The notes beneath the pieces are model-generated. The model was not told where the DNA came from, made no database searches, and worked only from the letters and a program-made list of their open reading frames with translations. From assembly GCA_903895195.1 (NCBI GenBank), contig CAITSZ010000005.1, positions 62,001-126,000 on the forward strand: 64,000 bases of DNA. Reading direction: 5' to 3'. The position numbers and the translations under genes are program-made. The stretch comes from an uncultured Chlorobiaceae bacterium. GTDB taxonomy: Bacteria; Bacteroidota; Chlorobiia; Chlorobiales; Chlorobiaceae. Positions 1 to 64,000 of the stretch are shown piece after piece (the first letter of the stretch is position 1; each line of letters opens with the position of its first letter).

Positions 1-528
1 ATCAATTGCATTGTCTTCAAGAAGGGCAACTTCCTGACACTCGATCGTCTCCTTATTCGCACTGTTGAGTGGAAAAACATGGAAAGGAATGCCATAGTGC
101 GCTGCAAGCGGAGCAAGATCGTTATGATTTGATATGATCAATGGAATATCAACGGCAAACTCGCCGATACTGTTTCTCCATAGAATTTCAAGAAGACAGT
201 GGTCGTATCGGGAAACAAATATTGCTATCCGGGTTTTAAGTCCGGTAAACCTGATTTTCCATTCAGCATCAAACTCTGTCGCCAGGGGTCTGAAGGCTTC
301 CTCCAGTTCTGATAACGGCGTTGAATCACTTTCGGGGCTCCACAGTATCCTTACAAAAAAAATCTTTTCGACCGGATCCACATGCTCATCCAGATCAAGA
401 ATATTTCCGCCACACTGATAAACAAAGTTTGAAATACGATAAACAAGACCGGCCCGATCAGGACAAGATAAAAGTAAAATAACATTCCGGGAGCTTTGAT
501 CGGACGTAACCGTTGTTTCAGGGTTCAT
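1..528 (-). CDS. purU: Formyltetrahydrofolate deformylase PurU (C-terminus cut by window edge)
   Basis: Only the first 176 codons are in the window; the frame runs open off the left edge. The start is the ATG at 526-528. The N-terminal ~85 residues form an ACT-like regulatory domain (CPDRAGLVYRISNFVYQCGG, then a stretch with LDEHVD). The formyltransferase-fold part follows, with VSRYDHCLLEILWR and IISNHNDL, both typical of PurU. The family hydrolyses 10-formyl-THF to THF and formate, balancing the one-carbon pool and supplying formate. It is divergent from the PAP2 gene at 626. The 97-bp gap between them holds a TATAAT at 583-588 that could serve the rightward gene. Confidence 0.93.
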   Translation of the reverse strand, partial: MNPETTVTSDQSSRNVILLLSCPDRAGLVYRISNFVYQCGGNILDLDEHVDPVEKIFFVRILWSPESDSTPLSELEEAFRPLATEFDAEWKIRFTGLKTRIAIFVSRYDHCLLEILWRNSIGEFAVDIPLIISNHNDLAPLAAHYGIPFHVFPLNSANKETIECQEVALLEDNAID

Positions 529-625
529 TATTATCATGTTTTTTTATATGCATATACGCTGATTCAAAATTTAATGTATTATTATAATCGATCGATCACT
601 GAGTGAAAATAAGTATTATTACCTC

Positions 626-1249
626 ATGAACAGATCTTTTACGTGGAGTCTGACCTTTACAGCCGTTATTCTGCTCTGCATCCTCAGTTATATCTTTATT
701 GATATTCAAGTCGCATTATGGTTTCATACTCATAATAACAGATTGGCTAATGAGGTGTTCAACGTCATCACAGATTTTGGTGAATCACAGTGGTATCTTA
801 TTGCAGGCTTGCTGGTATTTGCAGCTTTTCGAACTTCAAATCCCGCCAGAGCATATTCAGGCCTTTTTCTCTCCGTTTCCGTGGCAGTTTCGGGAATAGT
901 TGCCGATATTATCAAGTATATCGCAGGTCGAGCAAGGCCGACCATCTATTTCAGTGAACATCTCTATGGATTCAGCTCTTTCCATTATGAGTTTGAATGG
1001 ACATCATTTCCCTCCGGCCATGCAGCAACAGCTTTCAGTGCTGCAATTGTACTGAGCACTCTCTACCCCCGATGGCGCCTCCTCTTCCTTTTTTCAGGAG
1101 CACTGATTGCATTCAGCCGCATTCTTCTCGCACAACACTATATCAGTGATGTCATTGCCGGTTCATTGTTAGGGATCATCTCCTCAATGGTGCTCTATAA
1201 CCTTTATTTTAAAACAAAACTTGATGTCTCAGCATCCCGGAAAATCTGA
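626..1249 (+). CDS. PAP2-family membrane phosphatase
   Basis: 207 residues with about six hydrophobic segments. All three phosphatase signature blocks of the PAP2 superfamily are present: KYIAGRARP, the PSGH block (SFPSGHAATAF), and SRILLAQHYISDV with the catalytic His and Asp. The family dephosphorylates lipid phosphates or undecaprenyl diphosphate at the membrane. It heads a rightward cluster with two glycosyltransferases and a flippase-like protein, so a role in recycling a lipid carrier or modifying lipid A or envelope glycans is reasonable; the substrate cannot be read from sequence. Its 3' end overlaps the next gene by 26 bp, which indicates an operon. Confidence 0.88.
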   Translation: MNRSFTWSLTFTAVILLCILSYIFIDIQVALWFHTHNNRLANEVFNVITDFGESQWYLIAGLLVFAAFRTSNPARAYSGLFLSVSVAVSGIVADIIKYIAGRARPTIYFSEHLYGFSSFHYEFEWTSFPSGHAATAFSAAIVLSTLYPRWRLLFLFSGALIAFSRILLAQHYISDVIAGSLLGIISSMVLYNLYFKTKLDVSASRKI

Positions 1250-2771
1250 AACTGCATGGTTTCTTGCTGCACTCGGATTTCTTATCCTTATCAGCTTCTT
1301 TTTAGGTCTGGGATCTGCACCGCTTTTTGATGTAGACGAAGGAGCGTTCAGCGAAGCGACGCGGGAAATGATGATCAGTAAAAATTATCTGACACCCTAC
1401 CTGAATGGCGCACCCCGTTTTGATAAACCAATTCTTTTTTACTGGGTTCAGCTTCTATGCGTCAAACTGTTCGGCATTAATGAGTTTGCATTCAGGCTTC
1501 CCTCTGCGCTGGCAGGAACAGCCTGGGCAACTTCGATTTTTCTTTTTGTGCGCAAAGAATCCGGCAACCGTCAGGCATTATTAGCCTCGGCCATAATGGT
1601 GCTGTCGCTGCAGGTAGTTGTAATCACTAAAGCAGCCATAGCCGATGGAGTGCTGAACTGCTTCCTTGCAATAACAATGTTTTCCCTGCTCAACCATTTC
1701 AAAACAGGCTCAAAACGTTCACTTTATATAACATTTGCTACTGCTGGTTTCGGGATGCTCACCAAGGGACCGATAGCGATACTTATACCCGCTGCAGTTT
1801 CTTTTTTGTTCGCTATTGAGGAGGGATCATTTAAAAAATGGATCAGGATGATCTTTAATCCTATAGGATTATTGCTTTTTATCTGCATTGCACTTCCATG
1901 GTATCTGCTTGAATACAGGGATCAGGGGATGGCTTTTATTGAAGGCTTTTTTGTAAGAGAAAACCTGAGCCGCTTCAACACCTCATTTGAAGGCCACTCA
2001 GGTTCCGTACTCTACTACATTCCAGTTCTTATTGTTGGAATGATGCCTTTTACCGGCCTGTTGTTTACTGTTATTTTCAACATTAAAAAGTTACTGTCCG
2101 ACCGTACAAACAGGTTTCTGTTGATCTGGTTCGTATTTGTCTTTGTGTTTTTTTCCCTTTCAGGTACAAAACTGCCGCACTACATCATCTACGGCTATAC
2201 GCCTCTGTTTATTCTCATGGCCAGAGCACTGACACTCAGCAAGCATAGTGAGCGTTTTGCAGCATTCCCCATGCTTTTTTTTGCTCTCCTGGCCAGCCTC
2301 CCTTATCTCCTGCACATTGCGTTGCAGAAAATTGATGATGACTTCTTCAGAGCAATCCTGATCGGGGGAACAGAACTTACAGGGCGGCATCACACACTCA
2401 TCATGATTGCAGCAATCCTGTGTATTGCAGCAATTCAATTAATCCCTCTTCTTTCCCCTGCCGGCAAACTAATTTCAACAGGAGTGGTATTTTCTTTTTG
2501 CATCACTATCCACCTTATGCCACTTGCAGGAAATCTTATGCAAATGCCAGTGAAAGAAGCAGGACTCCTCGCTAAAAAAGAGGGTTATAAAACCGTAATG
2601 TGGGAAGTCTATAACCCCTCTTATTTTGTATATTCAGAATCACTTGCCGAATCACGTACCCCAAAGCGGGGCGAAATTGTGCTGACAACAGTCAAAGAAC
2701 TCAAACATCTTCAAAATACTACCGTGCTCTATAGCAGATACGGTATTGTGCTGGCAAAACTGAAACAATGA
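1224..2771 (+). CDS. GT39-family (ArnT/PMT-like) membrane glycosyltransferase
   Basis: A protein of 515 residues. It has the family hallmark just after the first membrane helix: an acidic pair in LFDVDEGAFSEATREM, followed by PYLNGAPRFDKPILFYW. This loop carries the catalytic Asp of dolichyl/undecaprenyl-phosphate sugar transferases. Around ten further hydrophobic helices follow. I chose the ATG at 1224; a TTG sits one codon earlier. Family members move a sugar from a polyprenyl-phosphate donor to lipid A, another lipid or protein on the periplasmic face. The next gene encodes the kind of enzyme that makes such a donor. The acceptor is unknown. Confidence 0.87.
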   Translation: MSQHPGKSETAWFLAALGFLILISFFLGLGSAPLFDVDEGAFSEATREMMISKNYLTPYLNGAPRFDKPILFYWVQLLCVKLFGINEFAFRLPSALAGTAWATSIFLFVRKESGNRQALLASAIMVLSLQVVVITKAAIADGVLNCFLAITMFSLLNHFKTGSKRSLYITFATAGFGMLTKGPIAILIPAAVSFLFAIEEGSFKKWIRMIFNPIGLLLFICIALPWYLLEYRDQGMAFIEGFFVRENLSRFNTSFEGHSGSVLYYIPVLIVGMMPFTGLLFTVIFNIKKLLSDRTNRFLLIWFVFVFVFFSLSGTKLPHYIIYGYTPLFILMARALTLSKHSERFAAFPMLFFALLASLPYLLHIALQKIDDDFFRAILIGGTELTGRHHTLIMIAAILCIAAIQLIPLLSPAGKLISTGVVFSFCITIHLMPLAGNLMQMPVKEAGLLAKKEGYKTVMWEVYNPSYFVYSESLAESRTPKRGEIVLTTVKELKHLQNTTVLYSRYGIVLAKLKQ

Positions 2772-2781
2772 AAAACTTATC

Positions 2782-3711
2782 ATGAAGCTTTCAGTCGTCA
2801 TACCGGTCATGAATGAGACTGAAAACATCAAACCATTGTTTGCTGCTCTCGCATCGTCACTTGCTGCTATTGAGCATGAAATTGTTCTTGTTGACGATGG
2901 CTCTACTGATTCCACTTTGGCTGAAATTCAGGCTAATGCTCCACCTAACATACATCTGGTTGTCCTGAACAAGCATTATGGACAGTCAAGCGCAATGGCT
3001 GCCGGTATTGATCACGCTCAAGGCGAGCTGATAGCTACAATGGATGGGGATCTGCAGAATGACCCATCTGACATTCCAATGATGATACAATACCTTCATG
3101 ACCACGATCTGGATGTTGTAGCAGGACGTCGGACAGAACGGCAGGATGGCGTTATTCTGAGAAAAATCCCCAGCAGGATAGCTAATGCCATCATCAGAAA
3201 TTTAACTCATGTGAACATCCACGACTTTGGATGTACCTTGAAAGTGTTCAAAAAGGATGTTGCAAAAAATCTTGGGCTTTACGGTGAACTGCACCGATTT
3301 ATCCCAGTACTCGTGCAGCTCTATGGCGCAAAAATGGGAGAGGTCGATGTCCACCATCATGCCCGAAAATTCGGGACATCGAAATATGGAATCGGTCGTA
3401 CTATCAAAGTGATGAGTGACCTGTTATTCATGGTTTTTTTCCAGAAATACGGTCAGAAGCCAATGCATCTGTTCGGAAGCCTTGGTTTTTTCTCTCTTTT
3501 TATTGGAATCGCCCTGAACCTATACCTTCTGGCAGTGAAAATTTCAGGCCAGAATATCGGAGGTCGCCCAATGCTATCCTTTGGCATAATTATGACCTTT
3601 ATCGGCATTCAGCTCATTACCACAGGGTTCATTGCAGAATTCATAATGCGAACCTATTACGAGTCACAAAACAAGAAACCCTATATCGTTAAAAAGATCG
3701 TTGACAAATAA
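2782..3711 (+). CDS. GT2 polyprenyl-phosphate glycosyltransferase (ArnC/DPM1-like)
   Basis: 309 residues. The N-terminal ~220 residues are a GT-A fold, with SVVIPVMNETENI, VDDGSTDST and the metal-binding ATMDGDLQNDP block. Two C-terminal membrane helices (about 225-300) follow, the layout of undecaprenyl-phosphate sugar transferases. These load a nucleotide sugar onto the polyprenyl phosphate that a GT39 enzyme then uses, which matches the preceding gene. The start lies 10 bp after the GT39 stop. The sugar cannot be told from sequence. Confidence 0.9.
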   Translation: MKLSVVIPVMNETENIKPLFAALASSLAAIEHEIVLVDDGSTDSTLAEIQANAPPNIHLVVLNKHYGQSSAMAAGIDHAQGELIATMDGDLQNDPSDIPMMIQYLHDHDLDVVAGRRTERQDGVILRKIPSRIANAIIRNLTHVNIHDFGCTLKVFKKDVAKNLGLYGELHRFIPVLVQLYGAKMGEVDVHHHARKFGTSKYGIGRTIKVMSDLLFMVFFQKYGQKPMHLFGSLGFFSLFIGIALNLYLLAVKISGQNIGGRPMLSFGIIMTFIGIQLITTGFIAEFIMRTYYESQNKKPYIVKKIVDK

Positions 3712-4597
3712 TAAAACAGGCCTGAAAAAGCTGCTCAAGCCACTCCTCCAGCTTTTTGTCACCGCTCTGGCCATTTATCTGGTTCTTAAGAAAACCGACA
3801 TTGCAAAACTTGCCGGAATCATCCAGGAGGCCAACCTTTGGTACCTTCTTTTGGCACTCTTGTTTTTCAATATTTCCAAAGTTTTCAATGCGATCCGCCT
3901 GAACCGCTTCTTCAAGGCTATAGGGATCGAGCTTTCGACCATCTATAACCTTAAGCTTTACTATCTCGGGATGTTCTATAATCTGTTCCTTCCGGGAGGT
4001 ATAGGTGGAGATGGTTATAAAATCTATGTACTGCAGAAAAACCATGATCTGAAAATGATCAATGTTTTTCATGCTGTGTTGTGGGACAGGATCTGCGGAA
4101 TCTTTGCACTTGTGTTTCTTGCGATTGGACTCCTGCTGCAAAGCAGTTTCGCCTTGAAATTTCCCCACCTGACACTCTATTCATGGGTTTTACTCTGTGC
4201 AATATACCCCTGTGCGTTTCTACTGAATAAACTGTTCTATAAGCAGTTCATCGGGGTGTTCACGATCACTGCTATTGAATCAATGCTGGTTCAGGTAACA
4301 CAGGTTATTTCCGTTTTTTTCATACTCAAAGCCATGTCGCATCATGCAAACTTAATCGACTATCTGGCCATTTTTCTGATATCAACAATAGCCACCATTA
4401 TCCCGATCACCATCGGAGGTGCCGGCGCAAGAGAAGTAACCTTTCTTTATCTGCTGGGATCAATACAGCTCGAGACAAGTATCGGCGTGGCACTGTCGCT
4501 GATATTCTTTGCTATTTCAGCCATCTCATCACTTGCGGGCATTGCAACCAGAATCAGACACGAAAAGAAGGTACCGGAAACGTATACAATACCTTAA
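3701..4597 (+). CDS. Lysylphosphatidylglycerol synthase TM-region / UPF0104 flippase-like membrane protein
   Basis: 298 residues, almost all hydrophobic, with about eight membrane segments. The pattern FLPGGIGGDGYKIYVL, followed late in the protein by TIGGAGAREVTFLYLLG, is characteristic of the LPG_synthase_TM (COG0392) family. The family includes the flippase half of MprF and many stand-alone proteins of unknown substrate, often next to polyprenyl-glycan enzymes as here. No ATG lies near the N-terminus, so the TTG at 3701 is used. It overlaps the GT2 gene by 11 bp and suggests translational coupling. The last gene of the cluster, convergent with recJ. Confidence 0.82.
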   Translation: MTNNKTGLKKLLKPLLQLFVTALAIYLVLKKTDIAKLAGIIQEANLWYLLLALLFFNISKVFNAIRLNRFFKAIGIELSTIYNLKLYYLGMFYNLFLPGGIGGDGYKIYVLQKNHDLKMINVFHAVLWDRICGIFALVFLAIGLLLQSSFALKFPHLTLYSWVLLCAIYPCAFLLNKLFYKQFIGVFTITAIESMLVQVTQVISVFFILKAMSHHANLIDYLAIFLISTIATIIPITIGGAGAREVTFLYLLGSIQLETSIGVALSLIFFAISAISSLAGIATRIRHEKKVPETYTIP

Positions 4598-4617
4598 ATA
4601 CTCTCTATTCCTGCTTT

Positions 4618-6327
4618 TTACCCCTTACAGAGCTCAAGATCCCTTAGTTTAATCTGCCACTGCTCTTTATTATTCCACACCCGTTTTTCAACTGAATAGA
4701 CCATGGAAAACAGGGGACGGGATTGTGCTGTGAGGTCTGTATAGATATCAGGACGGTCAAAACCTATTACCTCAAAAGTGCGGCCATTTTTATCCCTGAC
4801 AAAAAACTTCACATGGCGCTGGCGAAGAAGCTGCGGACGACCGAAAAGAGCAAGCTCCTCTGAAAGAAACAGCGGTTCGCGGTTACCATGACCATAAGGA
4901 GAAAACTGCTCAAGCACATTGATAAAATTAGCCTTGATATCCTCGAGAGCAAGTTTTGAATCAACAACGAGTTCTTTCTGACGTTGTCCGATTGATAGAA
5001 GGTTGCCGCAAACTTCATTAAACTTTTTGCGGAATCCCGCAAAATTTTCGGGTAAAAGTGTAATGCCTGCAGCCTGCTGGTGCCCGCCGAACTGTTCAAG
5101 ATACTCGCTGCACTCCTGGAGAGCCTCATAAATGTTGAACCCTTCAACACTCCTTACCGACCCCTTGATGAGACCATTCATTCCCCCAAGAATTACTGTA
5201 GGCAAATAATGCTTGTCGATCATTTTTGATGCTACGATTCCAAGAACACCCAGATGCCAGGATTCATCATACAGAACAATTGAAGAACAAAATGATGCGA
5301 AATGGCTTGCAAGCATTTTTTCAGCTTTTACCATTATATCGGCATCGGTTTCACGACGAAGTGAATTCATGCGATCCAATTCCTGTGCATGTTGCTCGGA
5401 TTCGCCTAATGACTCAGAAAGCAACCAGTTAACAGCAAGATGAGCAGAGTGCATTCGTCCTGCCGCATTGATACGGGGTGCTATTCCAAATGCAATATGA
5501 AACATGCCAAGCTCAGCCGGAGCAACCTTCATGAGCGAAAACATCACCATTAAGGTACGCCTCGGATTAGTTCTCATCCGCCGCAAACCTTCACGAACAA
5601 AGGTCCTGTTTTCATTTTCGAGAACAACCATATCAGCCGCAGTAGCAATGGCAACAAAATCGAGATATTTAAGCCAGCTTTCCTGATCAAGATGTAAATG
5701 ATCGGAAATTGCATGAATAAACTTGAAAGCGACACCGCAGCCGCATAACTCCCTGAAAGGATAGGGGGAGCCCGGAACCTTCGGATTTAAAATGGCATAA
5801 GCAGGAGGAAGAACTTCCGGTTCATGATGGTCGCAAACAATCACATCAATACCATAACCGGAACAGCGGAGAATTTCTTCATTCTCCCTTATACCGCAAT
5901 CAACCGTAATGATAAGCGTAACACCTCGCTCAACAGCAGAATCGATGCCTTCCGATGATAGCCCGTAACCTTCTGTAAAACGATCATTGATATAATAGGA
6001 AACAACGGCCCCTTGCTCTTTCAGAAAAAGATAGAGCAGGGCAGTCCCTGTAGTGCCGTCAACATCATAATCGCCATAGAGCATTACTTTTTCATGCCCG
6101 CTTATCGCCCGACACAGTCGCTCAACCGCTTTCTGCATATCCTGCAAAAGAAACGGTGATGGAAGATCGGCAATCGAGGAACGGAAAAATTCTTTTGCGT
6201 CATCAAAAGTCTGAATGCCGCGGTTAAAAAGTGCTCTCGAAACAGGCAGAGTGACATTGATAGCCTCAGAAAGCGCCAGAACAGCCGTGTCATCAGGGGA
6301 GAGAATATTCCAGCGGTATCGTTTCAT
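4618..6327 (-). CDS. recJ: Single-stranded-DNA-specific exonuclease RecJ
   Basis: 569 residues from the ATG at 6325-6327. A TTG at 6360 would add 11 hydrophobic residues and is unlikely. DHH phosphoesterase motifs are in order: YGDYDVDGTTGTALL, TVDCGI, CDHHEP, and later the DHHA1 region with INAAGRMHSAHLA and FGGHQQAAG. A C-terminal OB-fold region follows. RecJ is a Mg/Mn-dependent 5'-3' ssDNA exonuclease in RecF-pathway recombination, mismatch repair and base excision repair. Length and motif order are normal. It is divergent from fbp across a 188-bp gap. Confidence 0.95.
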   Translation of the reverse strand: MKRYRWNILSPDDTAVLALSEAINVTLPVSRALFNRGIQTFDDAKEFFRSSIADLPSPFLLQDMQKAVERLCRAISGHEKVMLYGDYDVDGTTGTALLYLFLKEQGAVVSYYINDRFTEGYGLSSEGIDSAVERGVTLIITVDCGIRENEEILRCSGYGIDVIVCDHHEPEVLPPAYAILNPKVPGSPYPFRELCGCGVAFKFIHAISDHLHLDQESWLKYLDFVAIATAADMVVLENENRTFVREGLRRMRTNPRRTLMVMFSLMKVAPAELGMFHIAFGIAPRINAAGRMHSAHLAVNWLLSESLGESEQHAQELDRMNSLRRETDADIMVKAEKMLASHFASFCSSIVLYDESWHLGVLGIVASKMIDKHYLPTVILGGMNGLIKGSVRSVEGFNIYEALQECSEYLEQFGGHQQAAGITLLPENFAGFRKKFNEVCGNLLSIGQRQKELVVDSKLALEDIKANFINVLEQFSPYGHGNREPLFLSEELALFGRPQLLRQRHVKFFVRDKNGRTFEVIGFDRPDIYTDLTAQSRPLFSMVYSVEKRVWNNKEQWQIKLRDLELCKG

Positions 6328-6515
6328 GAAAATGAAAAAAAGAGGGATGAAAGAGGTCAATGTACAATAACACTTCGGCCTTTCTTAACAAAAAACAGTC
6401 CACTCAACTCTCTTCTGATTTTGGAAGAAATTCTGAAAAAGTTAAAAATTATATAGTAATATATATGCTGAGTCAAGCGATTTACAACACACACTAACCA
6501 TCAGGAAAACAGAGC

Positions 6516-7517
6516 ATGAGCAACTTGATAACCATTGAACGCCACATCCTCGAACAGCAGAAGTACTTCCCGGACGCAAGCGGAGAACTTACAGATCTTC
6601 TTAACGATGTAGCATTTGCAGCAAAACTCGTTAGAAGAGAAGTGGTCCGCGCTGGACTGGTCGACATTCTCGGGTTCACTGGAAATGTTAATGTTCAGGG
6701 TGAGGAGGTTAAAAAACTTGATCTTTTCGCCAATGAAAAAATCATCTCCGCCATCGGTCAGCATGGACGATTTGCTATAATGGGCTCAGAGGAAAACGAA
6801 GGCATTATTATCCCGCCCAAAAATGAGACCGGCAGCTATGCCCTTCTTTTTGATCCACTCGATGGCTCGTCCAATATCGACGTCAATGTCAGCGTCGGAA
6901 CCATTTTTTCAATCTATAAGCTCAAAGGAGATGATCCCTGCAAAGCAAGCATCAATGACTGTCTGCAGAAAGGATCTGATCAGGTAGCCGCAGGTTATGT
7001 CATTTACGGTTCATCGGTCGTCATGGTCTATACCACAGGCAACGGAGTTCATGGCTTTACCTACGACCCTACCATCGGCGAGTTTCTCCTTTCCCATGAA
7101 AACATCACCACTCCGAAAAGCGGTAAATATTATTCCATCAATGAAGGCTCTTACGCACAATTCAACGAAGGGACAAAAAAGTATCTGGACTACATCAAAG
7201 AGGAAGATCCTGCAACAGGACGCCCCTACAGCACCCGTTATATCGGCTCGCTGGTGGCAGACTTCCACCGCAACCTCTTAACAGGCGGAGTGTTTGTTTA
7301 CCCACCAACAACAAAACACCTCAACGGCAAGCTCAGGCTTATGTATGAAGCCAACCCTCTCGCATTTATCTGCGAACAGGCTGGGGGACGGGCAACAAAC
7401 GGCAGAAACCGTATCCTCGATATTCAGCCGGCTGAACTGCATCAGCGTACCCCGCTTTATATCGGCAGTACCGATGATGTTATTGTCGCCGAAGAATTTG
7501 AACAGGGGCTGAGATAA
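6516..7517 (+). CDS. fbp: Fructose-1,6-bisphosphatase class I
   Basis: 333 residues, a normal length. It carries the metal/substrate signature [18 protein letters not shown] near residue 113, the GSEENEG block before it, and the C-terminal [20 protein letters not shown] segment. The enzyme hydrolyses fructose-1,6-bisphosphate to fructose-6-phosphate, the committed gluconeogenic step. In an organism fixing CO2 by the reductive TCA cycle it leads pyruvate-derived carbon to hexoses and glycogen. A short AGGAAA lies upstream of the ATG. It is followed by a clear terminator at 7551-7579. Confidence 0.96.
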
Positions 7518-7550
7518 AAAGAGGGGCTAACGCTCGAAATTAACTTTAAC

Positions 7551-7579
7551 AAAAAAGCCCCCGTAAGGGAGGCTTTTTT
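7551..7579. terminator. Bidirectional intrinsic terminator between fbp and ymdB
   Basis: Six A, then GCCCCC, loop GTAA, then GGG-A-GGC and six T. The stem has one bulged A. It has A/T tracts on both sides, so it can end transcription from both convergent genes. Confidence 0.85.
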
Positions 7580-7595
7580 GTTACAAGCTATATTT

Positions 7596-8423
7596 TCAGA
7601 TTACTCCACGGTCAAATTCAGGATAAAATATCCGTTCGATGCCAACTGTTTTTCCTGTCGAAAGGTCAAGAGACATGAGAACTCCTGAAAAATGCACATC
7701 ATCTTCGGCACATTCATACTTATGAGGTGTCTGATAGAGCATCCTGTCCGTTGCAGACTTGATCTGCATGCCGATAACTGAATTATGCGGTCCAGTCATA
7801 CCCGCATCTGTGCAATACCCTGTGCCTTTAGGCAGAATACGCTCGTCCGATGTAGGAACATGGGTATGAGTACCAATGACAGCCGACACCCTGCCATCAA
7901 GATACCAGCCAAGGGCAATCTTTTCTGCCGTAGCTTCCGCATGGATATCCACAAAGATTAACCGGACATTCTCCTTGACCTGCTCTTTAATCTGCTTGAT
8001 CACCCAGTCCGCCGTTCTGAACGGGCAATCAATTGAGTACATAAACGTTCGGCCCTGAAGGTTGACCACAGCAATATCACCCAGTCCATTTGGAAGTTTG
8101 TACACCCCATACCCTTTTCCGTAGGTACCTTTCGGATAGTTCAAAGGACGCAATACCTGACTATGTGTCTTCAGGGTATCAAAAAAGTTGAAATTGCTCC
8201 AGGTATGGTTTCCCCCGGTCACAACATTAACGCCAGCCTCAAGAAGCTGATTAAGTGCCTCAAGACTCATCCCTTTCCCATGATGCGCATTCTCACCATT
8301 ACAGATCACAAAATCTACATTGTACTTGCTGATAAAACTTTTCAGCATCTTGCCAACCATCTGCAAACCCGGAGTACCAACAACGTCACCAATAAACATC
8401 ACCTTGACAGTCTTCTGTGCCAT
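7596..8423 (-). CDS. ymdB: YmdB-family metallophosphoesterase
   Basis: 275 residues, the usual family length. Metal-binding motifs of the YmdB/TIGR00282 calcineurin-like family are all visible: MFIGDVVGTPG at the N-terminus, CNGENAHHGKG, TGGNHTWSN, FVDIHAEATAEK and GTHTHVPT. Bacillus YmdB hydrolyses 2',3'-cyclic nucleotides and affects RNA turnover and multicellular behaviour; the role in this lineage is not established. It is a single gene with its own upstream gap, and converges on fbp. Confidence 0.9.
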   Translation of the reverse strand: MAQKTVKVMFIGDVVGTPGLQMVGKMLKSFISKYNVDFVICNGENAHHGKGMSLEALNQLLEAGVNVVTGGNHTWSNFNFFDTLKTHSQVLRPLNYPKGTYGKGYGVYKLPNGLGDIAVVNLQGRTFMYSIDCPFRTADWVIKQIKEQVKENVRLIFVDIHAEATAEKIALGWYLDGRVSAVIGTHTHVPTSDERILPKGTGYCTDAGMTGPHNSVIGMQIKSATDRMLYQTPHKYECAEDDVHFSGVLMSLDLSTGKTVGIERIFYPEFDRGVI

Positions 8424-8654
8424 ACAAAACCTATTAAATATTTATTTTATAACAATTTGCAAAAATAAGCCAACCCTGTATAACCGGAAAACCTGGCGCA
8501 TCAAGTAACAAACCCCGCAGTCAGGATTTTTTCAACGTCTCTATTTTCAATAGGAAGATACCGAAATGAAAAAGATAAAAAGGGATAGCGAATCTGTAAT
8601 GTTGAGTTTATTTACTTTTCTAAAAGGGTATAAAACATACACACACTACACACA

Positions 8655-8677
8655 CAAAACCCGGCTCCTGACCGGGC
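8655..8677 (-). terminator. Intrinsic terminator after the XRE regulator gene
   Basis: On the minus strand CCCGG, a 7-nt loop and CCGGG are followed by TTTT. It lies about 30 bp past the stop of the helix-turn-helix gene and ends leftward transcription of the defence island. The stem is only five G/C pairs. Confidence 0.6.
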
Positions 8678-8708
8678 AATTACTCATGATTATTTCATTT
8701 TCATCAGA

Positions 8709-9296
8709 TTACTTCTCGTGATAACATAACTGTTTGGAGAGAGTGTCCGGGGTACAGTCGTCAGTAAGTTCTTTAGAGTCAGATGGAGCGGAAACAGTTA
8801 ATAGCTCTTCATTTTCCTGTTTTGGCATAACGTTTCCAAGGGACGCGAGCAATCCGTTAGTAATATGGTTCGCTGCCTCAAAGGTAAAGTCTCTTGCTGC
8901 CTTCTCCATCACCACATCCCCTTTGCTGATTACCTGAATTTGTTCAAGATGTCTCTGGAGTTCGTTCCAGTGAAACTTGACTTGGTTGACAAGAGTCATA
9001 CCATCAGGCATTAAACCAACATGCAACTGAAGTTTAAGCACGTCACAATATTGTAAGATGTCACCAATCGTAAGGGTTACATCCTGTGCATGTTCAATTT
9101 TCGAAACCTTGCTCTGCGTTATCCCTATTTTTTCGGCCAGTTCCTTTTGGGTTAATCCAGCCTTACTACGAAGTGCAAATAATGTTTTCGCAAGCTTTCT
9201 GGAGTTCAAAAACTTCACAAAACTGTCGCACTCTTCAGCGCTCGCATGCTTGGCATAAAGTTCACTCACGCTGCTATACGTTCTTCCGACAGCCAT
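8709..9296 (-). CDS. XRE-family helix-turn-helix regulator with extra C-terminal domain
   Basis: 195 residues from the ATG at 9294-9296, preceded at proper spacing by GGAGG. A GTG two codons earlier is less likely. Residues about 38-95 form a Cro/C1 HTH (LRSKAGLTQKELAEKIGITQ, then SKVSKIEHAQD). The N-terminal ~35 residues (VSELYAKHASAEECDSFVKF) and the C-terminal ~100 residues match nothing I recognise. It is the last leftward gene of the island. It may be autoregulatory: an ATATTC/GAATAT palindrome lies 85 bp upstream. Its relation to BREX is only positional, because a 511-bp gap separates it from the nuclease gene. Confidence 0.82.
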   Translation of the reverse strand: MAVGRTYSSVSELYAKHASAEECDSFVKFLNSRKLAKTLFALRSKAGLTQKELAEKIGITQSKVSKIEHAQDVTLTIGDILQYCDVLKLQLHVGLMPDGMTLVNQVKFHWNELQRHLEQIQVISKGDVVMEKAARDFTFEAANHITNGLLASLGNVMPKQENEELLTVSAPSDSKELTDDCTPDTLSKQLCYHEK

Positions 9297-9807
9297 TGTC
9301 ACCCTCCTTTGTTTTTCTTTCTGAATCGGCTGGATTTTTTTTCAAAAAAATCAGATTCTTGAATTTCCCAAACCCTCTTCATATTCAATATGAGAATATA
9401 TTTATATAATCAACACTAAATTTCAACAAAGAGTCTAAGAAAATATTCTGATTTGGAATAAAAAACGGATGAGGTGATAGTTACAAGCCTTAAATTTTGT
9501 TACGAATTGTCATATCCGAACCCCTGATATGGGACTTCAGAAAGGACTCTGCTGAGCACCTTATATTACGCTAAATATACAAATATTTTTAGGGTAGCAA
9601 AAACACCCCTCAAGCTCATCAAATCCACAGCAAAGCATGGCACTGAACTCTTAAGCTTTCATTCCCTCTCTCTGATCATATTGCTCAATTATGCGAATGG
9701 CTGTTTGTGGGCTTCATTCCAATGGAACAAGTAATTCCTTTTCAATTGTATTACACGGGAAGATATTTCATTTACTTATTCCTTCAAGTCTTCCCCATGA
9801 TCAATTG
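9297..9807. other. Non-coding gap at the 3' side of the BREX island
   Basis: About 510 bp, AT-rich, with no convincing gene on either strand. Holds an A/T-only hairpin at 9333-9352 (GATTTTTT/AAAAAATC), the palindrome at 9381-9398, and at 9573-9584 a 12-bp word (AAATATACAAAT) that recurs in the same orientation at 31034-31045 on the other side of the island. Confidence 0.5.
9381..9398. promoter_or_regulatory. Candidate operator of the XRE gene
   Basis: Inverted repeat ATATTC-6 nt-GAATAT in the leader region of the XRE gene, beside AT-rich promoter-like sequence. Size and spacing fit a dimeric HTH repressor site. Proposed from symmetry only. Confidence 0.35.
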
Positions 9808-10737
9808 CTATTCTAAAGCCTGGGCACTTAGCTGTGTGCCACAGTACCTTGCCCAAAGCATCATACTTAATTGCCGCAGTTCCCAGCTTATTTCCAAGAG
9901 CTGCATTCTTTCAATGAAATCCTGATATGTGATGACCTTGAATTTCTTGGTTCCATTTTTCAGCATACCTTGAAAATCCGATCCGGTATGCAATGCACTC
10001 CTATCATCTTGGTGACAGAACAGACCGGTATACACAAATTGCTTACCTCCCTCTTGAACAAGAGCCTCAGCTATAAGTTGATTACGGAAAAGCTGATTGT
10101 ACTTTGCCACCGTAAACTCTTTATACTCTGCGATAAAGGCACGCTCACGACCTTGTTGAAAAATGCTCTCGTATTCAGGCTTCGTGTGTTCTTTTGGAGA
10201 GAATGTGTCTGTATATTTGCATTCGAGACCAACGAGCCCATTTTTCTTGCCAATCATTACGTCAAAAGCCACATCGAACGCTGAATTGTCATTCGTAAAG
10301 TTTTCTCCGGGAGCGTATTCAAACACAACATTTCTGACTTCAGTCAATTCAGGCCAGAATTGCTGTAAAACTTTTAAAGCAAGATCTTTATCTGCTTTTA
10401 ACTCCCCAAAAAAGTTAAAACAAAGTGGCTGACTGGAAAGAAGATTATTGTATAACCGATTTTCTTCAAGTATGCCTGCTCCAGCATTTTTTCTCTCCTC
10501 AATTGTCAGGAGAACGGCATTCAGTATTTGTTTTGATAAAAAATTTTTGCGATAGGCATCAACAGTTCCATTCAAAATCGTATTACAGACTTTTTCTCCC
10601 TTTTGAACAGGATTATTGCCTTCATCTTCATTAAGAACGAAAGCTCTCCACCAACCTTGATGGAATCTCATTTTCTTTTTGAACCCATTGTCATTTGCAG
10701 GCAATTGACCAACCAGTTTTTTTAAATCAATTTTCAT
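9808..10737 (-). CDS. PD-(D/E)XK nuclease-like protein (PGN_0703-type putative restriction endonuclease)
   Basis: 309 residues. The central part has a plausible PD-(D/E)XK core: an acidic strand (NSAFDVAFDVMIG, about residues 151-163) followed by GLVGLECKYTDTF, which supplies the E-x-K pair. The flanking helices are rich in Q, E and R. This resembles a family annotated as putative restriction endonuclease of the PGN_0703 type; that assignment is from memory. It lies 119 bp downstream of brxL on the same strand, so it may be an accessory effector of the BREX locus or an independent passenger. No methyltransferase or immunity partner is adjacent. Confidence 0.6.
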   Translation of the reverse strand: MKIDLKKLVGQLPANDNGFKKKMRFHQGWWRAFVLNEDEGNNPVQKGEKVCNTILNGTVDAYRKNFLSKQILNAVLLTIEERKNAGAGILEENRLYNNLLSSQPLCFNFFGELKADKDLALKVLQQFWPELTEVRNVVFEYAPGENFTNDNSAFDVAFDVMIGKKNGLVGLECKYTDTFSPKEHTKPEYESIFQQGRERAFIAEYKEFTVAKYNQLFRNQLIAEALVQEGGKQFVYTGLFCHQDDRSALHTGSDFQGMLKNGTKKFKVITYQDFIERMQLLEISWELRQLSMMLWARYCGTQLSAQALE

Positions 10738-10856
10738 GTTATTTCATGGTTGGTTCAAAAATCGCATTGTTGGGGAGTCGATCATTGATCTCATTGATTA
10801 GTATCAAGGCCTAAACTGTGAAATGGTTGACAACTGTTTTACTTGGTCATCAATCG

Positions 10857-12920
10857 TCAAAAAAACACTTTCTTATCCTTCAAATACGTCACCTCAAATG
10901 CTTTACAAGGGCGGTACTGCTGGAGGCGATTGTTAAAGGTGAAGGTATCGTTCATTTCATAGTTCTGAAAAATATCAAGTCCGCGATCGAGCAGGATTTT
11001 CCAGCCATTGTCTGTCTCGATGTGGCGGGCGTGAATCGTGCCGGTTTTATCAAACTCCCAGGTAAAAGCTATACCTGCTGAATCGCAAGACTCTTTAATT
11101 TTTTCAAAGTTTTCTTTCTGTTGTTCACCTTTGAATTCGTCTTCTGTGGTGATTAAATGAACCGCAACCTCATCCTCAATTGGTTTATACTTCAGAACCG
11201 TTTCAAGGAGCTCCATGAAATTACGTACCTGATAGAAAAGACGGATATAAGGATCGGTGAGAGCTATCCTGCTTGCTCCGCTCAGGTAGTGACCAAAGAG
11301 GGTATCATAAGAAACTCCTCGCTGGTTCTCCTGAAAAGTCAGATGTTGCTCTTTGACTGTCGGGCCAGCAAAAGCTTGATTAACTTTTACCTCCGGAAAA
11401 TCAAGTTCAATACTTTCAGCCTTAGGAGTCACCCCTTCTGGCTCACCTATGGTTTTATTGTAGTAATGAGGATAGGTCTCTTCTTCGAGAGTTTTAACCG
11501 TTCTTGATTGACCAAAAGCATCCGTATAGGCAAAATGAACTGTTGGGTACGTAGTATCAATACGCATCACCTGATCTTTCACCCTTTTCCTTCCTTCGAT
11601 TGCGAACGTAAGCATCTCTTCGATCTCATCTTTTGAAGATCCTCCCTGAGGGAAAAGGATTTTCATAAGGCCAGAGAAGGTCTTGTTGATACCATCTCTA
11701 TCTCGTGTTGAAATATCGGAGGAGAGTGTAAAGTGCTCCTTATACCGATCTGAGTAGTCATGGTTGCGCATCGAGCGGAGAATTTCTGCAAGGTAATCGA
11801 CGACAAACCCATAACCACTGGAAAACATCTCACCGCGAATGATATCTATTTCCCACCCTGGAGCATAAAAATGGATACGGTCAAGAAATGCTGAGTCATA
11901 AAACTTTTCGGGCAGTTCATCAAACAGGTTTGAGTGCTTGAGCATATAGGGAACGGTATGCTGGGTGTTGCCAACGAAAACCATGGAAGCTTCTGCACCG
12001 AGGGTTTCAACCCCACGGGAGAAGGACTTGTTGGCCATGTAGTTTTTCATGATATCAACAAGTGCCTTATCGACACGCTTCTGCTTGCCTGCAAACTCAT
12101 CAAAGGCGACAACATCCCAATACCCAACCAGTCCGATTTTACCAGAAGAGTTACTCACAAAAAGCTTGGGCACTGTAACCTCGCCACCGGAAATAAGAAT
12201 ACCATGCGGGGAAAACTCGGAATAAATATGAGACTTCCCTGTCCCCTTCGGGCCAAGTTCAATAAGGTTATAATTACGTTCACAGTAAGGGATCAACCTG
12301 ATAAGTTGCGTCAGCTTGCTGCGCTTGCCAAACAGCTCCGGATTGAACCCGATGCTCTGGATGAGCAGATCAATCCACTCATCAGTGGTGAATTGCTTAC
12401 GGGCTTCGACATAGCCTTTAAAATCGAAATGGGAGAGCTGGATGGGTTTTAGTGTCGACATGATCCACGGTATCGCGTTCTTGTCTTCCTTGAATTCGTA
12501 TTCAATATCAGCAATGCACCATACTCCCCCGACCAGTAGTTTTGGATGGGTCTTGATTGTACCGGAATCTACCAGAACCTTTTTGATCCCGAGATTTGAA
12601 AACTCAGCCTCATAGGCATCAGTTTTATCATTGAGCGCAACACTGATCTTATCGATCACCTTATACCGTCCTTTCTCCTTGATATTAGAACGAACGAGCC
12701 CGGCTTCATTGCGATGCACATAGTGTTTACGCAGAATCTCCTTAACAGTCTCAATGCCAGTTTGAATCGAAGCCTCATCACTTGTCGCGCAATATTGACC
12801 TAACAGATATTCAAGAACGTAAGTTGGAACAATGGCGTTGCCTTTGACGGTCTTGACAAGATCCTTGCGGACAACGAGTCCGGAGAAATGAGTGTTTATT
12901 TTCTGATCAAGGGTATTCAT
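10857..12920 (-). CDS. brxL: BREX system Lon protease-like protein BrxL
   Basis: 687 residues, matching BrxL length. The AAA+ Walker A motif GPKGTGKS lies at 223-230 and the Walker B region reads VVAFDEFAG shortly after. The N-terminal ~200 residues and the C-terminal Lon-like portion follow the Lon-related TIGR02688 pattern. BrxL is a DNA-binding AAA+ protein of type 1 BREX and contributes to phage restriction. It is the last core BREX gene here, 17 bp after pglZ, so the two are cotranscribed. No degradation was noticed. Confidence 0.92.
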   Translation of the reverse strand: MNTLDQKINTHFSGLVVRKDLVKTVKGNAIVPTYVLEYLLGQYCATSDEASIQTGIETVKEILRKHYVHRNEAGLVRSNIKEKGRYKVIDKISVALNDKTDAYEAEFSNLGIKKVLVDSGTIKTHPKLLVGGVWCIADIEYEFKEDKNAIPWIMSTLKPIQLSHFDFKGYVEARKQFTTDEWIDLLIQSIGFNPELFGKRSKLTQLIRLIPYCERNYNLIELGPKGTGKSHIYSEFSPHGILISGGEVTVPKLFVSNSSGKIGLVGYWDVVAFDEFAGKQKRVDKALVDIMKNYMANKSFSRGVETLGAEASMVFVGNTQHTVPYMLKHSNLFDELPEKFYDSAFLDRIHFYAPGWEIDIIRGEMFSSGYGFVVDYLAEILRSMRNHDYSDRYKEHFTLSSDISTRDRDGINKTFSGLMKILFPQGGSSKDEIEEMLTFAIEGRKRVKDQVMRIDTTYPTVHFAYTDAFGQSRTVKTLEEETYPHYYNKTIGEPEGVTPKAESIELDFPEVKVNQAFAGPTVKEQHLTFQENQRGVSYDTLFGHYLSGASRIALTDPYIRLFYQVRNFMELLETVLKYKPIEDEVAVHLITTEDEFKGEQQKENFEKIKESCDSAGIAFTWEFDKTGTIHARHIETDNGWKILLDRGLDIFQNYEMNDTFTFNNRLQQYRPCKAFEVTYLKDKKVFF

Positions 12921-12937
12921 AGTCCGCTGTTGGCTGT

Positions 12938-15472
12938 TTAAAAATCAAAATCGCTCGTAAATGACCGCCTCATCAGATATCGGATTGACTTGTATTCGCT
13001 GTAGTGGGAGGTGCCTGGGTATTTTTCATCCAGCCTCAAAATAACCTCCTGACCATTGACCTCATCAGCTTTGCTGGTAAGGACGAAACGTACCTGCCGT
13101 TCACGATCCCGCGAGTTATCGGAGATGACATCAAAAACAAGGGTATGAAAATCAGAAATACGATCACCAGTAAGGGTATAAATACCTGCAACAAGAGTCC
13201 TTGCCTGAACTTTTGCGGTAACCGGCTGCGATTGATAAAGCACAACAGCCAACTGGCCGGATGTAATAACTGAACTGGTTCCTCGAATAATATCCACGTC
13301 GACGGCAGAGATATCACTCTGACGCTTTTTGTTAATCCTGACAATCGGAATCACCACCTCCTGCAACGATGCGCCACCGTGCACAAAACGACTGCCAGAT
13401 CCTTTAAGGCGCAGCCGGTTGATCGATTTTGGAATCAGTACCTCCATCTCTCCCGACAGTCCAAGCTGAGAAGAGCTAAACTTCCTTAGGCTTGAACTCT
13501 CGATGAGTCCTTTGCCAAGCACAAATCGCCGGTCACGAAAGAGAATCTCCTCTCCATCAGCTTCATTTCCCGCAAAATCGCTCTCGTCAAGAGCACGATT
13601 CTGGTATATAAATCCATGATCAGCCGTCACCAATAAGTTATTGGCGTTAGCCCCTGTAAGCTTTTTGATAAGCTTGACAATATCCTGCAATGTATCCTCA
13701 ACTGCCTCGAAAACTCTCTCTTCCGATTCACGCTTATCACCGGTTACGTCAATGCGATTATGGTAAACATAAATCACATCGTGCTCACGGAGCAATGTCC
13801 GACACTCATCACTTTTGAGAGCCATAATATCTTCAGCCTTTACGGCAGCACCTTTCCATGACGCGGTTCTGTTGAGAATCTTTGAGCGATTCGACGTGCC
13901 TTGAGAACTAATATTATCCGCTAACACCGTTCCTGTATCGTTGTCGGCAAATGCCAGCACCCGGTTTGGGAGAAGCGCGGCCATTCCAAGCTGAGTATAG
14001 CTCGGAAGCATTGAAAGTGCAGGCTCTAGAGTAGCATCATATCGGTCTTCCTGCCTTATAAGAGAGAGTAATTCATCGCCGATTTCGTAGCGCAATGCAT
14101 CAGAAATAATGACACAGACCTTATTATTCTTTAAGAGAAATGGGTCTATAAATCGTTCGAAAACACTTCTCTGTAACGGTACAGGAGGCGCCTCCCATGT
14201 ATCAGCTTTGTCCACGAAAGCCTGCCAACGATCATTCAATTTCAGGAGGAAGTTGTTGGAGTAAAGATTTTCAATTTTATCACTCAGTTCGGCCATCAGC
14301 GAAGCCTGCCCGGACATGCTGACATGGAAAATGAATTTGCGATAACATTGATCGAGCCGAAACCAATGGCGACTGTAGAGCTTCACCCCGTCAGCCATAG
14401 AGCTCATTTCCAGCTTTGCCTCTTCGAATGCCTGCATAAAATGTGCAGCATACTCTACACCTTCGTAATGGTGCTGAAACTCTTTATACCAGTGGCCTTG
14501 ACGGCGCTGGCGTATCCATTGCGCTATCTCATGGCTGAACGCCGTCTGAGTTACAAGAGCCCGAACCAGATCACTGATAATTTTCTTGTCAATCAACCGA
14601 AAATAATCGAGTTCAATCAGTTGACGGAAATCCAGATCTTCCAGCTGTTGTTCAATACGGAGAATCTCTCCGCACTCTTCAGCACGCGCATCAAAGCATT
14701 TTTCAAATGTGCGGCTGTCTTTCCATCGCTTCAGAAACACCAGCGCATCACTGGATAGCGAACCCGGGGCACCAATACCTACGGTAAAGCAGTATTTGAA
14801 AAGCTCAATAACAAAATCCTTCATACCGGGCTCAGATGATTCGTAGCCATAGCTCCGCTTCATAAGCTCCCAGAAATACCCATCGAGATGACAGCGCTCA
14901 ATCAGACGATACTTGTCGCCATCCAGCAATTCAAGACCTAATTGTTTTTCTTTCGAAGCGTTCCCCGCCAACTCGTCCAGCAGATGTTCCACCAAAATAT
15001 CCAGCCGTGGTTCAGATCCGGCACAAACCCCGAGCATCTTCAAACGGATTATTCCAGGTGTATCGTCCGCCTTGAGCAGTTGCCTGAGGCTCTCAATCCG
15101 CTTGGCAGACCTGTAGAATTCAGGATGATCCTTAACCACGTCCTGAAACTCATGGCCAAGTTCCAGTTCGGAGAGCCATAGGCCAACTTGATCAGCACGA
15201 AAATCCCCATAAGCAAGCTCTACATCCAGCAGCCAGTTATCCAGCTTTTCAGGCTGAGCCCCTTCACGATAGAGCAGAAATTTCTGGTCAGGCTGTTCAC
15301 GAAGAATCCGATACTTCACGCCAAACTCGTTGTTGGCAAGTTCAATTTTTTCAACGCCTTCAAGCTGCAAAGCGTCGAATGCGGCACGCAACTCCTTCTT
15401 TACGTCATTCCAGAAAACAATGCGATGACGATCGAATAGCCGACTTAGCGCCTGCGTAATGCGGTCACTCAT
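12938..15472 (-). CDS. pglZ: BREX alkaline-phosphatase-fold protein PglZ (type A)
   Basis: 844 residues, the normal length. The N-terminus (SDRITQALSRLFDRHRIVFW) is typical of PglZ. The phosphatase-like domain shows CVIISDALRYEIGDELL in the middle and LLVTADHGFIYQNR about 180 residues later, the metal-binding blocks of the PglZ domain (PF08665). PglZ is a core component of all BREX systems; its exact reaction is unresolved. It follows a 182-bp gap after fic that contains a symmetrical repeat array (15555-15648), so pglZ-brxL probably has its own promoter. Confidence 0.94.
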   Translation of the reverse strand: MSDRITQALSRLFDRHRIVFWNDVKKELRAAFDALQLEGVEKIELANNEFGVKYRILREQPDQKFLLYREGAQPEKLDNWLLDVELAYGDFRADQVGLWLSELELGHEFQDVVKDHPEFYRSAKRIESLRQLLKADDTPGIIRLKMLGVCAGSEPRLDILVEHLLDELAGNASKEKQLGLELLDGDKYRLIERCHLDGYFWELMKRSYGYESSEPGMKDFVIELFKYCFTVGIGAPGSLSSDALVFLKRWKDSRTFEKCFDARAEECGEILRIEQQLEDLDFRQLIELDYFRLIDKKIISDLVRALVTQTAFSHEIAQWIRQRRQGHWYKEFQHHYEGVEYAAHFMQAFEEAKLEMSSMADGVKLYSRHWFRLDQCYRKFIFHVSMSGQASLMAELSDKIENLYSNNFLLKLNDRWQAFVDKADTWEAPPVPLQRSVFERFIDPFLLKNNKVCVIISDALRYEIGDELLSLIRQEDRYDATLEPALSMLPSYTQLGMAALLPNRVLAFADNDTGTVLADNISSQGTSNRSKILNRTASWKGAAVKAEDIMALKSDECRTLLREHDVIYVYHNRIDVTGDKRESEERVFEAVEDTLQDIVKLIKKLTGANANNLLVTADHGFIYQNRALDESDFAGNEADGEEILFRDRRFVLGKGLIESSSLRKFSSSQLGLSGEMEVLIPKSINRLRLKGSGSRFVHGGASLQEVVIPIVRINKKRQSDISAVDVDIIRGTSSVITSGQLAVVLYQSQPVTAKVQARTLVAGIYTLTGDRISDFHTLVFDVISDNSRDRERQVRFVLTSKADEVNGQEVILRLDEKYPGTSHYSEYKSIRYLMRRSFTSDFDF

Positions 15473-15554
15473 TACAAAAAACTTTCATGAGAAAAATTGA
15501 AAGCAAAAATTCTTTGAGTATTCACAAAAACATAGCTTGCTAAACGAACCCTAT

Positions 15555-15648
15555 TTGTGTATTACAGAAACGTCACAAAATAGTTAGTGTATTATATAAA
15601 TCATTTTACGATACACAAAAGACTTTATGAATGACAGACGATACACAA
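15555..15648. promoter_or_regulatory. Four 8-bp motifs, two forward and two reversed, each pair 30 bp apart
   Basis: TTGTGTAT at 15555-15562 and its one-mismatch copy TAGTGTAT at 15585-15592 face forward. The reverse complement ATACACAA occurs at 15611-15618 and 15641-15648. Same-orientation copies are exactly 30 bp apart, close to three helical turns. The array fills the gap between fic and pglZ, upstream of pglZ on the minus strand. It looks like a cooperative operator. The binding protein is unknown; the Fic protein's winged helix or the island's XRE protein are candidates by position only. Confidence 0.55.
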
Positions 15649-15654
15649 CACTTC

Positions 15655-16758
15655 CTATAAAAGGCGCTTTCCTTCTGCAATGTTAATCAAAGCAGGGAAG
15701 CAGAGAACAGCCGCACTTCGACCTTTTCCTTCTTTCAGGTTAGATAAAATTCCTGACGTTTTCAGTTGCCGGAGAAGTCCCATTGCTGTGGGCTTGTGAA
15801 TGCCTGTTTCACGGATAAAGTCAGTAGTCTTAAAAATCGGACGATTGAAAATAGCGTCTATGATCTGAATGCTGTACTGGGAATGCGTAAGTTCCTGAAC
15901 GCGAACCTTTATCTCCGCATAGAGACCCATAATATCCCTGACTTTCCGGCTATTCTCTTTTGCCTGCATCACAATGGCTTGTAAAAAAAATGCGATCCAG
16001 CCGTTCCAGTCGCCACGGAGAGATATACCGTGTAGTGCCTGATAGTATTCTTCCCGATGAGACTCAAGGTAAGAGCTCAGATAGAACATAGGCAGCGAGA
16101 GTTTCTTTTTTTGATAGAGAAACAGGGGGATCAGGATTCTGCCAATTCGTCCATTACCATCTTTAAACGGATGTAACAGTTCGAACTGCGCATGCACAAT
16201 GGCTGTCTGCAAAAGCAGGTCAATGTCGTTTACTGCAAGATAGTCCTGCCATTCATTCAGGTGGTCAACAAGATGGAGCGGATTAGGTGGCACAAATGAA
16301 GCCTGATCGATGGAACAACCGGCTTGACCAATCCAGTTCTGATCTTTTCGAAACTCTCCGGGAGTCTTGTCCTGACCACGAACGCTGTTCAACAGTACCT
16401 TGTGCAACTCCCTGACAAAAACCAAGGTAATCGGTCTCCCTTCAAGATAGTTGTGTGCCGAACGCAAGGCTTCGCGGTAATTGATTATTTCCTGAATATC
16501 CTTGTATTTTTCACCTTCTTTCACGAGACCCGCTTCCTGCTCCAGTACCTCGTCAACCGTTGCCTGTGTGCCTTCAATTCGGGAAGAGAGTACCGCCTCT
16601 TCGTTGGTTAGTGGAGAGAGCATAATGGCTGGGTTGACAATACCTTGCAACAGGCCATCATATCGTGCAAGCTCGGCATTGGCCTCACCAACCAGGGCGA
16701 AAAGTCGCTGGTAATCCAGCCCCGAAAGAGGCAAACTGTCAGGCTCATAGGGTTTCAT
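15655..16758 (-). CDS. Fic-domain AMP-transferase with N-terminal inhibitory motif and C-terminal winged helix
   Basis: 367 residues. The Fic catalytic motif HPFKDGNGRIGR starts at 196. The inhibitory (S/T)xxxE(G/N) motif is present at 58-63 (SSRIEG), as in class II Fic proteins that inhibit themselves. The C-terminal ~90 residues read as a winged helix (TDFIRETGIHKPTAMGLLRQ). Fic proteins transfer AMP or a related group to target hydroxyls. It lies between the Shedu gene (21 bp upstream) and pglZ. Such genes recur in defence loci, but a direct part in BREX is inference. All catalytic residues look intact. Confidence 0.9.
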   Translation of the reverse strand: MKPYEPDSLPLSGLDYQRLFALVGEANAELARYDGLLQGIVNPAIMLSPLTNEEAVLSSRIEGTQATVDEVLEQEAGLVKEGEKYKDIQEIINYREALRSAHNYLEGRPITLVFVRELHKVLLNSVRGQDKTPGEFRKDQNWIGQAGCSIDQASFVPPNPLHLVDHLNEWQDYLAVNDIDLLLQTAIVHAQFELLHPFKDGNGRIGRILIPLFLYQKKKLSLPMFYLSSYLESHREEYYQALHGISLRGDWNGWIAFFLQAIVMQAKENSRKVRDIMGLYAEIKVRVQELTHSQYSIQIIDAIFNRPIFKTTDFIRETGIHKPTAMGLLRQLKTSGILSNLKEGKGRSAAVLCFPALINIAEGKRLL

Positions 16759-16779
16759 GATAGTTACTCCTCTTTTGCA

Positions 16780-17985
16780 TTAAGCCAAATCGCGTTGACT
16801 GTTTTTCAATAACATTGTTATCATGTTGTTTAAACGCCGCAAAAGGTCATCATAAGTCATTATATCCATAATATTTGCGTATTTCCTCTTTATTATTTCG
16901 AAATCAAATTTCTGATCGTCGGCAAAGTCGCAATCTCTGCCAAGAATAATCATCCCTTTTGGATTTGTGATTTTAATTTCAAAATTCTGGGGTAACTCAT
17001 CTTTTCGTTTTTTCATAATATCTAACTCACCTGGCCTACCCCATTTATTCAGATGAAATAAATACTTCTCTACTTGCATTACAGAACCTGAAAGTTCAGT
17101 TCTTGGAGTGTAATTATCCCTATACTTGGTTTTTGAAAGCAAACAATTGTTGAAGGGCTTTTTAATCTCAATAATATCGATCGTACCACTTGCATCGACA
17201 AGGGTCAAGTCTATATAACGATCTTTGGTTTTATCTGGACTCGAATAGAAATCCTTGACGTGTAAGTTTTCAAGTACAGCAACGTATTTCGGAAAAATAA
17301 GAAGAAGAAATTTTATGATCAGTGTCTGCCATGCTTTCTCGTTATAAGCATCAGGGTAAATAAGCATGGCAAGCAATTCATCACGGACATATTCAAACTT
17401 CTTGTATTCATATTCATTCAGATTATTGCCTCTCGATTCAGCCGAGATTGCTTGTTTTTTTTGTAAGTACTTTTCAAAAATCTGTTGAGCATCAGACATC
17501 GACCCAAGATAATCTTTCAATGTCCTCGTAATTCTAGCATTCGCGTAATAAGTTAATTCAGTAGTGTTTGGAAAGTTTTTCAATAGTGCGTGAAAATCAC
17601 TTATCGGAATAGAGCCATCAGCATCACCACCAACTACAATAGGTTTATCGATTAAGTCATCAATTTTTTCAAAAACAGAGATATCCCTAGGAGCAACAAA
17701 AGTTTTTGTACATATCTTCATCTCTTTTACAAGAAATAAGTCGTATTTAAGTTCCAGAATATCCCGATCTATTTTGTAAAAATTACCATCCAGAACTCCC
17801 AAAACAAACGTACGGTTATTATCATCTAAGCTATCTTCAACAAGCTCCTCTTTATTAAATGAAAAGATTCGGCAAATTGTCACGCAACCCTCATTATTTA
17901 ACTTGGCATCAATCCAAGTTGCATCAGGATTTTTAGATGTATATCTGAGTAGAAGCCGACGACCTTGCTTAAAAATCTTGATCAT
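16780..17985 (-). CDS. sduA: Shedu defence nuclease SduA (DUF4263)
   Basis: 401 residues. The C-terminal ~200 residues match the Shedu/DUF4263 PD-(D/E)XK nuclease. E239 lies in VAVLENLHVKDF, D259 in KDRYIDLTLVD, and the E-x-K pair in IDIIEIKKPF (E273, K275). A conserved-looking NPKGMIILGRD segment follows. The N-terminal ~180 residues vary between Shedu proteins and probably sense the trigger. Shedu is a single-gene anti-phage system acting as an oligomeric nuclease. Here it sits inside a BREX operon, 200 bp after the pglX C-terminal half and 21 bp before fic. Catalytic residues seem intact. Confidence 0.83.
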   Translation of the reverse strand: MIKIFKQGRRLLLRYTSKNPDATWIDAKLNNEGCVTICRIFSFNKEELVEDSLDDNNRTFVLGVLDGNFYKIDRDILELKYDLFLVKEMKICTKTFVAPRDISVFEKIDDLIDKPIVVGGDADGSIPISDFHALLKNFPNTTELTYYANARITRTLKDYLGSMSDAQQIFEKYLQKKQAISAESRGNNLNEYEYKKFEYVRDELLAMLIYPDAYNEKAWQTLIIKFLLLIFPKYVAVLENLHVKDFYSSPDKTKDRYIDLTLVDASGTIDIIEIKKPFNNCLLSKTKYRDNYTPRTELSGSVMQVEKYLFHLNKWGRPGELDIMKKRKDELPQNFEIKITNPKGMIILGRDCDFADDQKFDFEIIKRKYANIMDIMTYDDLLRRLNNMITMLLKNSQRDLA

Positions 17986-18057
17986 CTTTAATTATTCTGA
18001 TGGATCGAATTTTTTTCATGACGTTTTATTTACACGAAAAAATCTTTAATTTGAGTC

Positions 18058-18080
18058 AATTCAGCCTGCTAAACTGAATT
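18058..18080. promoter_or_regulatory. Inverted repeat upstream of the Shedu gene
   Basis: AATTCAG-9 nt-CTGAATT, about 75-95 bp upstream of sduA in the 200-bp gap after pglX-C. Could be an operator or a weak hairpin. The rest of the gap (17986-18185) is AT-rich with no gene seen. Confidence 0.35.
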
Positions 18081-18185
18081 AATACTTTATCAGCTTACCT
18101 AATAATTTTTCCAAGAAGATTGAATTTAAATCCCAGCTTTTTGCGAGCGAAATCGGCTCATTATAGTTGTATGGATTTACATTGA

Positions 18186-19946
18186 TCAATCCTCTTTTGA
18201 ATCAAGGCCAGGAATCTTTCTGAGAGCTGGACCAAATTTTTGGTAGTTCACTTTTACACCGTCGTCGAGGTCTATTTCGAGCTGTTCAGTGGCAAGGGGG
18301 TAAAGGATTTCTCGCTCATAACTGTCGAGCTCTTCGATAATTTTCCTGATACTTTCGATCTCTTTGAGTGCCTTGGTCTTCTCCCCCGGTGATGCACTGG
18401 CGCTGATGCTTACCGCTTCGATATGGTTCTTCTGGGTGGTCAGCTTTATACGAAACTCGCGCAGGTAGTTGAGTACAACGCTCACTGTATCCGAACGGTA
18501 GCGGTGCATGTAGATCAGTGCATTGAAACTTCCCTTTGAACTGCTGAAAAGCCAGTAAATCGGACGTTTTTTATATCGGCGTACATGATCGTTATAGAAG
18601 TCCTTCAGGAAATACTTACGGATATTCTTACCAAGCGCAACCTCGATAAACTTCAGATTCTCCTCGTAATGCTCATCGCCAAAGGTAAGGCGCAGAAACT
18701 TGCTGAACCGCTCAGAGATGTCGTCGGTGAACCAGTCGCCGTCGAGGATGGGGATGACGTTGTCAACATCAGGGAGGAAGATGGAATCAGTTGGCAGTGG
18801 GCAGTTGGCAGTTGGCAGGTTTTGGTAGGCCCTGACATGATTCCAGTAGTCCTCGATAGTTTCGCCTTGATTGGCAAGGATCAATCCGGGTTTATCGAGT
18901 GAGTAACGGCCAAACATGCAGCCAACAGCGTAGGAGACAAATTCCTTCATTGTGTCAGCCAGCAGCAGCACTTCAAGCTCTTCCGCGTTTTTGTTATTGC
19001 TGTAGCGATAATGCGGGTTGCATGTCAGGGTAATTTCACTCAGCGGCACCTCGGGCGTCAGTTCATCCTTCAGACCATAAGCATCGATAAAAATGCGGTT
19101 ATTCTCTTCCTCCAGGCGCTGCATCTCCAGCGTCATATCCCGCCAGTGGGCGCGGAGACCATTGTATGTGGCTTTCAGCGTCGAGTGGCGATAATCAGAT
19201 TGTAAAAGCGGAAGATAGGTAAAGTCCCAAGAAGTCTCGTATGAGTCCCAATCAGCTTTTGATTGTTCGAATAACGTTATGTATTTGGCGCGATGCTCAG
19301 AATTAACCCTTATTAAAGGAAGTTTTTTAAGGATTTGAGGCGTCACATTGAGTGTCGGGTTAAGCAACTGAATTAGCATTGCAGAAATTTTTGAATTCAA
19401 AAATCCCAATGCATCGTAGAGGCTATTCTTGTCATTTGAAAACAGAGCAAGGCCTGCTGAATCGAAAGAAAAACCTTCAGGGTAAAAGCGAAAACTTGAG
19501 GTACTAGATGTTATTTTTGACCATCCGACGTGTTCTTGGAAATAGTATTCCTTCCCATCATGTCTGAATCCTAGGTTTTTTTGCATTTCATGAAGATGCA
19601 CCTTAGAATACTTTAAAACAGCATCCAAATTGCCCATCCATTTTCTAAATTCTCCACCCTTGTTATGCGGGACATAGTCATATCTCTTATCCAGATATTT
19701 ACGAATGAGATCAAATTCAACCTCTGGCCATGACAGTATAAATACTTCGTTTTTACCGGTACACATCCCAGCTTTAATCACAAAAGCCGACTCAAATGTC
19801 TCTTCATTTGAGAAAAGTCCTCTGACATTATTACTCACCCAATACGCTATCGGACTACCAGAAATTTTTCTAAAATCGTCGGCTGAAACACGAAAGAAAA
19901 AGCGCTCTGGTTTTTCGGCGGAAAGTATATGCTCTTCATTCTTCAT
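18186..19946 (-). CDS. pglX: PglX C-terminal half (separate gene)
   Basis: 586 residues from the ATG at 19944-19946; a TTG at 19955 is an alternative. It begins just before FFFRVSADDFRKISGSPIAYW, the segment that in one-piece PglX follows the methyltransferase domain. It continues to the normal C-terminus with FLPDVDNVIPILDGDWFTDD and KRPIYWLFSSSKG, the recognition/C-terminal part. It has no methyltransferase motifs. Its start overlaps the 3' end of herA by 11 nt, so translation is probably coupled to HerA. With the N-terminal half it totals about 1184 residues, close to a whole PglX. A heptanucleotide repeat lies within it (18788-18819). Confidence 0.88.
   Translation of the reverse strand: MKNEEHILSAEKPERFFFRVSADDFRKISGSPIAYWVSNNVRGLFSNEETFESAFVIKAGMCTGKNEVFILSWPEVEFDLIRKYLDKRYDYVPHNKGGEFRKWMGNLDAVLKYSKVHLHEMQKNLGFRHDGKEYYFQEHVGWSKITSSTSSFRFYPEGFSFDSAGLALFSNDKNSLYDALGFLNSKISAMLIQLLNPTLNVTPQILKKLPLIRVNSEHRAKYITLFEQSKADWDSYETSWDFTYLPLLQSDYRHSTLKATYNGLRAHWRDMTLEMQRLEEENNRIFIDAYGLKDELTPEVPLSEITLTCNPHYRYSNNKNAEELEVLLLADTMKEFVSYAVGCMFGRYSLDKPGLILANQGETIEDYWNHVRAYQNLPTANCPLPTDSIFLPDVDNVIPILDGDWFTDDISERFSKFLRLTFGDEHYEENLKFIEVALGKNIRKYFLKDFYNDHVRRYKKRPIYWLFSSSKGSFNALIYMHRYRSDTVSVVLNYLREFRIKLTTQKNHIEAVSISASASPGEKTKALKEIESIRKIIEELDSYEREILYPLATEQLEIDLDDGVKVNYQKFGPALRKIPGLDSKED
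18788..18819. repeat. Heptanucleotide tandem repeat inside pglX-C
   Basis: Four units of CAGTTGG (the second is CAGTGGG) plus a partial CAGG. On the coding strand they encode NLPTANCPLPT, a low-complexity insert between RAYQ and DSIFLPD. Such heptamer repeats are familiar in cyanobacterial and some other genomes. Because the unit is not a multiple of three, gain or loss of one unit would frameshift pglX-C. Confidence 0.75.
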
Positions 19947-22092
19947 CTGTTTCAATTTCTAATTTTTCGCTTTCAGTTGAGCCGTCTGGAGTAAGATTGC
20001 TTTGAACCTGTTGCCAGTCATCCGTTATTTTTTTCCAGTCAACAGCCCTCTGACAATCAACTTCCTTGCCCAAATCATTTTTACCTTTGCCAGTCCAAAC
20101 CGCCCAAAAATCAGGGTCATCTGATTTTGGTCGCTGTTGTTCTGGTATAGAGTTCATTTGAACTAAAATCGGTAATTCAGATGCCCAACCAAGAAGAATG
20201 GCATTGCGCGTGGGTAAGGAAGGGAGATCGCGCAGAAGACCATGCAGATTATCCGACACCAATTTCTGCACCAACTCCTGATCACGGTCATTACTTATCC
20301 TATGTAGTAAAAAGCTATTGCACTGGGACAATACAGTTGGGGAAAGCTCGCTTGGGCGCTGCGAAGAGAGTACCAGCCCTAATCCATATTTACGGCCTTC
20401 ACGGGCAATTTTCTCAAAAACCTGGCAACAGACGGTAGCGGCGTCGTAATTTTCCGCATCATCCTTATAACGCTTAATAAAAGTATGGGCTTCTTCCATA
20501 ACCAGTACAGTCGGCAATGTTTTTTTCTGGTCATGAAGTTTTCGATATCTCTGTAATGCCTCAAAGGTAATACGAGCTATCACGGCAGTAATGATATGTA
20601 CCACTTCAGTCGGAACCAATGAAAGATCAATCACGGTAACGGTGCCATTGGAAGCCTGATTATCACCGATATAATGATTTAACCAGCCATCTAAGGTGAC
20701 ACCATCAGTATCTCCAATAATTGTTTTTAATTTTGAATCTGATAGCATAGTCCGAATACGCAGTATCATTGTTTCCACATATTCCGAAACATTTAGCATA
20801 TCCGCATTTGCAACAATACTTCGCAATAAAGCGTCTCCCTTAAACTCTCTTGGAATATCAGCATCAATCGGTAAAATATCGACATCACTTCCACCAAACG
20901 CAACATGTGCATTTTTAGCCAAACAAAGCAATTCGTCTATTTCTGTTTTTGAAAAGTCCTGATTTGAGTATGTGACACTTCGAGCTGTTGTAAAATCGTC
21001 TATTTTTTGCTTGATGCATTTCAAAGCAAAGAGCTCTTCTTTGGTGAATGAATCTTCTTCCAATAACCCTGATTCATTCCATTTTTTTATTTTTTCGTTA
21101 AAATTTTTATTAAGAGGGAATTTACCCCAAGGTGTTCCTGCATTACGCTCATGCTGAATGATACTTACAACTGTCCGTAAAAACCGGCGCATTTCATTGC
21201 TTGGCGCAAGAGTCGCATCAATTGTTCCGTCACGTACAGAGCGAAGAGAATGAATCAATGTCGGCTTTTGGGTTTTACTCGTAGCTTGCGTAAAAGCGCT
21301 CCACTCATGGGTATTCCAAAACCATAAAGGTATTTGTAGTTGGTTGATAGTATCGCTAGGCTCTACTGCAAAAATTCGTGCACATATAGTATCCTTAAAC
21401 GCATGAGCATATTCTCCATTCGGATCAAGTATGATGAAACGTGCATTAGGATTTTTATCTTTTTCGCATTTCTTTTTAGCCTCCTCAAGTGACCAACGAA
21501 TCAAGCCTGCAACTGAACAAGATTTGCCACTACCGGTATTTCCCAAAACGGCAAGATGCCTGCCAAAAAGACGATCAGGATTAATCTTTACATCAGCATT
21601 GCCTGCCAAAGGGCTAATGCCAATTTTCACTCTTCGGTTTCCACCCGATTCAACAATAGATCTTAGTTGATGTTGAGTCGGCAACATTACTGGATCACCT
21701 ACTGATGGAAAAGCTTCAACACCTCGTTTGAAAATATATCGATCCTCATCATTTTCATCCTTCCCGTCATAAAACAAAGAACCGAGTGGGTTTAGACACA
21801 TTTTTCGAAGCGGATATGGCAAATCTATCAAGCCAAAGTCCTGCATACCTTTACGTTTCGGATACTGGGAGCGCTCTACGGTAATCCATTCTACCTGTCC
21901 CACCAGATAACCCTGGTCGCTAGGGATTAGCACATAACTGTTTATTCGAGGAAAAGGTCGAGGTGAACCAGTGTTCAATGCCACACTTTCAGGCGCATCA
22001 ATATCAAGTAAGACCTTAATTTCATCGGGAGATACAAAATCGATGATACCGATTCTTAGAGAATCTGCATAGGCAAGTGGTGAAAAGCTCAT
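19936..22092 (-). CDS. herA: HerA-type ATPase/translocase of a SIR2-HerA defence pair
   Basis: 718 residues. The N-terminal ~150 residues form a HAS-barrel-like domain. The FtsK/HerA core has Walker A GNTGSGKS at 184-191 and Walker B LVMEEAHTFI about 350 residues later. The arginine-finger region reads KIAREGRKYGLGLVLSSQRP. HerA proteins are hexameric DNA translocases. Paired with SIR2 proteins they form an anti-phage complex that depletes NAD+ and/or cuts nucleic acid. The start overlaps the SIR2 stop as ATGA. The stop lies inside the first codons of pglX-C, so the gene is embedded in an unbroken translational chain. Confidence 0.9.
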   Translation of the reverse strand: MSFSPLAYADSLRIGIIDFVSPDEIKVLLDIDAPESVALNTGSPRPFPRINSYVLIPSDQGYLVGQVEWITVERSQYPKRKGMQDFGLIDLPYPLRKMCLNPLGSLFYDGKDENDEDRYIFKRGVEAFPSVGDPVMLPTQHQLRSIVESGGNRRVKIGISPLAGNADVKINPDRLFGRHLAVLGNTGSGKSCSVAGLIRWSLEEAKKKCEKDKNPNARFIILDPNGEYAHAFKDTICARIFAVEPSDTINQLQIPLWFWNTHEWSAFTQATSKTQKPTLIHSLRSVRDGTIDATLAPSNEMRRFLRTVVSIIQHERNAGTPWGKFPLNKNFNEKIKKWNESGLLEEDSFTKEELFALKCIKQKIDDFTTARSVTYSNQDFSKTEIDELLCLAKNAHVAFGGSDVDILPIDADIPREFKGDALLRSIVANADMLNVSEYVETMILRIRTMLSDSKLKTIIGDTDGVTLDGWLNHYIGDNQASNGTVTVIDLSLVPTEVVHIITAVIARITFEALQRYRKLHDQKKTLPTVLVMEEAHTFIKRYKDDAENYDAATVCCQVFEKIAREGRKYGLGLVLSSQRPSELSPTVLSQCNSFLLHRISNDRDQELVQKLVSDNLHGLLRDLPSLPTRNAILLGWASELPILVQMNSIPEQQRPKSDDPDFWAVWTGKGKNDLGKEVDCQRAVDWKKITDDWQQVQSNLTPDGSTESEKLEIETDEE

Positions 22093-23570
22093 TTCGTCCC
22101 ATCCTTTTCATCAATAATGCTTGAATGCCCCTTAGGAAAATCCCCCTGTTGTTGCTCTGATTCATGAATTCCCATGCGTTGCCTCAACAAATCTCCCAAG
22201 CGGAAAGTAGCTTTATCAATAGCAGACTTTGGCAGATAATGATCTGTCAGGCTTTTCAAATTTCCAAGGTGATTGCCTATTAACAGACTGATTTGTGAGG
22301 GCCGCCCGATTTTGTTGAATGTATGTTTTATTCGATCAAGGGGGTCGTCATAAGAAATGATTACCAGATGCGTAGACGGAATGGTAAGCATGTCTTCAAT
22401 TACTCTATTGATATGGTCATCACCAAAACTATAACCGTAGACTACCAAGGTACTGTTTGGACGGCAAGTGGCTGCTGCAAAATCCCTGAAAAGCTCTACA
22501 TACGGATAATCCGCAGTTTCTCTATCTTTAGCCGAATTAGGATAGATCATCATTTCGTGAGGTGTCGCACCATTTAGTCCCGGTGCGTTCAAGTATGGAT
22601 CAATACTTTCGCTACCGAATGGCAAACCTATACGCCGAATATCTTTATCTTTGGCTTCTTTGCCGGTCTGTATCCAATCAACGGAGCCGTGCAGTTTTGT
22701 GTATCGTGAGACACCTTCCAGATAACGTGGCTCTCCGCGAATCCCCGGTGGATTGTAGTGCATATCCAGATCCATCCGTGATGATCGAAAAATAGGCATC
22801 AAATTGCCTAAAAAACGATCAATCAGGTGCAAGCCAGCCAACTCAGCTCCAGCCTCAATCAAGCGATCGTAATTGGTTGTAAAAATATTCAGCCGATCAC
22901 GAGTTCCGAGACGACTGGCAAAACTCATCAAAAAATTTATGAGCGTATTAAAGGCCTTTTCTCGCCCTTTACCTTTTGCTATGCCACATTCACTATGTAG
23001 AATAGATTCGGCAAATAGCTTAAGTATATCACTGATCTCCTTGCGAAGCTCATCGGCATTACCATATTCTAAAATCTCCAACCCGCGCAGCAATTCATTG
23101 GCTACCCTGATTTGATCTTCAATGTTTGCCTGCTTACGATTCGCATTTGCTGCCGAATTGTTTGCTGCTTTACATATCTCATCATTGAAATCCGAAAAAG
23201 TAGTTGGCACCATATCAGCAGCTCCGTCTCCGGTAGCTAAACGATGAACAGCATGTGTCAAGCCAGAGCCTACCAACAGTGACAAATGCTCTGACTGAAA
23301 TAATGAGGTTAACCAAGGCTCAATCCGCTGACGTAATTCCTTTATTCCAAATTCGTTGTCATCTTTAATCCAAGTACAATCCTTACTTGAATCACAAAGT
23401 TTGAACTTTTCTTTTTTCTCCGTTTCGTAAAAATTAACAGGCTTCTCATCGTCCCTGACTTTGAGAGTATTGCAGTTATTTTTGACTTCTTCCGGCCTGA
23501 CTTGTTCATCATGGGTACTGTGTGCTGGGCAAACGCCTAAACTGTCATGTTCTGGTTTTTTTTTGTTCAT
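22089..23570 (-). CDS. SIR2-domain defence effector (NADase-like)
   Basis: 493 residues. Sirtuin-type motifs: LLVGSGLT at 98-105 (NAD binding), FTTNYDRLIEAG around 230-241, KLHGSVDW at 292-299 with the catalytic His, and VVYGYSFGDDHIN near 405-417. A ~95-residue polar N-terminal extension precedes the domain. Defence SIR2 proteins hydrolyse NAD+ once triggered; with HerA they form one complex. Codons 3-5 lie in a run of nine A, a slippage-prone site. The ATG overlaps, as ATGA, the stop that the upstream AlbA_2 remnant would have in its restored frame, which points to a former coupled gene pair. Confidence 0.9.
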   Translation of the reverse strand: MNKKKPEHDSLGVCPAHSTHDEQVRPEEVKNNCNTLKVRDDEKPVNFYETEKKEKFKLCDSSKDCTWIKDDNEFGIKELRQRIEPWLTSLFQSEHLSLLVGSGLTHAVHRLATGDGAADMVPTTFSDFNDEICKAANNSAANANRKQANIEDQIRVANELLRGLEILEYGNADELRKEISDILKLFAESILHSECGIAKGKGREKAFNTLINFLMSFASRLGTRDRLNIFTTNYDRLIEAGAELAGLHLIDRFLGNLMPIFRSSRMDLDMHYNPPGIRGEPRYLEGVSRYTKLHGSVDWIQTGKEAKDKDIRRIGLPFGSESIDPYLNAPGLNGATPHEMMIYPNSAKDRETADYPYVELFRDFAAATCRPNSTLVVYGYSFGDDHINRVIEDMLTIPSTHLVIISYDDPLDRIKHTFNKIGRPSQISLLIGNHLGNLKSLTDHYLPKSAIDKATFRLGDLLRQRMGIHESEQQQGDFPKGHSSIIDEKDGTK

Positions 23571-23988
23571 TTGTTATTCTCCTTATCCTTGCCTGCCGAG
23601 GTTAACAAAGCCCTGCCTTTTCCGCTCAACCGGTACTTCTGCAATCGACTGTCTTATTTTCCGGGATGGTTCGTTCGATCAGTCCCTGCTCCAGCAAAGA
23701 CAGAATATGCCGCCGGAAGTTCATATACGCATCGCTTAAACCTGCCGCATTGGGCAAGTCAAACCTGCTTTGTGATTCTGCCAGACAGGATCGCAACATA
23801 CACCACACTTGCTCACTGACTTGCTCATTGACTTGCTCACCAACTTGTGCCGCATGCATTTCGACTTGTGCTTCGACTTGTGCCTTGACTTGTGCCTCGA
23901 GTAATTTCGTAACGACAAAAATGAGGCATCTTAATTCAAGTGTTTTCCCTTCTGATTGAGTAAGGAGGTTATTCAAGAAATCGCTCAT
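23567..23988 (-). pseudogene. Frameshifted, internally deleted remnant of an AlbA_2/Schlafen-like gene
   Basis: The readable frame (23626-23988, 120 residues) starts MSDFLNNLLTQSEGKTLEL, like the beginning of an AlbA_2 DNA-binding domain. It then jumps to a tandem EQV/AQV tract and a winged-helix end, ILSLLEQGLIERTIPENKTVD, before stopping early. In the next frame the expected family ending continues as LQKYRLSGKGRALLTSAGKD, and the stop lies at 23567 as ATGA on the SIR2 start. So one base was lost (or two gained) near 23641-23650, and most of the AlbA_2 domain is missing. It also starts as ATGA on the pglX-N stop. Confidence 0.75.
23807..23899. repeat. Seven 12-bp tandem units encoding EQV/AQV repeats
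   Basis: Units begin ACTTG on the plus strand (ACTTGCTCACTG-like, then ACTTGTGCCTTG-like): three, one diverged, a 9-bp interruption, then three. On the coding strand they read EAQV, KAQV, GEQV, NEQV and SEQV, a likely helical linker. In-frame 12-bp units can vary in number without frameshift. Confidence 0.8.
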
Positions 23989-25781
23989 TGTATAATAGCC
24001 TCCTTCAACATACGATCTTTTTCAGCTTCACTTTTACCATCAACCAATCGAATGAATGCACCTCTATAGTCGGGAATATATCCGCTTTCCAGAACAAACG
24101 CCGTCGTCGAAACCACTTCGCCTCCAATACTGTCAAAGCCACGGGCACCCAGGTGAGCCATCGAGAGAATAGTCGCGTTATCGAGCAGTTTTTCACGAAG
24201 CTTTTCAAAGCTCGAAAGGAACATCCAGCTCTGCATGGTGATCATCGCCACAGCTCCATGCTTTTGAGCCAAATCAAGATTGCGCTCGATAAACATAGCG
24301 AAGAGGTCTGACTTGCTGTCAGGGTAGTTCTCTTTTACCCATGCGGCAAGGCTTGGATTCATCCCCTTACCACCCATATACGGCGGATTTGCAATCACAA
24401 CATGGTATTTCGAGCTCAGGTAATCGGCCTGCTGCAGGGCTTGCAAAACCTTCTGATGGGTTGGGCTCAGGAACAGTTGTCCTGAGACGTTTTTCGATTC
24501 CAAAATCCTCATCATACCTGAAACATCATTGACATCCGGTCGAATCAAGGAACCAAAGTTGTCGGCCTCTTCAAACTGGTTGAGGGTAGTCTGCAGCGGT
24601 GCTGTGAACAGATCACGCCCGATGAAATCCATGTAGTCTTTGAGTTCGCTCTCATTGAAGTGGACATTCTCGAGCACGCAGATATTCGGCTTGACGCCTT
24701 TATTGAAAAACCGACGCTGCCTGCCACGGGCCTTCATGGTCAACGCAAATGCCGCCAACTCCCCTGCCCGTTCATCGATTTCGATGCCGTAGAGGTTGTG
24801 CGTCAGTATCTTTTCCGGTATTTCAGACGGGTCGTACCCCTCTTCTTCATAGATGGCGTAAAGCAGATCAAAGGTATAGGTAAGAATATGGCCTGAACCG
24901 CAGGCCGGATCACAAATTTTTATCTCTTCCGGCTTGCCAATATGCAGAAAGTCACTCTCAGCCTGCTCAGGTTTAATGTAGTACTCCATCTGCTCAACCA
25001 GCTTCGAATTAGGGCGGTTGAGCATCCAGAGACGACCCAGTGAGTTCTCAACCAGATAGCGCACAATCCAGTGCGGCGTGAAAAGCTGAGTGGCTGCTGG
25101 AATATTCTCCGGAGTAATCTTCTTGTTCTTCTTTAAATCATCAAATACCTTGTCCTTTTTCTCGGATATATAGAACTGGTAGAGCCAGCCAATAACCTCG
25201 ACATCCTGACAGACATCCGGTGTCATTGCCTCGCGAGTATAGGCAAGAATGGAGTTGCCCGAAAGAAGGTCATCGGGCATCAACAACTCGGTATAATCAG
25301 CAATTTTTTCAAACAGGTACGGCATCGACTTGTTGAAGTCGTTGCACGCGGCAACCACTAACAGGCGGTAGGCCTCAGACTGTGGATCACGGCTTGGCGA
25401 TGAACCGCCGAGCAAGGCAAATATCTGTTCGCGGGTCTTCTCAGGCACCATCTCTTCATCAATATGGCCCATCTTGGCCTCAGCCAGAATTTCAGGCTGA
25501 AACTGCCCTTCGGCTGGCGTTATGATGCCGATTCGAGTGTAACGGTTGACATCCATAAAACGCAGGGCACAGAACCGGTTGAACCAGATATAGGCGATCC
25601 GTTCGATCACCTGTTCTCTGCCATGACCCTGAATCTGCTTTTCAAGCTCAGCTATCGCTTTTGCTTCTTCACGCCGGGCAGCACTGCCTTCCGTCAACAC
25701 CAAATTGAGTTTGGAAGAGACTTGCTCAATCAAACTGCGGCGTGCAAACTGGGCGAATTTTTTAAGTTTAGATGTTTCCAT
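23985..25781 (-). CDS. pglX: PglX N-terminal half: BREX adenine-specific DNA methyltransferase domain
   Basis: 598 residues. Carries the N-terminal PglX segment (about 1-230) and a gamma-class N6-adenine methyltransferase core: the SAM-binding motif DPACGSGH at 291-298 and the catalytic NPPYMGG at 465-471. It ends FIRLVDGKSEAEKDRMLKEA plus three residues, where ordinary PglX continues into its C-terminal domain. The stop overlaps the next ATG as ATGA. PglX methylates a non-palindromic site to mark self DNA and is essential for BREX. The missing C-terminal half is a separate gene at 18186-19946, so activity would need assembly of the two polypeptides. Confidence 0.92.
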   Translation of the reverse strand: METSKLKKFAQFARRSLIEQVSSKLNLVLTEGSAARREEAKAIAELEKQIQGHGREQVIERIAYIWFNRFCALRFMDVNRYTRIGIITPAEGQFQPEILAEAKMGHIDEEMVPEKTREQIFALLGGSSPSRDPQSEAYRLLVVAACNDFNKSMPYLFEKIADYTELLMPDDLLSGNSILAYTREAMTPDVCQDVEVIGWLYQFYISEKKDKVFDDLKKNKKITPENIPAATQLFTPHWIVRYLVENSLGRLWMLNRPNSKLVEQMEYYIKPEQAESDFLHIGKPEEIKICDPACGSGHILTYTFDLLYAIYEEEGYDPSEIPEKILTHNLYGIEIDERAGELAAFALTMKARGRQRRFFNKGVKPNICVLENVHFNESELKDYMDFIGRDLFTAPLQTTLNQFEEADNFGSLIRPDVNDVSGMMRILESKNVSGQLFLSPTHQKVLQALQQADYLSSKYHVVIANPPYMGGKGMNPSLAAWVKENYPDSKSDLFAMFIERNLDLAQKHGAVAMITMQSWMFLSSFEKLREKLLDNATILSMAHLGARGFDSIGGEVVSTTAFVLESGYIPDYRGAFIRLVDGKSEAEKDRMLKEAIIQ

Positions 25782-25872
25782 TTACAAGCCCTTTGAAGCA
25801 GGGATGGAAATAGATAAACACGAATGAAATTTTCTGGCTCCGCACGTTTCAGTATGAGCGTGAATGAGCATT

Positions 25873-25919
25873 TTATGAGCTGGCTCATAACTTATGAGCG
25901 AAGCGCATAACTTATGAGT
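25873..25919. repeat. Alternating palindrome array upstream of pglX-N
   Basis: TTATGAGC (25873-25880) and GCTCATAA (25883-25890) are 2 bp apart. A second TTATGAGC (25892-25899) is 1 bp further, then GCGCATAA (25903-25910) and TTATGAG (25912-25918). Neighbouring copies can pair in alternative ways. The array covers the stop codon of the truncated AlbA_2 gene and lies in the 130-bp leader of pglX-N. The rest of the leader has further GCTCAT-like words near 25851-25870. Confidence 0.7.
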
Positions 25920-26145
25920 TGAAGTCATAGTATGTACCCCTTCGGACATGATTAGGATGAAGGCCTGTTACTGTACCATCATCCTCAACACCGAGAAGTA
26001 AAGTACCGCCTTCTGTATTCGCCAAGGAAACTATTGGAGCAACGAGGTCTTTATCTGAAAGACTTTTGAGATCGCTCTTGAACTCCAGCGTCAGGTTTTC
26101 CCCCTGCCGAATCAGTCTAATGATTTCATTGTTATTCGTATCCAT
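25912..26145 (-). pseudogene. Truncated AlbA_2-domain gene
   Basis: 77 residues. GENLTLEFKSDLKSLSDKDL, then IVSLANTEGGTLLLGVEDDG and TVTGLHPNHV, is a good match to the first half of an AlbA_2 (Schlafen-like, RecG-related) DNA-binding domain. It stops before the domain is complete; full proteins of this type are usually 400 residues or more. It lies 9 bp after brxC and 130 bp before pglX. The stop codon falls in a palindrome array, which may be the scar of a deletion. A short functional product cannot be excluded. Confidence 0.7.
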
Positions 26146-26154
26146 TTTTCGTTC

Positions 26155-29100
26155 CTAAATTTGAATCCTTTTGCCGTTTCTGATCTCTTTCAGCAAAGCC
26201 TCACGCATGGATTCCAGATAACGTTCTACGTCCGATTCATCAGCCAGCCACGCTTTATTAAAAGGTATTTTGATTGAACGACCTGGGACGTACTCTACTG
26301 TTGGGTCAGCTACCGGCGGATATGAGGTTGACGCTTGCTTTGATGTTTCAAGAGTCTTTGTTGAAGTCGCCGGTTGCAATTTTGGCTGTGAGAGTGCGGT
26401 CAATTGGGATAACAGCTTCTGGTACTCCGTTTCCTCAAATCGCCGCTGCATGTCGTGAATAACGGCGATAAGCTTTTGATCTCGCACGGATTGTTCGAAT
26501 TCACTGAATGGCTCAATGATCTCTTCCTGCTGTTTCGGGGAGAGTGCAGAATATTCGGCCATGCTGCAAAGGCGCTCCTGATGTTGTCTTGATGTATCTA
26601 TGGCATGGGAAATTTCTCTTTCGATTTCCGTATTTATTTTTTCCTCTATGGTAGCAACAAGGGTTTTAATCTGCTGCATGCGATTGCCCTTGTAGCATTC
26701 CGGATCAAGCAACGCATCTTTAAGTTTCGCGGATTCATCTCCAAAGATGTATGAGAAATTTGGTTGCTGAGCCTGAACCATTTTACGGGCACTGTCGAAA
26801 ATACCTTTTTGCGCCCCACTCATAAACTTGCGTATCGGGTCGATAACCGTTTCCTTGAGGTCAAGCAGAACATCACTCTCTTTCAAAAAGTCAGTAAGGT
26901 ACCAAGTGTATGGTTTTCCACTTTCTGCCTTCAGCTTTTCAAGAACAGGATTTAGCGCATTAAGGAATGGATAGAGTGGTGCTTGTGCGACCAATGGGGC
27001 CAGTTCAAGTATTGATTTCTGTATAGCCTCTGCAGTTTCCTTGCTGATGCCCTTTGCTTCATTGGCTACGGGAGTTGAGTCGAAAAACTCTTCATAAAAT
27101 TCTTTAAGGCTGCGAACCTGCGATGCGGTAAAATCAGCTTGCGGCACCAGAATGATATTGCTATGGCCGTGGGTATTGCGCAAAGCACGCTCGAGTTCAT
27201 CATCTTCAAGGGTATTGCTGTCGGAACGAACCTCGACCTTCCCCCGGGCACACAATTTGGCAAGGGTGCATAGGATAGCGGCATAGTACCAGCCATTTGG
27301 TTTGTGCTCAAATCTTTCCAGCAGCAGCTTCAGAGTTGTTCGAACGCCACTCCGGTTATTGCTCTGGATGAAAGCAAGCACCTCCTGCTCGGATTCCGCC
27401 AGTGAGGCAACATCAGTTTTGAACAATCCCTCTTGAGTTTGCTTGAGACAATTCGCAATGTCGTTTTCGGTAAAGGTAATTCCGCGAAGCATGCGAAGGT
27501 TAGGATACGCCTGTATAACAAGCTGATGAAACCCCTGAATGATTCTACTCTGTGGGTCTTCGCCTCCTATTTCAATTTCACTGCCACCCACAAAAAGTTT
27601 TGCACGACCAAGAAGGGTTTGTACTCTCAGCTGCAATTCCCGGTATCGATCCCGATTTTGATCACCTTTGTTGGTCAGTATGTGGTTAACGGCCTCTTGC
27701 TGGGCTGTCGTGCTGTTCTGGCGGATATACTTTTCAGTCTGTTTATATAAAATGATATCGCGCATGAGCCGATCGTCAGGAGGCATGAGAACCAGCAGCT
27801 CGTCACGTCCCATACTCTGCATGCGAAGTATGGTTTCATTTTCGGCATTTTCGTGGAACGAGGTTACCACATGAATTGCAAGTTCGTATTCTCGGCCGTG
27901 CAAGCGGTCATCAAGCTTTCTGGAATAGGGGTAATCCTGCCCGTTATTGTCGTAGCGGATTTTCCTTGTTTTAATGACAAGATCGAAAACAATTTTCTCC
28001 AACTCAGCCGCGACTTCGGTTGAGTCAACCTCAGTGTTTTTGATCTCTTTTTCGATATCCTTTTCCTCATCGGTGAGGTATTCATAAAGGTCACCATTGC
28101 GCTTGATGTATATCTGCTGTTCCAGGTAATTCAGTGCCTCTTCAACCTTCTTGCGCAATTGGGGCAGCTCCTGGTTGAACGCATCAAGCATCAAAACACA
28201 GAGATTTCTGTGAGACGGTTTGAACTCCTTGACGTATTTGACAAGAAAAAGTGCTTTAAGCAATTTTAAGGCAAACTCATTACCCAATTGCCTGTCTGCT
28301 GCTAGAACCGCTCTCTGCGTCTGGGCCTTTAAGGCCGTTTGAATTCCTTCAAACATGAGGTCAAACGATGCCAGTTGACCAATTTCATAGCCACTGATCT
28401 GCATGGCAACTTGTTGGAAAACTCCGAGCATTGAGCGCTCACCGACAGAGCTATGCTTGCCTTCAAAGGCATTGTGCCGGGAAAGATTTTCTATTGCAGA
28501 CTGAAACAGTTCAAATTGATAGGGAACAAAGGGATAGCTCTGAATAAACTCCTCTCTGTCCTTGAAGTTTTTGTAATCGCGTGATCCATCGGTGAAACTG
28601 AAAAGCGTACCAAAGTTATTTGATTCCCTGTGGTAGAGGTCTGACACAAGTGCCGCTCCATCTTCCGTCTTGGCTAAAAGCCTCTTTTGAATGACAATTG
28701 CCACATTGGTGCTGGTCAGCGGCATTTTTGTGGCAAAGCGGCCCATGATTTTCGAAAAGTCATTGCTCTGCTGGCGGTTCATTTCGCCAAGAACAGTGGT
28801 CATGTCGTTCTGGGAGGTAACGATAATCCATGCTCGGCCCCGACTCTTCGTGGCAAGACTCTCAGCAATGGTTTGCAGGTTGGTCATCAGCTTGACGTTT
28901 TCGGCGATATACTGGCCTACCTCGTCTACAAAGAAGTTCAGCCGGAACTCTTTGGATTGCTTATTGATATAGATATTGACCTGGTCGGCAAAATCCTCTA
29001 TCGAGACTCTGTACTGGCTTCTGTATTTATCAAGAATACCGATTGCTACGGAGTCAGTTTCTCCTGTAGCCTCGCCATACGCTTTGGCGATATTCCGTGA

Positions 29101-29694
29101 TTCGAGAAGTGCCTGCTCACGACCTTTTTGCCACTCTTTTCCGGCGAGAGAAAGGTAGGCTGCTGTGAACTTATTGTAGAGCCCCCGGCTATCAAGATCT
29201 CGTTCAAACTGGGCTATGTGCCCCTGCTTGCCATAGTAACCACACATCTCGTCAAAAACCTTTACAAATACGGACAGAAGAGCGTCGAACTGCGATTTGC
29301 TGATAACGTCAGCTTTTTGGTCGATATTGAAGAGAATACTTTTAGAGGGTATGCTTACTGCTCGTTTTAGATCTGCTCGAAGAATCTCGTTATCTATGCA
29401 TTTAGGCAGAAAAAGATCAAGTGACCGAACACCATCAATTTCCCGGTCTTCAAGGAGTATTGCGAGTATCTTCAGCAGGTGTGATTTACCAGAACCAAAG
29501 AAACCGGAAATCCAGACGCCATTGGCTCCTTCGTAGTTGTTGTAGGCATCAAGAAATGCCTCCAAGCGTTTTTCGACCTCATTTGTCAAAACATACTCTT
29601 CAACTTCAAGCCGAAGACTTGCTTCATCATCAGCTTTGATAACCCCTTCAATAGGACGGTCAACCGGCTTTTTGAAAATAGTCTTGAGTATCAT
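26155..29694 (-). CDS. brxC: BREX P-loop ATPase BrxC
   Basis: 1179 residues from the ATG at 29692-29694, which lies 14 bp after the brxB stop. A TTG at 29721 would overlap brxB. The N-terminus (LKTIFKKPVDRPIEGVIKAD) is typical of BrxC/PglY. Walker A GFFGSGKS is at 64-71, and FFVDEVGQYI about 200 residues later fits the Walker B region. BrxC is the large ATPase present in type 1 BREX and belongs to an ORC/Cdc6-like AAA+ group. Length is normal and no frameshift was noticed. Confidence 0.94.
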   Translation of the reverse strand: MILKTIFKKPVDRPIEGVIKADDEASLRLEVEEYVLTNEVEKRLEAFLDAYNNYEGANGVWISGFFGSGKSHLLKILAILLEDREIDGVRSLDLFLPKCIDNEILRADLKRAVSIPSKSILFNIDQKADVISKSQFDALLSVFVKVFDEMCGYYGKQGHIAQFERDLDSRGLYNKFTAAYLSLAGKEWQKGREQALLESRNIAKAYGEATGETDSVAIGILDKYRSQYRVSIEDFADQVNIYINKQSKEFRLNFFVDEVGQYIAENVKLMTNLQTIAESLATKSRGRAWIIVTSQNDMTTVLGEMNRQQSNDFSKIMGRFATKMPLTSTNVAIVIQKRLLAKTEDGAALVSDLYHRESNNFGTLFSFTDGSRDYKNFKDREEFIQSYPFVPYQFELFQSAIENLSRHNAFEGKHSSVGERSMLGVFQQVAMQISGYEIGQLASFDLMFEGIQTALKAQTQRAVLAADRQLGNEFALKLLKALFLVKYVKEFKPSHRNLCVLMLDAFNQELPQLRKKVEEALNYLEQQIYIKRNGDLYEYLTDEEKDIEKEIKNTEVDSTEVAAELEKIVFDLVIKTRKIRYDNNGQDYPYSRKLDDRLHGREYELAIHVVTSFHENAENETILRMQSMGRDELLVLMPPDDRLMRDIILYKQTEKYIRQNSTTAQQEAVNHILTNKGDQNRDRYRELQLRVQTLLGRAKLFVGGSEIEIGGEDPQSRIIQGFHQLVIQAYPNLRMLRGITFTENDIANCLKQTQEGLFKTDVASLAESEQEVLAFIQSNNRSGVRTTLKLLLERFEHKPNGWYYAAILCTLAKLCARGKVEVRSDSNTLEDDELERALRNTHGHSNIILVPQADFTASQVRSLKEFYEEFFDSTPVANEAKGISKETAEAIQKSILELAPLVAQAPLYPFLNALNPVLEKLKAESGKPYTWYLTDFLKESDVLLDLKETVIDPIRKFMSGAQKGIFDSARKMVQAQQPNFSYIFGDESAKLKDALLDPECYKGNRMQQIKTLVATIEEKINTEIEREISHAIDTSRQHQERLCSMAEYSALSPKQQEEIIEPFSEFEQSVRDQKLIAVIHDMQRRFEETEYQKLLSQLTALSQPKLQPATSTKTLETSKQASTSYPPVADPTVEYVPGRSIKIPFNKAWLADESDVERYLESMREALLKEIRNGKRIQI

Positions 29695-29708
29695 GCCGTT
29701 ATTTTCGT

Positions 29709-30317
29709 TTATGCTTCGCAATGAAAAATGTCGAATGCCCTGTAGTACTTGTCGTCATGCAAAATACCGAAAAGATCAAGTGATGCACCCGATTCCTGGC
29801 AATGCTCATAGGTGCCGGGAAAAAACATGACTGTTGGTTTTTCTTTTGCCGTGCTTTGCAGGTTGTTCAAAACATTATGGGAGCGTATGTAAGGAAAGAC
29901 CGCTCCAACCCCTGAAAGAAAAAGCACATCAAACTCGCTGTAAGCAAGCTTGGTGGCAATCGCCGGGACAAGATGCGCTTCAGGATCCAAGACTCCTTGC
30001 AGTAACTCTTTAAGCTGCTCCTTGGATACAGAGGTTTCCATGTCGAGTATTTGATCCCAGATCCCACGCTGTTTTAGGATTTCAATTGAAAGGTCGTAGA
30101 GGTTGATTTCCAAAACTCTCACGCCAGTATGCTCAAGGCGCTTGATAAGCTGACGTTGAACCCGCTCCATTTCAACTGACTCCTCGGGAGGGTAGGCACA
30201 AACATAAAATGGGATCTCACCATTCAATGCTGTTTTTTCTAAAAAACGCCTGCCTGAAATCACACTGAATAAATGCTGCAAGCGCTCTTCAGGCTTTTTG
30301 TTGATCTCTGCGCTCAT
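29709..30317 (-). CDS. brxB: BREX protein BrxB (DUF1788)
   Basis: 202 residues, the normal size. Characteristic segments are FLEKTALNGEIPFYVCAYPP near the N-terminus, LSGVGAVFPYIRSHNVLNNL, and VMFFPGTYEH towards the end. BrxB is a core component of type 1 BREX, of unknown biochemical function, that associates with the other Brx proteins. Its ATG overlaps the brxA stop (ATGA), and brxC follows 14 bp later, so the three genes form one translational unit. Confidence 0.92.
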   Translation of the reverse strand: MSAEINKKPEERLQHLFSVISGRRFLEKTALNGEIPFYVCAYPPEESVEMERVQRQLIKRLEHTGVRVLEINLYDLSIEILKQRGIWDQILDMETSVSKEQLKELLQGVLDPEAHLVPAIATKLAYSEFDVLFLSGVGAVFPYIRSHNVLNNLQSTAKEKPTVMFFPGTYEHCQESGASLDLFGILHDDKYYRAFDIFHCEA

Positions 30318-30928
30318 GTTGCGACCCCGATTATACCGGATTCAAATGCCGGGAATACCAAGACATCTTGACGTCGTTTTTGAGGAATGGCATCAAGAAA
30401 CCGCTTACTCAACATTGAGCCATTGATAGTACGATCTGTTGCCAAAAGCTCTGCTTCCCTCAATATTTTGAACAATACCTGACGAAGCTTATTTCTGGTG
30501 GTTGGCTTTATCTCTTCAAGCTCAGGATGCCACTCTGACTTTTTGTTGAAAAAGCAATCAAACTCTGCGTAAGGGAGATCGAACTTCAGGCCGATATACC
30601 GTTCTCGAATAACCTCTTTCGCAAAATCAGCAATAAAGCGGTAACGACGGCAAACAGCAAGCCAGAGCAGATATTTCTGCTCCTGCGTAGAACCTGAAAT
30701 CAGTAAATCCAACTCACCAGCTTCAAGTGTTTTCAATCTTGAGATAATTTCACGGGATTGACGTGTTAACGAATTGAGAGTTCTTGACTGTAAAAGGTTT
30801 TCAGCAAGCACCTTCTCTCGAACACTATCCCACTCCTTGAGTTCCAGATACAACACTGCCAGCTTCACCGAGTCCCGGTAAAAAAGACCACCTGTCGTAA
30901 ACGCCATGCTGTATCTCTCGTTGCTCAT
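30314..30928 (-). CDS. brxA: BREX protein BrxA (DUF1819)
   Basis: 204 residues from the ATG at 30926-30928, where the product begins SNERYSMAFTTGGLFYRDSV, the usual start of BrxA. A GTG at 30970 would add 14 residues. BrxA is a small DNA-binding helix-turn-helix protein of type 1 BREX. It is the first gene of the leftward operon. The 120-190 bp upstream hold nested palindromes that may be promoter-linked control sites. Confidence 0.9.
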   Translation of the reverse strand: MSNERYSMAFTTGGLFYRDSVKLAVLYLELKEWDSVREKVLAENLLQSRTLNSLTRQSREIISRLKTLEAGELDLLISGSTQEQKYLLWLAVCRRYRFIADFAKEVIRERYIGLKFDLPYAEFDCFFNKKSEWHPELEEIKPTTRNKLRQVLFKILREAELLATDRTINGSMLSKRFLDAIPQKRRQDVLVFPAFESGIIGVAT

Positions 30929-31053
30929 CCCTTGCCTGAATTCTTTTTTATGTATTCTATTGCCCCCCACGCTTTCACCTATTGGTCTACTTCATCCTTT
31001 TTGAACTTGTTGGATGCATAGAAAAATATCATCAAATATACAAATCTATTTCG

Positions 31054-31115
31054 CCCTTATAAACGATTTCACCTGATAAGCCGATATCAAATCAAGGCTT
31101 ATAACAGTATAAGGG
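31054..31115. promoter_or_regulatory. Nested palindromes upstream of brxA
   Basis: Outer arms CCCTTATA (31054-31061) and TATAAGGG (31108-31115) enclose inner arms ATAAGCC (31076-31082) and GGCTTAT (31096-31102). They lie 126-187 bp before the brxA ATG, where the BREX operon promoter should be. The remaining gap (30929-31450) shows no gene. Confidence 0.5.
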
Positions 31116-31393
31116 TGGGTATAAAGGTCACTTCAAAAATATACTGATAGCGGTAGGACAAAAGCTGACCAAGGTCGCTTGCTTTTGCTTCTAATTTTCT
31201 AAAAGTAGCACGATTTTGGCGTCTAAAAAAACCTTCGTTTAATGAGACTACCAAAAACGAATCACGCCAGCCACACGTTTCATCCCGCTGAATTCAGTTA
31301 AGGGCACCTCTATTTATTGCGGATATTAAAGAAGGAAGGGAAACTTTTCCTGCGGGCTGAAAAGAGCTATTCTCTCAGGGAAACTTTAATTGT

Positions 31394-31430
31394 GTTGGGG
31401 TTCAGGAATCACCCCAACCTACATTGGGGT
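31394..31430. promoter_or_regulatory. Two mutually exclusive hairpins
   Basis: GTTGGGGT (31394-31401) can pair with ACCCCAAC (31411-31418), or the same ACCCCAA can pair with TTGGGGT (31424-31430). The competing pairings resemble an attenuator or a remnant of a mobile-element end. It lies between the terminator of the Ala/Lys-rich gene and the brxA upstream region. Confidence 0.45.
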
Positions 31431-31451
31431 CCTTCTGTTTGTTCTAGAAAC

Positions 31452-31482
31452 AAAAAAAGCCCCATCTTTCGAAGGGGCTTTT
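31452..31482 (-). terminator. Intrinsic terminator of the Ala/Lys-rich gene
   Basis: AAAAGCCCC, a 10-nt loop and GGGGCTTTT. On the minus strand the stem runs into seven T. It ends leftward transcription from 31567-31851 and insulates the BREX operon. Confidence 0.85.
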
Positions 31483-31566
31483 CCTGTCAATAATACCAAC
31501 GACTTTTATATCATCTACTCAACATCATATTCATCAAGAGCCATCAATATATTTAAGAAGGAAACC

Positions 31567-31851
31567 TTACTTAGCTGCAGGTGCTTCTACCTTTGCTTCT
31601 ACTTTCTTGTCAGCTTTCTTAGCAGCTTTCTTAGCAGCTTTCTTCTTGGTTGCTTTCTTTTCTACTTTAGCTTCTGCTTTTGGCTCAGCCTTAACTTCTG
31701 CTTTTGCTGCTGCTGGAGCTGCTGCTGGAGCTGCTGCTGCAGGAGCTTTTGCTGCTGGAGCTGCTACTTTGTCAGCTGCGAAAGAAACGCCACCGAAGAT
31801 TCCGGAGATAGCAAGAGATACGATAACGCCAGCGATGAAATTCTTTTTCAT
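31567..31851 (-). CDS. Small exported Ala/Lys-rich low-complexity protein
   Basis: 94 residues. The N-terminus (MKKNFIAGVIVSLAISGIF, then VSFAADK) is a clear Sec signal peptide with an AxA-like cleavage site near residue 25. The mature part is almost only A, K, P, E and V: a PAAAAPAAAP tract, AEVKAEPKAEAKVEKK, and a KKAAKKAAKKADKK tract resembling histone H1 tails. No enzyme motif is present. The strongly basic, disordered product would be periplasmic or surface-attached and could bind polyanions; that is inference. A strong terminator follows it, so it is probably an expressed single gene. Confidence 0.75.
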   Translation of the reverse strand: MKKNFIAGVIVSLAISGIFGGVSFAADKVAAPAAKAPAAAAPAAAPAAAKAEVKAEPKAEAKVEKKATKKKAAKKAAKKADKKVEAKVEAPAAK

Positions 31852-32153
31852 TTGTCAGTAAATTTGAGTTTTATAAAACATTGGAACCAGGACCACCCTG
31901 CTTCTTATAATCTACTACGCAAGACCATTGAACTTTCTTTCAAAAATCTTTCAAAAAGAAAAGATTTTTTTTAAATCGCCTATATACGTCTTATTATGAT
32001 CGCTATTTCAACATTATTACATTTTTCATTTCATAACGCATAAACCCCAACAACAAAAATATTTTTAGCAGCTCATTCAGCATCATTGTAACTTGAGGAC
32101 AATGATGGAATATGTTTTTTTCGGACTGCGCTCTTTAACTATTGAAATACACA
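31852..32153. other. Divergent intergenic region with an AT hairpin
   Basis: About 300 bp between the Ala/Lys-rich gene and pirin. It holds a perfect 9-bp hairpin, AAAAATCTT/AAGATTTTT with a 10-nt loop, at 31942-31969, which could be a terminator of an unseen short transcript or an operator. No gene was seen. Confidence 0.45.
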
Positions 32154-33011
32154 ATGCCTACCCCACGAACAATCAGCAGGGTTTTTAACAGCATACCAAC
32201 CATGGAAGGCGCAGGTGTGCGATTAAAACGCGCTTTTGGCTTCAACGAGGCTCCTCTTTTTGATCCTTTTCTGCTCCTCGACGATTTTCGGTCAAACAAC
32301 CCTGCTGATTACCTCAAGGGATTTCCCTGGCACCCGCACCGCGGTATTGAAACAATCACCTATATGCTTGATGGTAATGTCAAACATGGCGACAGTATGG
32401 GACACAACGGTGTCATCAGCTCCGGAGCTGTTCAATGGATGACTGCCGGCAGCGGAGTCATTCATCAGGAAATGCCTTTTGGAGACCAGCATGGAAAAAT
32501 GGGAGGATTTCAGCTCTGGGCAAACCTGCCCGCTTCGCAGAAAATGAATCCTCCACGCTACCAGGAGATTACAGAGGATCGTATTCCGAAAATCCATCTT
32601 GAGAATGGTGTTGAAATCCATATTATCTGCGGAAATATAGGCCAGACCAAAGGGCCGGTCAACGACATTGCTATCGATCCGGATTATCTCGATATCACTG
32701 TACCTCCAGGTATTTCCTATACCCATACCCTTGCGAAAGGGCATACCGCATTTGCTTACATCATCGCAGGAAAAGGGGTGTTCTGTGGTCAGAATGAGCC
32801 TTACGCCAACGAAACGCTGATTCTTTTCGGTGATGGCGATACTATAGCTGTAACTACAGAAGATGAACCGCTTCGATTTCTGCTGATCTCCGGCAGGCCG
32901 CTCAATGAGCCAATCGCATGGCAAGGACCTATCGTGATGAACACTCAAGCGGAACTCTACATGGCATTTGAGGAATACCAGGACGGAACATTTCTGAAGC
33001 AATACAAATAA
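32154..33011 (+). CDS. Pirin family protein
   Basis: 285 residues from the ATG at 32154; a TTG at 32142 is unlikely. This is a bicupin. The N-terminal cupin has the Pirin metal motif: FPWHPHRGIETITYMLDGNV supplies two His, and later GSGVIHQEMP and QLWANLP. Pirins bind Fe(II). Some act as quercetinases and others modulate metabolism or transcription; the function here is not known. It is followed 30 bp later by the L,D-transpeptidase-like gene. Confidence 0.92.
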   Translation: MPTPRTISRVFNSIPTMEGAGVRLKRAFGFNEAPLFDPFLLLDDFRSNNPADYLKGFPWHPHRGIETITYMLDGNVKHGDSMGHNGVISSGAVQWMTAGSGVIHQEMPFGDQHGKMGGFQLWANLPASQKMNPPRYQEITEDRIPKIHLENGVEIHIICGNIGQTKGPVNDIAIDPDYLDITVPPGISYTHTLAKGHTAFAYIIAGKGVFCGQNEPYANETLILFGDGDTIAVTTEDEPLRFLLISGRPLNEPIAWQGPIVMNTQAELYMAFEEYQDGTFLKQYK

Positions 33012-33041
33012 TACAATTCGCCACCCAGAAGAGTACAATCC

Positions 33042-33656
33042 ATGAAGACAATAACGTTAAAAACATTAACACCTTTTACTCTCTTATTAGCATTGTTTTC
33101 AGCTTTTTTACTGCTACAGGAAAATGTTTCGGAACAGGCCTACAAGGCCGCATTTGCCTCACTGGACGTATATCGATCGAGCCGCCCTGATGAGCGTCCA
33201 CGTTTTCTTGCTGTTGTTGACTATTCAAAGCCTTCTTATCTGAAGCGTATGGCTGTAATTGACCTTAAAACAGGGGATAAGTCATTTTACCTGACATCGC
33301 ATGGAATTAATTCAGGGGATCTTTATGCAACACGATTTTCAAACACCCCGGCGTCAAGCATGAGCAGCCTTGGACTCTACAAAGTCCTTGAAACCTATAA
33401 TGGAATTCACGGAAAAGCCATGCGACTCATGGGTCTTGATCCTGAAATGAACAGCAATGCGTTCAGCCGCGATATTGTATTGCATGCGGCGGATTATGTT
33501 TCACTGAACTATATCCTCATGAATCTTTTGACGCTCAACAACCCGAAAATAGGAAGGAGCAATGGATGCTTCGTCGTATCTTTACAGGATATTGATGAAG
33601 TTGCTCAAAAGCTCAGCCAGGGAGCCTTTGTCTACGCATGGGCAGAACATTCTTAG
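33042..33656 (+). CDS. Exported L,D-transpeptidase-like (YkuD_2) protein
   Basis: 204 residues with an N-terminal hydrophobic segment (about 8-25) acting as signal or anchor. The core matches the murein L,D-transpeptidase catalytic-domain family related to PF13645: VIDLKTGDKSFYLTSHGINS, DIVLHAADYVS with a conserved His, and the catalytic-type IGRSNGCFVVS with Cys. Such proteins are expected to work on periplasmic peptidoglycan. A hairpin terminator (33681-33704) follows. Confidence 0.82.
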   Translation: MKTITLKTLTPFTLLLALFSAFLLLQENVSEQAYKAAFASLDVYRSSRPDERPRFLAVVDYSKPSYLKRMAVIDLKTGDKSFYLTSHGINSGDLYATRFSNTPASSMSSLGLYKVLETYNGIHGKAMRLMGLDPEMNSNAFSRDIVLHAADYVSLNYILMNLLTLNNPKIGRSNGCFVVSLQDIDEVAQKLSQGAFVYAWAEHS

Positions 33657-33680
33657 CATAAAAAAATCTCCATATACGAC

Positions 33681-33704
33681 GAAAGCCCGGAAATCCGGGC
33701 TTTC
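33681..33704. terminator. Hairpin between convergent genes
   Basis: GAAAGCCCGG-AAAT-CCGGGCTTTC, a perfect 10-bp stem between the transpeptidase-like gene and icd stop codons. There is no long T run, so efficiency is uncertain. Confidence 0.65.
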
Positions 33705-33729
33705 GCAGTGCAAGAGACTATAACTCTTT

Positions 33730-36353
<2,624 letters not shown>

Positions 36354-37220
36354 TCACTCATCAAGACCGACCCGGTCGGCAAGATCCTTGTCATTCAAAA
36401 CTTCATGAGCAAGCTTTATCATGGGAATAGTAGCTCCCATTGAACTATAGCCGCCGTCATGGAAAAGGTTCTGCATTGTGACTTTTCTGGACAGGTCACT
36501 AAGGATGGTCATGGAATATTCAGCACACTCTTCTGCCGAAGCATTCCCGAGCGGCGACATTAGATTGCCGTAGTCATACATCTTCTCAAATCCAGGAATA
36601 CCGCTTCCTGCCTTGGTATAGGTAGGGCTTTGTGAAATCGTATTAATCCGGATATTACGCTTGGCGAGTCTTGGCCCGTAACTGCGAACAATAGATTCAA
36701 GCAAAGATTTTGCATCTCCCATATCAGAGTATGACCAATAATTTCTCTGCGACGCAATATATGAAAGAGCTAAAACGCTGCCGCCATCATTAATCGCGCC
36801 ATTCTTCAATGCATAGGAGACAATACGGTGGAGTGATAAACCAGACACATCGAGAGTTTTCATAAACCACTCGTAATTGAGGTCTTCATAAGGCAGCTGC
36901 TTACGAATGTTCTGTGACATTCCGATGGAATGCACAATAAAATCGACAGAACCGATTTTATCCTTAACCTCCTTGAAACATTTATCGACATCTTCATTAT
37001 TAGAAGCGTCACAAACAATCAATGGTGCGTTGCCGCATAGTGCGGAAAGCTCTTCGATATTTCCAAAACGCAGCGCTGCCGCTACATTAGAGATGGCGAT
37101 TTCGGCACCTTCCCTATAAGCATGAAGCGCAATCTGCCAGCCAATACTGCTCTCATCAAGCGGGCCGAAAACAACTCCCTTCTTCCCCTTCAATAAACCA
37201 TAGTGCGCTTTCTCGGACAT
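36354..37220 (-). CDS. fabI: Enoyl-[acyl-carrier-protein] reductase (NADH) FabI
   Basis: 288 residues. The SDR-like fold has the FabI-type cofactor loop GVVFGPLDESSIGWQIA and VHSIGMSQ. The catalytic Tyr-x6-Lys pair is in YSDMGDAK, and the substrate loop reads RINTISQSPTYTKAGSGIPG. It reduces trans-2-enoyl-ACP in the last step of fatty-acid elongation. The C-terminus is about 20-25 residues longer than E. coli FabI. It is a single gene with its own terminator. Confidence 0.94.
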   Translation of the reverse strand: MSEKAHYGLLKGKKGVVFGPLDESSIGWQIALHAYREGAEIAISNVAAALRFGNIEELSALCGNAPLIVCDASNNEDVDKCFKEVKDKIGSVDFIVHSIGMSQNIRKQLPYEDLNYEWFMKTLDVSGLSLHRIVSYALKNGAINDGGSVLALSYIASQRNYWSYSDMGDAKSLLESIVRSYGPRLAKRNIRINTISQSPTYTKAGSGIPGFEKMYDYGNLMSPLGNASAEECAEYSMTILSDLSRKVTMQNLFHDGGYSSMGATIPMIKLAHEVLNDKDLADRVGLDE

Positions 37221-37359
37221 GATATTAGCTGATTCTTTAACAAAGACTGGGGTAAATCCCCGTTACCTCAACATTTTAAACGTTTAAGATACAAGATTCC
37301 CTTGAAAACCTAAACTGTTTCCTCTTAATTTTTCTCCATACTTTCATGCAATGGAGATC

Positions 37360-38661
37360 CTATATCTTCACTCGCCGCATAGAGCGGAGCTTGTCCAGCA
37401 TGTTTTTATTCACACTCAACTCAGCTTCTTCCTTGTCAACCGGAATCTCCCTGAACACCACCCGCAAAAGGCTCTCCTCCCGGATATACTCTTCCATTTC
37501 AAGACTGTACAACGCCCTTGGAAGCGTGATAATCCGCTGTGCCCTGTCGACAGTGACCACAATATCAGTACCCATGCGATCAACAACTACATCTTCGGCA
37601 TCCTTAAGAAACGGTATTTTAATACAAAGCACTTCACGGTGGTCTTCCGTTACAGCATTCTTTTTACTCTCAATCCAAAAATTCTTCCCGGAATAAAAAG
37701 TCTTGTCAGGCAACTGCTCACCAAAAACAAGCTTACTGATTTCATGCAACGCATCCGGCCCTATCGGTTCTGTTCTCTGGAGGTGACAGCGGAAAACCGG
37801 CGTAGGATAAAATGAGTTGTCAATCTCCATCAGATACTTACTGTGCAGGTCAGCCCAGAACTCAAAATACTCACCAACAGTTTTTGAGGTCGGAAGAATC
37901 TTGTTGATCACAATAGCATCAACATTAATCCCGTAAAGATGAACAAAGGTATAGGCGCGCTTCGTCTCGAGAATAGAGAGCTTTTCAGGGTTCAGTACCA
38001 GCCGGAAGGTAACCTCCGGACTGAGAATAAACTTGTTGATATCCTCCATCTGCTTGAGCAGCACATTGACCTCATTAAAAAAGTCATCATCAGGAATAGA
38101 TTTCCCGCTCAATGGACGGGCAAGGGATGACATGCTTTTATAGAGCTTGAAAAACTGCTTGCCCATGTTGCCGCCTATAATAATTTCAGGATAAGCGAGT
38201 AGTCGAAGCGTGTTGCCGGTTGGAGAGGTATCGAGCACAACAACATCCCATTTCCCTGACTGAGCTTCATCAAGCAAACGGCTTAATGCAAAAATTTCAT
38301 CAAGACCCGGCTGCGTTGTCAGCTCGGTAGCCATTCCGCTGTCTATCCCCTTGTTTTTATAAGACGAGGAGACAAACTTCTGAAACCCGGACATATTCTT
38401 TTTAAGCTCATGAACGGTATCAACCTCAAGGCCGTAAAGATTATCTTCGATCTTCTGCGGATCATTGCGGCTTATCTTTGTATTAAAAACGTCAGAAAGG
38501 GAGTGGGCAGGATCGGAGGACATGATCAGAACCTTTTTGTTCTGCCTTGCCAACGAAACTGCTGTGGATGAAGAAATAGTGGTTTTTCCGGTTCCACCTT
38601 TTCCTGAATAAATGATAACTCTGGTCTGCAACTGGCTTTCTGTTAAATCCCTCGACAACAT
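37360..38661 (-). CDS. ArsA/GET3-family ATPase with C-terminal HSP20-like domain
   Basis: 433 residues from the ATG at 38659-38661, preceded by GAGGAG at good spacing. The longer open frame to 38769 has no such support. Deviant Walker A (P-loop) YSGKGGTGKTT is near residue 16-26 and switch region VVLDTSPTGNTLRLLAYPE near residue 145. The last ~75 residues read as the ArsA_HSP20 domain. Green sulfur bacteria carry several such proteins. They are probably not arsenite pumps, since no ArsB is nearby; a chaperone or membrane-protein/chlorosome assembly role has been suggested only by analogy. Confidence 0.88.
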   Translation of the reverse strand: MLSRDLTESQLQTRVIIYSGKGGTGKTTISSSTAVSLARQNKKVLIMSSDPAHSLSDVFNTKISRNDPQKIEDNLYGLEVDTVHELKKNMSGFQKFVSSSYKNKGIDSGMATELTTQPGLDEIFALSRLLDEAQSGKWDVVVLDTSPTGNTLRLLAYPEIIIGGNMGKQFFKLYKSMSSLARPLSGKSIPDDDFFNEVNVLLKQMEDINKFILSPEVTFRLVLNPEKLSILETKRAYTFVHLYGINVDAIVINKILPTSKTVGEYFEFWADLHSKYLMEIDNSFYPTPVFRCHLQRTEPIGPDALHEISKLVFGEQLPDKTFYSGKNFWIESKKNAVTEDHREVLCIKIPFLKDAEDVVVDRMGTDIVVTVDRAQRIITLPRALYSLEMEEYIREESLLRVVFREIPVDKEEAELSVNKNMLDKLRSMRRVKI

Positions 38662-38755
38662 AAAAACTCCTCTGTTAAAAGTCAATAATCCCAAAAGGCG
38701 TCCCCTATTCGAAAGGAAAAAACTAACGTCGAATAAAGTACCACTTTTCCCTTGC

Positions 38756-39340
38756 TTAGAGAAAAACAATCTTTTCCTTCATAGCTTCAGCGAGAAGCTC
38801 CATATACTCCTCATGACTGATTTCAACTGCCCCGAGCTTTTCGAGATGGGGATTCATAATCTGGGCATCAAGCAGCATATATCCTTTATGGATGAGATGA
38901 GACACAAGAGAATCAAATGCTATCTGCGATGCATAGGCTCGACGAAAAAACATTGACTCTCCAAAAAAGGCTCCTCCCAAAGCTATCCCATACAACCCGC
39001 CAACAAGTTCACCCTCATACCAGCTCTCTACACTGTGAGCAAGGCCAAGTCTGTTCAGCTGAATATAGGCTTCGATAATCTCGCTGGAAATCCAGGTTGC
39101 ATCATCATTTTTTCGGGGAGCTGCACATCCTTTTATCACTCGCTCAAACTCCTCATTAAAAGTGACTCTGAACTCTTTTTTCCTTTTCAGACGGCAAACA
39201 TCCCTTGAGGGGCTGTAAGAATCAAGACGCACAATAGCCCTTTTGTAAGGCTGACACCAGTATACCTTGCCATCTTCAGGATCAGACATAGGAAAAAAAC
39301 CATGATGGTAGGCTCTGAGCAGATCATCAATACGGATCAT
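38756..39340 (-). CDS. aat: Leucyl/phenylalanyl-tRNA-protein transferase
   Basis: 194 residues from the ATG at 39338-39340. Family motifs: the N-terminal LLRAYHHGFFPMSD, WCQPYKRAIV, and the core AHSVESWYEGELVGGLYGIA with GGAFFGESMF. The enzyme adds Leu or Phe to N-terminal Arg or Lys of proteins, feeding them to ClpAP through the N-end rule. It is slightly shorter than E. coli Aat (234). It lies 94 bp upstream of arsA in the same direction and 20 bp after the nitroreductase gene, probably one transcript. Confidence 0.95.
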   Translation of the reverse strand: MIRIDDLLRAYHHGFFPMSDPEDGKVYWCQPYKRAIVRLDSYSPSRDVCRLKRKKEFRVTFNEEFERVIKGCAAPRKNDDATWISSEIIEAYIQLNRLGLAHSVESWYEGELVGGLYGIALGGAFFGESMFFRRAYASQIAFDSLVSHLIHKGYMLLDAQIMNPHLEKLGAVEISHEEYMELLAEAMKEKIVFL

Positions 39341-39363
39341 CACTTCTGAAAATCACTCAAAGG

Positions 39364-39942
39364 TTAATGAAATCTCAAAAGTAGGTCATCAAGCATCCTT
39401 TTTGGAACATGATGAATATTGTGGACATCCCTGAAGTAGCGAACAGAATCATCTCCTGAAATCTGGTCAATAACAACGGTTTCCAATGGCTTTCCGAGAG
39501 CAATGACCATGAGAATTTCATACGTGACCGGAATTTTCAGAAGCTCCCGTATTTTTTGACGATCAAGAGAAGCAATAATGCATCCGCCAATACCTGAAGC
39601 GGTCGCTCCAAGAAGAAGAGTCTGCGCAGCGATACCACTGTCACACGCAAATTCAGTGTTTATTGAACGGTCACCAAGCATAACGATATAGGCCGTTGGG
39701 CGCTCTTTGTCTATCGGACCCGGCCAATCGGAAAGATAACCGGCCCAGGAAAGAGAGGGGAAAAGGGCTGCAACTGTTACCGGCTCTGTAAGAGAAATAT
39801 ATTTCAGTGGCTGAAGATTTTTTGCAGAAGGGACATAGCATGCAAGTTCAACAAGATCCCGCACCGCTTCTTCAGTAACCGGAACCCTACTGTCAAACCT
39901 CCGGCAACTCCGACTTTTCGTTACAAGATCCCTGAAATGCAT
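39364..39942 (-). CDS. Nitroreductase-family flavoprotein
   Basis: 192 residues. FMN-binding nitroreductase fold: the N-terminal SRSCRRFDSR supplies the Arg-rich phosphate clamp. PSAKNLQPLKYI follows at about residue 38, and the region AAQTLLLGATASGIGGCI lies near 105-122. Substrate unknown. The gene lies 12 bp after the glycosyltransferase gene and 23 bp before aat in a leftward cluster. Related proteins reduce quinones, nitro compounds or take part in cofactor metabolism. Confidence 0.88.
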   Translation of the reverse strand: MHFRDLVTKSRSCRRFDSRVPVTEEAVRDLVELACYVPSAKNLQPLKYISLTEPVTVAALFPSLSWAGYLSDWPGPIDKERPTAYIVMLGDRSINTEFACDSGIAAQTLLLGATASGIGGCIIASLDRQKIRELLKIPVTYEILMVIALGKPLETVVIDQISGDDSVRYFRDVHNIHHVPKRMLDDLLLRFH

Positions 39943-39954
39943 GATGTTGTAGTG

Positions 39955-40986
39955 TTAAGAGGTTTTACCCCAGGCAGCATCAGTATATTTTTGAAGCTTT
40001 TCCCACTCGCCACTTCCTATCCATTCGGCAATATAATCCACGGTTTTCGCATAATGCAATGGCTCTCTCGATGGCTTTTGAAGCCAGTCAGCAAGAACGG
40101 AAACGTCAAGACTTTGCGTTGCCATACCATACCCCAGCTGCTCCATTGCAAGCGCGTTGGACTGCTGTTCAATCTGGCCGTCGAGAGGCCGGAGCAAAAG
40201 CTTTTTTCCGAGATGAAGCGCCTCGCCGGGAAGCTCAAATCCTGCATTACAGACAACACCGCAAGATTCCATGAGATCATTCAGAAAACCCTCCCGGGAG
40301 TAGCCCCTGAAATGGAGATGACCTTCATCACGACTCTCTGATACCTTGCCATAGATATAAAACTCATATCCGTCACTTGATTCCAAAAAGGCTGTAACGT
40401 CTTCCACCTCTTCAAATGGCAGATAGACGAGAATCTTCTCTTTAATAACCGCGCCTGTATTTTCGGCATAGAGCGAGTCAGGAATAACCGGGGGGAAAAC
40501 AGGCTGATTGAAATGATTCCAGTGAAGCCCTGCATTATATCGGGCAGGAGCAAAATTCAGCAAGGTATATTTTTCAAACATATTTCCCTTTGCAACAGGA
40601 ACATTGTATCGGAATGCATACTGATGGCCGAACCCCATGGATGGAATATTTCGTATTCGCGCCACCGTTGAGGTTATCGGATCAAAATCGGTAATAATAA
40701 GGTCGGTCCCGGCGGTTTCAAGCGTCAGGATATCAGTCATAAGACGAACAAGATCAAGCTGAAACATCGTCTCCATATAGTTCAGCTTACCCTTATAGGT
40801 AACCAGAGTCATACCCTTCATCACTCTGTATGGCTCGAATATTTCAACCTCTTTCAGATCTTCTTCTTTTCTTCCGCTGATGATGACATCAACATCGTGA
40901 CCGTCCGACTTAAGCTTTTTCACCAGCTCCCGGCTTCGGCTGATATGACCATTGCCCGTTCCTTGAACACCAAAAAGGATTTTCAT
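39955..40986 (-). CDS. MJ1255/VC2487-type glycosyltransferase
   Basis: 343 residues. The N-terminal KILFGVQGTGNGHISRSREL is the hallmark of the MJ1255/VC2487 group, whose fold resembles MurG (GT-B). The C-terminal half contains VCNAGFELPGEALHLGKKLL, the nucleotide-sugar-binding loop with conserved Glu. The sugar and acceptor are unknown. No membrane segment is visible. It lies between the helicase gene (6 bp) and the nitroreductase gene. Confidence 0.85.
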   Translation of the reverse strand: MKILFGVQGTGNGHISRSRELVKKLKSDGHDVDVIISGRKEEDLKEVEIFEPYRVMKGMTLVTYKGKLNYMETMFQLDLVRLMTDILTLETAGTDLIITDFDPITSTVARIRNIPSMGFGHQYAFRYNVPVAKGNMFEKYTLLNFAPARYNAGLHWNHFNQPVFPPVIPDSLYAENTGAVIKEKILVYLPFEEVEDVTAFLESSDGYEFYIYGKVSESRDEGHLHFRGYSREGFLNDLMESCGVVCNAGFELPGEALHLGKKLLLRPLDGQIEQQSNALAMEQLGYGMATQSLDVSVLADWLQKPSREPLHYAKTVDYIAEWIGSGEWEKLQKYTDAAWGKTS

Positions 40987-40992
40987 ACTATT

Positions 40993-43203
40993 TCAGGACT
41001 GGATCTTAAGATTGGCATACTGCACCATCAAGGTCTTTTCACCCGTATTTCGAAACGTTATCCTGACCTTTTGCTTAGCTCCGGTTCCCTGGACATCCAG
41101 CACGGTTCCCGGACCAAAAAGAGCGTGATGCACCATCGTTCCTGAACGAAGTCCCGACTTTGGAAGATTTGACTGATCTGCAGATGATGGTGCTGCCATT
41201 TTTGGCTGATAACCTCTTGATGAGGATAACCCCGCACCGGCCGGTTTTTCTTTTTCCAGACGATCTGAAAGCAGAACTCCACTCTCGGTCTGAATGATCG
41301 AAGCATCAATTTCGCCGATGAACATAGATTTTAAACAGTAGTGCGGCTGACCATACTGATATCGGCTCTGCGCCCATGAAAGAAATATCTTCTCCTGCGC
41401 CCTGGTGACAGCGACATAAAAAAGCCTTCTTTCCTCCTCAAGCTCATCAGGCTCATAGCAGTGCAAAGGAAAAAGCCTCTCCTCAAGACCGGTCACGAAT
41501 ACAACAGGAAACTCAAGACCTTTGGCTGCATGGACAGTCATTAAAGAGACAAAATTATCAGAATCCTGCGTCTCTTCATAGTCAGAAGCAAGAGAGATAT
41601 TTTCGAGAAAATCCCCAAGCGAACCATTGTCAGGATTATGGTCTGAAAAATCTCTGGCCATTGAAAGCAGTTCCTGAAGGTTTTCATTCCGGGCCAGTGA
41701 TTCAGGTGTGTTTTCAGCCTGCAGCAGCAAGGGTATCGAGGTCAGATTGAACAACTCACCGAGAACGTCGTATACAGTTCCGCTCTCTGCCTGATCCTTG
41801 AGCGCTTCAATGACAGTGCTGAATGAACGGAGAGCTGTGACCAGGCGCGCCTGAAACCCGCCCTCGTCAGCCCGTCTTATGGCATCATAGAGGCTGATCC
41901 CATTATCTTCAGCAAATTCCTTCAGCTTTCCGATACTGACATCACCGATTTTTCGAGGAGGAAAATTAATAATTCTCAATAGTGACTCACTATCACGCTC
42001 GTTCAGGATAAAGCGAAGATAGGCAACCGCGTCCTTGATTTCCTTGCGTTTGTAAAACGATACACTTCCGAAAATCTTATACGGGATTTTGTGCTGTCGC
42101 ATAATATCCTCAAGTACCCTCGACTGTGCATTGGTCCGGTAAAAAATAGCAAAACTTCTATACTCATAGCCCTGCTTCAAGCGCATCGTGCGTATATGCT
42201 CTCCAACTTTTTCGGCCTCGTTACGTTCATTGTATGCCTCGATAAGCGTCAGAGGCTCACCCTCGTTACGATGCGAAATCAACTCTTTTTTTATCTGCCG
42301 CTGGTTACGGCTGATAATACTGTTTGCCGCCTTGAGAATGGTTCCTGTACTGCGGTAATTTTCAACAAGCTTGAAGGTCAGAGAATCATGATAGTCATCT
42401 TGAAAATTAAGGATATTCGAAATATCAGCACCCCGCCAGGAATAAATTGACTGGGCATCATCACCGACTACAAAAATATTCCGGTGCTTTGCACCAAGCA
42501 TTTTAGCAACAAGATATTGCGCCTTGTTGGTATCCTGATACTCATCAATCATGATATAACGGAAGGAATCCTGCAACTCGGCAAGAATTTCCGGGCGGGC
42601 ATTAAAAAGTTCAATCGGCTTGATCAAGAGATCGTCAAAATCAAGCGCATTGTTTTCCTTCAGTTTTCTGGTATAGAGTTCGTAGATCTGCGATGCCTTC
42701 TGCTGGTTATAATCAGAAGCATTGCCATGAAACTCGGCAGGAAGAATAAAACTGTTTTTCGCCCTGCTGATCATCCCCTGAACAGTATTAACCGGGACTG
42801 ATTCCACTGAGATATTGAGCTCAACCATTGACTGCCGGATGAGACTTTTACTGTCATCCGAATCAAAAATCGAAAAGTTCCTATCGTAACCGATGAGGTG
42901 AATATAGTTACGGAGAAGCCGGGCAAACACAGAGTGAAACGTCCCGATCCACAATCCGCTGGAACTCCCCTGATGCAACAGGGTATCTACCCGATGCCGC
43001 ATCTCGCCGGCAGCCTTGTTGGTAAAGGTAAGAGCAAGAATATTGTGGGGTGCAATCCCCTCATTATTAATCAGATATGCGATACGGTAGGTAATCACCC
43101 TTGTCTTGCCGGATCCGGCGCCAGCCAGCACCATAACAGGGCCTTTTGTAGCAATTACAGCATTGCGCTGCACTTCATTGAGATCATGTAAAAAATCCGT
43201 CAA
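40993..43203 (-). CDS. pcrA: UvrD/PcrA-type superfamily I DNA helicase
   Basis: 736 residues. SF1A motifs in order: Q motif LNEVQRNAVIATKGPV, motif I GAGSGKTRVI, motif II MIDEYQDTNKAQY, motif III VGDDAQSIYSWRGAD, motif V TVHAAKGLEFPVVFV and motif VI LFYVAVTRAQEKIFLSWA. The C-terminal ~55 residues (VHHALFGPGTVLDVQG) form the PcrA RNA-polymerase-binding Tudor-like domain, so PcrA is a better name than UvrD or Rep. It is a 3'-5' helicase in nucleotide excision repair and replication-conflict resolution. Confidence 0.94.
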   Translation of the reverse strand: MTDFLHDLNEVQRNAVIATKGPVMVLAGAGSGKTRVITYRIAYLINNEGIAPHNILALTFTNKAAGEMRHRVDTLLHQGSSSGLWIGTFHSVFARLLRNYIHLIGYDRNFSIFDSDDSKSLIRQSMVELNISVESVPVNTVQGMISRAKNSFILPAEFHGNASDYNQQKASQIYELYTRKLKENNALDFDDLLIKPIELFNARPEILAELQDSFRYIMIDEYQDTNKAQYLVAKMLGAKHRNIFVVGDDAQSIYSWRGADISNILNFQDDYHDSLTFKLVENYRSTGTILKAANSIISRNQRQIKKELISHRNEGEPLTLIEAYNERNEAEKVGEHIRTMRLKQGYEYRSFAIFYRTNAQSRVLEDIMRQHKIPYKIFGSVSFYKRKEIKDAVAYLRFILNERDSESLLRIINFPPRKIGDVSIGKLKEFAEDNGISLYDAIRRADEGGFQARLVTALRSFSTVIEALKDQAESGTVYDVLGELFNLTSIPLLLQAENTPESLARNENLQELLSMARDFSDHNPDNGSLGDFLENISLASDYEETQDSDNFVSLMTVHAAKGLEFPVVFVTGLEERLFPLHCYEPDELEEERRLFYVAVTRAQEKIFLSWAQSRYQYGQPHYCLKSMFIGEIDASIIQTESGVLLSDRLEKEKPAGAGLSSSRGYQPKMAAPSSADQSNLPKSGLRSGTMVHHALFGPGTVLDVQGTGAKQKVRITFRNTGEKTLMVQYANLKIQS

Positions 43204-43443
43204 AACTTCTAAACACCAGTTAACTGTTAGGGCGCCCTTTAACCCTTACCCGCCTGCGCCAAAATCTCCAGTGTGAATTTCGCATAACTTTCCCCGTTTT
43301 ACAAATCAAGGGGAGATCAGAAAGCGTTGGCCCTCCTGATTGCTATAGCCTATTTGGCGTTTTTACCTTTCTGCCTGCTTCTTTTGAGTTTAAGAGTTAC
43401 TATATTTGACCGCAACGCATTATTCAATAAAACGATCCTTTGC

Positions 43444-44901
43444 ATGTTCCCTCTCGTTTACGAAATCAATACCAGAATCTGGCTGAAAAAACTTAGCAAA
43501 GAGCATAACCGGGCCATTACACTCGGCAACATTCCTGAAGAGGAGTTCACCTTTTTTTCAACCTGCGGCTTCAATCTTGTCTGGCTGATGGGTGTATGGC
43601 AACCAAGTCTTTACAGCAAAGCTATTGCCACTGCCCATCCAGGTCTTCGAACTTCGATCCTGGAGCACATTCCGCTGGTTACACCCGACGATATAGTATC
43701 ATCTCCTTACTCTATTCCTTCATACACGGTCAACGAAACACTCGGTGGAAAAGATGAGCTCCTTCTATTCCGCGAAAAGCTCAACCGCAACGGCATAAAA
43801 CTGATGCTGGACTTTGTGCCGAATCATCTGGCTCTCGACAATGAGTACCTCCCGGAACACCCTGAGTTTTTTATTCCGGTATCGGTTGAAGAACAACATC
43901 ATGACCCAGGAGCCGGCTTTGAATATATCAAGGGGGAGTACCTGGCACACGGTAAAGATCCCTACTTCGCACCATGGACAGACACACTGCAGCTGAACTA
44001 CGCAAGGCCTGAAACACATGCGATGATGACGGAAAACCTCTTCAAAATAAGCTCACTTTGCGATGCTGTACGCTGCGATGTTGCCATGCTTATTCTTAAA
44101 AGCGTTTTCAACACCACATGGAGCAACCTCGGTGGCGCCATGACTAAAGAGTTCTGGGCTGACGCAATAAAGGCTGTCAAGCGCCTTCACCCGGACTTTC
44201 TTTTTTTGGCAGAATCCTACTGGAACAAGGAGTGCGAACTGCAGCAGCAGGGATTTGACTTTACCTATGACAAACCCTTCTACGACTTTTTATGCAGTGC
44301 TCCTGTCAATGTCGAAAAGCTGTCGGGGCACATGACGGCTCAGTGGGACTACCAGAAACATCTCTGTCGCTTTATTGAAAATCATGATGAACCGAGGGCT
44401 GCCAAAGAAATCGGGCTCAACAACAACGCTGCAGCTATGGTAATGCTGACAGCTCCCGGAATGCATCTTATCCATCAGGACCAGATGGATGGTTACCGCC
44501 ATAAAATTCCGGTGCAACTTATCCGACAAGCTCCTGAACCCTCAAACAGTGATCTGGCTGCGCTCTACAAAAAACTGTTTGTTCTTCAAAAAAACAGTGC
44601 TTTTCAGGATGGAAAGATAGAGCGGCTTGACTTGAATGCTTCGAGCAACTCACGCTGTTTAGGATTCCACCGCTTTTCAGCAGAGGAAGACGCTTTTGTT
44701 CTTGCCAATTTCAGCCCGACAGGCATTGCCATAGAGTTCGGGCATCCTTCACTTGAACATATCGACATCGACCTACTCAACATCCTCAGTACCGATGCCG
44801 ATAAAAACAGAACAGATGTTCACTATGAAGGCATGATGATCCGGGTTCGACTCTCTCCTCATGAAGGCGTGGTCATAACCTTCAGAAAAAAGCAATTATA
44901 A
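43444..44901 (+). CDS. GH13-family alpha-amylase-like enzyme
   Basis: 485 residues from the ATG at 43444. The open frame extends to a TTG at 43327, which would add a hydrophobic 39-residue N-terminus; I judge that artefactual because the GH13 barrel normally starts at PLVYEINTRIWL. The four conserved GH13 regions are present: DFVPNHL, DAVRCDVAML with the nucleophile Asp, FLAESYWN with the acid/base Glu, and FIENHDEPRA. It may act on glycogen or maltodextrin in the cytoplasm; linkage specificity cannot be told. It is followed 12 bp later by yjbQ. Confidence 0.87.
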   Translation: MFPLVYEINTRIWLKKLSKEHNRAITLGNIPEEEFTFFSTCGFNLVWLMGVWQPSLYSKAIATAHPGLRTSILEHIPLVTPDDIVSSPYSIPSYTVNETLGGKDELLLFREKLNRNGIKLMLDFVPNHLALDNEYLPEHPEFFIPVSVEEQHHDPGAGFEYIKGEYLAHGKDPYFAPWTDTLQLNYARPETHAMMTENLFKISSLCDAVRCDVAMLILKSVFNTTWSNLGGAMTKEFWADAIKAVKRLHPDFLFLAESYWNKECELQQQGFDFTYDKPFYDFLCSAPVNVEKLSGHMTAQWDYQKHLCRFIENHDEPRAAKEIGLNNNAAAMVMLTAPGMHLIHQDQMDGYRHKIPVQLIRQAPEPSNSDLAALYKKLFVLQKNSAFQDGKIERLDLNASSNSRCLGFHRFSAEEDAFVLANFSPTGIAIEFGHPSLEHIDIDLLNILSTDADKNRTDVHYEGMMIRVRLSPHEGVVITFRKKQL

Positions 44902-44913
44902 CCGTTTGATCTG

Positions 44914-45339
44914 ATGCATTACATTACAAAAATCATTACAGTTCAAACGACAAGGCCGATTGAAATCGTCGATATTTCCGACGAAGTATCAGAGGCCGTC
45001 TCTTCATCAGGACTTGATTCGGGTCAGGTAATCGTTATAAGCCAGCATACGACCGCTTATATCAATATCAACGAAAAAGAGAATCGACTTGTTGAAGATA
45101 TGGAGACCTTCCTCAAGCGCTTTGCGCCAAGAGACGGCAACTACCTGCATAATCTCAATCCTGTTGATGGACGAGACAATGCCCATTCGCACCTGCTCGG
45201 GCTGCTCATGAACACATCTGAAACCATTCCCTTTTCTAAAGGAAAACTTCTTGTCGGCAAGTGGCAGTCACTGTTTTTTGTAGAACTTGACGGCCCACGC
45301 AAAGAGAGAAATATTCTCCTTCAGATTTCCGGCATATAA
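44914..45339 (+). CDS. yjbQ: YjbQ/UPF0047 family protein
   Basis: 141 residues, the usual family length. Key segments: IEIVDISDEVSEAV near the start, VISQHTTAYININEKE with the His-Thr-Thr cluster, and a C-terminal NAHSHLLGLLMNTSETIPF followed by WQSLFFVELDGPRKER, with the second His pair. Members show weak thiamine-phosphate synthase activity in some assays; the true role is unsettled. It lies 12 bp after the GH13 gene, so cotranscribed. Confidence 0.92.
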   Translation: MHYITKIITVQTTRPIEIVDISDEVSEAVSSSGLDSGQVIVISQHTTAYININEKENRLVEDMETFLKRFAPRDGNYLHNLNPVDGRDNAHSHLLGLLMNTSETIPFSKGKLLVGKWQSLFFVELDGPRKERNILLQISGI

Positions 45340-45430
45340 AGGACCGCATAAAAAACGGATTACATGGAACCGGAAAGCGTAAAGCATGGTTAAACATAGA
45401 GAATGAACTTAAACCTGATGTAAAAAAACT

Positions 45431-47362
45431 ATGCGCGATTCACTGCCGGTTCAAATCACACAACAGATGCCGCTTCTCTCAGGAATCCACTCTCCAGAGG
45501 ATCTTAAAAATCTAACAATTCCGGAACTTCAGACACTGGCAGATGAATGCCGGAAAGAGGTTATCAACCTTGTTTCGGTTAATGGCGGCCACTTTGCATC
45601 AAGCCTGGGCGTTGTTGAACTGACGGTTGCATTGCATCATGTGTTCAGCACCCCAAAGGACAAAATCATCTGGGATGTCGGACACCAGGCATACGTGCAT
45701 AAAATCCTGACAGGGCGAAGAGAAATGATGCCAAGCAATCGACGGTATGGCGGACTTGCGGGGTTTCCTAAAACTTCAGAAAGCCCCCATGATGCGTTCG
45801 GAACCGGTCATGCATCAACGTCAATTTCAGCTGCTGCCGGGATGGCTGCCGCAAGAGACCTTGCCGGCAATAAAGAAAAGGTTATCGCTGTCATTGGAGA
45901 CGGCAGCATGACTGGAGGCATGGCATTTGAAGCCATGAACCACCTTGGAGATCTGAAGAGTGATGTCCTCGTCATTCTCAATGACAATCAGATGGCTATT
46001 TCACCAAGTACAGGAGGCCTGAAAACTCATCTTGTCAACATCTCGCTGAATAAAACCTACAACAAAGCCCGTCAATTTATATGGTCGGCCATCTCTCTTT
46101 TCAACAATGACATGGGAAACAGGGCTAAAATTGCAGTTCGTAAACTTGAAGATGGAGTTAAAGCCGCATTGACTCCCGGCGCATTTTTTGAAGCGCTCGG
46201 ATTACGGTATTTCGGGCCGATTGATGGCCATAACATGGAGCAACTCGTCAAGGCACTTAAAGAGATGCAGGAACTCCCCCATCCCAAACTGCTGCATATT
46301 GTCACAACAAAAGGAAAGGGATTCAAACCGGCTGAAGAAGATCAGAGCAAATGGCACGCTCACAGCGGTGGGTTCGACACAACTACAGGAAAATCCCTGA
46401 AAACAACTACCACGTCACTTCCTCCAAAATATCAGGAGGTATTTGGCGAAGCACTGGTTGAACTTGCCCTGAAAGATCCAAAAATCACTGCGATTACCGC
46501 TGCCATGCCAAGCGGAACATCACTTGATCTTTTCCAGAATGCCCTGCCAAAACGCTTTTACGATGTCGGTATTGCCGAACCGCATGCTGTCACCTTTGCT
46601 GCTGGCCTTGCAATTCAGGGATTCAAACCGGTATTCGCTATTTATTCCACTTTTCTGCAGCGCGCTTATGATCAGCTTTTTCACGATGTAGCACTCCAGA
46701 AACTGCATGTGGTTTTTGCTATTGACCGTGCCGGACTTGTAGGAGAGGACGGCCCGACTCATCATGGCGCATTCGACCTCTCCTATCTGCATGCCATCCC
46801 AGGGCTTGTTATCATGGCCCCTGCAAATGAACAGGAGCTTCGCGATATGCTCTACACCGCGCTCTATGATATTGAAGGACCTGTTGCAATCCGCTATCCG
46901 AGAGGGAACGGCACGGGTATTCCTTTGCAAAAAAACTTCAGTTCCATACCAATAGGAAAAGCGCAGATTGTACGGGAGGGCGGTGATCTGGCAATTCTCA
47001 GCATTGGCACCATGACTTCAAAGGCCCTTGAAGTGGCGGAGTCACTCAATGGTGACGGTATCAATGCAACCGTGGTTAATATGCGTTTTCTCAAACCTCT
47101 GGATACCGGCCTGCTTGAAGAACTTGCAGCCCGATCAACCCATTTTGTTGTACTTGAAGAAAACAGCCTGATCGGAGGACTCGGCAGTGCGGTAATCGAT
47201 CACCTAAACTCCAGACGACTTTACCGCCCTGTTCTGAAACTCGCTCTGCCGGATGCATTTGTCACTCATGGAGCAATGAATGATCTCTTCAGGGAGATCG
47301 GCTTCGACACTCCAACAATGACAGAAAACATCAAGGTGTTTTATAAAGAGAACGGCAGGTGA
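45431..47362 (+). CDS. dxs: 1-deoxy-D-xylulose-5-phosphate synthase
   Basis: 643 residues, normal. The thiamine-diphosphate motif is IGDGSMTGGMAFEAMNHLGD with LNDN. The N-terminal GGHFASSLGVVELTVALHHV and the transketolase-pyrimidine domain (FYDVGIAEPHAVTFAAGLA) follow the family. It condenses pyruvate and glyceraldehyde-3-phosphate, the first step of the MEP isoprenoid pathway. In a green sulfur bacterium this feeds carotenoids, quinones and the bacteriochlorophyll tails. The 3' end overlaps the convergent pgpA by 22 bp. Confidence 0.97.
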   Translation: MRDSLPVQITQQMPLLSGIHSPEDLKNLTIPELQTLADECRKEVINLVSVNGGHFASSLGVVELTVALHHVFSTPKDKIIWDVGHQAYVHKILTGRREMMPSNRRYGGLAGFPKTSESPHDAFGTGHASTSISAAAGMAAARDLAGNKEKVIAVIGDGSMTGGMAFEAMNHLGDLKSDVLVILNDNQMAISPSTGGLKTHLVNISLNKTYNKARQFIWSAISLFNNDMGNRAKIAVRKLEDGVKAALTPGAFFEALGLRYFGPIDGHNMEQLVKALKEMQELPHPKLLHIVTTKGKGFKPAEEDQSKWHAHSGGFDTTTGKSLKTTTTSLPPKYQEVFGEALVELALKDPKITAITAAMPSGTSLDLFQNALPKRFYDVGIAEPHAVTFAAGLAIQGFKPVFAIYSTFLQRAYDQLFHDVALQKLHVVFAIDRAGLVGEDGPTHHGAFDLSYLHAIPGLVIMAPANEQELRDMLYTALYDIEGPVAIRYPRGNGTGIPLQKNFSSIPIGKAQIVREGGDLAILSIGTMTSKALEVAESLNGDGINATVVNMRFLKPLDTGLLEELAARSTHFVVLEENSLIGGLGSAVIDHLNSRRLYRPVLKLALPDAFVTHGAMNDLFREIGFDTPTMTENIKVFYKENGR

Positions 47363-47817
47363 AAAAGAGTGAGCAGTGCAAGCACGCCTCGTACTGAAAG
47401 ATTGGCAAAAAAACCGGCAAGCAGATCATCAGCCATGATACCAAACCCTCCCGGCAGTCGCTGGGCGGAGTTGACAGGGCCGGGTTTTGCAATATCGAAC
47501 AGTCTGAAAAAAGCAAGTGAAAGCAAAACGGGAACCACTCCTGCCGGCAGAGCCGCAAGTGCCAGCCATTGACCGGCCAGTTCATCAATGGTAACTATTG
47601 AAGGATCATTTCCATACTCCTCCTCCATAATTCTGCCTGTCCATATCCCCACAACAAGAGCGATTAGAACAAGCGAGAGAAGCAGCAGTGTGGAGTGGAG
47701 TGCCGGGATAAACACGTAGGCTATAACCGCGACAACACTTGTAACCGTGCCTGGAGCCACAGGGAAAAGACCGATTCCAAAACAGGTGGATAGAATTTTT
47801 GCAGCAAGAAGCTTCAT
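47341..47817 (-). CDS. pgpA: Phosphatidylglycerophosphatase A
   Basis: 158 residues from the ATG at 47815-47817, which lies 4 bp after the pgsA stop. An upstream alternative at 47835 would overlap pgsA. PgpA motifs: ATCFG-like STCFGIGLFPVAPGTVTSV and the catalytic TIDELAGQWLAL, plus FRLFDIAKPGPV and GGFGIMADDLLAGF. About four membrane helices. It removes the phosphate from phosphatidylglycerophosphate, directly after PgsA. The 3' end runs 22 bp into the convergent dxs gene. Confidence 0.93.
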   Translation of the reverse strand: MKLLAAKILSTCFGIGLFPVAPGTVTSVVAVIAYVFIPALHSTLLLLSLVLIALVVGIWTGRIMEEEYGNDPSIVTIDELAGQWLALAALPAGVVPVLLSLAFFRLFDIAKPGPVNSAQRLPGGFGIMADDLLAGFFANLSVRGVLALLTLFHLPFSL

Positions 47818-47821
47818 GCTC

Positions 47822-48442
47822 TCACCGGCCCTCAAGAGGCTTTTGAAGATAAATCCGCCAATTGCTGACCAGATAGGATATGCCGGTGTAGACAGTAAAA
47901 ACCGTGACTGCCAGCATGATATAGTTCAGATAACCTGAAACAAGAAAACGGCTGGTCATGACGGCAACACTGGCACCTGAAAAAGATGCCTCTTTCATCA
48001 AAATCAAGGCCATGATAACATAGACAAAGATATTCTGCACCAGTGTCTTATACTTTGCCTCGACGCTTGTAACAACCGGCCTGTTCTTGAATTCGGCATA
48101 GACCCTCAATGCTGTTACAACAACATCTCTGACAACAACGAGAATCACCATCCATAAACTGAGAAAGCCCATGCCTACATAAAGAAAAAAGGCTGCTGTA
48201 ATGAGCAATTTGTCGGCCAGTGGATCAAGAAAAGCACCAAGACGGGTGGTAACACCATATTTCCTGGCATGGTAACCGTCATAAATATCCGTAAGGGAAG
48301 CCAGCACAAAAACAATGACCCCAAGCAACTTCATGTAGGGATCAACCTGAAGAAGAAGCCAGACAAAAACAGGCACAAGCAGTATGCGCAGCGCCGTAAG
48401 CTGATTGGGTATCGTCAAATATGTTTCGTTCTGCTCTTTCAA
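47822..48442 (-). CDS. pgsA: CDP-diacylglycerol-glycerol-3-phosphate 3-phosphatidyltransferase
   Basis: 206 residues with four to six membrane helices. The CDP-alcohol phosphatidyltransferase signature is intact: DIYDGYHARKYG, then TRLGAFLDPLADK with the four catalytic Asp. It makes phosphatidylglycerophosphate from CDP-diacylglycerol, and PgpA then dephosphorylates it. The two genes are adjacent with 4 bp between them, so together they give the phosphatidylglycerol pathway. Confidence 0.95.
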   Translation of the reverse strand: MKEQNETYLTIPNQLTALRILLVPVFVWLLLQVDPYMKLLGVIVFVLASLTDIYDGYHARKYGVTTRLGAFLDPLADKLLITAAFFLYVGMGFLSLWMVILVVVRDVVVTALRVYAEFKNRPVVTSVEAKYKTLVQNIFVYVIMALILMKEASFSGASVAVMTSRFLVSGYLNYIMLAVTVFTVYTGISYLVSNWRIYLQKPLEGR

Positions 48443-48568
48443 TCCCTGCAGGATTAGTAGTTAAAAGCCTGTGATTTATCACCATGAGCATGGAGAGACC
48501 TTATTGGGCGTAAGATACAGTATTGCACTCTGTTTTTCAATGCACCAGCCTATCGTAAATAATAATAA

Positions 48569-50950
48569 TTACTCCAGCTCGACAACTGTCACACCGGCAC
48601 CGCCTTCTCCCCATTCACCGAGTCGAAAACTTTTTATAGAGCGGTGCTGCTGCAAAAACTCTGTTGTACGCTGGCGAAGAGAGCCGGTGCCTTTACCATG
48701 AACAATGGTTGCCGTATGAATCCTGTTAAACCTCATTGCATCAATAAAGCGCTCTATCTTCATTATTGCTTCGTCACCACTCAGGCCACGCAAATCAACT
48801 CTTGTTGACTCAACTTCCCCGGCTATAGCCGACCACGAACCTTTCGGCTTGGGCGTATCAGGCTTTTTGAGATTTTTTCTGGCCTGTGTTTTCGATGTTT
48901 TTTCAAGATTTTTCAGAGAAGTTGTCAACCTGAAATTACCGCATAGAACAACGACACTCTCTCCATTGACGCTCTCAACCTCACCTGAGGTACTTGAATC
49001 CAGAATTCTGACAAGGTCACCCTCTCGAATGCTGCGATCAACAGGAGCCGATGCTTCAGCTTCAGCAAGAAGAGTGGACTCTTTTTTGCCGGCTTCCTCT
49101 TTTGTCATAGCTAGTTTTTTTCTGGCTTCCTGCACTTTCTTTTCATCAGCAGGAGCACTTTTCACTTCAGAAAGAATATCCCTGATCTGTTTTCGGGCGA
49201 ATTCAACCTCTTTCTGCAGCTCTCTTGATGCACCAAGCTTAAGTTCCCTGCGTTTCTCGGCGAGACCGGCTTCTTCACTCTTAACAAAGAGTTCCCTTTC
49301 TTCAAGGTTTTCCTTATCGACCTGAAGCTGCTGCTTCAAAAGTCGATTCTCTTCAAGCAACCCGCTCAGATCATCGAGCATTCGATCAAGCCCGATCCTT
49401 TCGCCATGCATAAAGCCGGAAGCCCGCTCAACCATTGCAGGCGAAAAACCCATCCGCTGCATCATGGCAAACGCAAAACTGTTACCGGGTAATCCCTTGA
49501 TAAACCTGAAGGTAGGCACAAGACCGATCCGGTTAAATTCCATCGCGCCATTTACCACACCCGTTCGATCATGGGCATAGGCTTTCAACTCACCAAGGTG
49601 AGTAGTTACAATGGTTTTTGTCCCCCGATGAAGCAGCTCCTCAATCACCATACGCGCAATTGCCCCGCCCTCTTCGACATCAGTACCGGCACAGAGTTCA
49701 TCAATCAATACAAGATCCCGGCTTCCGGCAGAATCAAGGATTCTTTTGATCTCGGCAAGGTGGGAGCTGAACGTCGACAGATCATTCTCAATGGACTGAT
49801 CGTCACCGATTTCAATAAAAATATTGCTGAACAGCGGAATAACGGAACTCTCACTGCAAGGCAGAAGGTAACCGTGAACAAGCATGCAACAGAGCAGCCC
49901 GGCGGTCTTCATGGCTACCGATTTTCCACCTGCATTAGGACCGGAAATCACCAGTACCTGATCACGATAGTCCAGAACAAGATCGAGCGGAATAACCTCT
50001 TTATAACGATGGGAAATCATCAGCCAGGGATGAAAGCCTTTTATAATGTGAAGCGATTGACCTTCTGCAATCCCCGGAAGCACAGAGCGGGTTTCTACAG
50101 CAAAGCGCGCCCTTGCATAGAGAGCATCAAACTCACCGAGAAGAGCTTCATTATGTTTAAGATTTTCAAGCTCAAGGCGAATTTCATTCGACACTTCTTT
50201 CAGAATGCGCTCAATCTCCCTTCGCTCACTGATTTCCAGATCCTGAATTCTGTTACTGATCTCAAGAGTTTCAGCCGGCTCAATAAACACCGTCTGCCCA
50301 CTCCCGGAATAATCCTGGATATATCCAGCTATCTTGTATTTATACTCCACCCTTAAGGCAAGAGTAAGGCGACCATTCTTTATTGCTACAGTATCTTCCA
50401 TCAGCCAGCCGCTTTCCTGACAGCGTCTGACAAGCCTCTCCATTTTGCGGCGAATCAATTCACGGCTGCCATTCAACTCCCGTCGAATCATCAAGAGAGC
50501 ATCGCTGGCACTGTCCTTCACCCTGCCCTGCTCATCAATAACTCTCCTGATTGCCGTCTGGAGACTCTTTTCAAGCCAGATTCTTATGGTAAAATCATTA
50601 AGCAGCGGGTAGACCTCCCTGTTGAGAAACATAAACTTTCTCAACAGCACGGAGGAAAAGAGCAGATGATAGATATCCTGAAGCTCTTCAGGCTCAAGAT
50701 AGCTCTCAAGAACTTCAAGCTTTTTCAGAAGCAGCCGGGTATCAGGCAAATACGAAAAGGGCAGAGGGGCCTCTGCGTCAAGCAGATTTTTTAATTCAAG
50801 AACCCTCTCAAGCTCTGCAGAAAGCAGTTCCCTGTCCACCAAAGGCAGAGCTGCCAAAAGTCTGTCGCGCCCCATTGCAGATAGACAAAACTGCGCAACG
50901 TAGTTGGATACTTTATCAAATTCAAGCTTTTTCAGACTAACTGTATTCAT
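48569..50950 (-). CDS. mutS2: MutS2 endonuclease/ATPase with Smr domain
   Basis: 793 residues from the ATG at 50948-50950; a GTG lies two codons upstream. It lacks the MutS mismatch-recognition domain. Its ATPase has Walker A SGPNAGGKSVAMKTAG, Walker B LVLIDELCAGTD and a following TIVTTHLGELK. A long coiled-coil region follows (about 510-620). The C-terminal Smr nuclease domain has VDLRGLSGDEA and TIVHGKGTGSLR. MutS2 proteins suppress recombination or rescue collided ribosomes in other bacteria; the role here is not tested. Confidence 0.95.
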   Translation of the reverse strand: MNTVSLKKLEFDKVSNYVAQFCLSAMGRDRLLAALPLVDRELLSAELERVLELKNLLDAEAPLPFSYLPDTRLLLKKLEVLESYLEPEELQDIYHLLFSSVLLRKFMFLNREVYPLLNDFTIRIWLEKSLQTAIRRVIDEQGRVKDSASDALLMIRRELNGSRELIRRKMERLVRRCQESGWLMEDTVAIKNGRLTLALRVEYKYKIAGYIQDYSGSGQTVFIEPAETLEISNRIQDLEISERREIERILKEVSNEIRLELENLKHNEALLGEFDALYARARFAVETRSVLPGIAEGQSLHIIKGFHPWLMISHRYKEVIPLDLVLDYRDQVLVISGPNAGGKSVAMKTAGLLCCMLVHGYLLPCSESSVIPLFSNIFIEIGDDQSIENDLSTFSSHLAEIKRILDSAGSRDLVLIDELCAGTDVEEGGAIARMVIEELLHRGTKTIVTTHLGELKAYAHDRTGVVNGAMEFNRIGLVPTFRFIKGLPGNSFAFAMMQRMGFSPAMVERASGFMHGERIGLDRMLDDLSGLLEENRLLKQQLQVDKENLEERELFVKSEEAGLAEKRRELKLGASRELQKEVEFARKQIRDILSEVKSAPADEKKVQEARKKLAMTKEEAGKKESTLLAEAEASAPVDRSIREGDLVRILDSSTSGEVESVNGESVVVLCGNFRLTTSLKNLEKTSKTQARKNLKKPDTPKPKGSWSAIAGEVESTRVDLRGLSGDEAIMKIERFIDAMRFNRIHTATIVHGKGTGSLRQRTTEFLQQHRSIKSFRLGEWGEGGAGVTVVELE

Positions 50951-51121
50951 AAGCACTGCATAATTCTATAACCCACTCCGTCAATTCTCTCTCTAATCAG
51001 AGCATAACAGCAGATAAAACTGTCTATTCCAACATGATCAAAGCGAACTTTTCAGCAAAATTTCAAACCGCCGACAACAATCATCACTCTTCCTGTTTAC
51101 AATAGGATGCCATTACTGATA

Positions 51122-52174
51122 TCATCGTCCTTCCTTAAGGCTGGAGATATCAATCACAAACCGGTATCGGACATCACTGTTCAGCACCCGCTGATAGGCC
51201 TCATTTACCTTTTGAATCGGGATCACCTCCACATCGGAGACAACACCATGCTCCGCACAAAAATCAAGCATCTCCTGGGTTTCACGGATACCGCCGATGA
51301 GCGATCCAGAAAGATGGCGACGCTGCATGACAAGTGAAGATGCGGAAAGCGGAACAGGATCGGGAATACCAACCAGCACCATTGAACTGTCACGTTTCAA
51401 CAGGCCAAGGTAGGAGTTGTAATCGTGCATGGCGGAAACAGTATCAAGAATAAAATCGAAGCGCTTTGCGTTTTTATTGAACGACTGCTTATCGCTGGTG
51501 TTGACAAAATCATCGGCACCCAGAGCAAGAGCATCGTCGCGTTTTCCGGGTGAATGACTCAGAACAGTCACTGTAGCCCCCATGGCTTTTGCAATTTTAA
51601 CACCCATATGACCAAGTCCGCCTAACCCGAGAATTGCCACCTGATGGCCGGGTTTAACGCCAAAGCGCTTCATGGGCGAGTAAGTGGTTATTCCCGCACA
51701 AAGCAGCGGTGCAACGCGTTCAAGCTGCATTCCTGAAGGTATGCGGAGAACGTAGTCCTCATGAACGGTGATACGGGTGGAATACCCTCCGTATGTGGGA
51801 GTTTTGCCATCGCGCTCAAAACTATTGTAGGTAGCACTCATTCCTTCCTCGCAAAACTGCTCCTCTCCATCCAGGCATGCTTCGCATTCACGACACGAGT
51901 CAATAAAGCATCCGACACCTACAGTGTCGCCAAGCTTCCATTTGGTTACATGGCCTCCTGCTTTGACCACAGTTCCAACAATTTCATGCCCAGGAACCAT
52001 AGGAAACTTTGAACCGCCCCATTCGTCGCGGGCCTGGTGGATATCTGAGTGACAGATACCGCAGTAGAGAATGTCTATTAATACATCGTGAGCCCCTGGT
52101 TCACGACGATTGATCTGGTAGGGCTCAAGTGATGATTTTGCTGTCTTGGCCGCATAAGCAGGAGTGTGTAACAT
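51122..52174 (-). CDS. Zinc-dependent NADP alcohol dehydrogenase (cinnamyl-alcohol/YahK type)
   Basis: 350 residues from the ATG at 52172-52174; a TTG at 52204 is less likely. Medium-chain dehydrogenase motifs: catalytic zinc ligands in YCGICHSDIHQ and VPGHEIVGTV, the structural-zinc four-Cys loop in DSCRECEACLDGEEQFC, and the cofactor-binding GLGGLGHMGVKIAKAMG. It probably reduces aldehydes with NADPH; physiological substrate unknown. A single gene facing away from pdxJ. Confidence 0.92.
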   Translation of the reverse strand: MLHTPAYAAKTAKSSLEPYQINRREPGAHDVLIDILYCGICHSDIHQARDEWGGSKFPMVPGHEIVGTVVKAGGHVTKWKLGDTVGVGCFIDSCRECEACLDGEEQFCEEGMSATYNSFERDGKTPTYGGYSTRITVHEDYVLRIPSGMQLERVAPLLCAGITTYSPMKRFGVKPGHQVAILGLGGLGHMGVKIAKAMGATVTVLSHSPGKRDDALALGADDFVNTSDKQSFNKNAKRFDFILDTVSAMHDYNSYLGLLKRDSSMVLVGIPDPVPLSASSLVMQRRHLSGSLIGGIRETQEMLDFCAEHGVVSDVEVIPIQKVNEAYQRVLNSDVRYRFVIDISSLKEGR

Positions 52175-52447
52175 GGTATCGGTTTCTTCTGAAGAATTAT
52201 TCAAAATAGGGTTGTCAACAAAAAAGTAATTAATATTCTTAAGCTTTTCCGGTCATACTGTGCATCCTTATTGCTTCAAAGCCAACAATAGTGAGAAATA
52301 AATGATTCATTCAACTGGCGCTTCAGCTTGATAACAGTTTTAACCTTTTATCAATTTTTGATTACTTTCGCTTTATAGCATAAAGACATAGAGCATTTCA
52401 AAAACCGCAAAATCCTGATTGTTCACAACTGACAAGATACTACTCTC

Positions 52448-53158
52448 ATGAGATTAGCCGTAAATATTGATCACATTGCCACCCTGCGCAACGCCCGGAA
52501 TGAATTTGACCCTGATCCAGTCGCAGCAGCATTGCTTGCTGAAAAAAGCGGAGCTGCCGGCATTGTATGCCACCTGCGTGAAGACCGCCGCCATATAAAA
52601 GACAACGACCTGCAGCGACTCCGCAAGGCGGTTACCACAAAACTCGATCTTGAAATGGCCATGACGCCTGAGATGCAGCGTATTGCGTTGCAGACAAAGC
52701 CTGAGCTCATTACCCTTGTTCCTGAAAAAAGAGAAGAACTCACTACCGAAGGCGGATTTAACATTACCGGTCATTTCAATACACTGGTTGAATTTTTAAA
52801 ACCATTCAAAGCAGCTGGAATAGAGAGCAGTATTTTCATTGAGCCTGATAAACACTCCATCGATCTTGCCGCAAAAGCCGATGCCGATATTGTGGAGCTC
52901 CATACCGGCACCTATGCACTTAAAACAAATGATGATGAGCGAGCCCTTGAACTGCAAAGAATCCGTGAAGCTGCCATCTATGCAAAGAGCATTGGCTTGA
53001 AAGTAGTTGCGGGACATGGACTCAACTATCTCAACATTGCTCCATTCAAAGAGATCAAAGAGATTAAGGAAGTAAGTATCGGCCATGCAATCATCGCCCG
53101 TGCCGTGCTGATTGGACTTGATAAGGCTGTAAAAGAACTGCTCCTCATCATTCAATAG
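52448..53158 (+). CDS. pdxJ: Pyridoxine 5'-phosphate synthase
   Basis: 236 residues. Starts [17 protein letters not shown], the strongly conserved PdxJ N-terminus. HLREDRRHI supplies catalytic and phosphate-binding residues, and GHGLNYLNI and [10 protein letters not shown] are the C-terminal phosphate loops. It condenses 1-deoxyxylulose-5-phosphate, the Dxs product, with 3-amino-2-oxopropyl phosphate to give pyridoxine phosphate. It heads a tight rightward group with rdgB (12 bp) and uppP. Confidence 0.96.
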
Positions 53159-53170
53159 TAACGTCCAGCC

Positions 53171-53875
53171 ATGCAAGCACCTGCCGAAAATATCATCACC
53201 ATCGTCCTTGCCACCGGCAACCTGGATAAGGTCAAAGAACTTCGCCCTCTGCTTGAAAACGTCTCTCCCCTGTTCAAGGTAACAACGCTCAAAGAACTTG
53301 GCGTAGAGATAGAAGTTGAGGAAACCGAAGAGACACTGGAAGGAAACGCGCTGCTTAAAGCAAGGGCCATCTTCAACCATCTGTCAAAAACGTTGCCGTT
53401 TATCATTGCCCTTGCTGACGACACCGGTCTGGAAGTCGACGCACTGCAAGGTGCTCCCGGCGTATACTCCGCACGATATGCTCCCACTGCTGAGGGCATC
53501 GCTCCAACCTATGAAGACAATGTCCGGCATCTTCTCCACTCATTGAACGGCATTACCAACAGAAACGCACGATTCCGCACGGTAATCGCTCTTAAAGGAT
53601 CGATTCCTTCCGGTGATAACTCTTTCGGGTTTGAGCACACAGCTGAGGGAGTCGTTTCTGGCAGCATCACAACAGAAAAAAGAGGAAACGAGGGATTCGG
53701 CTATGACCCTCTCTTTCTTGTTGACTCTACCGCCAGAACCTATGCAGAAATGAGCACTGCAGAAAAAAACACTCTCAGTCACCGTGCTCTGGCCCTCAAA
53801 AAAGCTATTGCCGACCTAAAAAATATTATTGAAAACCATGGCACTCCTTTAACCAGTACCCAGAAACATCAATGA
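53171..53875 (+). CDS. rdgB: Non-canonical purine NTP pyrophosphatase (RdgB/HAM1)
   Basis: 234 residues. HAM1 motifs: ATGNLDKVKEL near residue 14-24, ADDTGLEVDAL with APGVYSARYA, and GNEGFGYDPLFL towards the C-terminus, ending SHRALALKK. It hydrolyses XTP, ITP and dITP to monophosphates, cleaning the nucleotide pool. About 30 residues longer than the average family member because of extra sequence at both ends. The stop overlaps the uppP start (ATGA). Confidence 0.95.
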   Translation: MQAPAENIITIVLATGNLDKVKELRPLLENVSPLFKVTTLKELGVEIEVEETEETLEGNALLKARAIFNHLSKTLPFIIALADDTGLEVDALQGAPGVYSARYAPTAEGIAPTYEDNVRHLLHSLNGITNRNARFRTVIALKGSIPSGDNSFGFEHTAEGVVSGSITTEKRGNEGFGYDPLFLVDSTARTYAEMSTAEKNTLSHRALALKKAIADLKNIIENHGTPLTSTQKHQ

Positions 53876-54723
53876 CACTTTTTGAAGCAACAATTCTCGG
53901 TATTGTACAGGGTCTTACAGAATTTCTGCCGATAAGCAGCACTGCGCATCTGAGAATTGTTCCAGCTCTTGCAGGATGGAGTGACCCAGGGGCGGCGTTT
54001 ACAGCTATAGCTCAACTCGGCACTCTGGCTGCCGTCCTTATTTATTTTCGTAAAGATATTTCCACCATCATTCATGGTGTTGTCATGGGAATCTTAAAGG
54101 GAAAACCTCTTGAAAGCAGGGAAGCAAAAATGGGATGGATGATCGTTGCAGGAACCATCCCGATTGTCATCTTAGGTCTCCTCTTTAAACATCAGATAGA
54201 AACCAGCCTCAGATCGCTATACTGGATCAGCGGGGCTCTCATCGGCCTTGCTCTTTTGCTTTATTTAGCCGAATGGAAGATAAAGAACAGGCTCACAAAA
54301 GGGCTTCTCCTTAAAACGATGGAAAAGATCGGCTGGAAAGAAGCTCTGATGATCGGGTTGGCTCAAAGCGTTGCACTCATACCGGGGTCATCACGTTCGG
54401 GAGTCACGATAACCGGCGGGCTTTTTTTAAATCTTTCCCGCGACACAGCTGCACGTTTTTCATTCCTTCTTTCACTCCCGTCAGTTCTTGCCGCAGCACT
54501 CCTGGAACTTTATAAAACATGGCCGGCTATATCCGCATCTACGGAAAACATCACCAATATCGTTGTAGCTACATTTGTTGCCGGAATTGTCGGTTATGCT
54601 GCCATCGGATTTCTTCTGACCTATCTCAAGAGGCATACAACGACAATTTTCATTGCCTACAGGCTGATTGCCGGCTCTGTAATTCTTTACCTTCTCGTGA
54701 CAGGAAAACTTCAGCCCCTATAA
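53872..54723 (+). CDS. uppP: Undecaprenyl-diphosphatase
   Basis: 283 residues with about eight membrane helices. The UppP/BacA signatures are LGIVQGLTEFLPISSTAHL at the N-terminus and the second motif ALIPGSSRSGVTITGGLFL. It dephosphorylates undecaprenyl diphosphate to recycle the carrier for peptidoglycan and other glycans. The start overlaps the rdgB stop by 4 bp. The following 208-bp gap (54724-54931) shows no gene. Confidence 0.96.
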   Translation: MTLFEATILGIVQGLTEFLPISSTAHLRIVPALAGWSDPGAAFTAIAQLGTLAAVLIYFRKDISTIIHGVVMGILKGKPLESREAKMGWMIVAGTIPIVILGLLFKHQIETSLRSLYWISGALIGLALLLYLAEWKIKNRLTKGLLLKTMEKIGWKEALMIGLAQSVALIPGSSRSGVTITGGLFLNLSRDTAARFSFLLSLPSVLAAALLELYKTWPAISASTENITNIVVATFVAGIVGYAAIGFLLTYLKRHTTTIFIAYRLIAGSVILYLLVTGKLQPL

Positions 54724-54931
54724 AAGCAGGTAACGTCTGGATTGCTCAAGACCTTGAACAATACTTCACTTGTGCTGGTTCAAAGCCGCTTTCCATCAAC
54801 AAACTGCACCCGTCTTCTCACATTACCAATGCAACGATTAACAGTGAAAAATAATTCTGTTTATGTGAGAAGCGGTCGGACTTTTTTTCTTATATATAGG
54901 TAATAAAATTAACCTAATTAATAAACCAGCC

Positions 54932-55792
54932 ATGCCATACAGCTTAACAGGCTTAGGGCATAATGGCTTTGAAAAAGCAGACTTACACATACACACGAAA
55001 TGTTCAGACGGGATCTTTACTCCGGAGGAAATTGTTGCAAAAGCAGCAAACTGCGGCTTGAAGGCCATAAGTATTACTGACCATGATTCTGTTTTAGGTA
55101 TTGACAAAGCAAAGCCATTAGCCTTAGTTAAAGGCATTGAGCTTATTCCTGGTGTAGAAATGAGCTCGACCTACAAGGGCTATGATATTCATATCCTTGG
55201 GTATTTTTTTGATTATCAGCATTCCGAGCTGAAACAGTATCTTGATCACTGCCGCCACTTGCGTACCGAAAGGGCTGAGCGCATGGTTAGCAAACTCGCC
55301 AAAATGGGCGTAAAGATCGGCATTGAACAAATTATTGTAAAAGCTCAGAACGGGAGTGTGGGGCGACCACACATAGCCGCAGTGCTTCAAGATGGGGGAT
55401 ATGTGAAGAGCTTCAGCGAAGCTTTCAGCAAATATCTCGGAGCACACAGCCCTGCCTATGTAAAAAGCATAGAAACCCATCCTGCAGATGTCATCGCGCT
55501 TATCAATAAAGCCTCCGGCCTCTCTTTCCTTGCACATCCGGCCCAGAATGTTTCCGATGAAACACTCAAACAGTTGATCACCTTCGGGCTCGACGGTATT
55601 GAAATCGTCCATCCCTCCCACGATGCCTACAGACAGAATTACTATCGTGAGATTGCAAACGAGTACTTTTTACTCTTTTCCGGAGGTTCCGATTATCATG
55701 GAATGAGAGAACGGGATGAAGATATTTTCGGGAAATTTACCATACCCTGCGACTGGGTAACGAAAATGAAAAGCAGGCTTTTACAGGCATAA
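54932..55792 (+). CDS. PHP-domain phosphoesterase (YciV/TrpH-RNase AM type)
   Basis: 286 residues. The PHP metal site is clear: ADLHIHTKCSDGIFTPEEIV near residue 16, SITDHDSVLGI, IPGVEMSSTYKGYDIHILGY, and a C-terminal GGSDYHGMRERD. Size and order match the RNase AM/TrpH group, which in E. coli trims RNA 5' ends and hydrolyses 3',5'-nucleotide bisphosphates (pAp). Function here is by family. It stands alone between uppP and the Mla genes. Confidence 0.88.
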   Translation: MPYSLTGLGHNGFEKADLHIHTKCSDGIFTPEEIVAKAANCGLKAISITDHDSVLGIDKAKPLALVKGIELIPGVEMSSTYKGYDIHILGYFFDYQHSELKQYLDHCRHLRTERAERMVSKLAKMGVKIGIEQIIVKAQNGSVGRPHIAAVLQDGGYVKSFSEAFSKYLGAHSPAYVKSIETHPADVIALINKASGLSFLAHPAQNVSDETLKQLITFGLDGIEIVHPSHDAYRQNYYREIANEYFLLFSGGSDYHGMRERDEDIFGKFTIPCDWVTKMKSRLLQA

Positions 55793-55901
55793 ACCAGAGA
55801 TGATTGGGCAATTGAAGAATGATTTTTTATCTTTTTCCATTTTTTTTCAAGCATAGCTACCCGCAGACAGTGACCGCTCATAGCACTCTATATATGCCTT
55901 T

Positions 55902-56696
55902 ATGCTGTTAACCATTTTACGCAGGCAGGAAAAAGCAGTCGCCTTGTGGCTGAAAGATTTTATCCTCACCATGCAGGAGTTTTTTCTGTTTTCGGTCAGG
56001 ACATTTAAAGCTTTTCCAAAAGCCGGTCGATACTGGAGAGACGTGCTCGATCAGGCTAGCATTTGCGGCACCGACTCCATCCCCATTGTTCTGGTCAGCG
56101 CCATTTCTATAGGTTCACTCCTTGCCATTGAGGTTGGCAACCTCCTTGAAGACTTCGGCGCAAAAACCATGCTTGGGCGATCAACCTCACTCTCTGTTAT
56201 ACGGGAACTCGGACCTCTTCTGATGGGTCTGATGCTCTCTGCCCGATTCGGATCAAGAAACGGCGCTGAACTCGGCGCGATGCAGATATCTGAACAGATT
56301 GATGCACTTCGAGCTTTCGGGACTGACCCCGTTGCAAAACTTGTCATGCCCCGGCTTGTAGCCGCCCTCATCATGTTTTTACCTTTGACGGCCCTCTCCG
56401 ACTTTGCCGGTCTTCACAGTGCCGCATACATGGCCGAACACTACCATCGGCTTGATCCCGGAATATTCTGGAACGCCGTTTATCCCCGTCTTGCCCCCAA
56501 AGACTTTGTAGTAGGTTTCCTTAAAGCTCCGGTTTTCGCTATCATAATAACACTGGTCAGCAGCTTTAATGGATTTTCTGCTCGAGGGGGAACTGCCGGA
56601 GTCGGTCGTTCGACCATTAAAGGTATTGTTGTGTCATCGGGACTGGTGCTGGTTGCAAATTTTTACGTATCAAAGATAGTGCTGGAAAACATGTGA
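55902..56696 (+). CDS. mlaE: MlaE-type lipid ABC transporter permease
   Basis: 264 residues, five to six membrane helices. MlaE family segments: SIPIVLVSAISIGSLLAIEV, the amphipathic stretch SLSVIRELGPLLMGLMLSAR and the conserved GSRNGAELGAMQISEQIDAL. With the next two genes it forms an MCE-type transporter moving phospholipids between inner and outer membrane. The mlaF start lies 4 bp after its stop. Confidence 0.94.
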   Translation: MLLTILRRQEKAVALWLKDFILTMQEFFLFSVRTFKAFPKAGRYWRDVLDQASICGTDSIPIVLVSAISIGSLLAIEVGNLLEDFGAKTMLGRSTSLSVIRELGPLLMGLMLSARFGSRNGAELGAMQISEQIDALRAFGTDPVAKLVMPRLVAALIMFLPLTALSDFAGLHSAAYMAEHYHRLDPGIFWNAVYPRLAPKDFVVGFLKAPVFAIIITLVSSFNGFSARGGTAGVGRSTIKGIVVSSGLVLVANFYVSKIVLENM

Positions 56697-56700
56697 ATGC

Positions 56701-57435
56701 ATGATTGAATTACGAAATGTCAGTTTGAAATACGGCGACAAGGAGATTCTGAAAAACATCTCTCTTACCGTCAGGGACAACACTATCAAAGCGATTCTCG
56801 GGCCGAGCGGCGTAGGAAAAAGCACTATCCTAAAACTGATGCTTGGACTTATAAAGCCGAACAGCGGGCAGGTGATTATTGACGGCACCGACATCACTCC
56901 TATGAAAGAGGCAAGCCTCTATTCAATACGCAGAAAGATGGGCATGGTTTTTCAGGGAAATGCGCTCTTCGACTCACTCACCATCAGCCAGAACCTGGGA
57001 TTTTTTCTTCGTGAAAACATGAAGCTGCCGGAGGAAGAGATTGAGAGAAGAGTTTCAGAACAGATTCAGTTTGCAGGGCTGGAAGGCTATGAAGACCAGC
57101 TTCCGGAAAGCCTGAGCGGAGGAATGCGCAGGAGGGTTGCCATCGGAAGAGCGTTGATCTTTAAACCTCACATGATTCTGTTTGATGAACCTACTGCCGG
57201 ACTTGATCCTGTAAGTTCAAAAAAAATCCTGTCACTTATCAGCGACCTGAGAAACAACAACAACCTTGGGGCGGTAATTGTCACCCATATTATTGATGAT
57301 GTTTTTAATGTTGCTGACTGTGTTGCGGTTCTTTACCAGGGTGAAATTATTTTTGACGATGTAACCGAAAAACTTAATCAGTCACAGCATCCTTTTATTC
57401 GCTCGATTCTGTCAGACAAAATTCTTGAATTATAA
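56701..57435 (+). CDS. mlaF: MlaF-type ABC transporter ATPase
   Basis: 244 residues. Walker A LGPSGVGKST, Q-loop VFQGNALF, signature LSGGMRRRVAIGRAL, Walker B MILFDEPTAGLDP and H-loop VIVTHII are all intact. The GGMRRR form of the signature is usual for Mla/Ttg2A ATPases. It powers the MlaE permease. The C-terminus is of ordinary length. Confidence 0.95.
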   Translation: MIELRNVSLKYGDKEILKNISLTVRDNTIKAILGPSGVGKSTILKLMLGLIKPNSGQVIIDGTDITPMKEASLYSIRRKMGMVFQGNALFDSLTISQNLGFFLRENMKLPEEEIERRVSEQIQFAGLEGYEDQLPESLSGGMRRRVAIGRALIFKPHMILFDEPTAGLDPVSSKKILSLISDLRNNNNLGAVIVTHIIDDVFNVADCVAVLYQGEIIFDDVTEKLNQSQHPFIRSILSDKILEL

Positions 57436-57458
57436 CATCCTTAAGACATTAAAATTGT

Positions 57459-58337
57459 ATGAAGAATCCGAACGCTTTGAAATGGAGCGATCTGAGAACC
57501 GGAATTTTTTTCATTCTCGGTATCGGTTTTGCCGCCTATATCGGACTTGTCGTCGGTAAAAACACCAACCTGTTTTCCGGGATAACGACAGTAAAAATTC
57601 TTTCAAGAGATGTTCAAAGCCTTGCTGAAAACAACTTTGTCTCGGTATCAGGCAAAAAAATCGGCACAGTCTCGAAAATGAATTTTGTCACCCACAATGA
57701 TTCACTCTACGTTGTAGCTGATCTGAGGCTTAAACAGGAATATGCCCTCCTTGTGACGAAAGATGCCAAAGCCACCATTAAATCTCTCGGGGTACTTGGA
57801 GACAAATACGTTGATATTAAAACCGGAAAGGGGCCTGCGGTAAAAGATGGAGATTTTATTGCTCTTTATTCCGAAGAGGGCCTTGCCAACATTGCAAGTA
57901 AAGCGAGTCAGACGTTTGAAAAGATCAATACCATGCTGGATAAACTGAATAGTGGTAAAGGTATGGCCGGCAGGCTTATTTCTGATGAAAAAATGGGTAA
58001 CGAGCTTGCTGAAACGATCACAAGTCTTAAATCCACTACCGCCGAACTCTCCTCACTGTCAAAGAAAGCATCTCATGGCAATGGCCTGCTTCCCAAACTT
58101 CTGAATGACAAGGGCATGGCTAAAAACACGGAAGAGACCATTGAACGTCTTAACAGTACGGCATCAAAAGCCGAACAGCTGATCACAAAGCTTAACAATG
58201 ACAAAGGCTCCCTTGGCCAGCTCTCCTCAAATCCTTTACTGTACAACAACCTCTCTCGAACACTGTCATCTCTTGACTCCGTTCTTGTTGACCTGAAAGC
58301 ACACCCTGGTCGCTATGTAAAGTTGTCGCTTTTTTAA
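57459..58337 (+). CDS. mlaD: MlaD-type MCE-domain protein
   Basis: 292 residues. One N-terminal membrane helix (about 12-32) is followed by an MCE domain: VQSLAENNFVSVSGKKIGTV, then LGVLGDKYVDIKTG. The last ~150 residues are helical and coiled-coil-like, with repeated LNSGKGMAGRLISDE and LNNDKGSLGQL blocks of the kind that occur in longer MCE proteins. It is the periplasmic substrate-binding ring component. No MlaB or MlaC gene follows. Confidence 0.92.
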   Translation: MKNPNALKWSDLRTGIFFILGIGFAAYIGLVVGKNTNLFSGITTVKILSRDVQSLAENNFVSVSGKKIGTVSKMNFVTHNDSLYVVADLRLKQEYALLVTKDAKATIKSLGVLGDKYVDIKTGKGPAVKDGDFIALYSEEGLANIASKASQTFEKINTMLDKLNSGKGMAGRLISDEKMGNELAETITSLKSTTAELSSLSKKASHGNGLLPKLLNDKGMAKNTEETIERLNSTASKAEQLITKLNNDKGSLGQLSSNPLLYNNLSRTLSSLDSVLVDLKAHPGRYVKLSLF

Positions 58338-58355
58338 ATGAGAGGATCATAGCTG

Positions 58356-59516
58356 ATGCAATCAAGCCGCTTTTTTCTTGCTTCGTTCCTTTTCCTTGCG
58401 TGGCTGAGCACGTTACTCCCTGCAAGAGTTTTGGCTTTTGATTTCGGCGCACTTGAGACCGTTGTAAACAAAGCTGTCAGTGACAGTGTCTTTCCCGGAG
58501 GAAGCCTTGCCGTGATCTACAAGGGAAAGGTTGTTTTTCACAAGGCATTCGGCAAATTAACCTATGCTCGACAGAGCAGCCCTGCCGATACAGCGACAAT
58601 GTACGATCTTGCTTCCCTAACCAAGGCTGTCGTTACAACAAGCATAGTCATGCAGCTTGTCGAACGGGACTCACTCAATCTTCAGTCACCCGTATCGCAA
58701 TACCTGCCTGAATTTACAGGAAAAGGAAAGGACACCATCACCATCGAGCATCTCCTGCGACACACCTCCGGACTGAGGGCCCACACTCTTTTTTCCAAAA
58801 CCTGCAGCACCCCTCAGCAGCTCTTCAGCACCATTGCCTCCGACACGCTCGTCTCCAAGCCTGGGACAACAACGCTCTACAGCGATCTTGGCTTCATGCT
58901 TCTTGGGAGAATCATTGAAACTATCACAGGAAGAACGCTCGATGCAAACTTTCATAACCGGTTTGCTGAACCCCTCGGCATGACATCAACGATGTTTACT
59001 CCTCCGCAATCGTTCGCAATGCGAATTGCCCCTGTTGAAAAAGATACCCTGTGGCCCTTGACCGTTCAACGTCCTCTGGTTCATGACCAAAACTCTGCCC
59101 TGCTTGGAGGAGTTGCCGGTCATGCAGGATTGTACTCAACAACCGCAGACCTTATCGGCATGGTAACCATGCTGATGAATGGAGGTACAGTCAAAGGCCA
59201 TACCTATATCAAGGCCGCAACACTCAAAGAATTTCTTGCAAGAAAGGGCTCGCTGAGAGCATTAGGATGGGATGTGCGCTCCCCTGGCGGACACTCTTCA
59301 GCCGGTGACTATTATTCAAACTCCTCTTATGGACATCTTGGCTTCACAGGTACCAGCATCTGGATTGATCCTGAAAAAGAGCTGGCGGTTATTTTTCTCT
59401 GCAACCGGGTCTATCCTTCAAGCGCTAATATCAAAATCAGATCGTTTCGTCCCCTGCTCCACAACACCATCGCGAGCTCTCTTGGTTTGAAGAAAACAGC
59501 AGAAAAAGTCCGCTAA
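58356..59516 (+). CDS. Exported serine hydrolase of the class C beta-lactamase fold
   Basis: 386 residues. A Sec signal peptide is visible (SRFFLASFLFLAWLSTLLPA, then RVLA). The nucleophile motif SxxK is in YDLASLTKAV and the Tyr-containing second motif in LYSDLGFMLLG. The third motif reads HLGFTGTS instead of KTG, as in many esterases and peptidases of this family. Likely a periplasmic D-amino peptidase or esterase rather than a drug-resistance enzyme. It lies 18 bp after mlaD and may be cotranscribed. Confidence 0.9.
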   Translation: MQSSRFFLASFLFLAWLSTLLPARVLAFDFGALETVVNKAVSDSVFPGGSLAVIYKGKVVFHKAFGKLTYARQSSPADTATMYDLASLTKAVVTTSIVMQLVERDSLNLQSPVSQYLPEFTGKGKDTITIEHLLRHTSGLRAHTLFSKTCSTPQQLFSTIASDTLVSKPGTTTLYSDLGFMLLGRIIETITGRTLDANFHNRFAEPLGMTSTMFTPPQSFAMRIAPVEKDTLWPLTVQRPLVHDQNSALLGGVAGHAGLYSTTADLIGMVTMLMNGGTVKGHTYIKAATLKEFLARKGSLRALGWDVRSPGGHSSAGDYYSNSSYGHLGFTGTSIWIDPEKELAVIFLCNRVYPSSANIKIRSFRPLLHNTIASSLGLKKTAEKVR

Positions 59517-59534
59517 GAACCACCTGAAACTGCT

Positions 59535-61445
59535 TCAGGCAAACAAGCCCTGCATAGGCACAATCGGAAGAGGAATCGGCTTCACTGACTCCTGCCGGAA
59601 AATAGCATTAGCCGCCATGCGCCCGGTAAACACTGCTGCCTCCATCAGAAAAACCGGTGCATCAACCTTTACCCAGTCGCCTGCAAAATAAAGATTCGAA
59701 AACGGTGTTTCAACACCGGGTCGATGGGCGTGATCACCCGGAGCCCACCGGGTAAAATTGGACTGCTGCATAAATAGTTCATGCAAAATAGTCGCCGACC
59801 TGGTCTCAGGAAAGATGGTATGCAACTCCCGAATCATAGCTGCCTTAATCTCCGGTTCCGGCTTTATATCTGCGGGAGCAATAGCGTAGGCATGCAACTC
59901 TACAACACAGCCCCCATGTTTTTTGCCCCATGAAATAAACGGTTCCTGAAAATCTGAAAAAATGGAAATCGAATCGGTGTAAGTATATCCCGAAACCGTA
60001 TAGAAAGGGAACTCCTTTGAAGCAAGCGGCCGATCAAGCCAGAGGCGGTAAACCGCATAGGGATCAGCTTCGCCAAGTGAAGCTACGTTGGATTCAAATT
60101 CAGGACGGCTCAACTGCGAAGCTTTCACCAACTCACGAACACCCCGGACGTTGGAAGCAACTACACAATAATCACAAGCGAGCCGTTCACTCCGACCCTC
60201 CTGTTTCACAACAATCATTTCGCCCTCAACTGCAACAGCAAGCTTTGCAAGAGAAGTTTTTGGAGGCCCACTCACCGGAGTACCCGTTGCATCAAACCTG
60301 CCTGCATGGCAGGGACAGGAAAAACCTCCTGTCAGAACATCCTGAGTGACCGGGCAGCCCATATGTGTGCATCGCCCGTCATAAGCCAGATAACCCTTTT
60401 CAGATCTGCCAACCATGACCGGCACACCATCAGCTGTAATAAAGGCAGCAAATCCACTTTGCGGAACCTTCCCGGATTCAACCCTCAACGACAAAGCACC
60501 ACCACTTCCCTGAGTATCAATAACAACCTCTGAAACCTTAGCTCCGACAACACTGATGCTCCTTGCTGTAGTCCCTTTCAGAAGTTTAACCCCAAGTTCC
60601 TTAAGCTTTGCCTCGAGAGGGTTGATGAGGGCCGTCATACAATCCCGGTTTGTTATTTTAAAGGCGAGCCCTTCAGGACTGCCCATAAAATAAAAATGGA
60701 AGTACCTGAGCGCCTCGGCTGCCGACAAAACTTCCATTCTGTTCATGGTCGCATCTGCAAAAGGATGCAGCACTGTATCAACAAATGCAGGCAGATCCTC
60801 CCCTTTCCTGCAATAGGTCATAAAATCGATGGAGTCATACTTTCGGAACGTCTCATTGTACTCATATCGAAACAATTCCACAGTAGACAGCAGCCCCTTA
60901 TAGTTTTTCAGAAAGGAGATCATATCAAGTCTCCTTGACTGCTCTACAATTGAGAGAACATTGACAGGAAATACCTTCGAGGTCTGACCGAACACCTCTT
61001 TAAGAGAGTTTTTAAAAATCACCGGATATCCGGGAGCAGGAGTAAAGGCATCTCTCTTTATTCCGGCAAAAGCAAATATTTCGTTCAGATTATAATACTG
61101 ATCAAAAAAGCCATGAAAGCCGTGTTCGACGGGAAAGTGTTCGCCAAGAGCATCAATATTCCACCCGGTAAGCTTCCCGCCCAATGCCGCTGAGGATTCG
61201 ACAAGAGTCACCTCAAAGCCCCTTCGAGCCAGTTCAAGGGAAGAGCTGATGCCCGCAAGACCTCCACCAACCACGACAACCTTTTTTGACCTTTCAATTC
61301 TCTCCTTTCCCTCCACGTTCTCGGCGCCATAAAACGTTTTTCTCGGCTGATAATAGCCAATCAATCCTGCTGTTCCGGCTACGGCAACTCCGGCACCAAT
61401 ACCTGTGCGGACAAACAATTTTTTTATAAACTCACGTCGTTCCAT
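59535..61445 (-). CDS. Tat-targeted FAD oxidoreductase with inserted Rieske domain; candidate isorenieratene synthase CrtU
   Basis: 636 residues. The N-terminus MERREFIKKLFVRTG with a following hydrophobic stretch is a Tat-type signal or anchor. FAD-binding VVVGGGLAGISSSLELARRG starts near residue 56. The C-terminus LYFAGDWVKVDAPVFLMEAA resembles carotenoid desaturases. In the middle lies a Rieske [2Fe-2S] site, CTHMGCPV ... CPCHAGRFD (about 365-392), between the two halves of the FAD fold. The aromatic-carotenoid enzymes CrtU/CruE of green sulfur bacteria and cyanobacteria are of this general kind; that equation is from memory. If correct, the strain makes aryl carotenoids. Confidence 0.75.
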   Translation of the reverse strand: MERREFIKKLFVRTGIGAGVAVAGTAGLIGYYQPRKTFYGAENVEGKERIERSKKVVVVGGGLAGISSSLELARRGFEVTLVESSAALGGKLTGWNIDALGEHFPVEHGFHGFFDQYYNLNEIFAFAGIKRDAFTPAPGYPVIFKNSLKEVFGQTSKVFPVNVLSIVEQSRRLDMISFLKNYKGLLSTVELFRYEYNETFRKYDSIDFMTYCRKGEDLPAFVDTVLHPFADATMNRMEVLSAAEALRYFHFYFMGSPEGLAFKITNRDCMTALINPLEAKLKELGVKLLKGTTARSISVVGAKVSEVVIDTQGSGGALSLRVESGKVPQSGFAAFITADGVPVMVGRSEKGYLAYDGRCTHMGCPVTQDVLTGGFSCPCHAGRFDATGTPVSGPPKTSLAKLAVAVEGEMIVVKQEGRSERLACDYCVVASNVRGVRELVKASQLSRPEFESNVASLGEADPYAVYRLWLDRPLASKEFPFYTVSGYTYTDSISIFSDFQEPFISWGKKHGGCVVELHAYAIAPADIKPEPEIKAAMIRELHTIFPETRSATILHELFMQQSNFTRWAPGDHAHRPGVETPFSNLYFAGDWVKVDAPVFLMEAAVFTGRMAANAIFRQESVKPIPLPIVPMQGLFA

Positions 61446-61552
61446 AACCTGAAGAGAGCGTTGAACTGAAGGGAATCGATTTTCTGAACTGTATATTTAT
61501 CGAATATAAGTATTTGCTGAAGCAACCCTCTCTATAAACCCTTAGCTCTGCT

Positions 61553-62506
61553 ATGGCTATGGCTGTAACGTCCACTAATTTTGCCCGCACCATTCGAAAA
61601 GAAGCTGCACGGCTGGGATTCTCCGCCATAGGGTTTTCTTTACCTGTACCCCAGTCGCTCGCTATAGAGCGCTACAAGGCCATGATCGATGAAAAACGCC
61701 ATGGCGAGATGACCTACATGGAACTCCGAATAGATGAACGGGCAATGCCCGACCTGCTTCTTCCCGGCCTGAAAACAGTCATTTCAGCCGCAGTAAGCTA
61801 TAATCATCCTCTTCAAAACAGTTCTGGAAAGCCGGATATTTCGAAATATGCCCTCATTGACGACTATCACACCGTAGTACGCAAAAAGCTTGAAGAGCTC
61901 CTGGTGTTTCTGAAAAGCCTTCTGGGAGAAGAGCTCAACGCGACAATATCCGTTGACAGCTCCCCTGTCCTTGAAAAAACGTGGGCTGAACATTCAGGCA
62001 TAGGAAAGACAGGAAAAAACACACTACTGATCCTCCCTTCCGCCGGCTCTTATGTTTTTCTCGGTGAAATTCTGATTGACAAAGAAATAATCGACAAGAA
62101 GCCGCCTCTTCCGAACCTCTGCGGAAGCTGCAGCAACTGCATTGACAGCTGCCCCACAGGTGCACTTATAGAATCAGGCAGACTTGACGCATCCAGATGC
62201 ATCTCCTATCTCACAATAGAGCTGAAAAGGGAATTCAGTGCAGAAGAGTCATCGATGATAGGCAACCACCTCTTCGGCTGCGATCACTGTCAGGAGGTAT
62301 GCCCCCATAACAAGCATGTAAGCATCACTGCAGACAGGTCATTCAAGGTGCGGCCCAACCTCCTGAACATCTCGACTGAAACAATTCTGAACCTGACAAA
62401 ATCAAGCTTCCGCAATCTTTTCTATGGAACCCCGATTTTCCGTTTAGGGCTTAAACGCCTTAAACGAAACGCGCAAGCTGTATCTGAAAACCTGCGAAAA
62501 TCATAA
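61553..62506 (+). CDS. queG: Epoxyqueuosine reductase QueG
   Basis: 317 residues. Cobalamin-dependent QueG: VDSSPVLEKTWAEHSGIGKT supplies the catalytic Asp region, and GKNTLLILPSAGSYVFLGEI follows. Two [4Fe-4S] clusters come from CGSCSNCIDSCPTGAL and CDHCQEVCPHN. It reduces epoxyqueuosine to queuosine in tRNA anticodons. No queuosine neighbour is present. A second ATG lies two codons later. Confidence 0.95.
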   Translation: MAMAVTSTNFARTIRKEAARLGFSAIGFSLPVPQSLAIERYKAMIDEKRHGEMTYMELRIDERAMPDLLLPGLKTVISAAVSYNHPLQNSSGKPDISKYALIDDYHTVVRKKLEELLVFLKSLLGEELNATISVDSSPVLEKTWAEHSGIGKTGKNTLLILPSAGSYVFLGEILIDKEIIDKKPPLPNLCGSCSNCIDSCPTGALIESGRLDASRCISYLTIELKREFSAEESSMIGNHLFGCDHCQEVCPHNKHVSITADRSFKVRPNLLNISTETILNLTKSSFRNLFYGTPIFRLGLKRLKRNAQAVSENLRKS

Positions 62507-62991
62507 CTCCTCAATATTGACAATCTTCCTATTCTTGAGTGGTCAGCACTGTCGTTTTCAGCAAACAGACCATAAGCCGTTGTCCAGCGACCAATCACGC
62601 TTTTCATGCCTTGGTATTTCCGGCAAACACTCACTGCAATTACTCAACAACCTTTTTAGCTGATATCATAATCGCGTGAAGCCGGGTTCTGTTATAAAAT
62701 GACAATACCCTAACAATATCAAGGCTGGCGAAGATCTTGATCTCGTAAAACCAATAAATTTACGCCTTTTTGGGCGCTCCCGTCAGAACACTTTTAAGTC
62801 GTCTCGGCACCCATAATGGGCATCATTTATCCCAGAAATTCTGTGTTAAAATGTGCTAATAAAATGACAATTAATGCCTTGACTTACTGCATGAAACAGG
62901 GGTATTATGAAGAATATTAGAACCACCTCATTCGAAATGGAAGCTCATCAATTCCCCCATAACCGGTAGTAACAAGCAAATGATGCTCACC
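62507..62991. other. Non-coding region between queG and the Nif11-like gene
   Basis: About 480 bp without a supportable gene. At 62678-62692 the sequence GAAGCCGGGTTCTGT matches, on the minus strand, the conserved 3' end of RNase P RNA, but no matching 5' half was found. Several short hairpins are possible near 62740-62830. Confidence 0.5.
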
Positions 62992-63228
62992 ATGTCAATT
63001 GAAAATGAAAACGAGTTCATTGAAAGAATGAAGTCAGACGATGCCTTCAGAGAACGAATTATGTCAATCGAAAATGTCTCAGCTCGAATTAACGCAATCC
63101 ATAGTGAAGGCTATAACATCGCCAAAAATAAGAGCCCCAAGCTTGATTTCTGTTTCTATCAGGAGATCGGAATTTTAAACTGGTGTGGGTTAGATCCATA
63201 CTGCGCTCATTTCTCGATTAACAACTGA
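62992..63228 (+). CDS. Small Nif11-like protein with Cys-containing C-terminus
   Basis: 78 residues from the ATG at 62992; ATGs at 62980 and 62983 would add up to four residues. The N-terminal ~50 residues (SIENENEFIERMKSDDAFRE, then NAIHSEGYNI) match the Nif11 domain, used as leader in some ribosomally made modified peptides and also present in stand-alone proteins. The tail has three Cys (DFCFYQEIGILNWCGLDPYC). No Gly-Gly cleavage site, no lanthipeptide/radical-SAM enzyme and no transporter are adjacent, so product and role are open. Confidence 0.65.
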   Translation: MSIENENEFIERMKSDDAFRERIMSIENVSARINAIHSEGYNIAKNKSPKLDFCFYQEIGILNWCGLDPYCAHFSINN

Positions 63229-63319
63229 ATCAGCATTCCCTGAGATTCAGGTCATTCAAGCACTTGTCTCATAAGGACAATGGCTGTTTCACCGCCTTAA
63301 CCAACATACCCCAACCAAT

Positions 63320-63745
63320 ATGAAACCGACGAATCCTTCGGTAACCATAACGCCCTCAAGGGTGCTCATTTTCGAAAATGATGAGTACCTCCTGAAAAGT
63401 ATGGTCAGTTATCTCGTAATGGACGGATATGAAGTTACCGGGGTAAGGAAGGCTGAGGAATTTCAGAAGCACTTGTCCAGTCATTCCTTCTGTGTGGCAA
63501 TTCTTGGGGTCGATCTGCCCGACAATAGCGGACTGCTTCTCACCGAGTTTGTGCAAAAAAACAGCACGCTACGCATTATCACGCTCAGTAATAATTCATA
63601 TGCCGGCAACCGCATGGCCTGCCTTAACGCAGGGGCAGATATTTATCTGATAAAGCCCTTCAATTTCCGGCTCCTCTCTGCAAGTGTCGGCATCCTTATC
63701 CGACGCTCTTATACCGTACCATGGATGCCCTCCATGCTTGGATAA
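63320..63745 (+). CDS. Stand-alone response-regulator receiver domain lacking the phosphoacceptor Asp
   Basis: 141 residues, one receiver fold and no output domain. Aligning with CheY by eye: the acid pocket is ENDE instead of DD, and the phosphoacceptor block reads ILGVDLPDNSG, putting Gly where the phosphorylated Asp should be. The switch residue is Ser (ITLSNNS), while the conserved Lys is kept (YLIKPFN). This predicts a pseudo-receiver working by protein contacts or another ligand. No histidine kinase gene is adjacent. Confidence 0.83.
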   Translation: MKPTNPSVTITPSRVLIFENDEYLLKSMVSYLVMDGYEVTGVRKAEEFQKHLSSHSFCVAILGVDLPDNSGLLLTEFVQKNSTLRIITLSNNSYAGNRMACLNAGADIYLIKPFNFRLLSASVGILIRRSYTVPWMPSMLG

Positions 63746-63847
63746 ATGACTGAAAGCAATGGCTTACTCATTTCCATCACCCCACCTGGCACTGTGGTAA
63801 TTACTTCTTAAATATATGAGCCACTGGTGAACATATTTACAGCCTGA

Positions 63848-64000
63848 TCAGTGCTTGAAATGCCGCATGCCGGAAAAAACCATAGCAAGATTGTTGGCAT
63901 CTGCTGCCTCAATAATTTCATTATCGCGGATAGAACCGCCCGGCTGTATGACCGCTGTGACACCAGCCTCAGCTGCGGCAAGCAGACCATCGGCAAAGGG
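63848..64000 (-). CDS. purH: PurH C-terminus (AICAR transformylase/IMP cyclohydrolase), cut by window edge
   Basis: The last 50 codons only. The readable peptide includes [20 protein letters not shown], then [21 protein letters not shown] and stop, the invariant C-terminus of PurH. It uses 10-formyl-THF to formylate AICAR and closes the ring to IMP, so the two edge genes of this window (purU and purH) both handle formyl-THF. No terminator recognised in the 100 bp downstream. Confidence 0.96.

What the first reader, a model, noticed from the sequence alone, without database searches (positions are those of the whole stretch)
15555..15648. Helically phased operator-like array upstream of pglZ
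Four copies of an 8-bp word: two direct (15555, 15585) and two inverted (15611, 15641), with same-direction copies exactly 30 bp apart. Three of the four are exact. The layout predicts cooperative binding or looping at the pglZ-brxL promoter and could be how accessory genes gate the back half of BREX.
Basis: seen in the sequence. Interest (0 to 1): 0.58.

Follow-up and report, generated by a model that had tools for sequence, protein, structure and literature searches.

The report
Fic toxin's six-site operator before pglZ
The repeated words in front of the BREX gene pglZ are real and most likely form a six-part landing site for the neighbouring Fic defence protein, a kind of site found beside relatives of this gene in several bacterial phyla and often just ahead of restriction genes, which suggests how a toxin-like defence protein could control its neighbours.

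Summary
The array exists as described and is far beyond chance (score 45; 0 of 2000 shuffles reach it; top of the 64-kb window). It is larger than reported: six half-sites, two-fold symmetric, at offsets 0>,16<,30>,56<,70>,86<.

It is not a general pglZ feature. The first site starts 6 nt past the stop codon of the upstream SoFic-type fic gene. The same layout lies 3' of fic in non-BREX Chlorobiaceae and Kiritimatiellae loci, and 5' of fic in other genomes of the phylum. In a Proteobacteria sample taken after the layout was fixed, 15 of 19 fic homologs of at least 48% identity carry it 3'. The word diverges between lineages while the 30-bp spacing stays, and word groups follow the Fic recognition helix. 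Best reading: the operator of the Fic winged-helix domain.

In 9 of 18 loci whose downstream ORF could be read, that ORF is a Type I or III restriction subunit; in 8 of those 9 an array lies between fic and it. This parallels pglX-fic-array-pglZ-brxL. Control of pglZ is plausible but unproven: orphan fic genes carry arrays too, and several Chlorobium BREX loci keep the array with no fic found. Closest precedent: CccR autorepression.

The parts
15641..15648 (-). half-site A, TTGTGTAT (TTGTGTATCGT as 11-mer), 6 nt past the fic stop codon
15625..15632 (+). weak half-site A', TTATGAAT (6 of 8)
   Evidence: offset-16 test across loci
15611..15618 (-). half-site B, TTGTGTAT (TTGTGTATCGT as 11-mer)
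   Evidence: conserved in BREX relatives
15585..15592 (+). half-site C, TAGTGTAT
15571..15578 (-). weak half-site D, TTGTGACG
15555..15562 (+). half-site E, TTGTGTAT
   Evidence: most conserved block
15655..16758 (-). fic, SoFic-type, 367 aa, C-terminal winged-helix domain: proposed binder
12938..15472 (-). pglZ, the gene whose start lies 82 nt downstream of the array: proposed target
10857..12920 (-). brxL, downstream of pglZ
16780..17985 (-). sduA (Shedu), directly upstream of fic
15603..15631 (-). weak promoter-like match inside the array, directed towards pglZ; at chance level
   Evidence: 1 found, 0.9 expected

Best explanation
The array is the operator of the adjacent SoFic-type Fic protein. 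Its C-terminal winged-helix domain recognises the TTGTGTATCGT half-site, and Fic dimers bind cooperatively to six half-sites arranged as three inverted pairs (24, 34 and 24 bp long) over 94 bp. Shown by computation: the layout, its symmetry, its attachment to fic genes in several phyla, and the change of word together with the recognition helix. Inferred: that Fic itself binds, that binding is cooperative, and that it lowers transcription from a promoter in or near the array. In this window the array lies between fic and pglZ-brxL, so bound Fic would adjust expression of pglZ-brxL and perhaps of fic, much as arrays elsewhere lie between fic and a restriction-subunit gene.
For: Same 30-26-30 array 3' of fic homologs (78% identical) in two non-BREX Chlorobiaceae loci. 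Proteobacteria sample taken after the layout was fixed: 15 of 19 fic loci of at least 48% identity have a 30-bp-phased array in the 3' flank at p<=0.02, nearly all starting within -4 to +12 nt of the stop codon; only d1=30 stands out (mean 29.7 against 24.2-26.0). Four further loci (L264, L265, L266, L267): 4 of 4. 5' arrays in other genomes of the phylum. Register kept while the word changes, with word groups matching the recognition helix: Spearman 0.64; partial given the Fic part 0.18, 31 of 2000 Mantel permutations as high. Direct and inverted copies equally alike (0.74 against 0.68-0.81), as expected of protein half-sites rather than a hairpin. Precedent: CccR, a Fic-HTH protein, represses its own promoter through widely spaced inverted repeats (PMC9755527 passages).
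Against: No binding data. The usual 3' position is odd for simple autorepression, and the only promoter match in the array is at chance level. At least four Chlorobium genomes keep the array upstream of pglZ with no fic match at E<=1e-40 (G038, G064, G066, G085); G037 has only a distant fic with a different helix. 4 of 19 Proteobacterial loci fall short of p<=0.02 (L279 at 0.04; L280, L284, L285 miss). Word similarity follows the rest of Fic even more closely (0.76), so the co-variation is partly shared descent. CccR's spacing differs.
Confidence: 0.76

Rival explanations
1. A pglZ-brxL promoter operator for a BREX-specific regulator other than Fic; fic merely landed next to it.
For: In five Chlorobium genomes the array stands without a neighbouring fic, with half-sites better conserved (88-100%) than 4-fold sites of pglZ (50-83%).
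Against: The same layout follows fic in loci without BREX and in other phyla; pglZ outside Chlorobiaceae lacks it; no candidate regulator gene is shared by the array-bearing loci that I looked at. The conservation comparison leaves out two decayed loci (L100, L106).
Confidence: 0.12
2. A docking or holding site: Fic bound to its own array is kept inactive or is switched by DNA binding, and phage attack on DNA releases it; transcription control is secondary.
For: The 3' position with no consistent downstream promoter; for Coxiella CbFic2, DNA binding changes AMPylation activity (title and passages of PMC10628234).
Against: The position ahead of restriction genes in 8 of 9 such loci, and the 5' promoter-side arrays, fit transcription control better.
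Confidence: 0.08
3. An RNA hairpin, terminator or mobile/recombination element at the 3' end of defence genes.
For: Inverted repeats just past stop codons; the array sits at the junction of variable cargo and pglZ.
Against: Direct copies are as alike as paired ones; no Rfam match; no terminator; 10 DUF262-type homologs outside the Chlorobium BREX loci have no array.
Confidence: 0.04

Closest known systems
CccR of Yersinia pseudotuberculosis (Fic with C-terminal HTH, autorepressor; PMC9755527)
   Same: [quoted passage not shown] two-fold symmetric, widely spaced inverted half-sites next to its own gene; half-site AGATAATCAT shares the inner ATCAT with the TTGTGTATCAT variant seen in G226.
   Different: One pair of 10-bp half-sites with a 26-bp spacer in the cccR promoter, against six half-sites in three pairs over 94 bp, usually 3' of fic and often ahead of a restriction gene.
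SoFic (Shewanella oneidensis SO_4266) and the SoFIC anti-phage gene
   Same: Window Fic matches the PADLOC SoFic model over residues 1-361 and aligns with solved SoFic structures into the C-terminal domain.
   Different: No operator known to me: PMC10628234 says that DNA binding by SoFic has not been shown experimentally (passages read).
BrxR (WYL regulator of BREX; PMC9122601)
   Same: Regulator of a BREX island through inverted repeats.
   Different: 11-bp repeats with a 5-bp spacer at brxR/brxA; no detectable pglZ promoter in that system (passages); no such gene or spacing found here.
Controller (C) proteins of Type II restriction-modification systems
   Same: Cooperative operators that time restriction against modification; the fic-array-restriction gene order suggests a similar job.
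   Different: Small HTH proteins without an enzymatic domain (abstract starts, otherwise recalled); here an AMP transferase with a winged helix, in Type I, Type III and BREX loci.

Membership tests
[quoted passage not shown]
   Fic_N, Fic and SoFic-like_C above Pfam cut-offs; alignment with SoFic structures into the C-terminal domain
CccR-type Fic-HTH autoregulatory operator | widely spaced, two-fold symmetric inverted half-sites | tested here: met
CccR-type Fic-HTH autoregulatory operator | two 10-bp half-sites with a 26-bp spacer | tested here: not met
   pairs are 24, 34 and 24 bp long; the CccR footprint is 46 nt
CccR-type Fic-HTH autoregulatory operator | lies in the promoter of the fic gene itself | tested here: not met
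   in the window it is 3' of fic; 5' arrays occur in other genomes of the phylum
CccR-type Fic-HTH autoregulatory operator | direct binding and repression | not testable with these tools
   needs EMSA, footprint and reporters
SoFIC defence gene | full-length match to the SoFic model with the catalytic Fic motif | tested here: met
   PADLOC SoFic 3.7e-112 over residues 1-361; HPFKDGNGRIGR in the translation; the motif is also described in PMC2686095 (abstract start)
BrxR R-box | 11-bp inverted repeat with 5-bp spacer next to a WYL regulator gene | tested here: not met
   different spacing; no WYL match among the ORFs annotated around the operon
C-protein C-box | operators of a small HTH controller upstream of the C and R genes | not tested
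   no C-box search was made

The most novel reading that the evidence does not exclude
SoFic-type Fic proteins are toxin-controllers: a conserved module (fic plus six-site array) inserted between the modification and the restriction half of Type I, Type III and BREX loci, where the Fic protein both times or gates the restriction half through the array and acts as a back-up AMPylating toxin.
Probability: 0.3. Interest if true: 0.85.

Novelty: new variant of a known kind. Interest (0 to 1): 0.68.

Why it matters
It gives a testable operator for a widespread anti-phage Fic family whose DNA binding has not been shown (per PMC10628234), explains a puzzling array in a BREX locus, and suggests a shared regulatory link between an abortive-infection-type toxin and the restriction halves of three kinds of defence system. 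Because the word differs by lineage while the layout is fixed, the arrays can be predicted and tested in culturable hosts.

Tried and rejected
General pglZ operator: 77 of 80 pglZ upstream regions were long enough to test; 11 passed p<=0.02 on the 4-site score, of which 3 (L002, L004, L005) are real arrays. The other 8 were inspected: their words do not match the array, and seven lie in frames open for 78 codons or more (L007 for 57); six of them (L009, L014, L016, L025, L038, L053) show the same coding-like words. Three more passed on a 3-site score only (L039, L041, L076) and were not inspected.

Genome-wide regulon: the 11-mer is at background with one mismatch. RNA element: no Rfam match, no terminator, direct copies as alike as inverted. 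DUF262-linked element: 0 of 10 homologs outside the Chlorobium BREX loci. BrxR box: different spacing. E. coli genomes: no DNA match. XRE gene at 8709-9302: no evidence for or against beyond its annotation.

A 16-mer scan of viral contigs gave 55 exact matches, which I did not examine one by one. Of 28 plasmid records with a fic homolog I fetched 10. Rows dropped: L251 (score 34) was judged spurious from its words and left out of the co-variation test; L237 and L238 were left out as near copies of L236; L287 was left out of the Mantel test (partial protein); for the offset test L251, L237, L238, L290 and L287 were left out. In one search, 35 of 50 loci reached score 33; that threshold lets in some false positives. 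Decayed arrays (L100, L106) were left out of the conservation comparison, which favours conservation. No structure was predicted.

Full report
Observation. The window is from a Chlorobiaceae genome (G000, 2.49 Mb). The 182-bp gap between the fic stop codon (15655) and the pglZ start codon (15472), both genes on the minus strand, holds the four words as described. The layout is two-fold symmetric. A word-blind score, which compares four 8-mers at 0, 30, 56 and 86 with the last two inverted, gives 45 of 48 here; 0 of 2000 dinucleotide shuffles reach it, and it is the top position of the whole window.

Neighbourhood. In the direction of transcription: pglX N-part (23985-25781), a 120-aa ORF, sir2, herA, pglX C-part (18186-19955), sduA, fic, array, pglZ, brxL. 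The Fic protein has Fic_N, Fic and SoFic-like C-terminal domains, matches the PADLOC SoFic model over residues 1-361 and aligns with solved SoFic structures up to residue 347.

Relatives with pglZ. In 98 genomes of the order, 13 carry a pglZ of at least 67% identity, the window's own included. The three-word layout (B, C, E) is present in 6 of these 13: G000, G037, G038, G064, G066, G085. G080 keeps only the D-E block, and in G078 the gap looks decayed (by eye). G040, G054, G056 and G067 have no word just before pglZ. In G073 the contig lacks the start of pglZ. In G037 and G080 the array is about 1.9 kb before pglZ, with two genes between. In five of the six no fic precedes the array; where the preceding gene could be read it is a DUF262/HNH-type gene (the domain name is mine from the sequence), and copy A is missing there. 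Half-sites are 88-100% identical in all 15 pairs compared, against 50-83% at 4-fold sites of pglZ and 57-94% between half-sites. The two decayed loci were not in that comparison.

The turning point. Two Chlorobiaceae genomes of another genus (G001, G003) carry a 78%-identical fic without BREX nearby, and 3' of it the same four copies at 30-26-30. G002 keeps the array 3' of an ORF whose end matches the fic C-terminus (read by eye). A pattern search of 98 genomes found the three-word layout in 9, with 0 of 98 for the reversed control. Among 394 genomes of the phylum, 17 had a match and 3 a control match. In G127, G139, G220 and G226 the matches lie just upstream of a fic homolog, and in G226 on both sides of it. 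The pattern matches in G134, G156, G270 and G355 were not tied to a fic gene and may be chance.

Word-blind test. Over 58 fic loci, 350 bp each side, the fixed layout exceeded all 60 shuffles 3' of fic in L182 (the window), L183 and L184, and 5' in L236-L241, L246, L247, L249 and L252, plus weaker cases. Over 32 fic loci of at least 36.5% identity and 609 layouts, the summed z peaks at d1=30 (92.0 at 30/24; sd 12.7); the neighbouring even d2 values are the same array with the word window shifted. In that call only the 3' side was used for L182-L184 and only the 5' side for the rest.

Test in other phyla. With the layout fixed, 398 Proteobacterial genomes gave 23 fic loci at E<=1e-70. Of the 19 with at least 48% identity, 15 have an array in the 3' flank at p<=0.02 (L279 at 0.04; L280, L284, L285 not). 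Of the 4 at 38-39%, 0 have it 3' and 1 (L290) 5'. One further 5' call, L283, looks spurious. Loci L264-L267, from viral contigs, Kiritimatiellae and Desulforhopalus, are 4 of 4; L268 (36%) has none. Averaged over these flanks only d1=30 stands out, 29.7 against 24.2-26.0. All p values rest on 100 shuffles each.

Six half-sites and co-variation. Over 30 arrays the inverted word at offset 16 from either end matches the consensus at 5.3 of 8, other offsets 1.9-3.6. The register stays while the word changes: TTGTGTATCGT, TTGTGTACGGT, CTTATTCTAAT and others. Word groups match the Fic recognition helix: IHKPTAM with TTGTGTATCGT, INRGTANAMLR with TTGTGTACGGT, EQSTQTIYNL with CTTATTCTAAT. Spearman is 0.64; partial, given the rest of Fic, 0.18, with 31 of 2000 permutations as high. 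The raw correlation with the rest of Fic is higher (0.76), so shared descent explains part of it.

Neighbours of 3' arrays. Of 21 loci (19 Proteobacterial, L266, L267), a downstream ORF could be read in 18. Pfam finds a Type III Res or Type I HsdR domain in 9 of 18 (L266, L269, L270, L273, L275, L278, L285, L286, L287), and in 8 of these 9 (not L285) an array at p<=0.02 lies in the flank between fic and that gene. Upstream ORFs carry a DNA methylase or Type I specificity domain in 7 of 20 (L267, L269, L273, L276, L278, L285, L286). The others are unrelated or have no Pfam match, and orphan fic genes such as L272, L281 and L282 have 3' arrays too. So the array goes with fic; gating of a restriction half is an inference from position.

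Mechanism. Fic dimers probably bind cooperatively through the C-terminal winged helix and repress or time transcription from the array. The characterised relative CccR represses its own promoter through AGATAATCAT-N26-ATGATAATCT and needs dimerisation (PMC9755527, passages). PMC10628234 (passages) says that SoFic DNA binding has not been shown. I found no paper on a multi-site or 3' array for SoFic-type genes, nor on Fic as controller of hsdR or res. The searches were listings only plus passages of PMC12249575, PMC2686095 and PMC9122601.

Open points. Which protein keeps the array under selection in BREX-only Chlorobium loci is unknown: no fic match at E<=1e-40 in G038, G064, G066 and G085, and no fic remnant in those loci. 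Why most arrays are 3' of fic is unexplained.

Noticed in passing
window 18186-25781: pglX is in two ORFs (N-part 23985-25781, C-part 18186-19955) with a 120-aa ORF, sir2 and herA between; in L100, L101 and L102 other genes occupy the same split, while L103 has one intact 1234-aa ORF.
   Followed up: partly
window 23626-23988: 120-aa ORF resembling the two ends of a longer wHTH protein that is full length (495 aa) in L101 and shortened in L100 and L106.
   Followed up: partly
L224 4035-4319: In G002 a DUF1016-like N-terminus appears fused to the last residues of a fic gene, with the array still 3' of it (DUF1016 named by eye).
   Followed up: partly
L126 around 1500: Orphan degenerate array in G038 after a remnant of a DUF262-like gene, with no pglZ nearby.
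   Followed up: partly
L229 6539-7810: G226 has arrays on both sides of one fic gene, the 3' one with two different half-site words.
   Followed up: partly
window 8709-10737: A protein with an XRE-type HTH (8709-9302) lies next to a PDDEXK_13/REase-ARP nuclease gene (9808-10737) at the end of the BREX operon.
   Followed up: no
L244 and L248 flanks: More distant fic genes have other repeated words on one or both sides (TTGCTGGCCA in L244, TTGCTTCCCG in L248) in layouts not captured by the 30-bp score.
   Followed up: no
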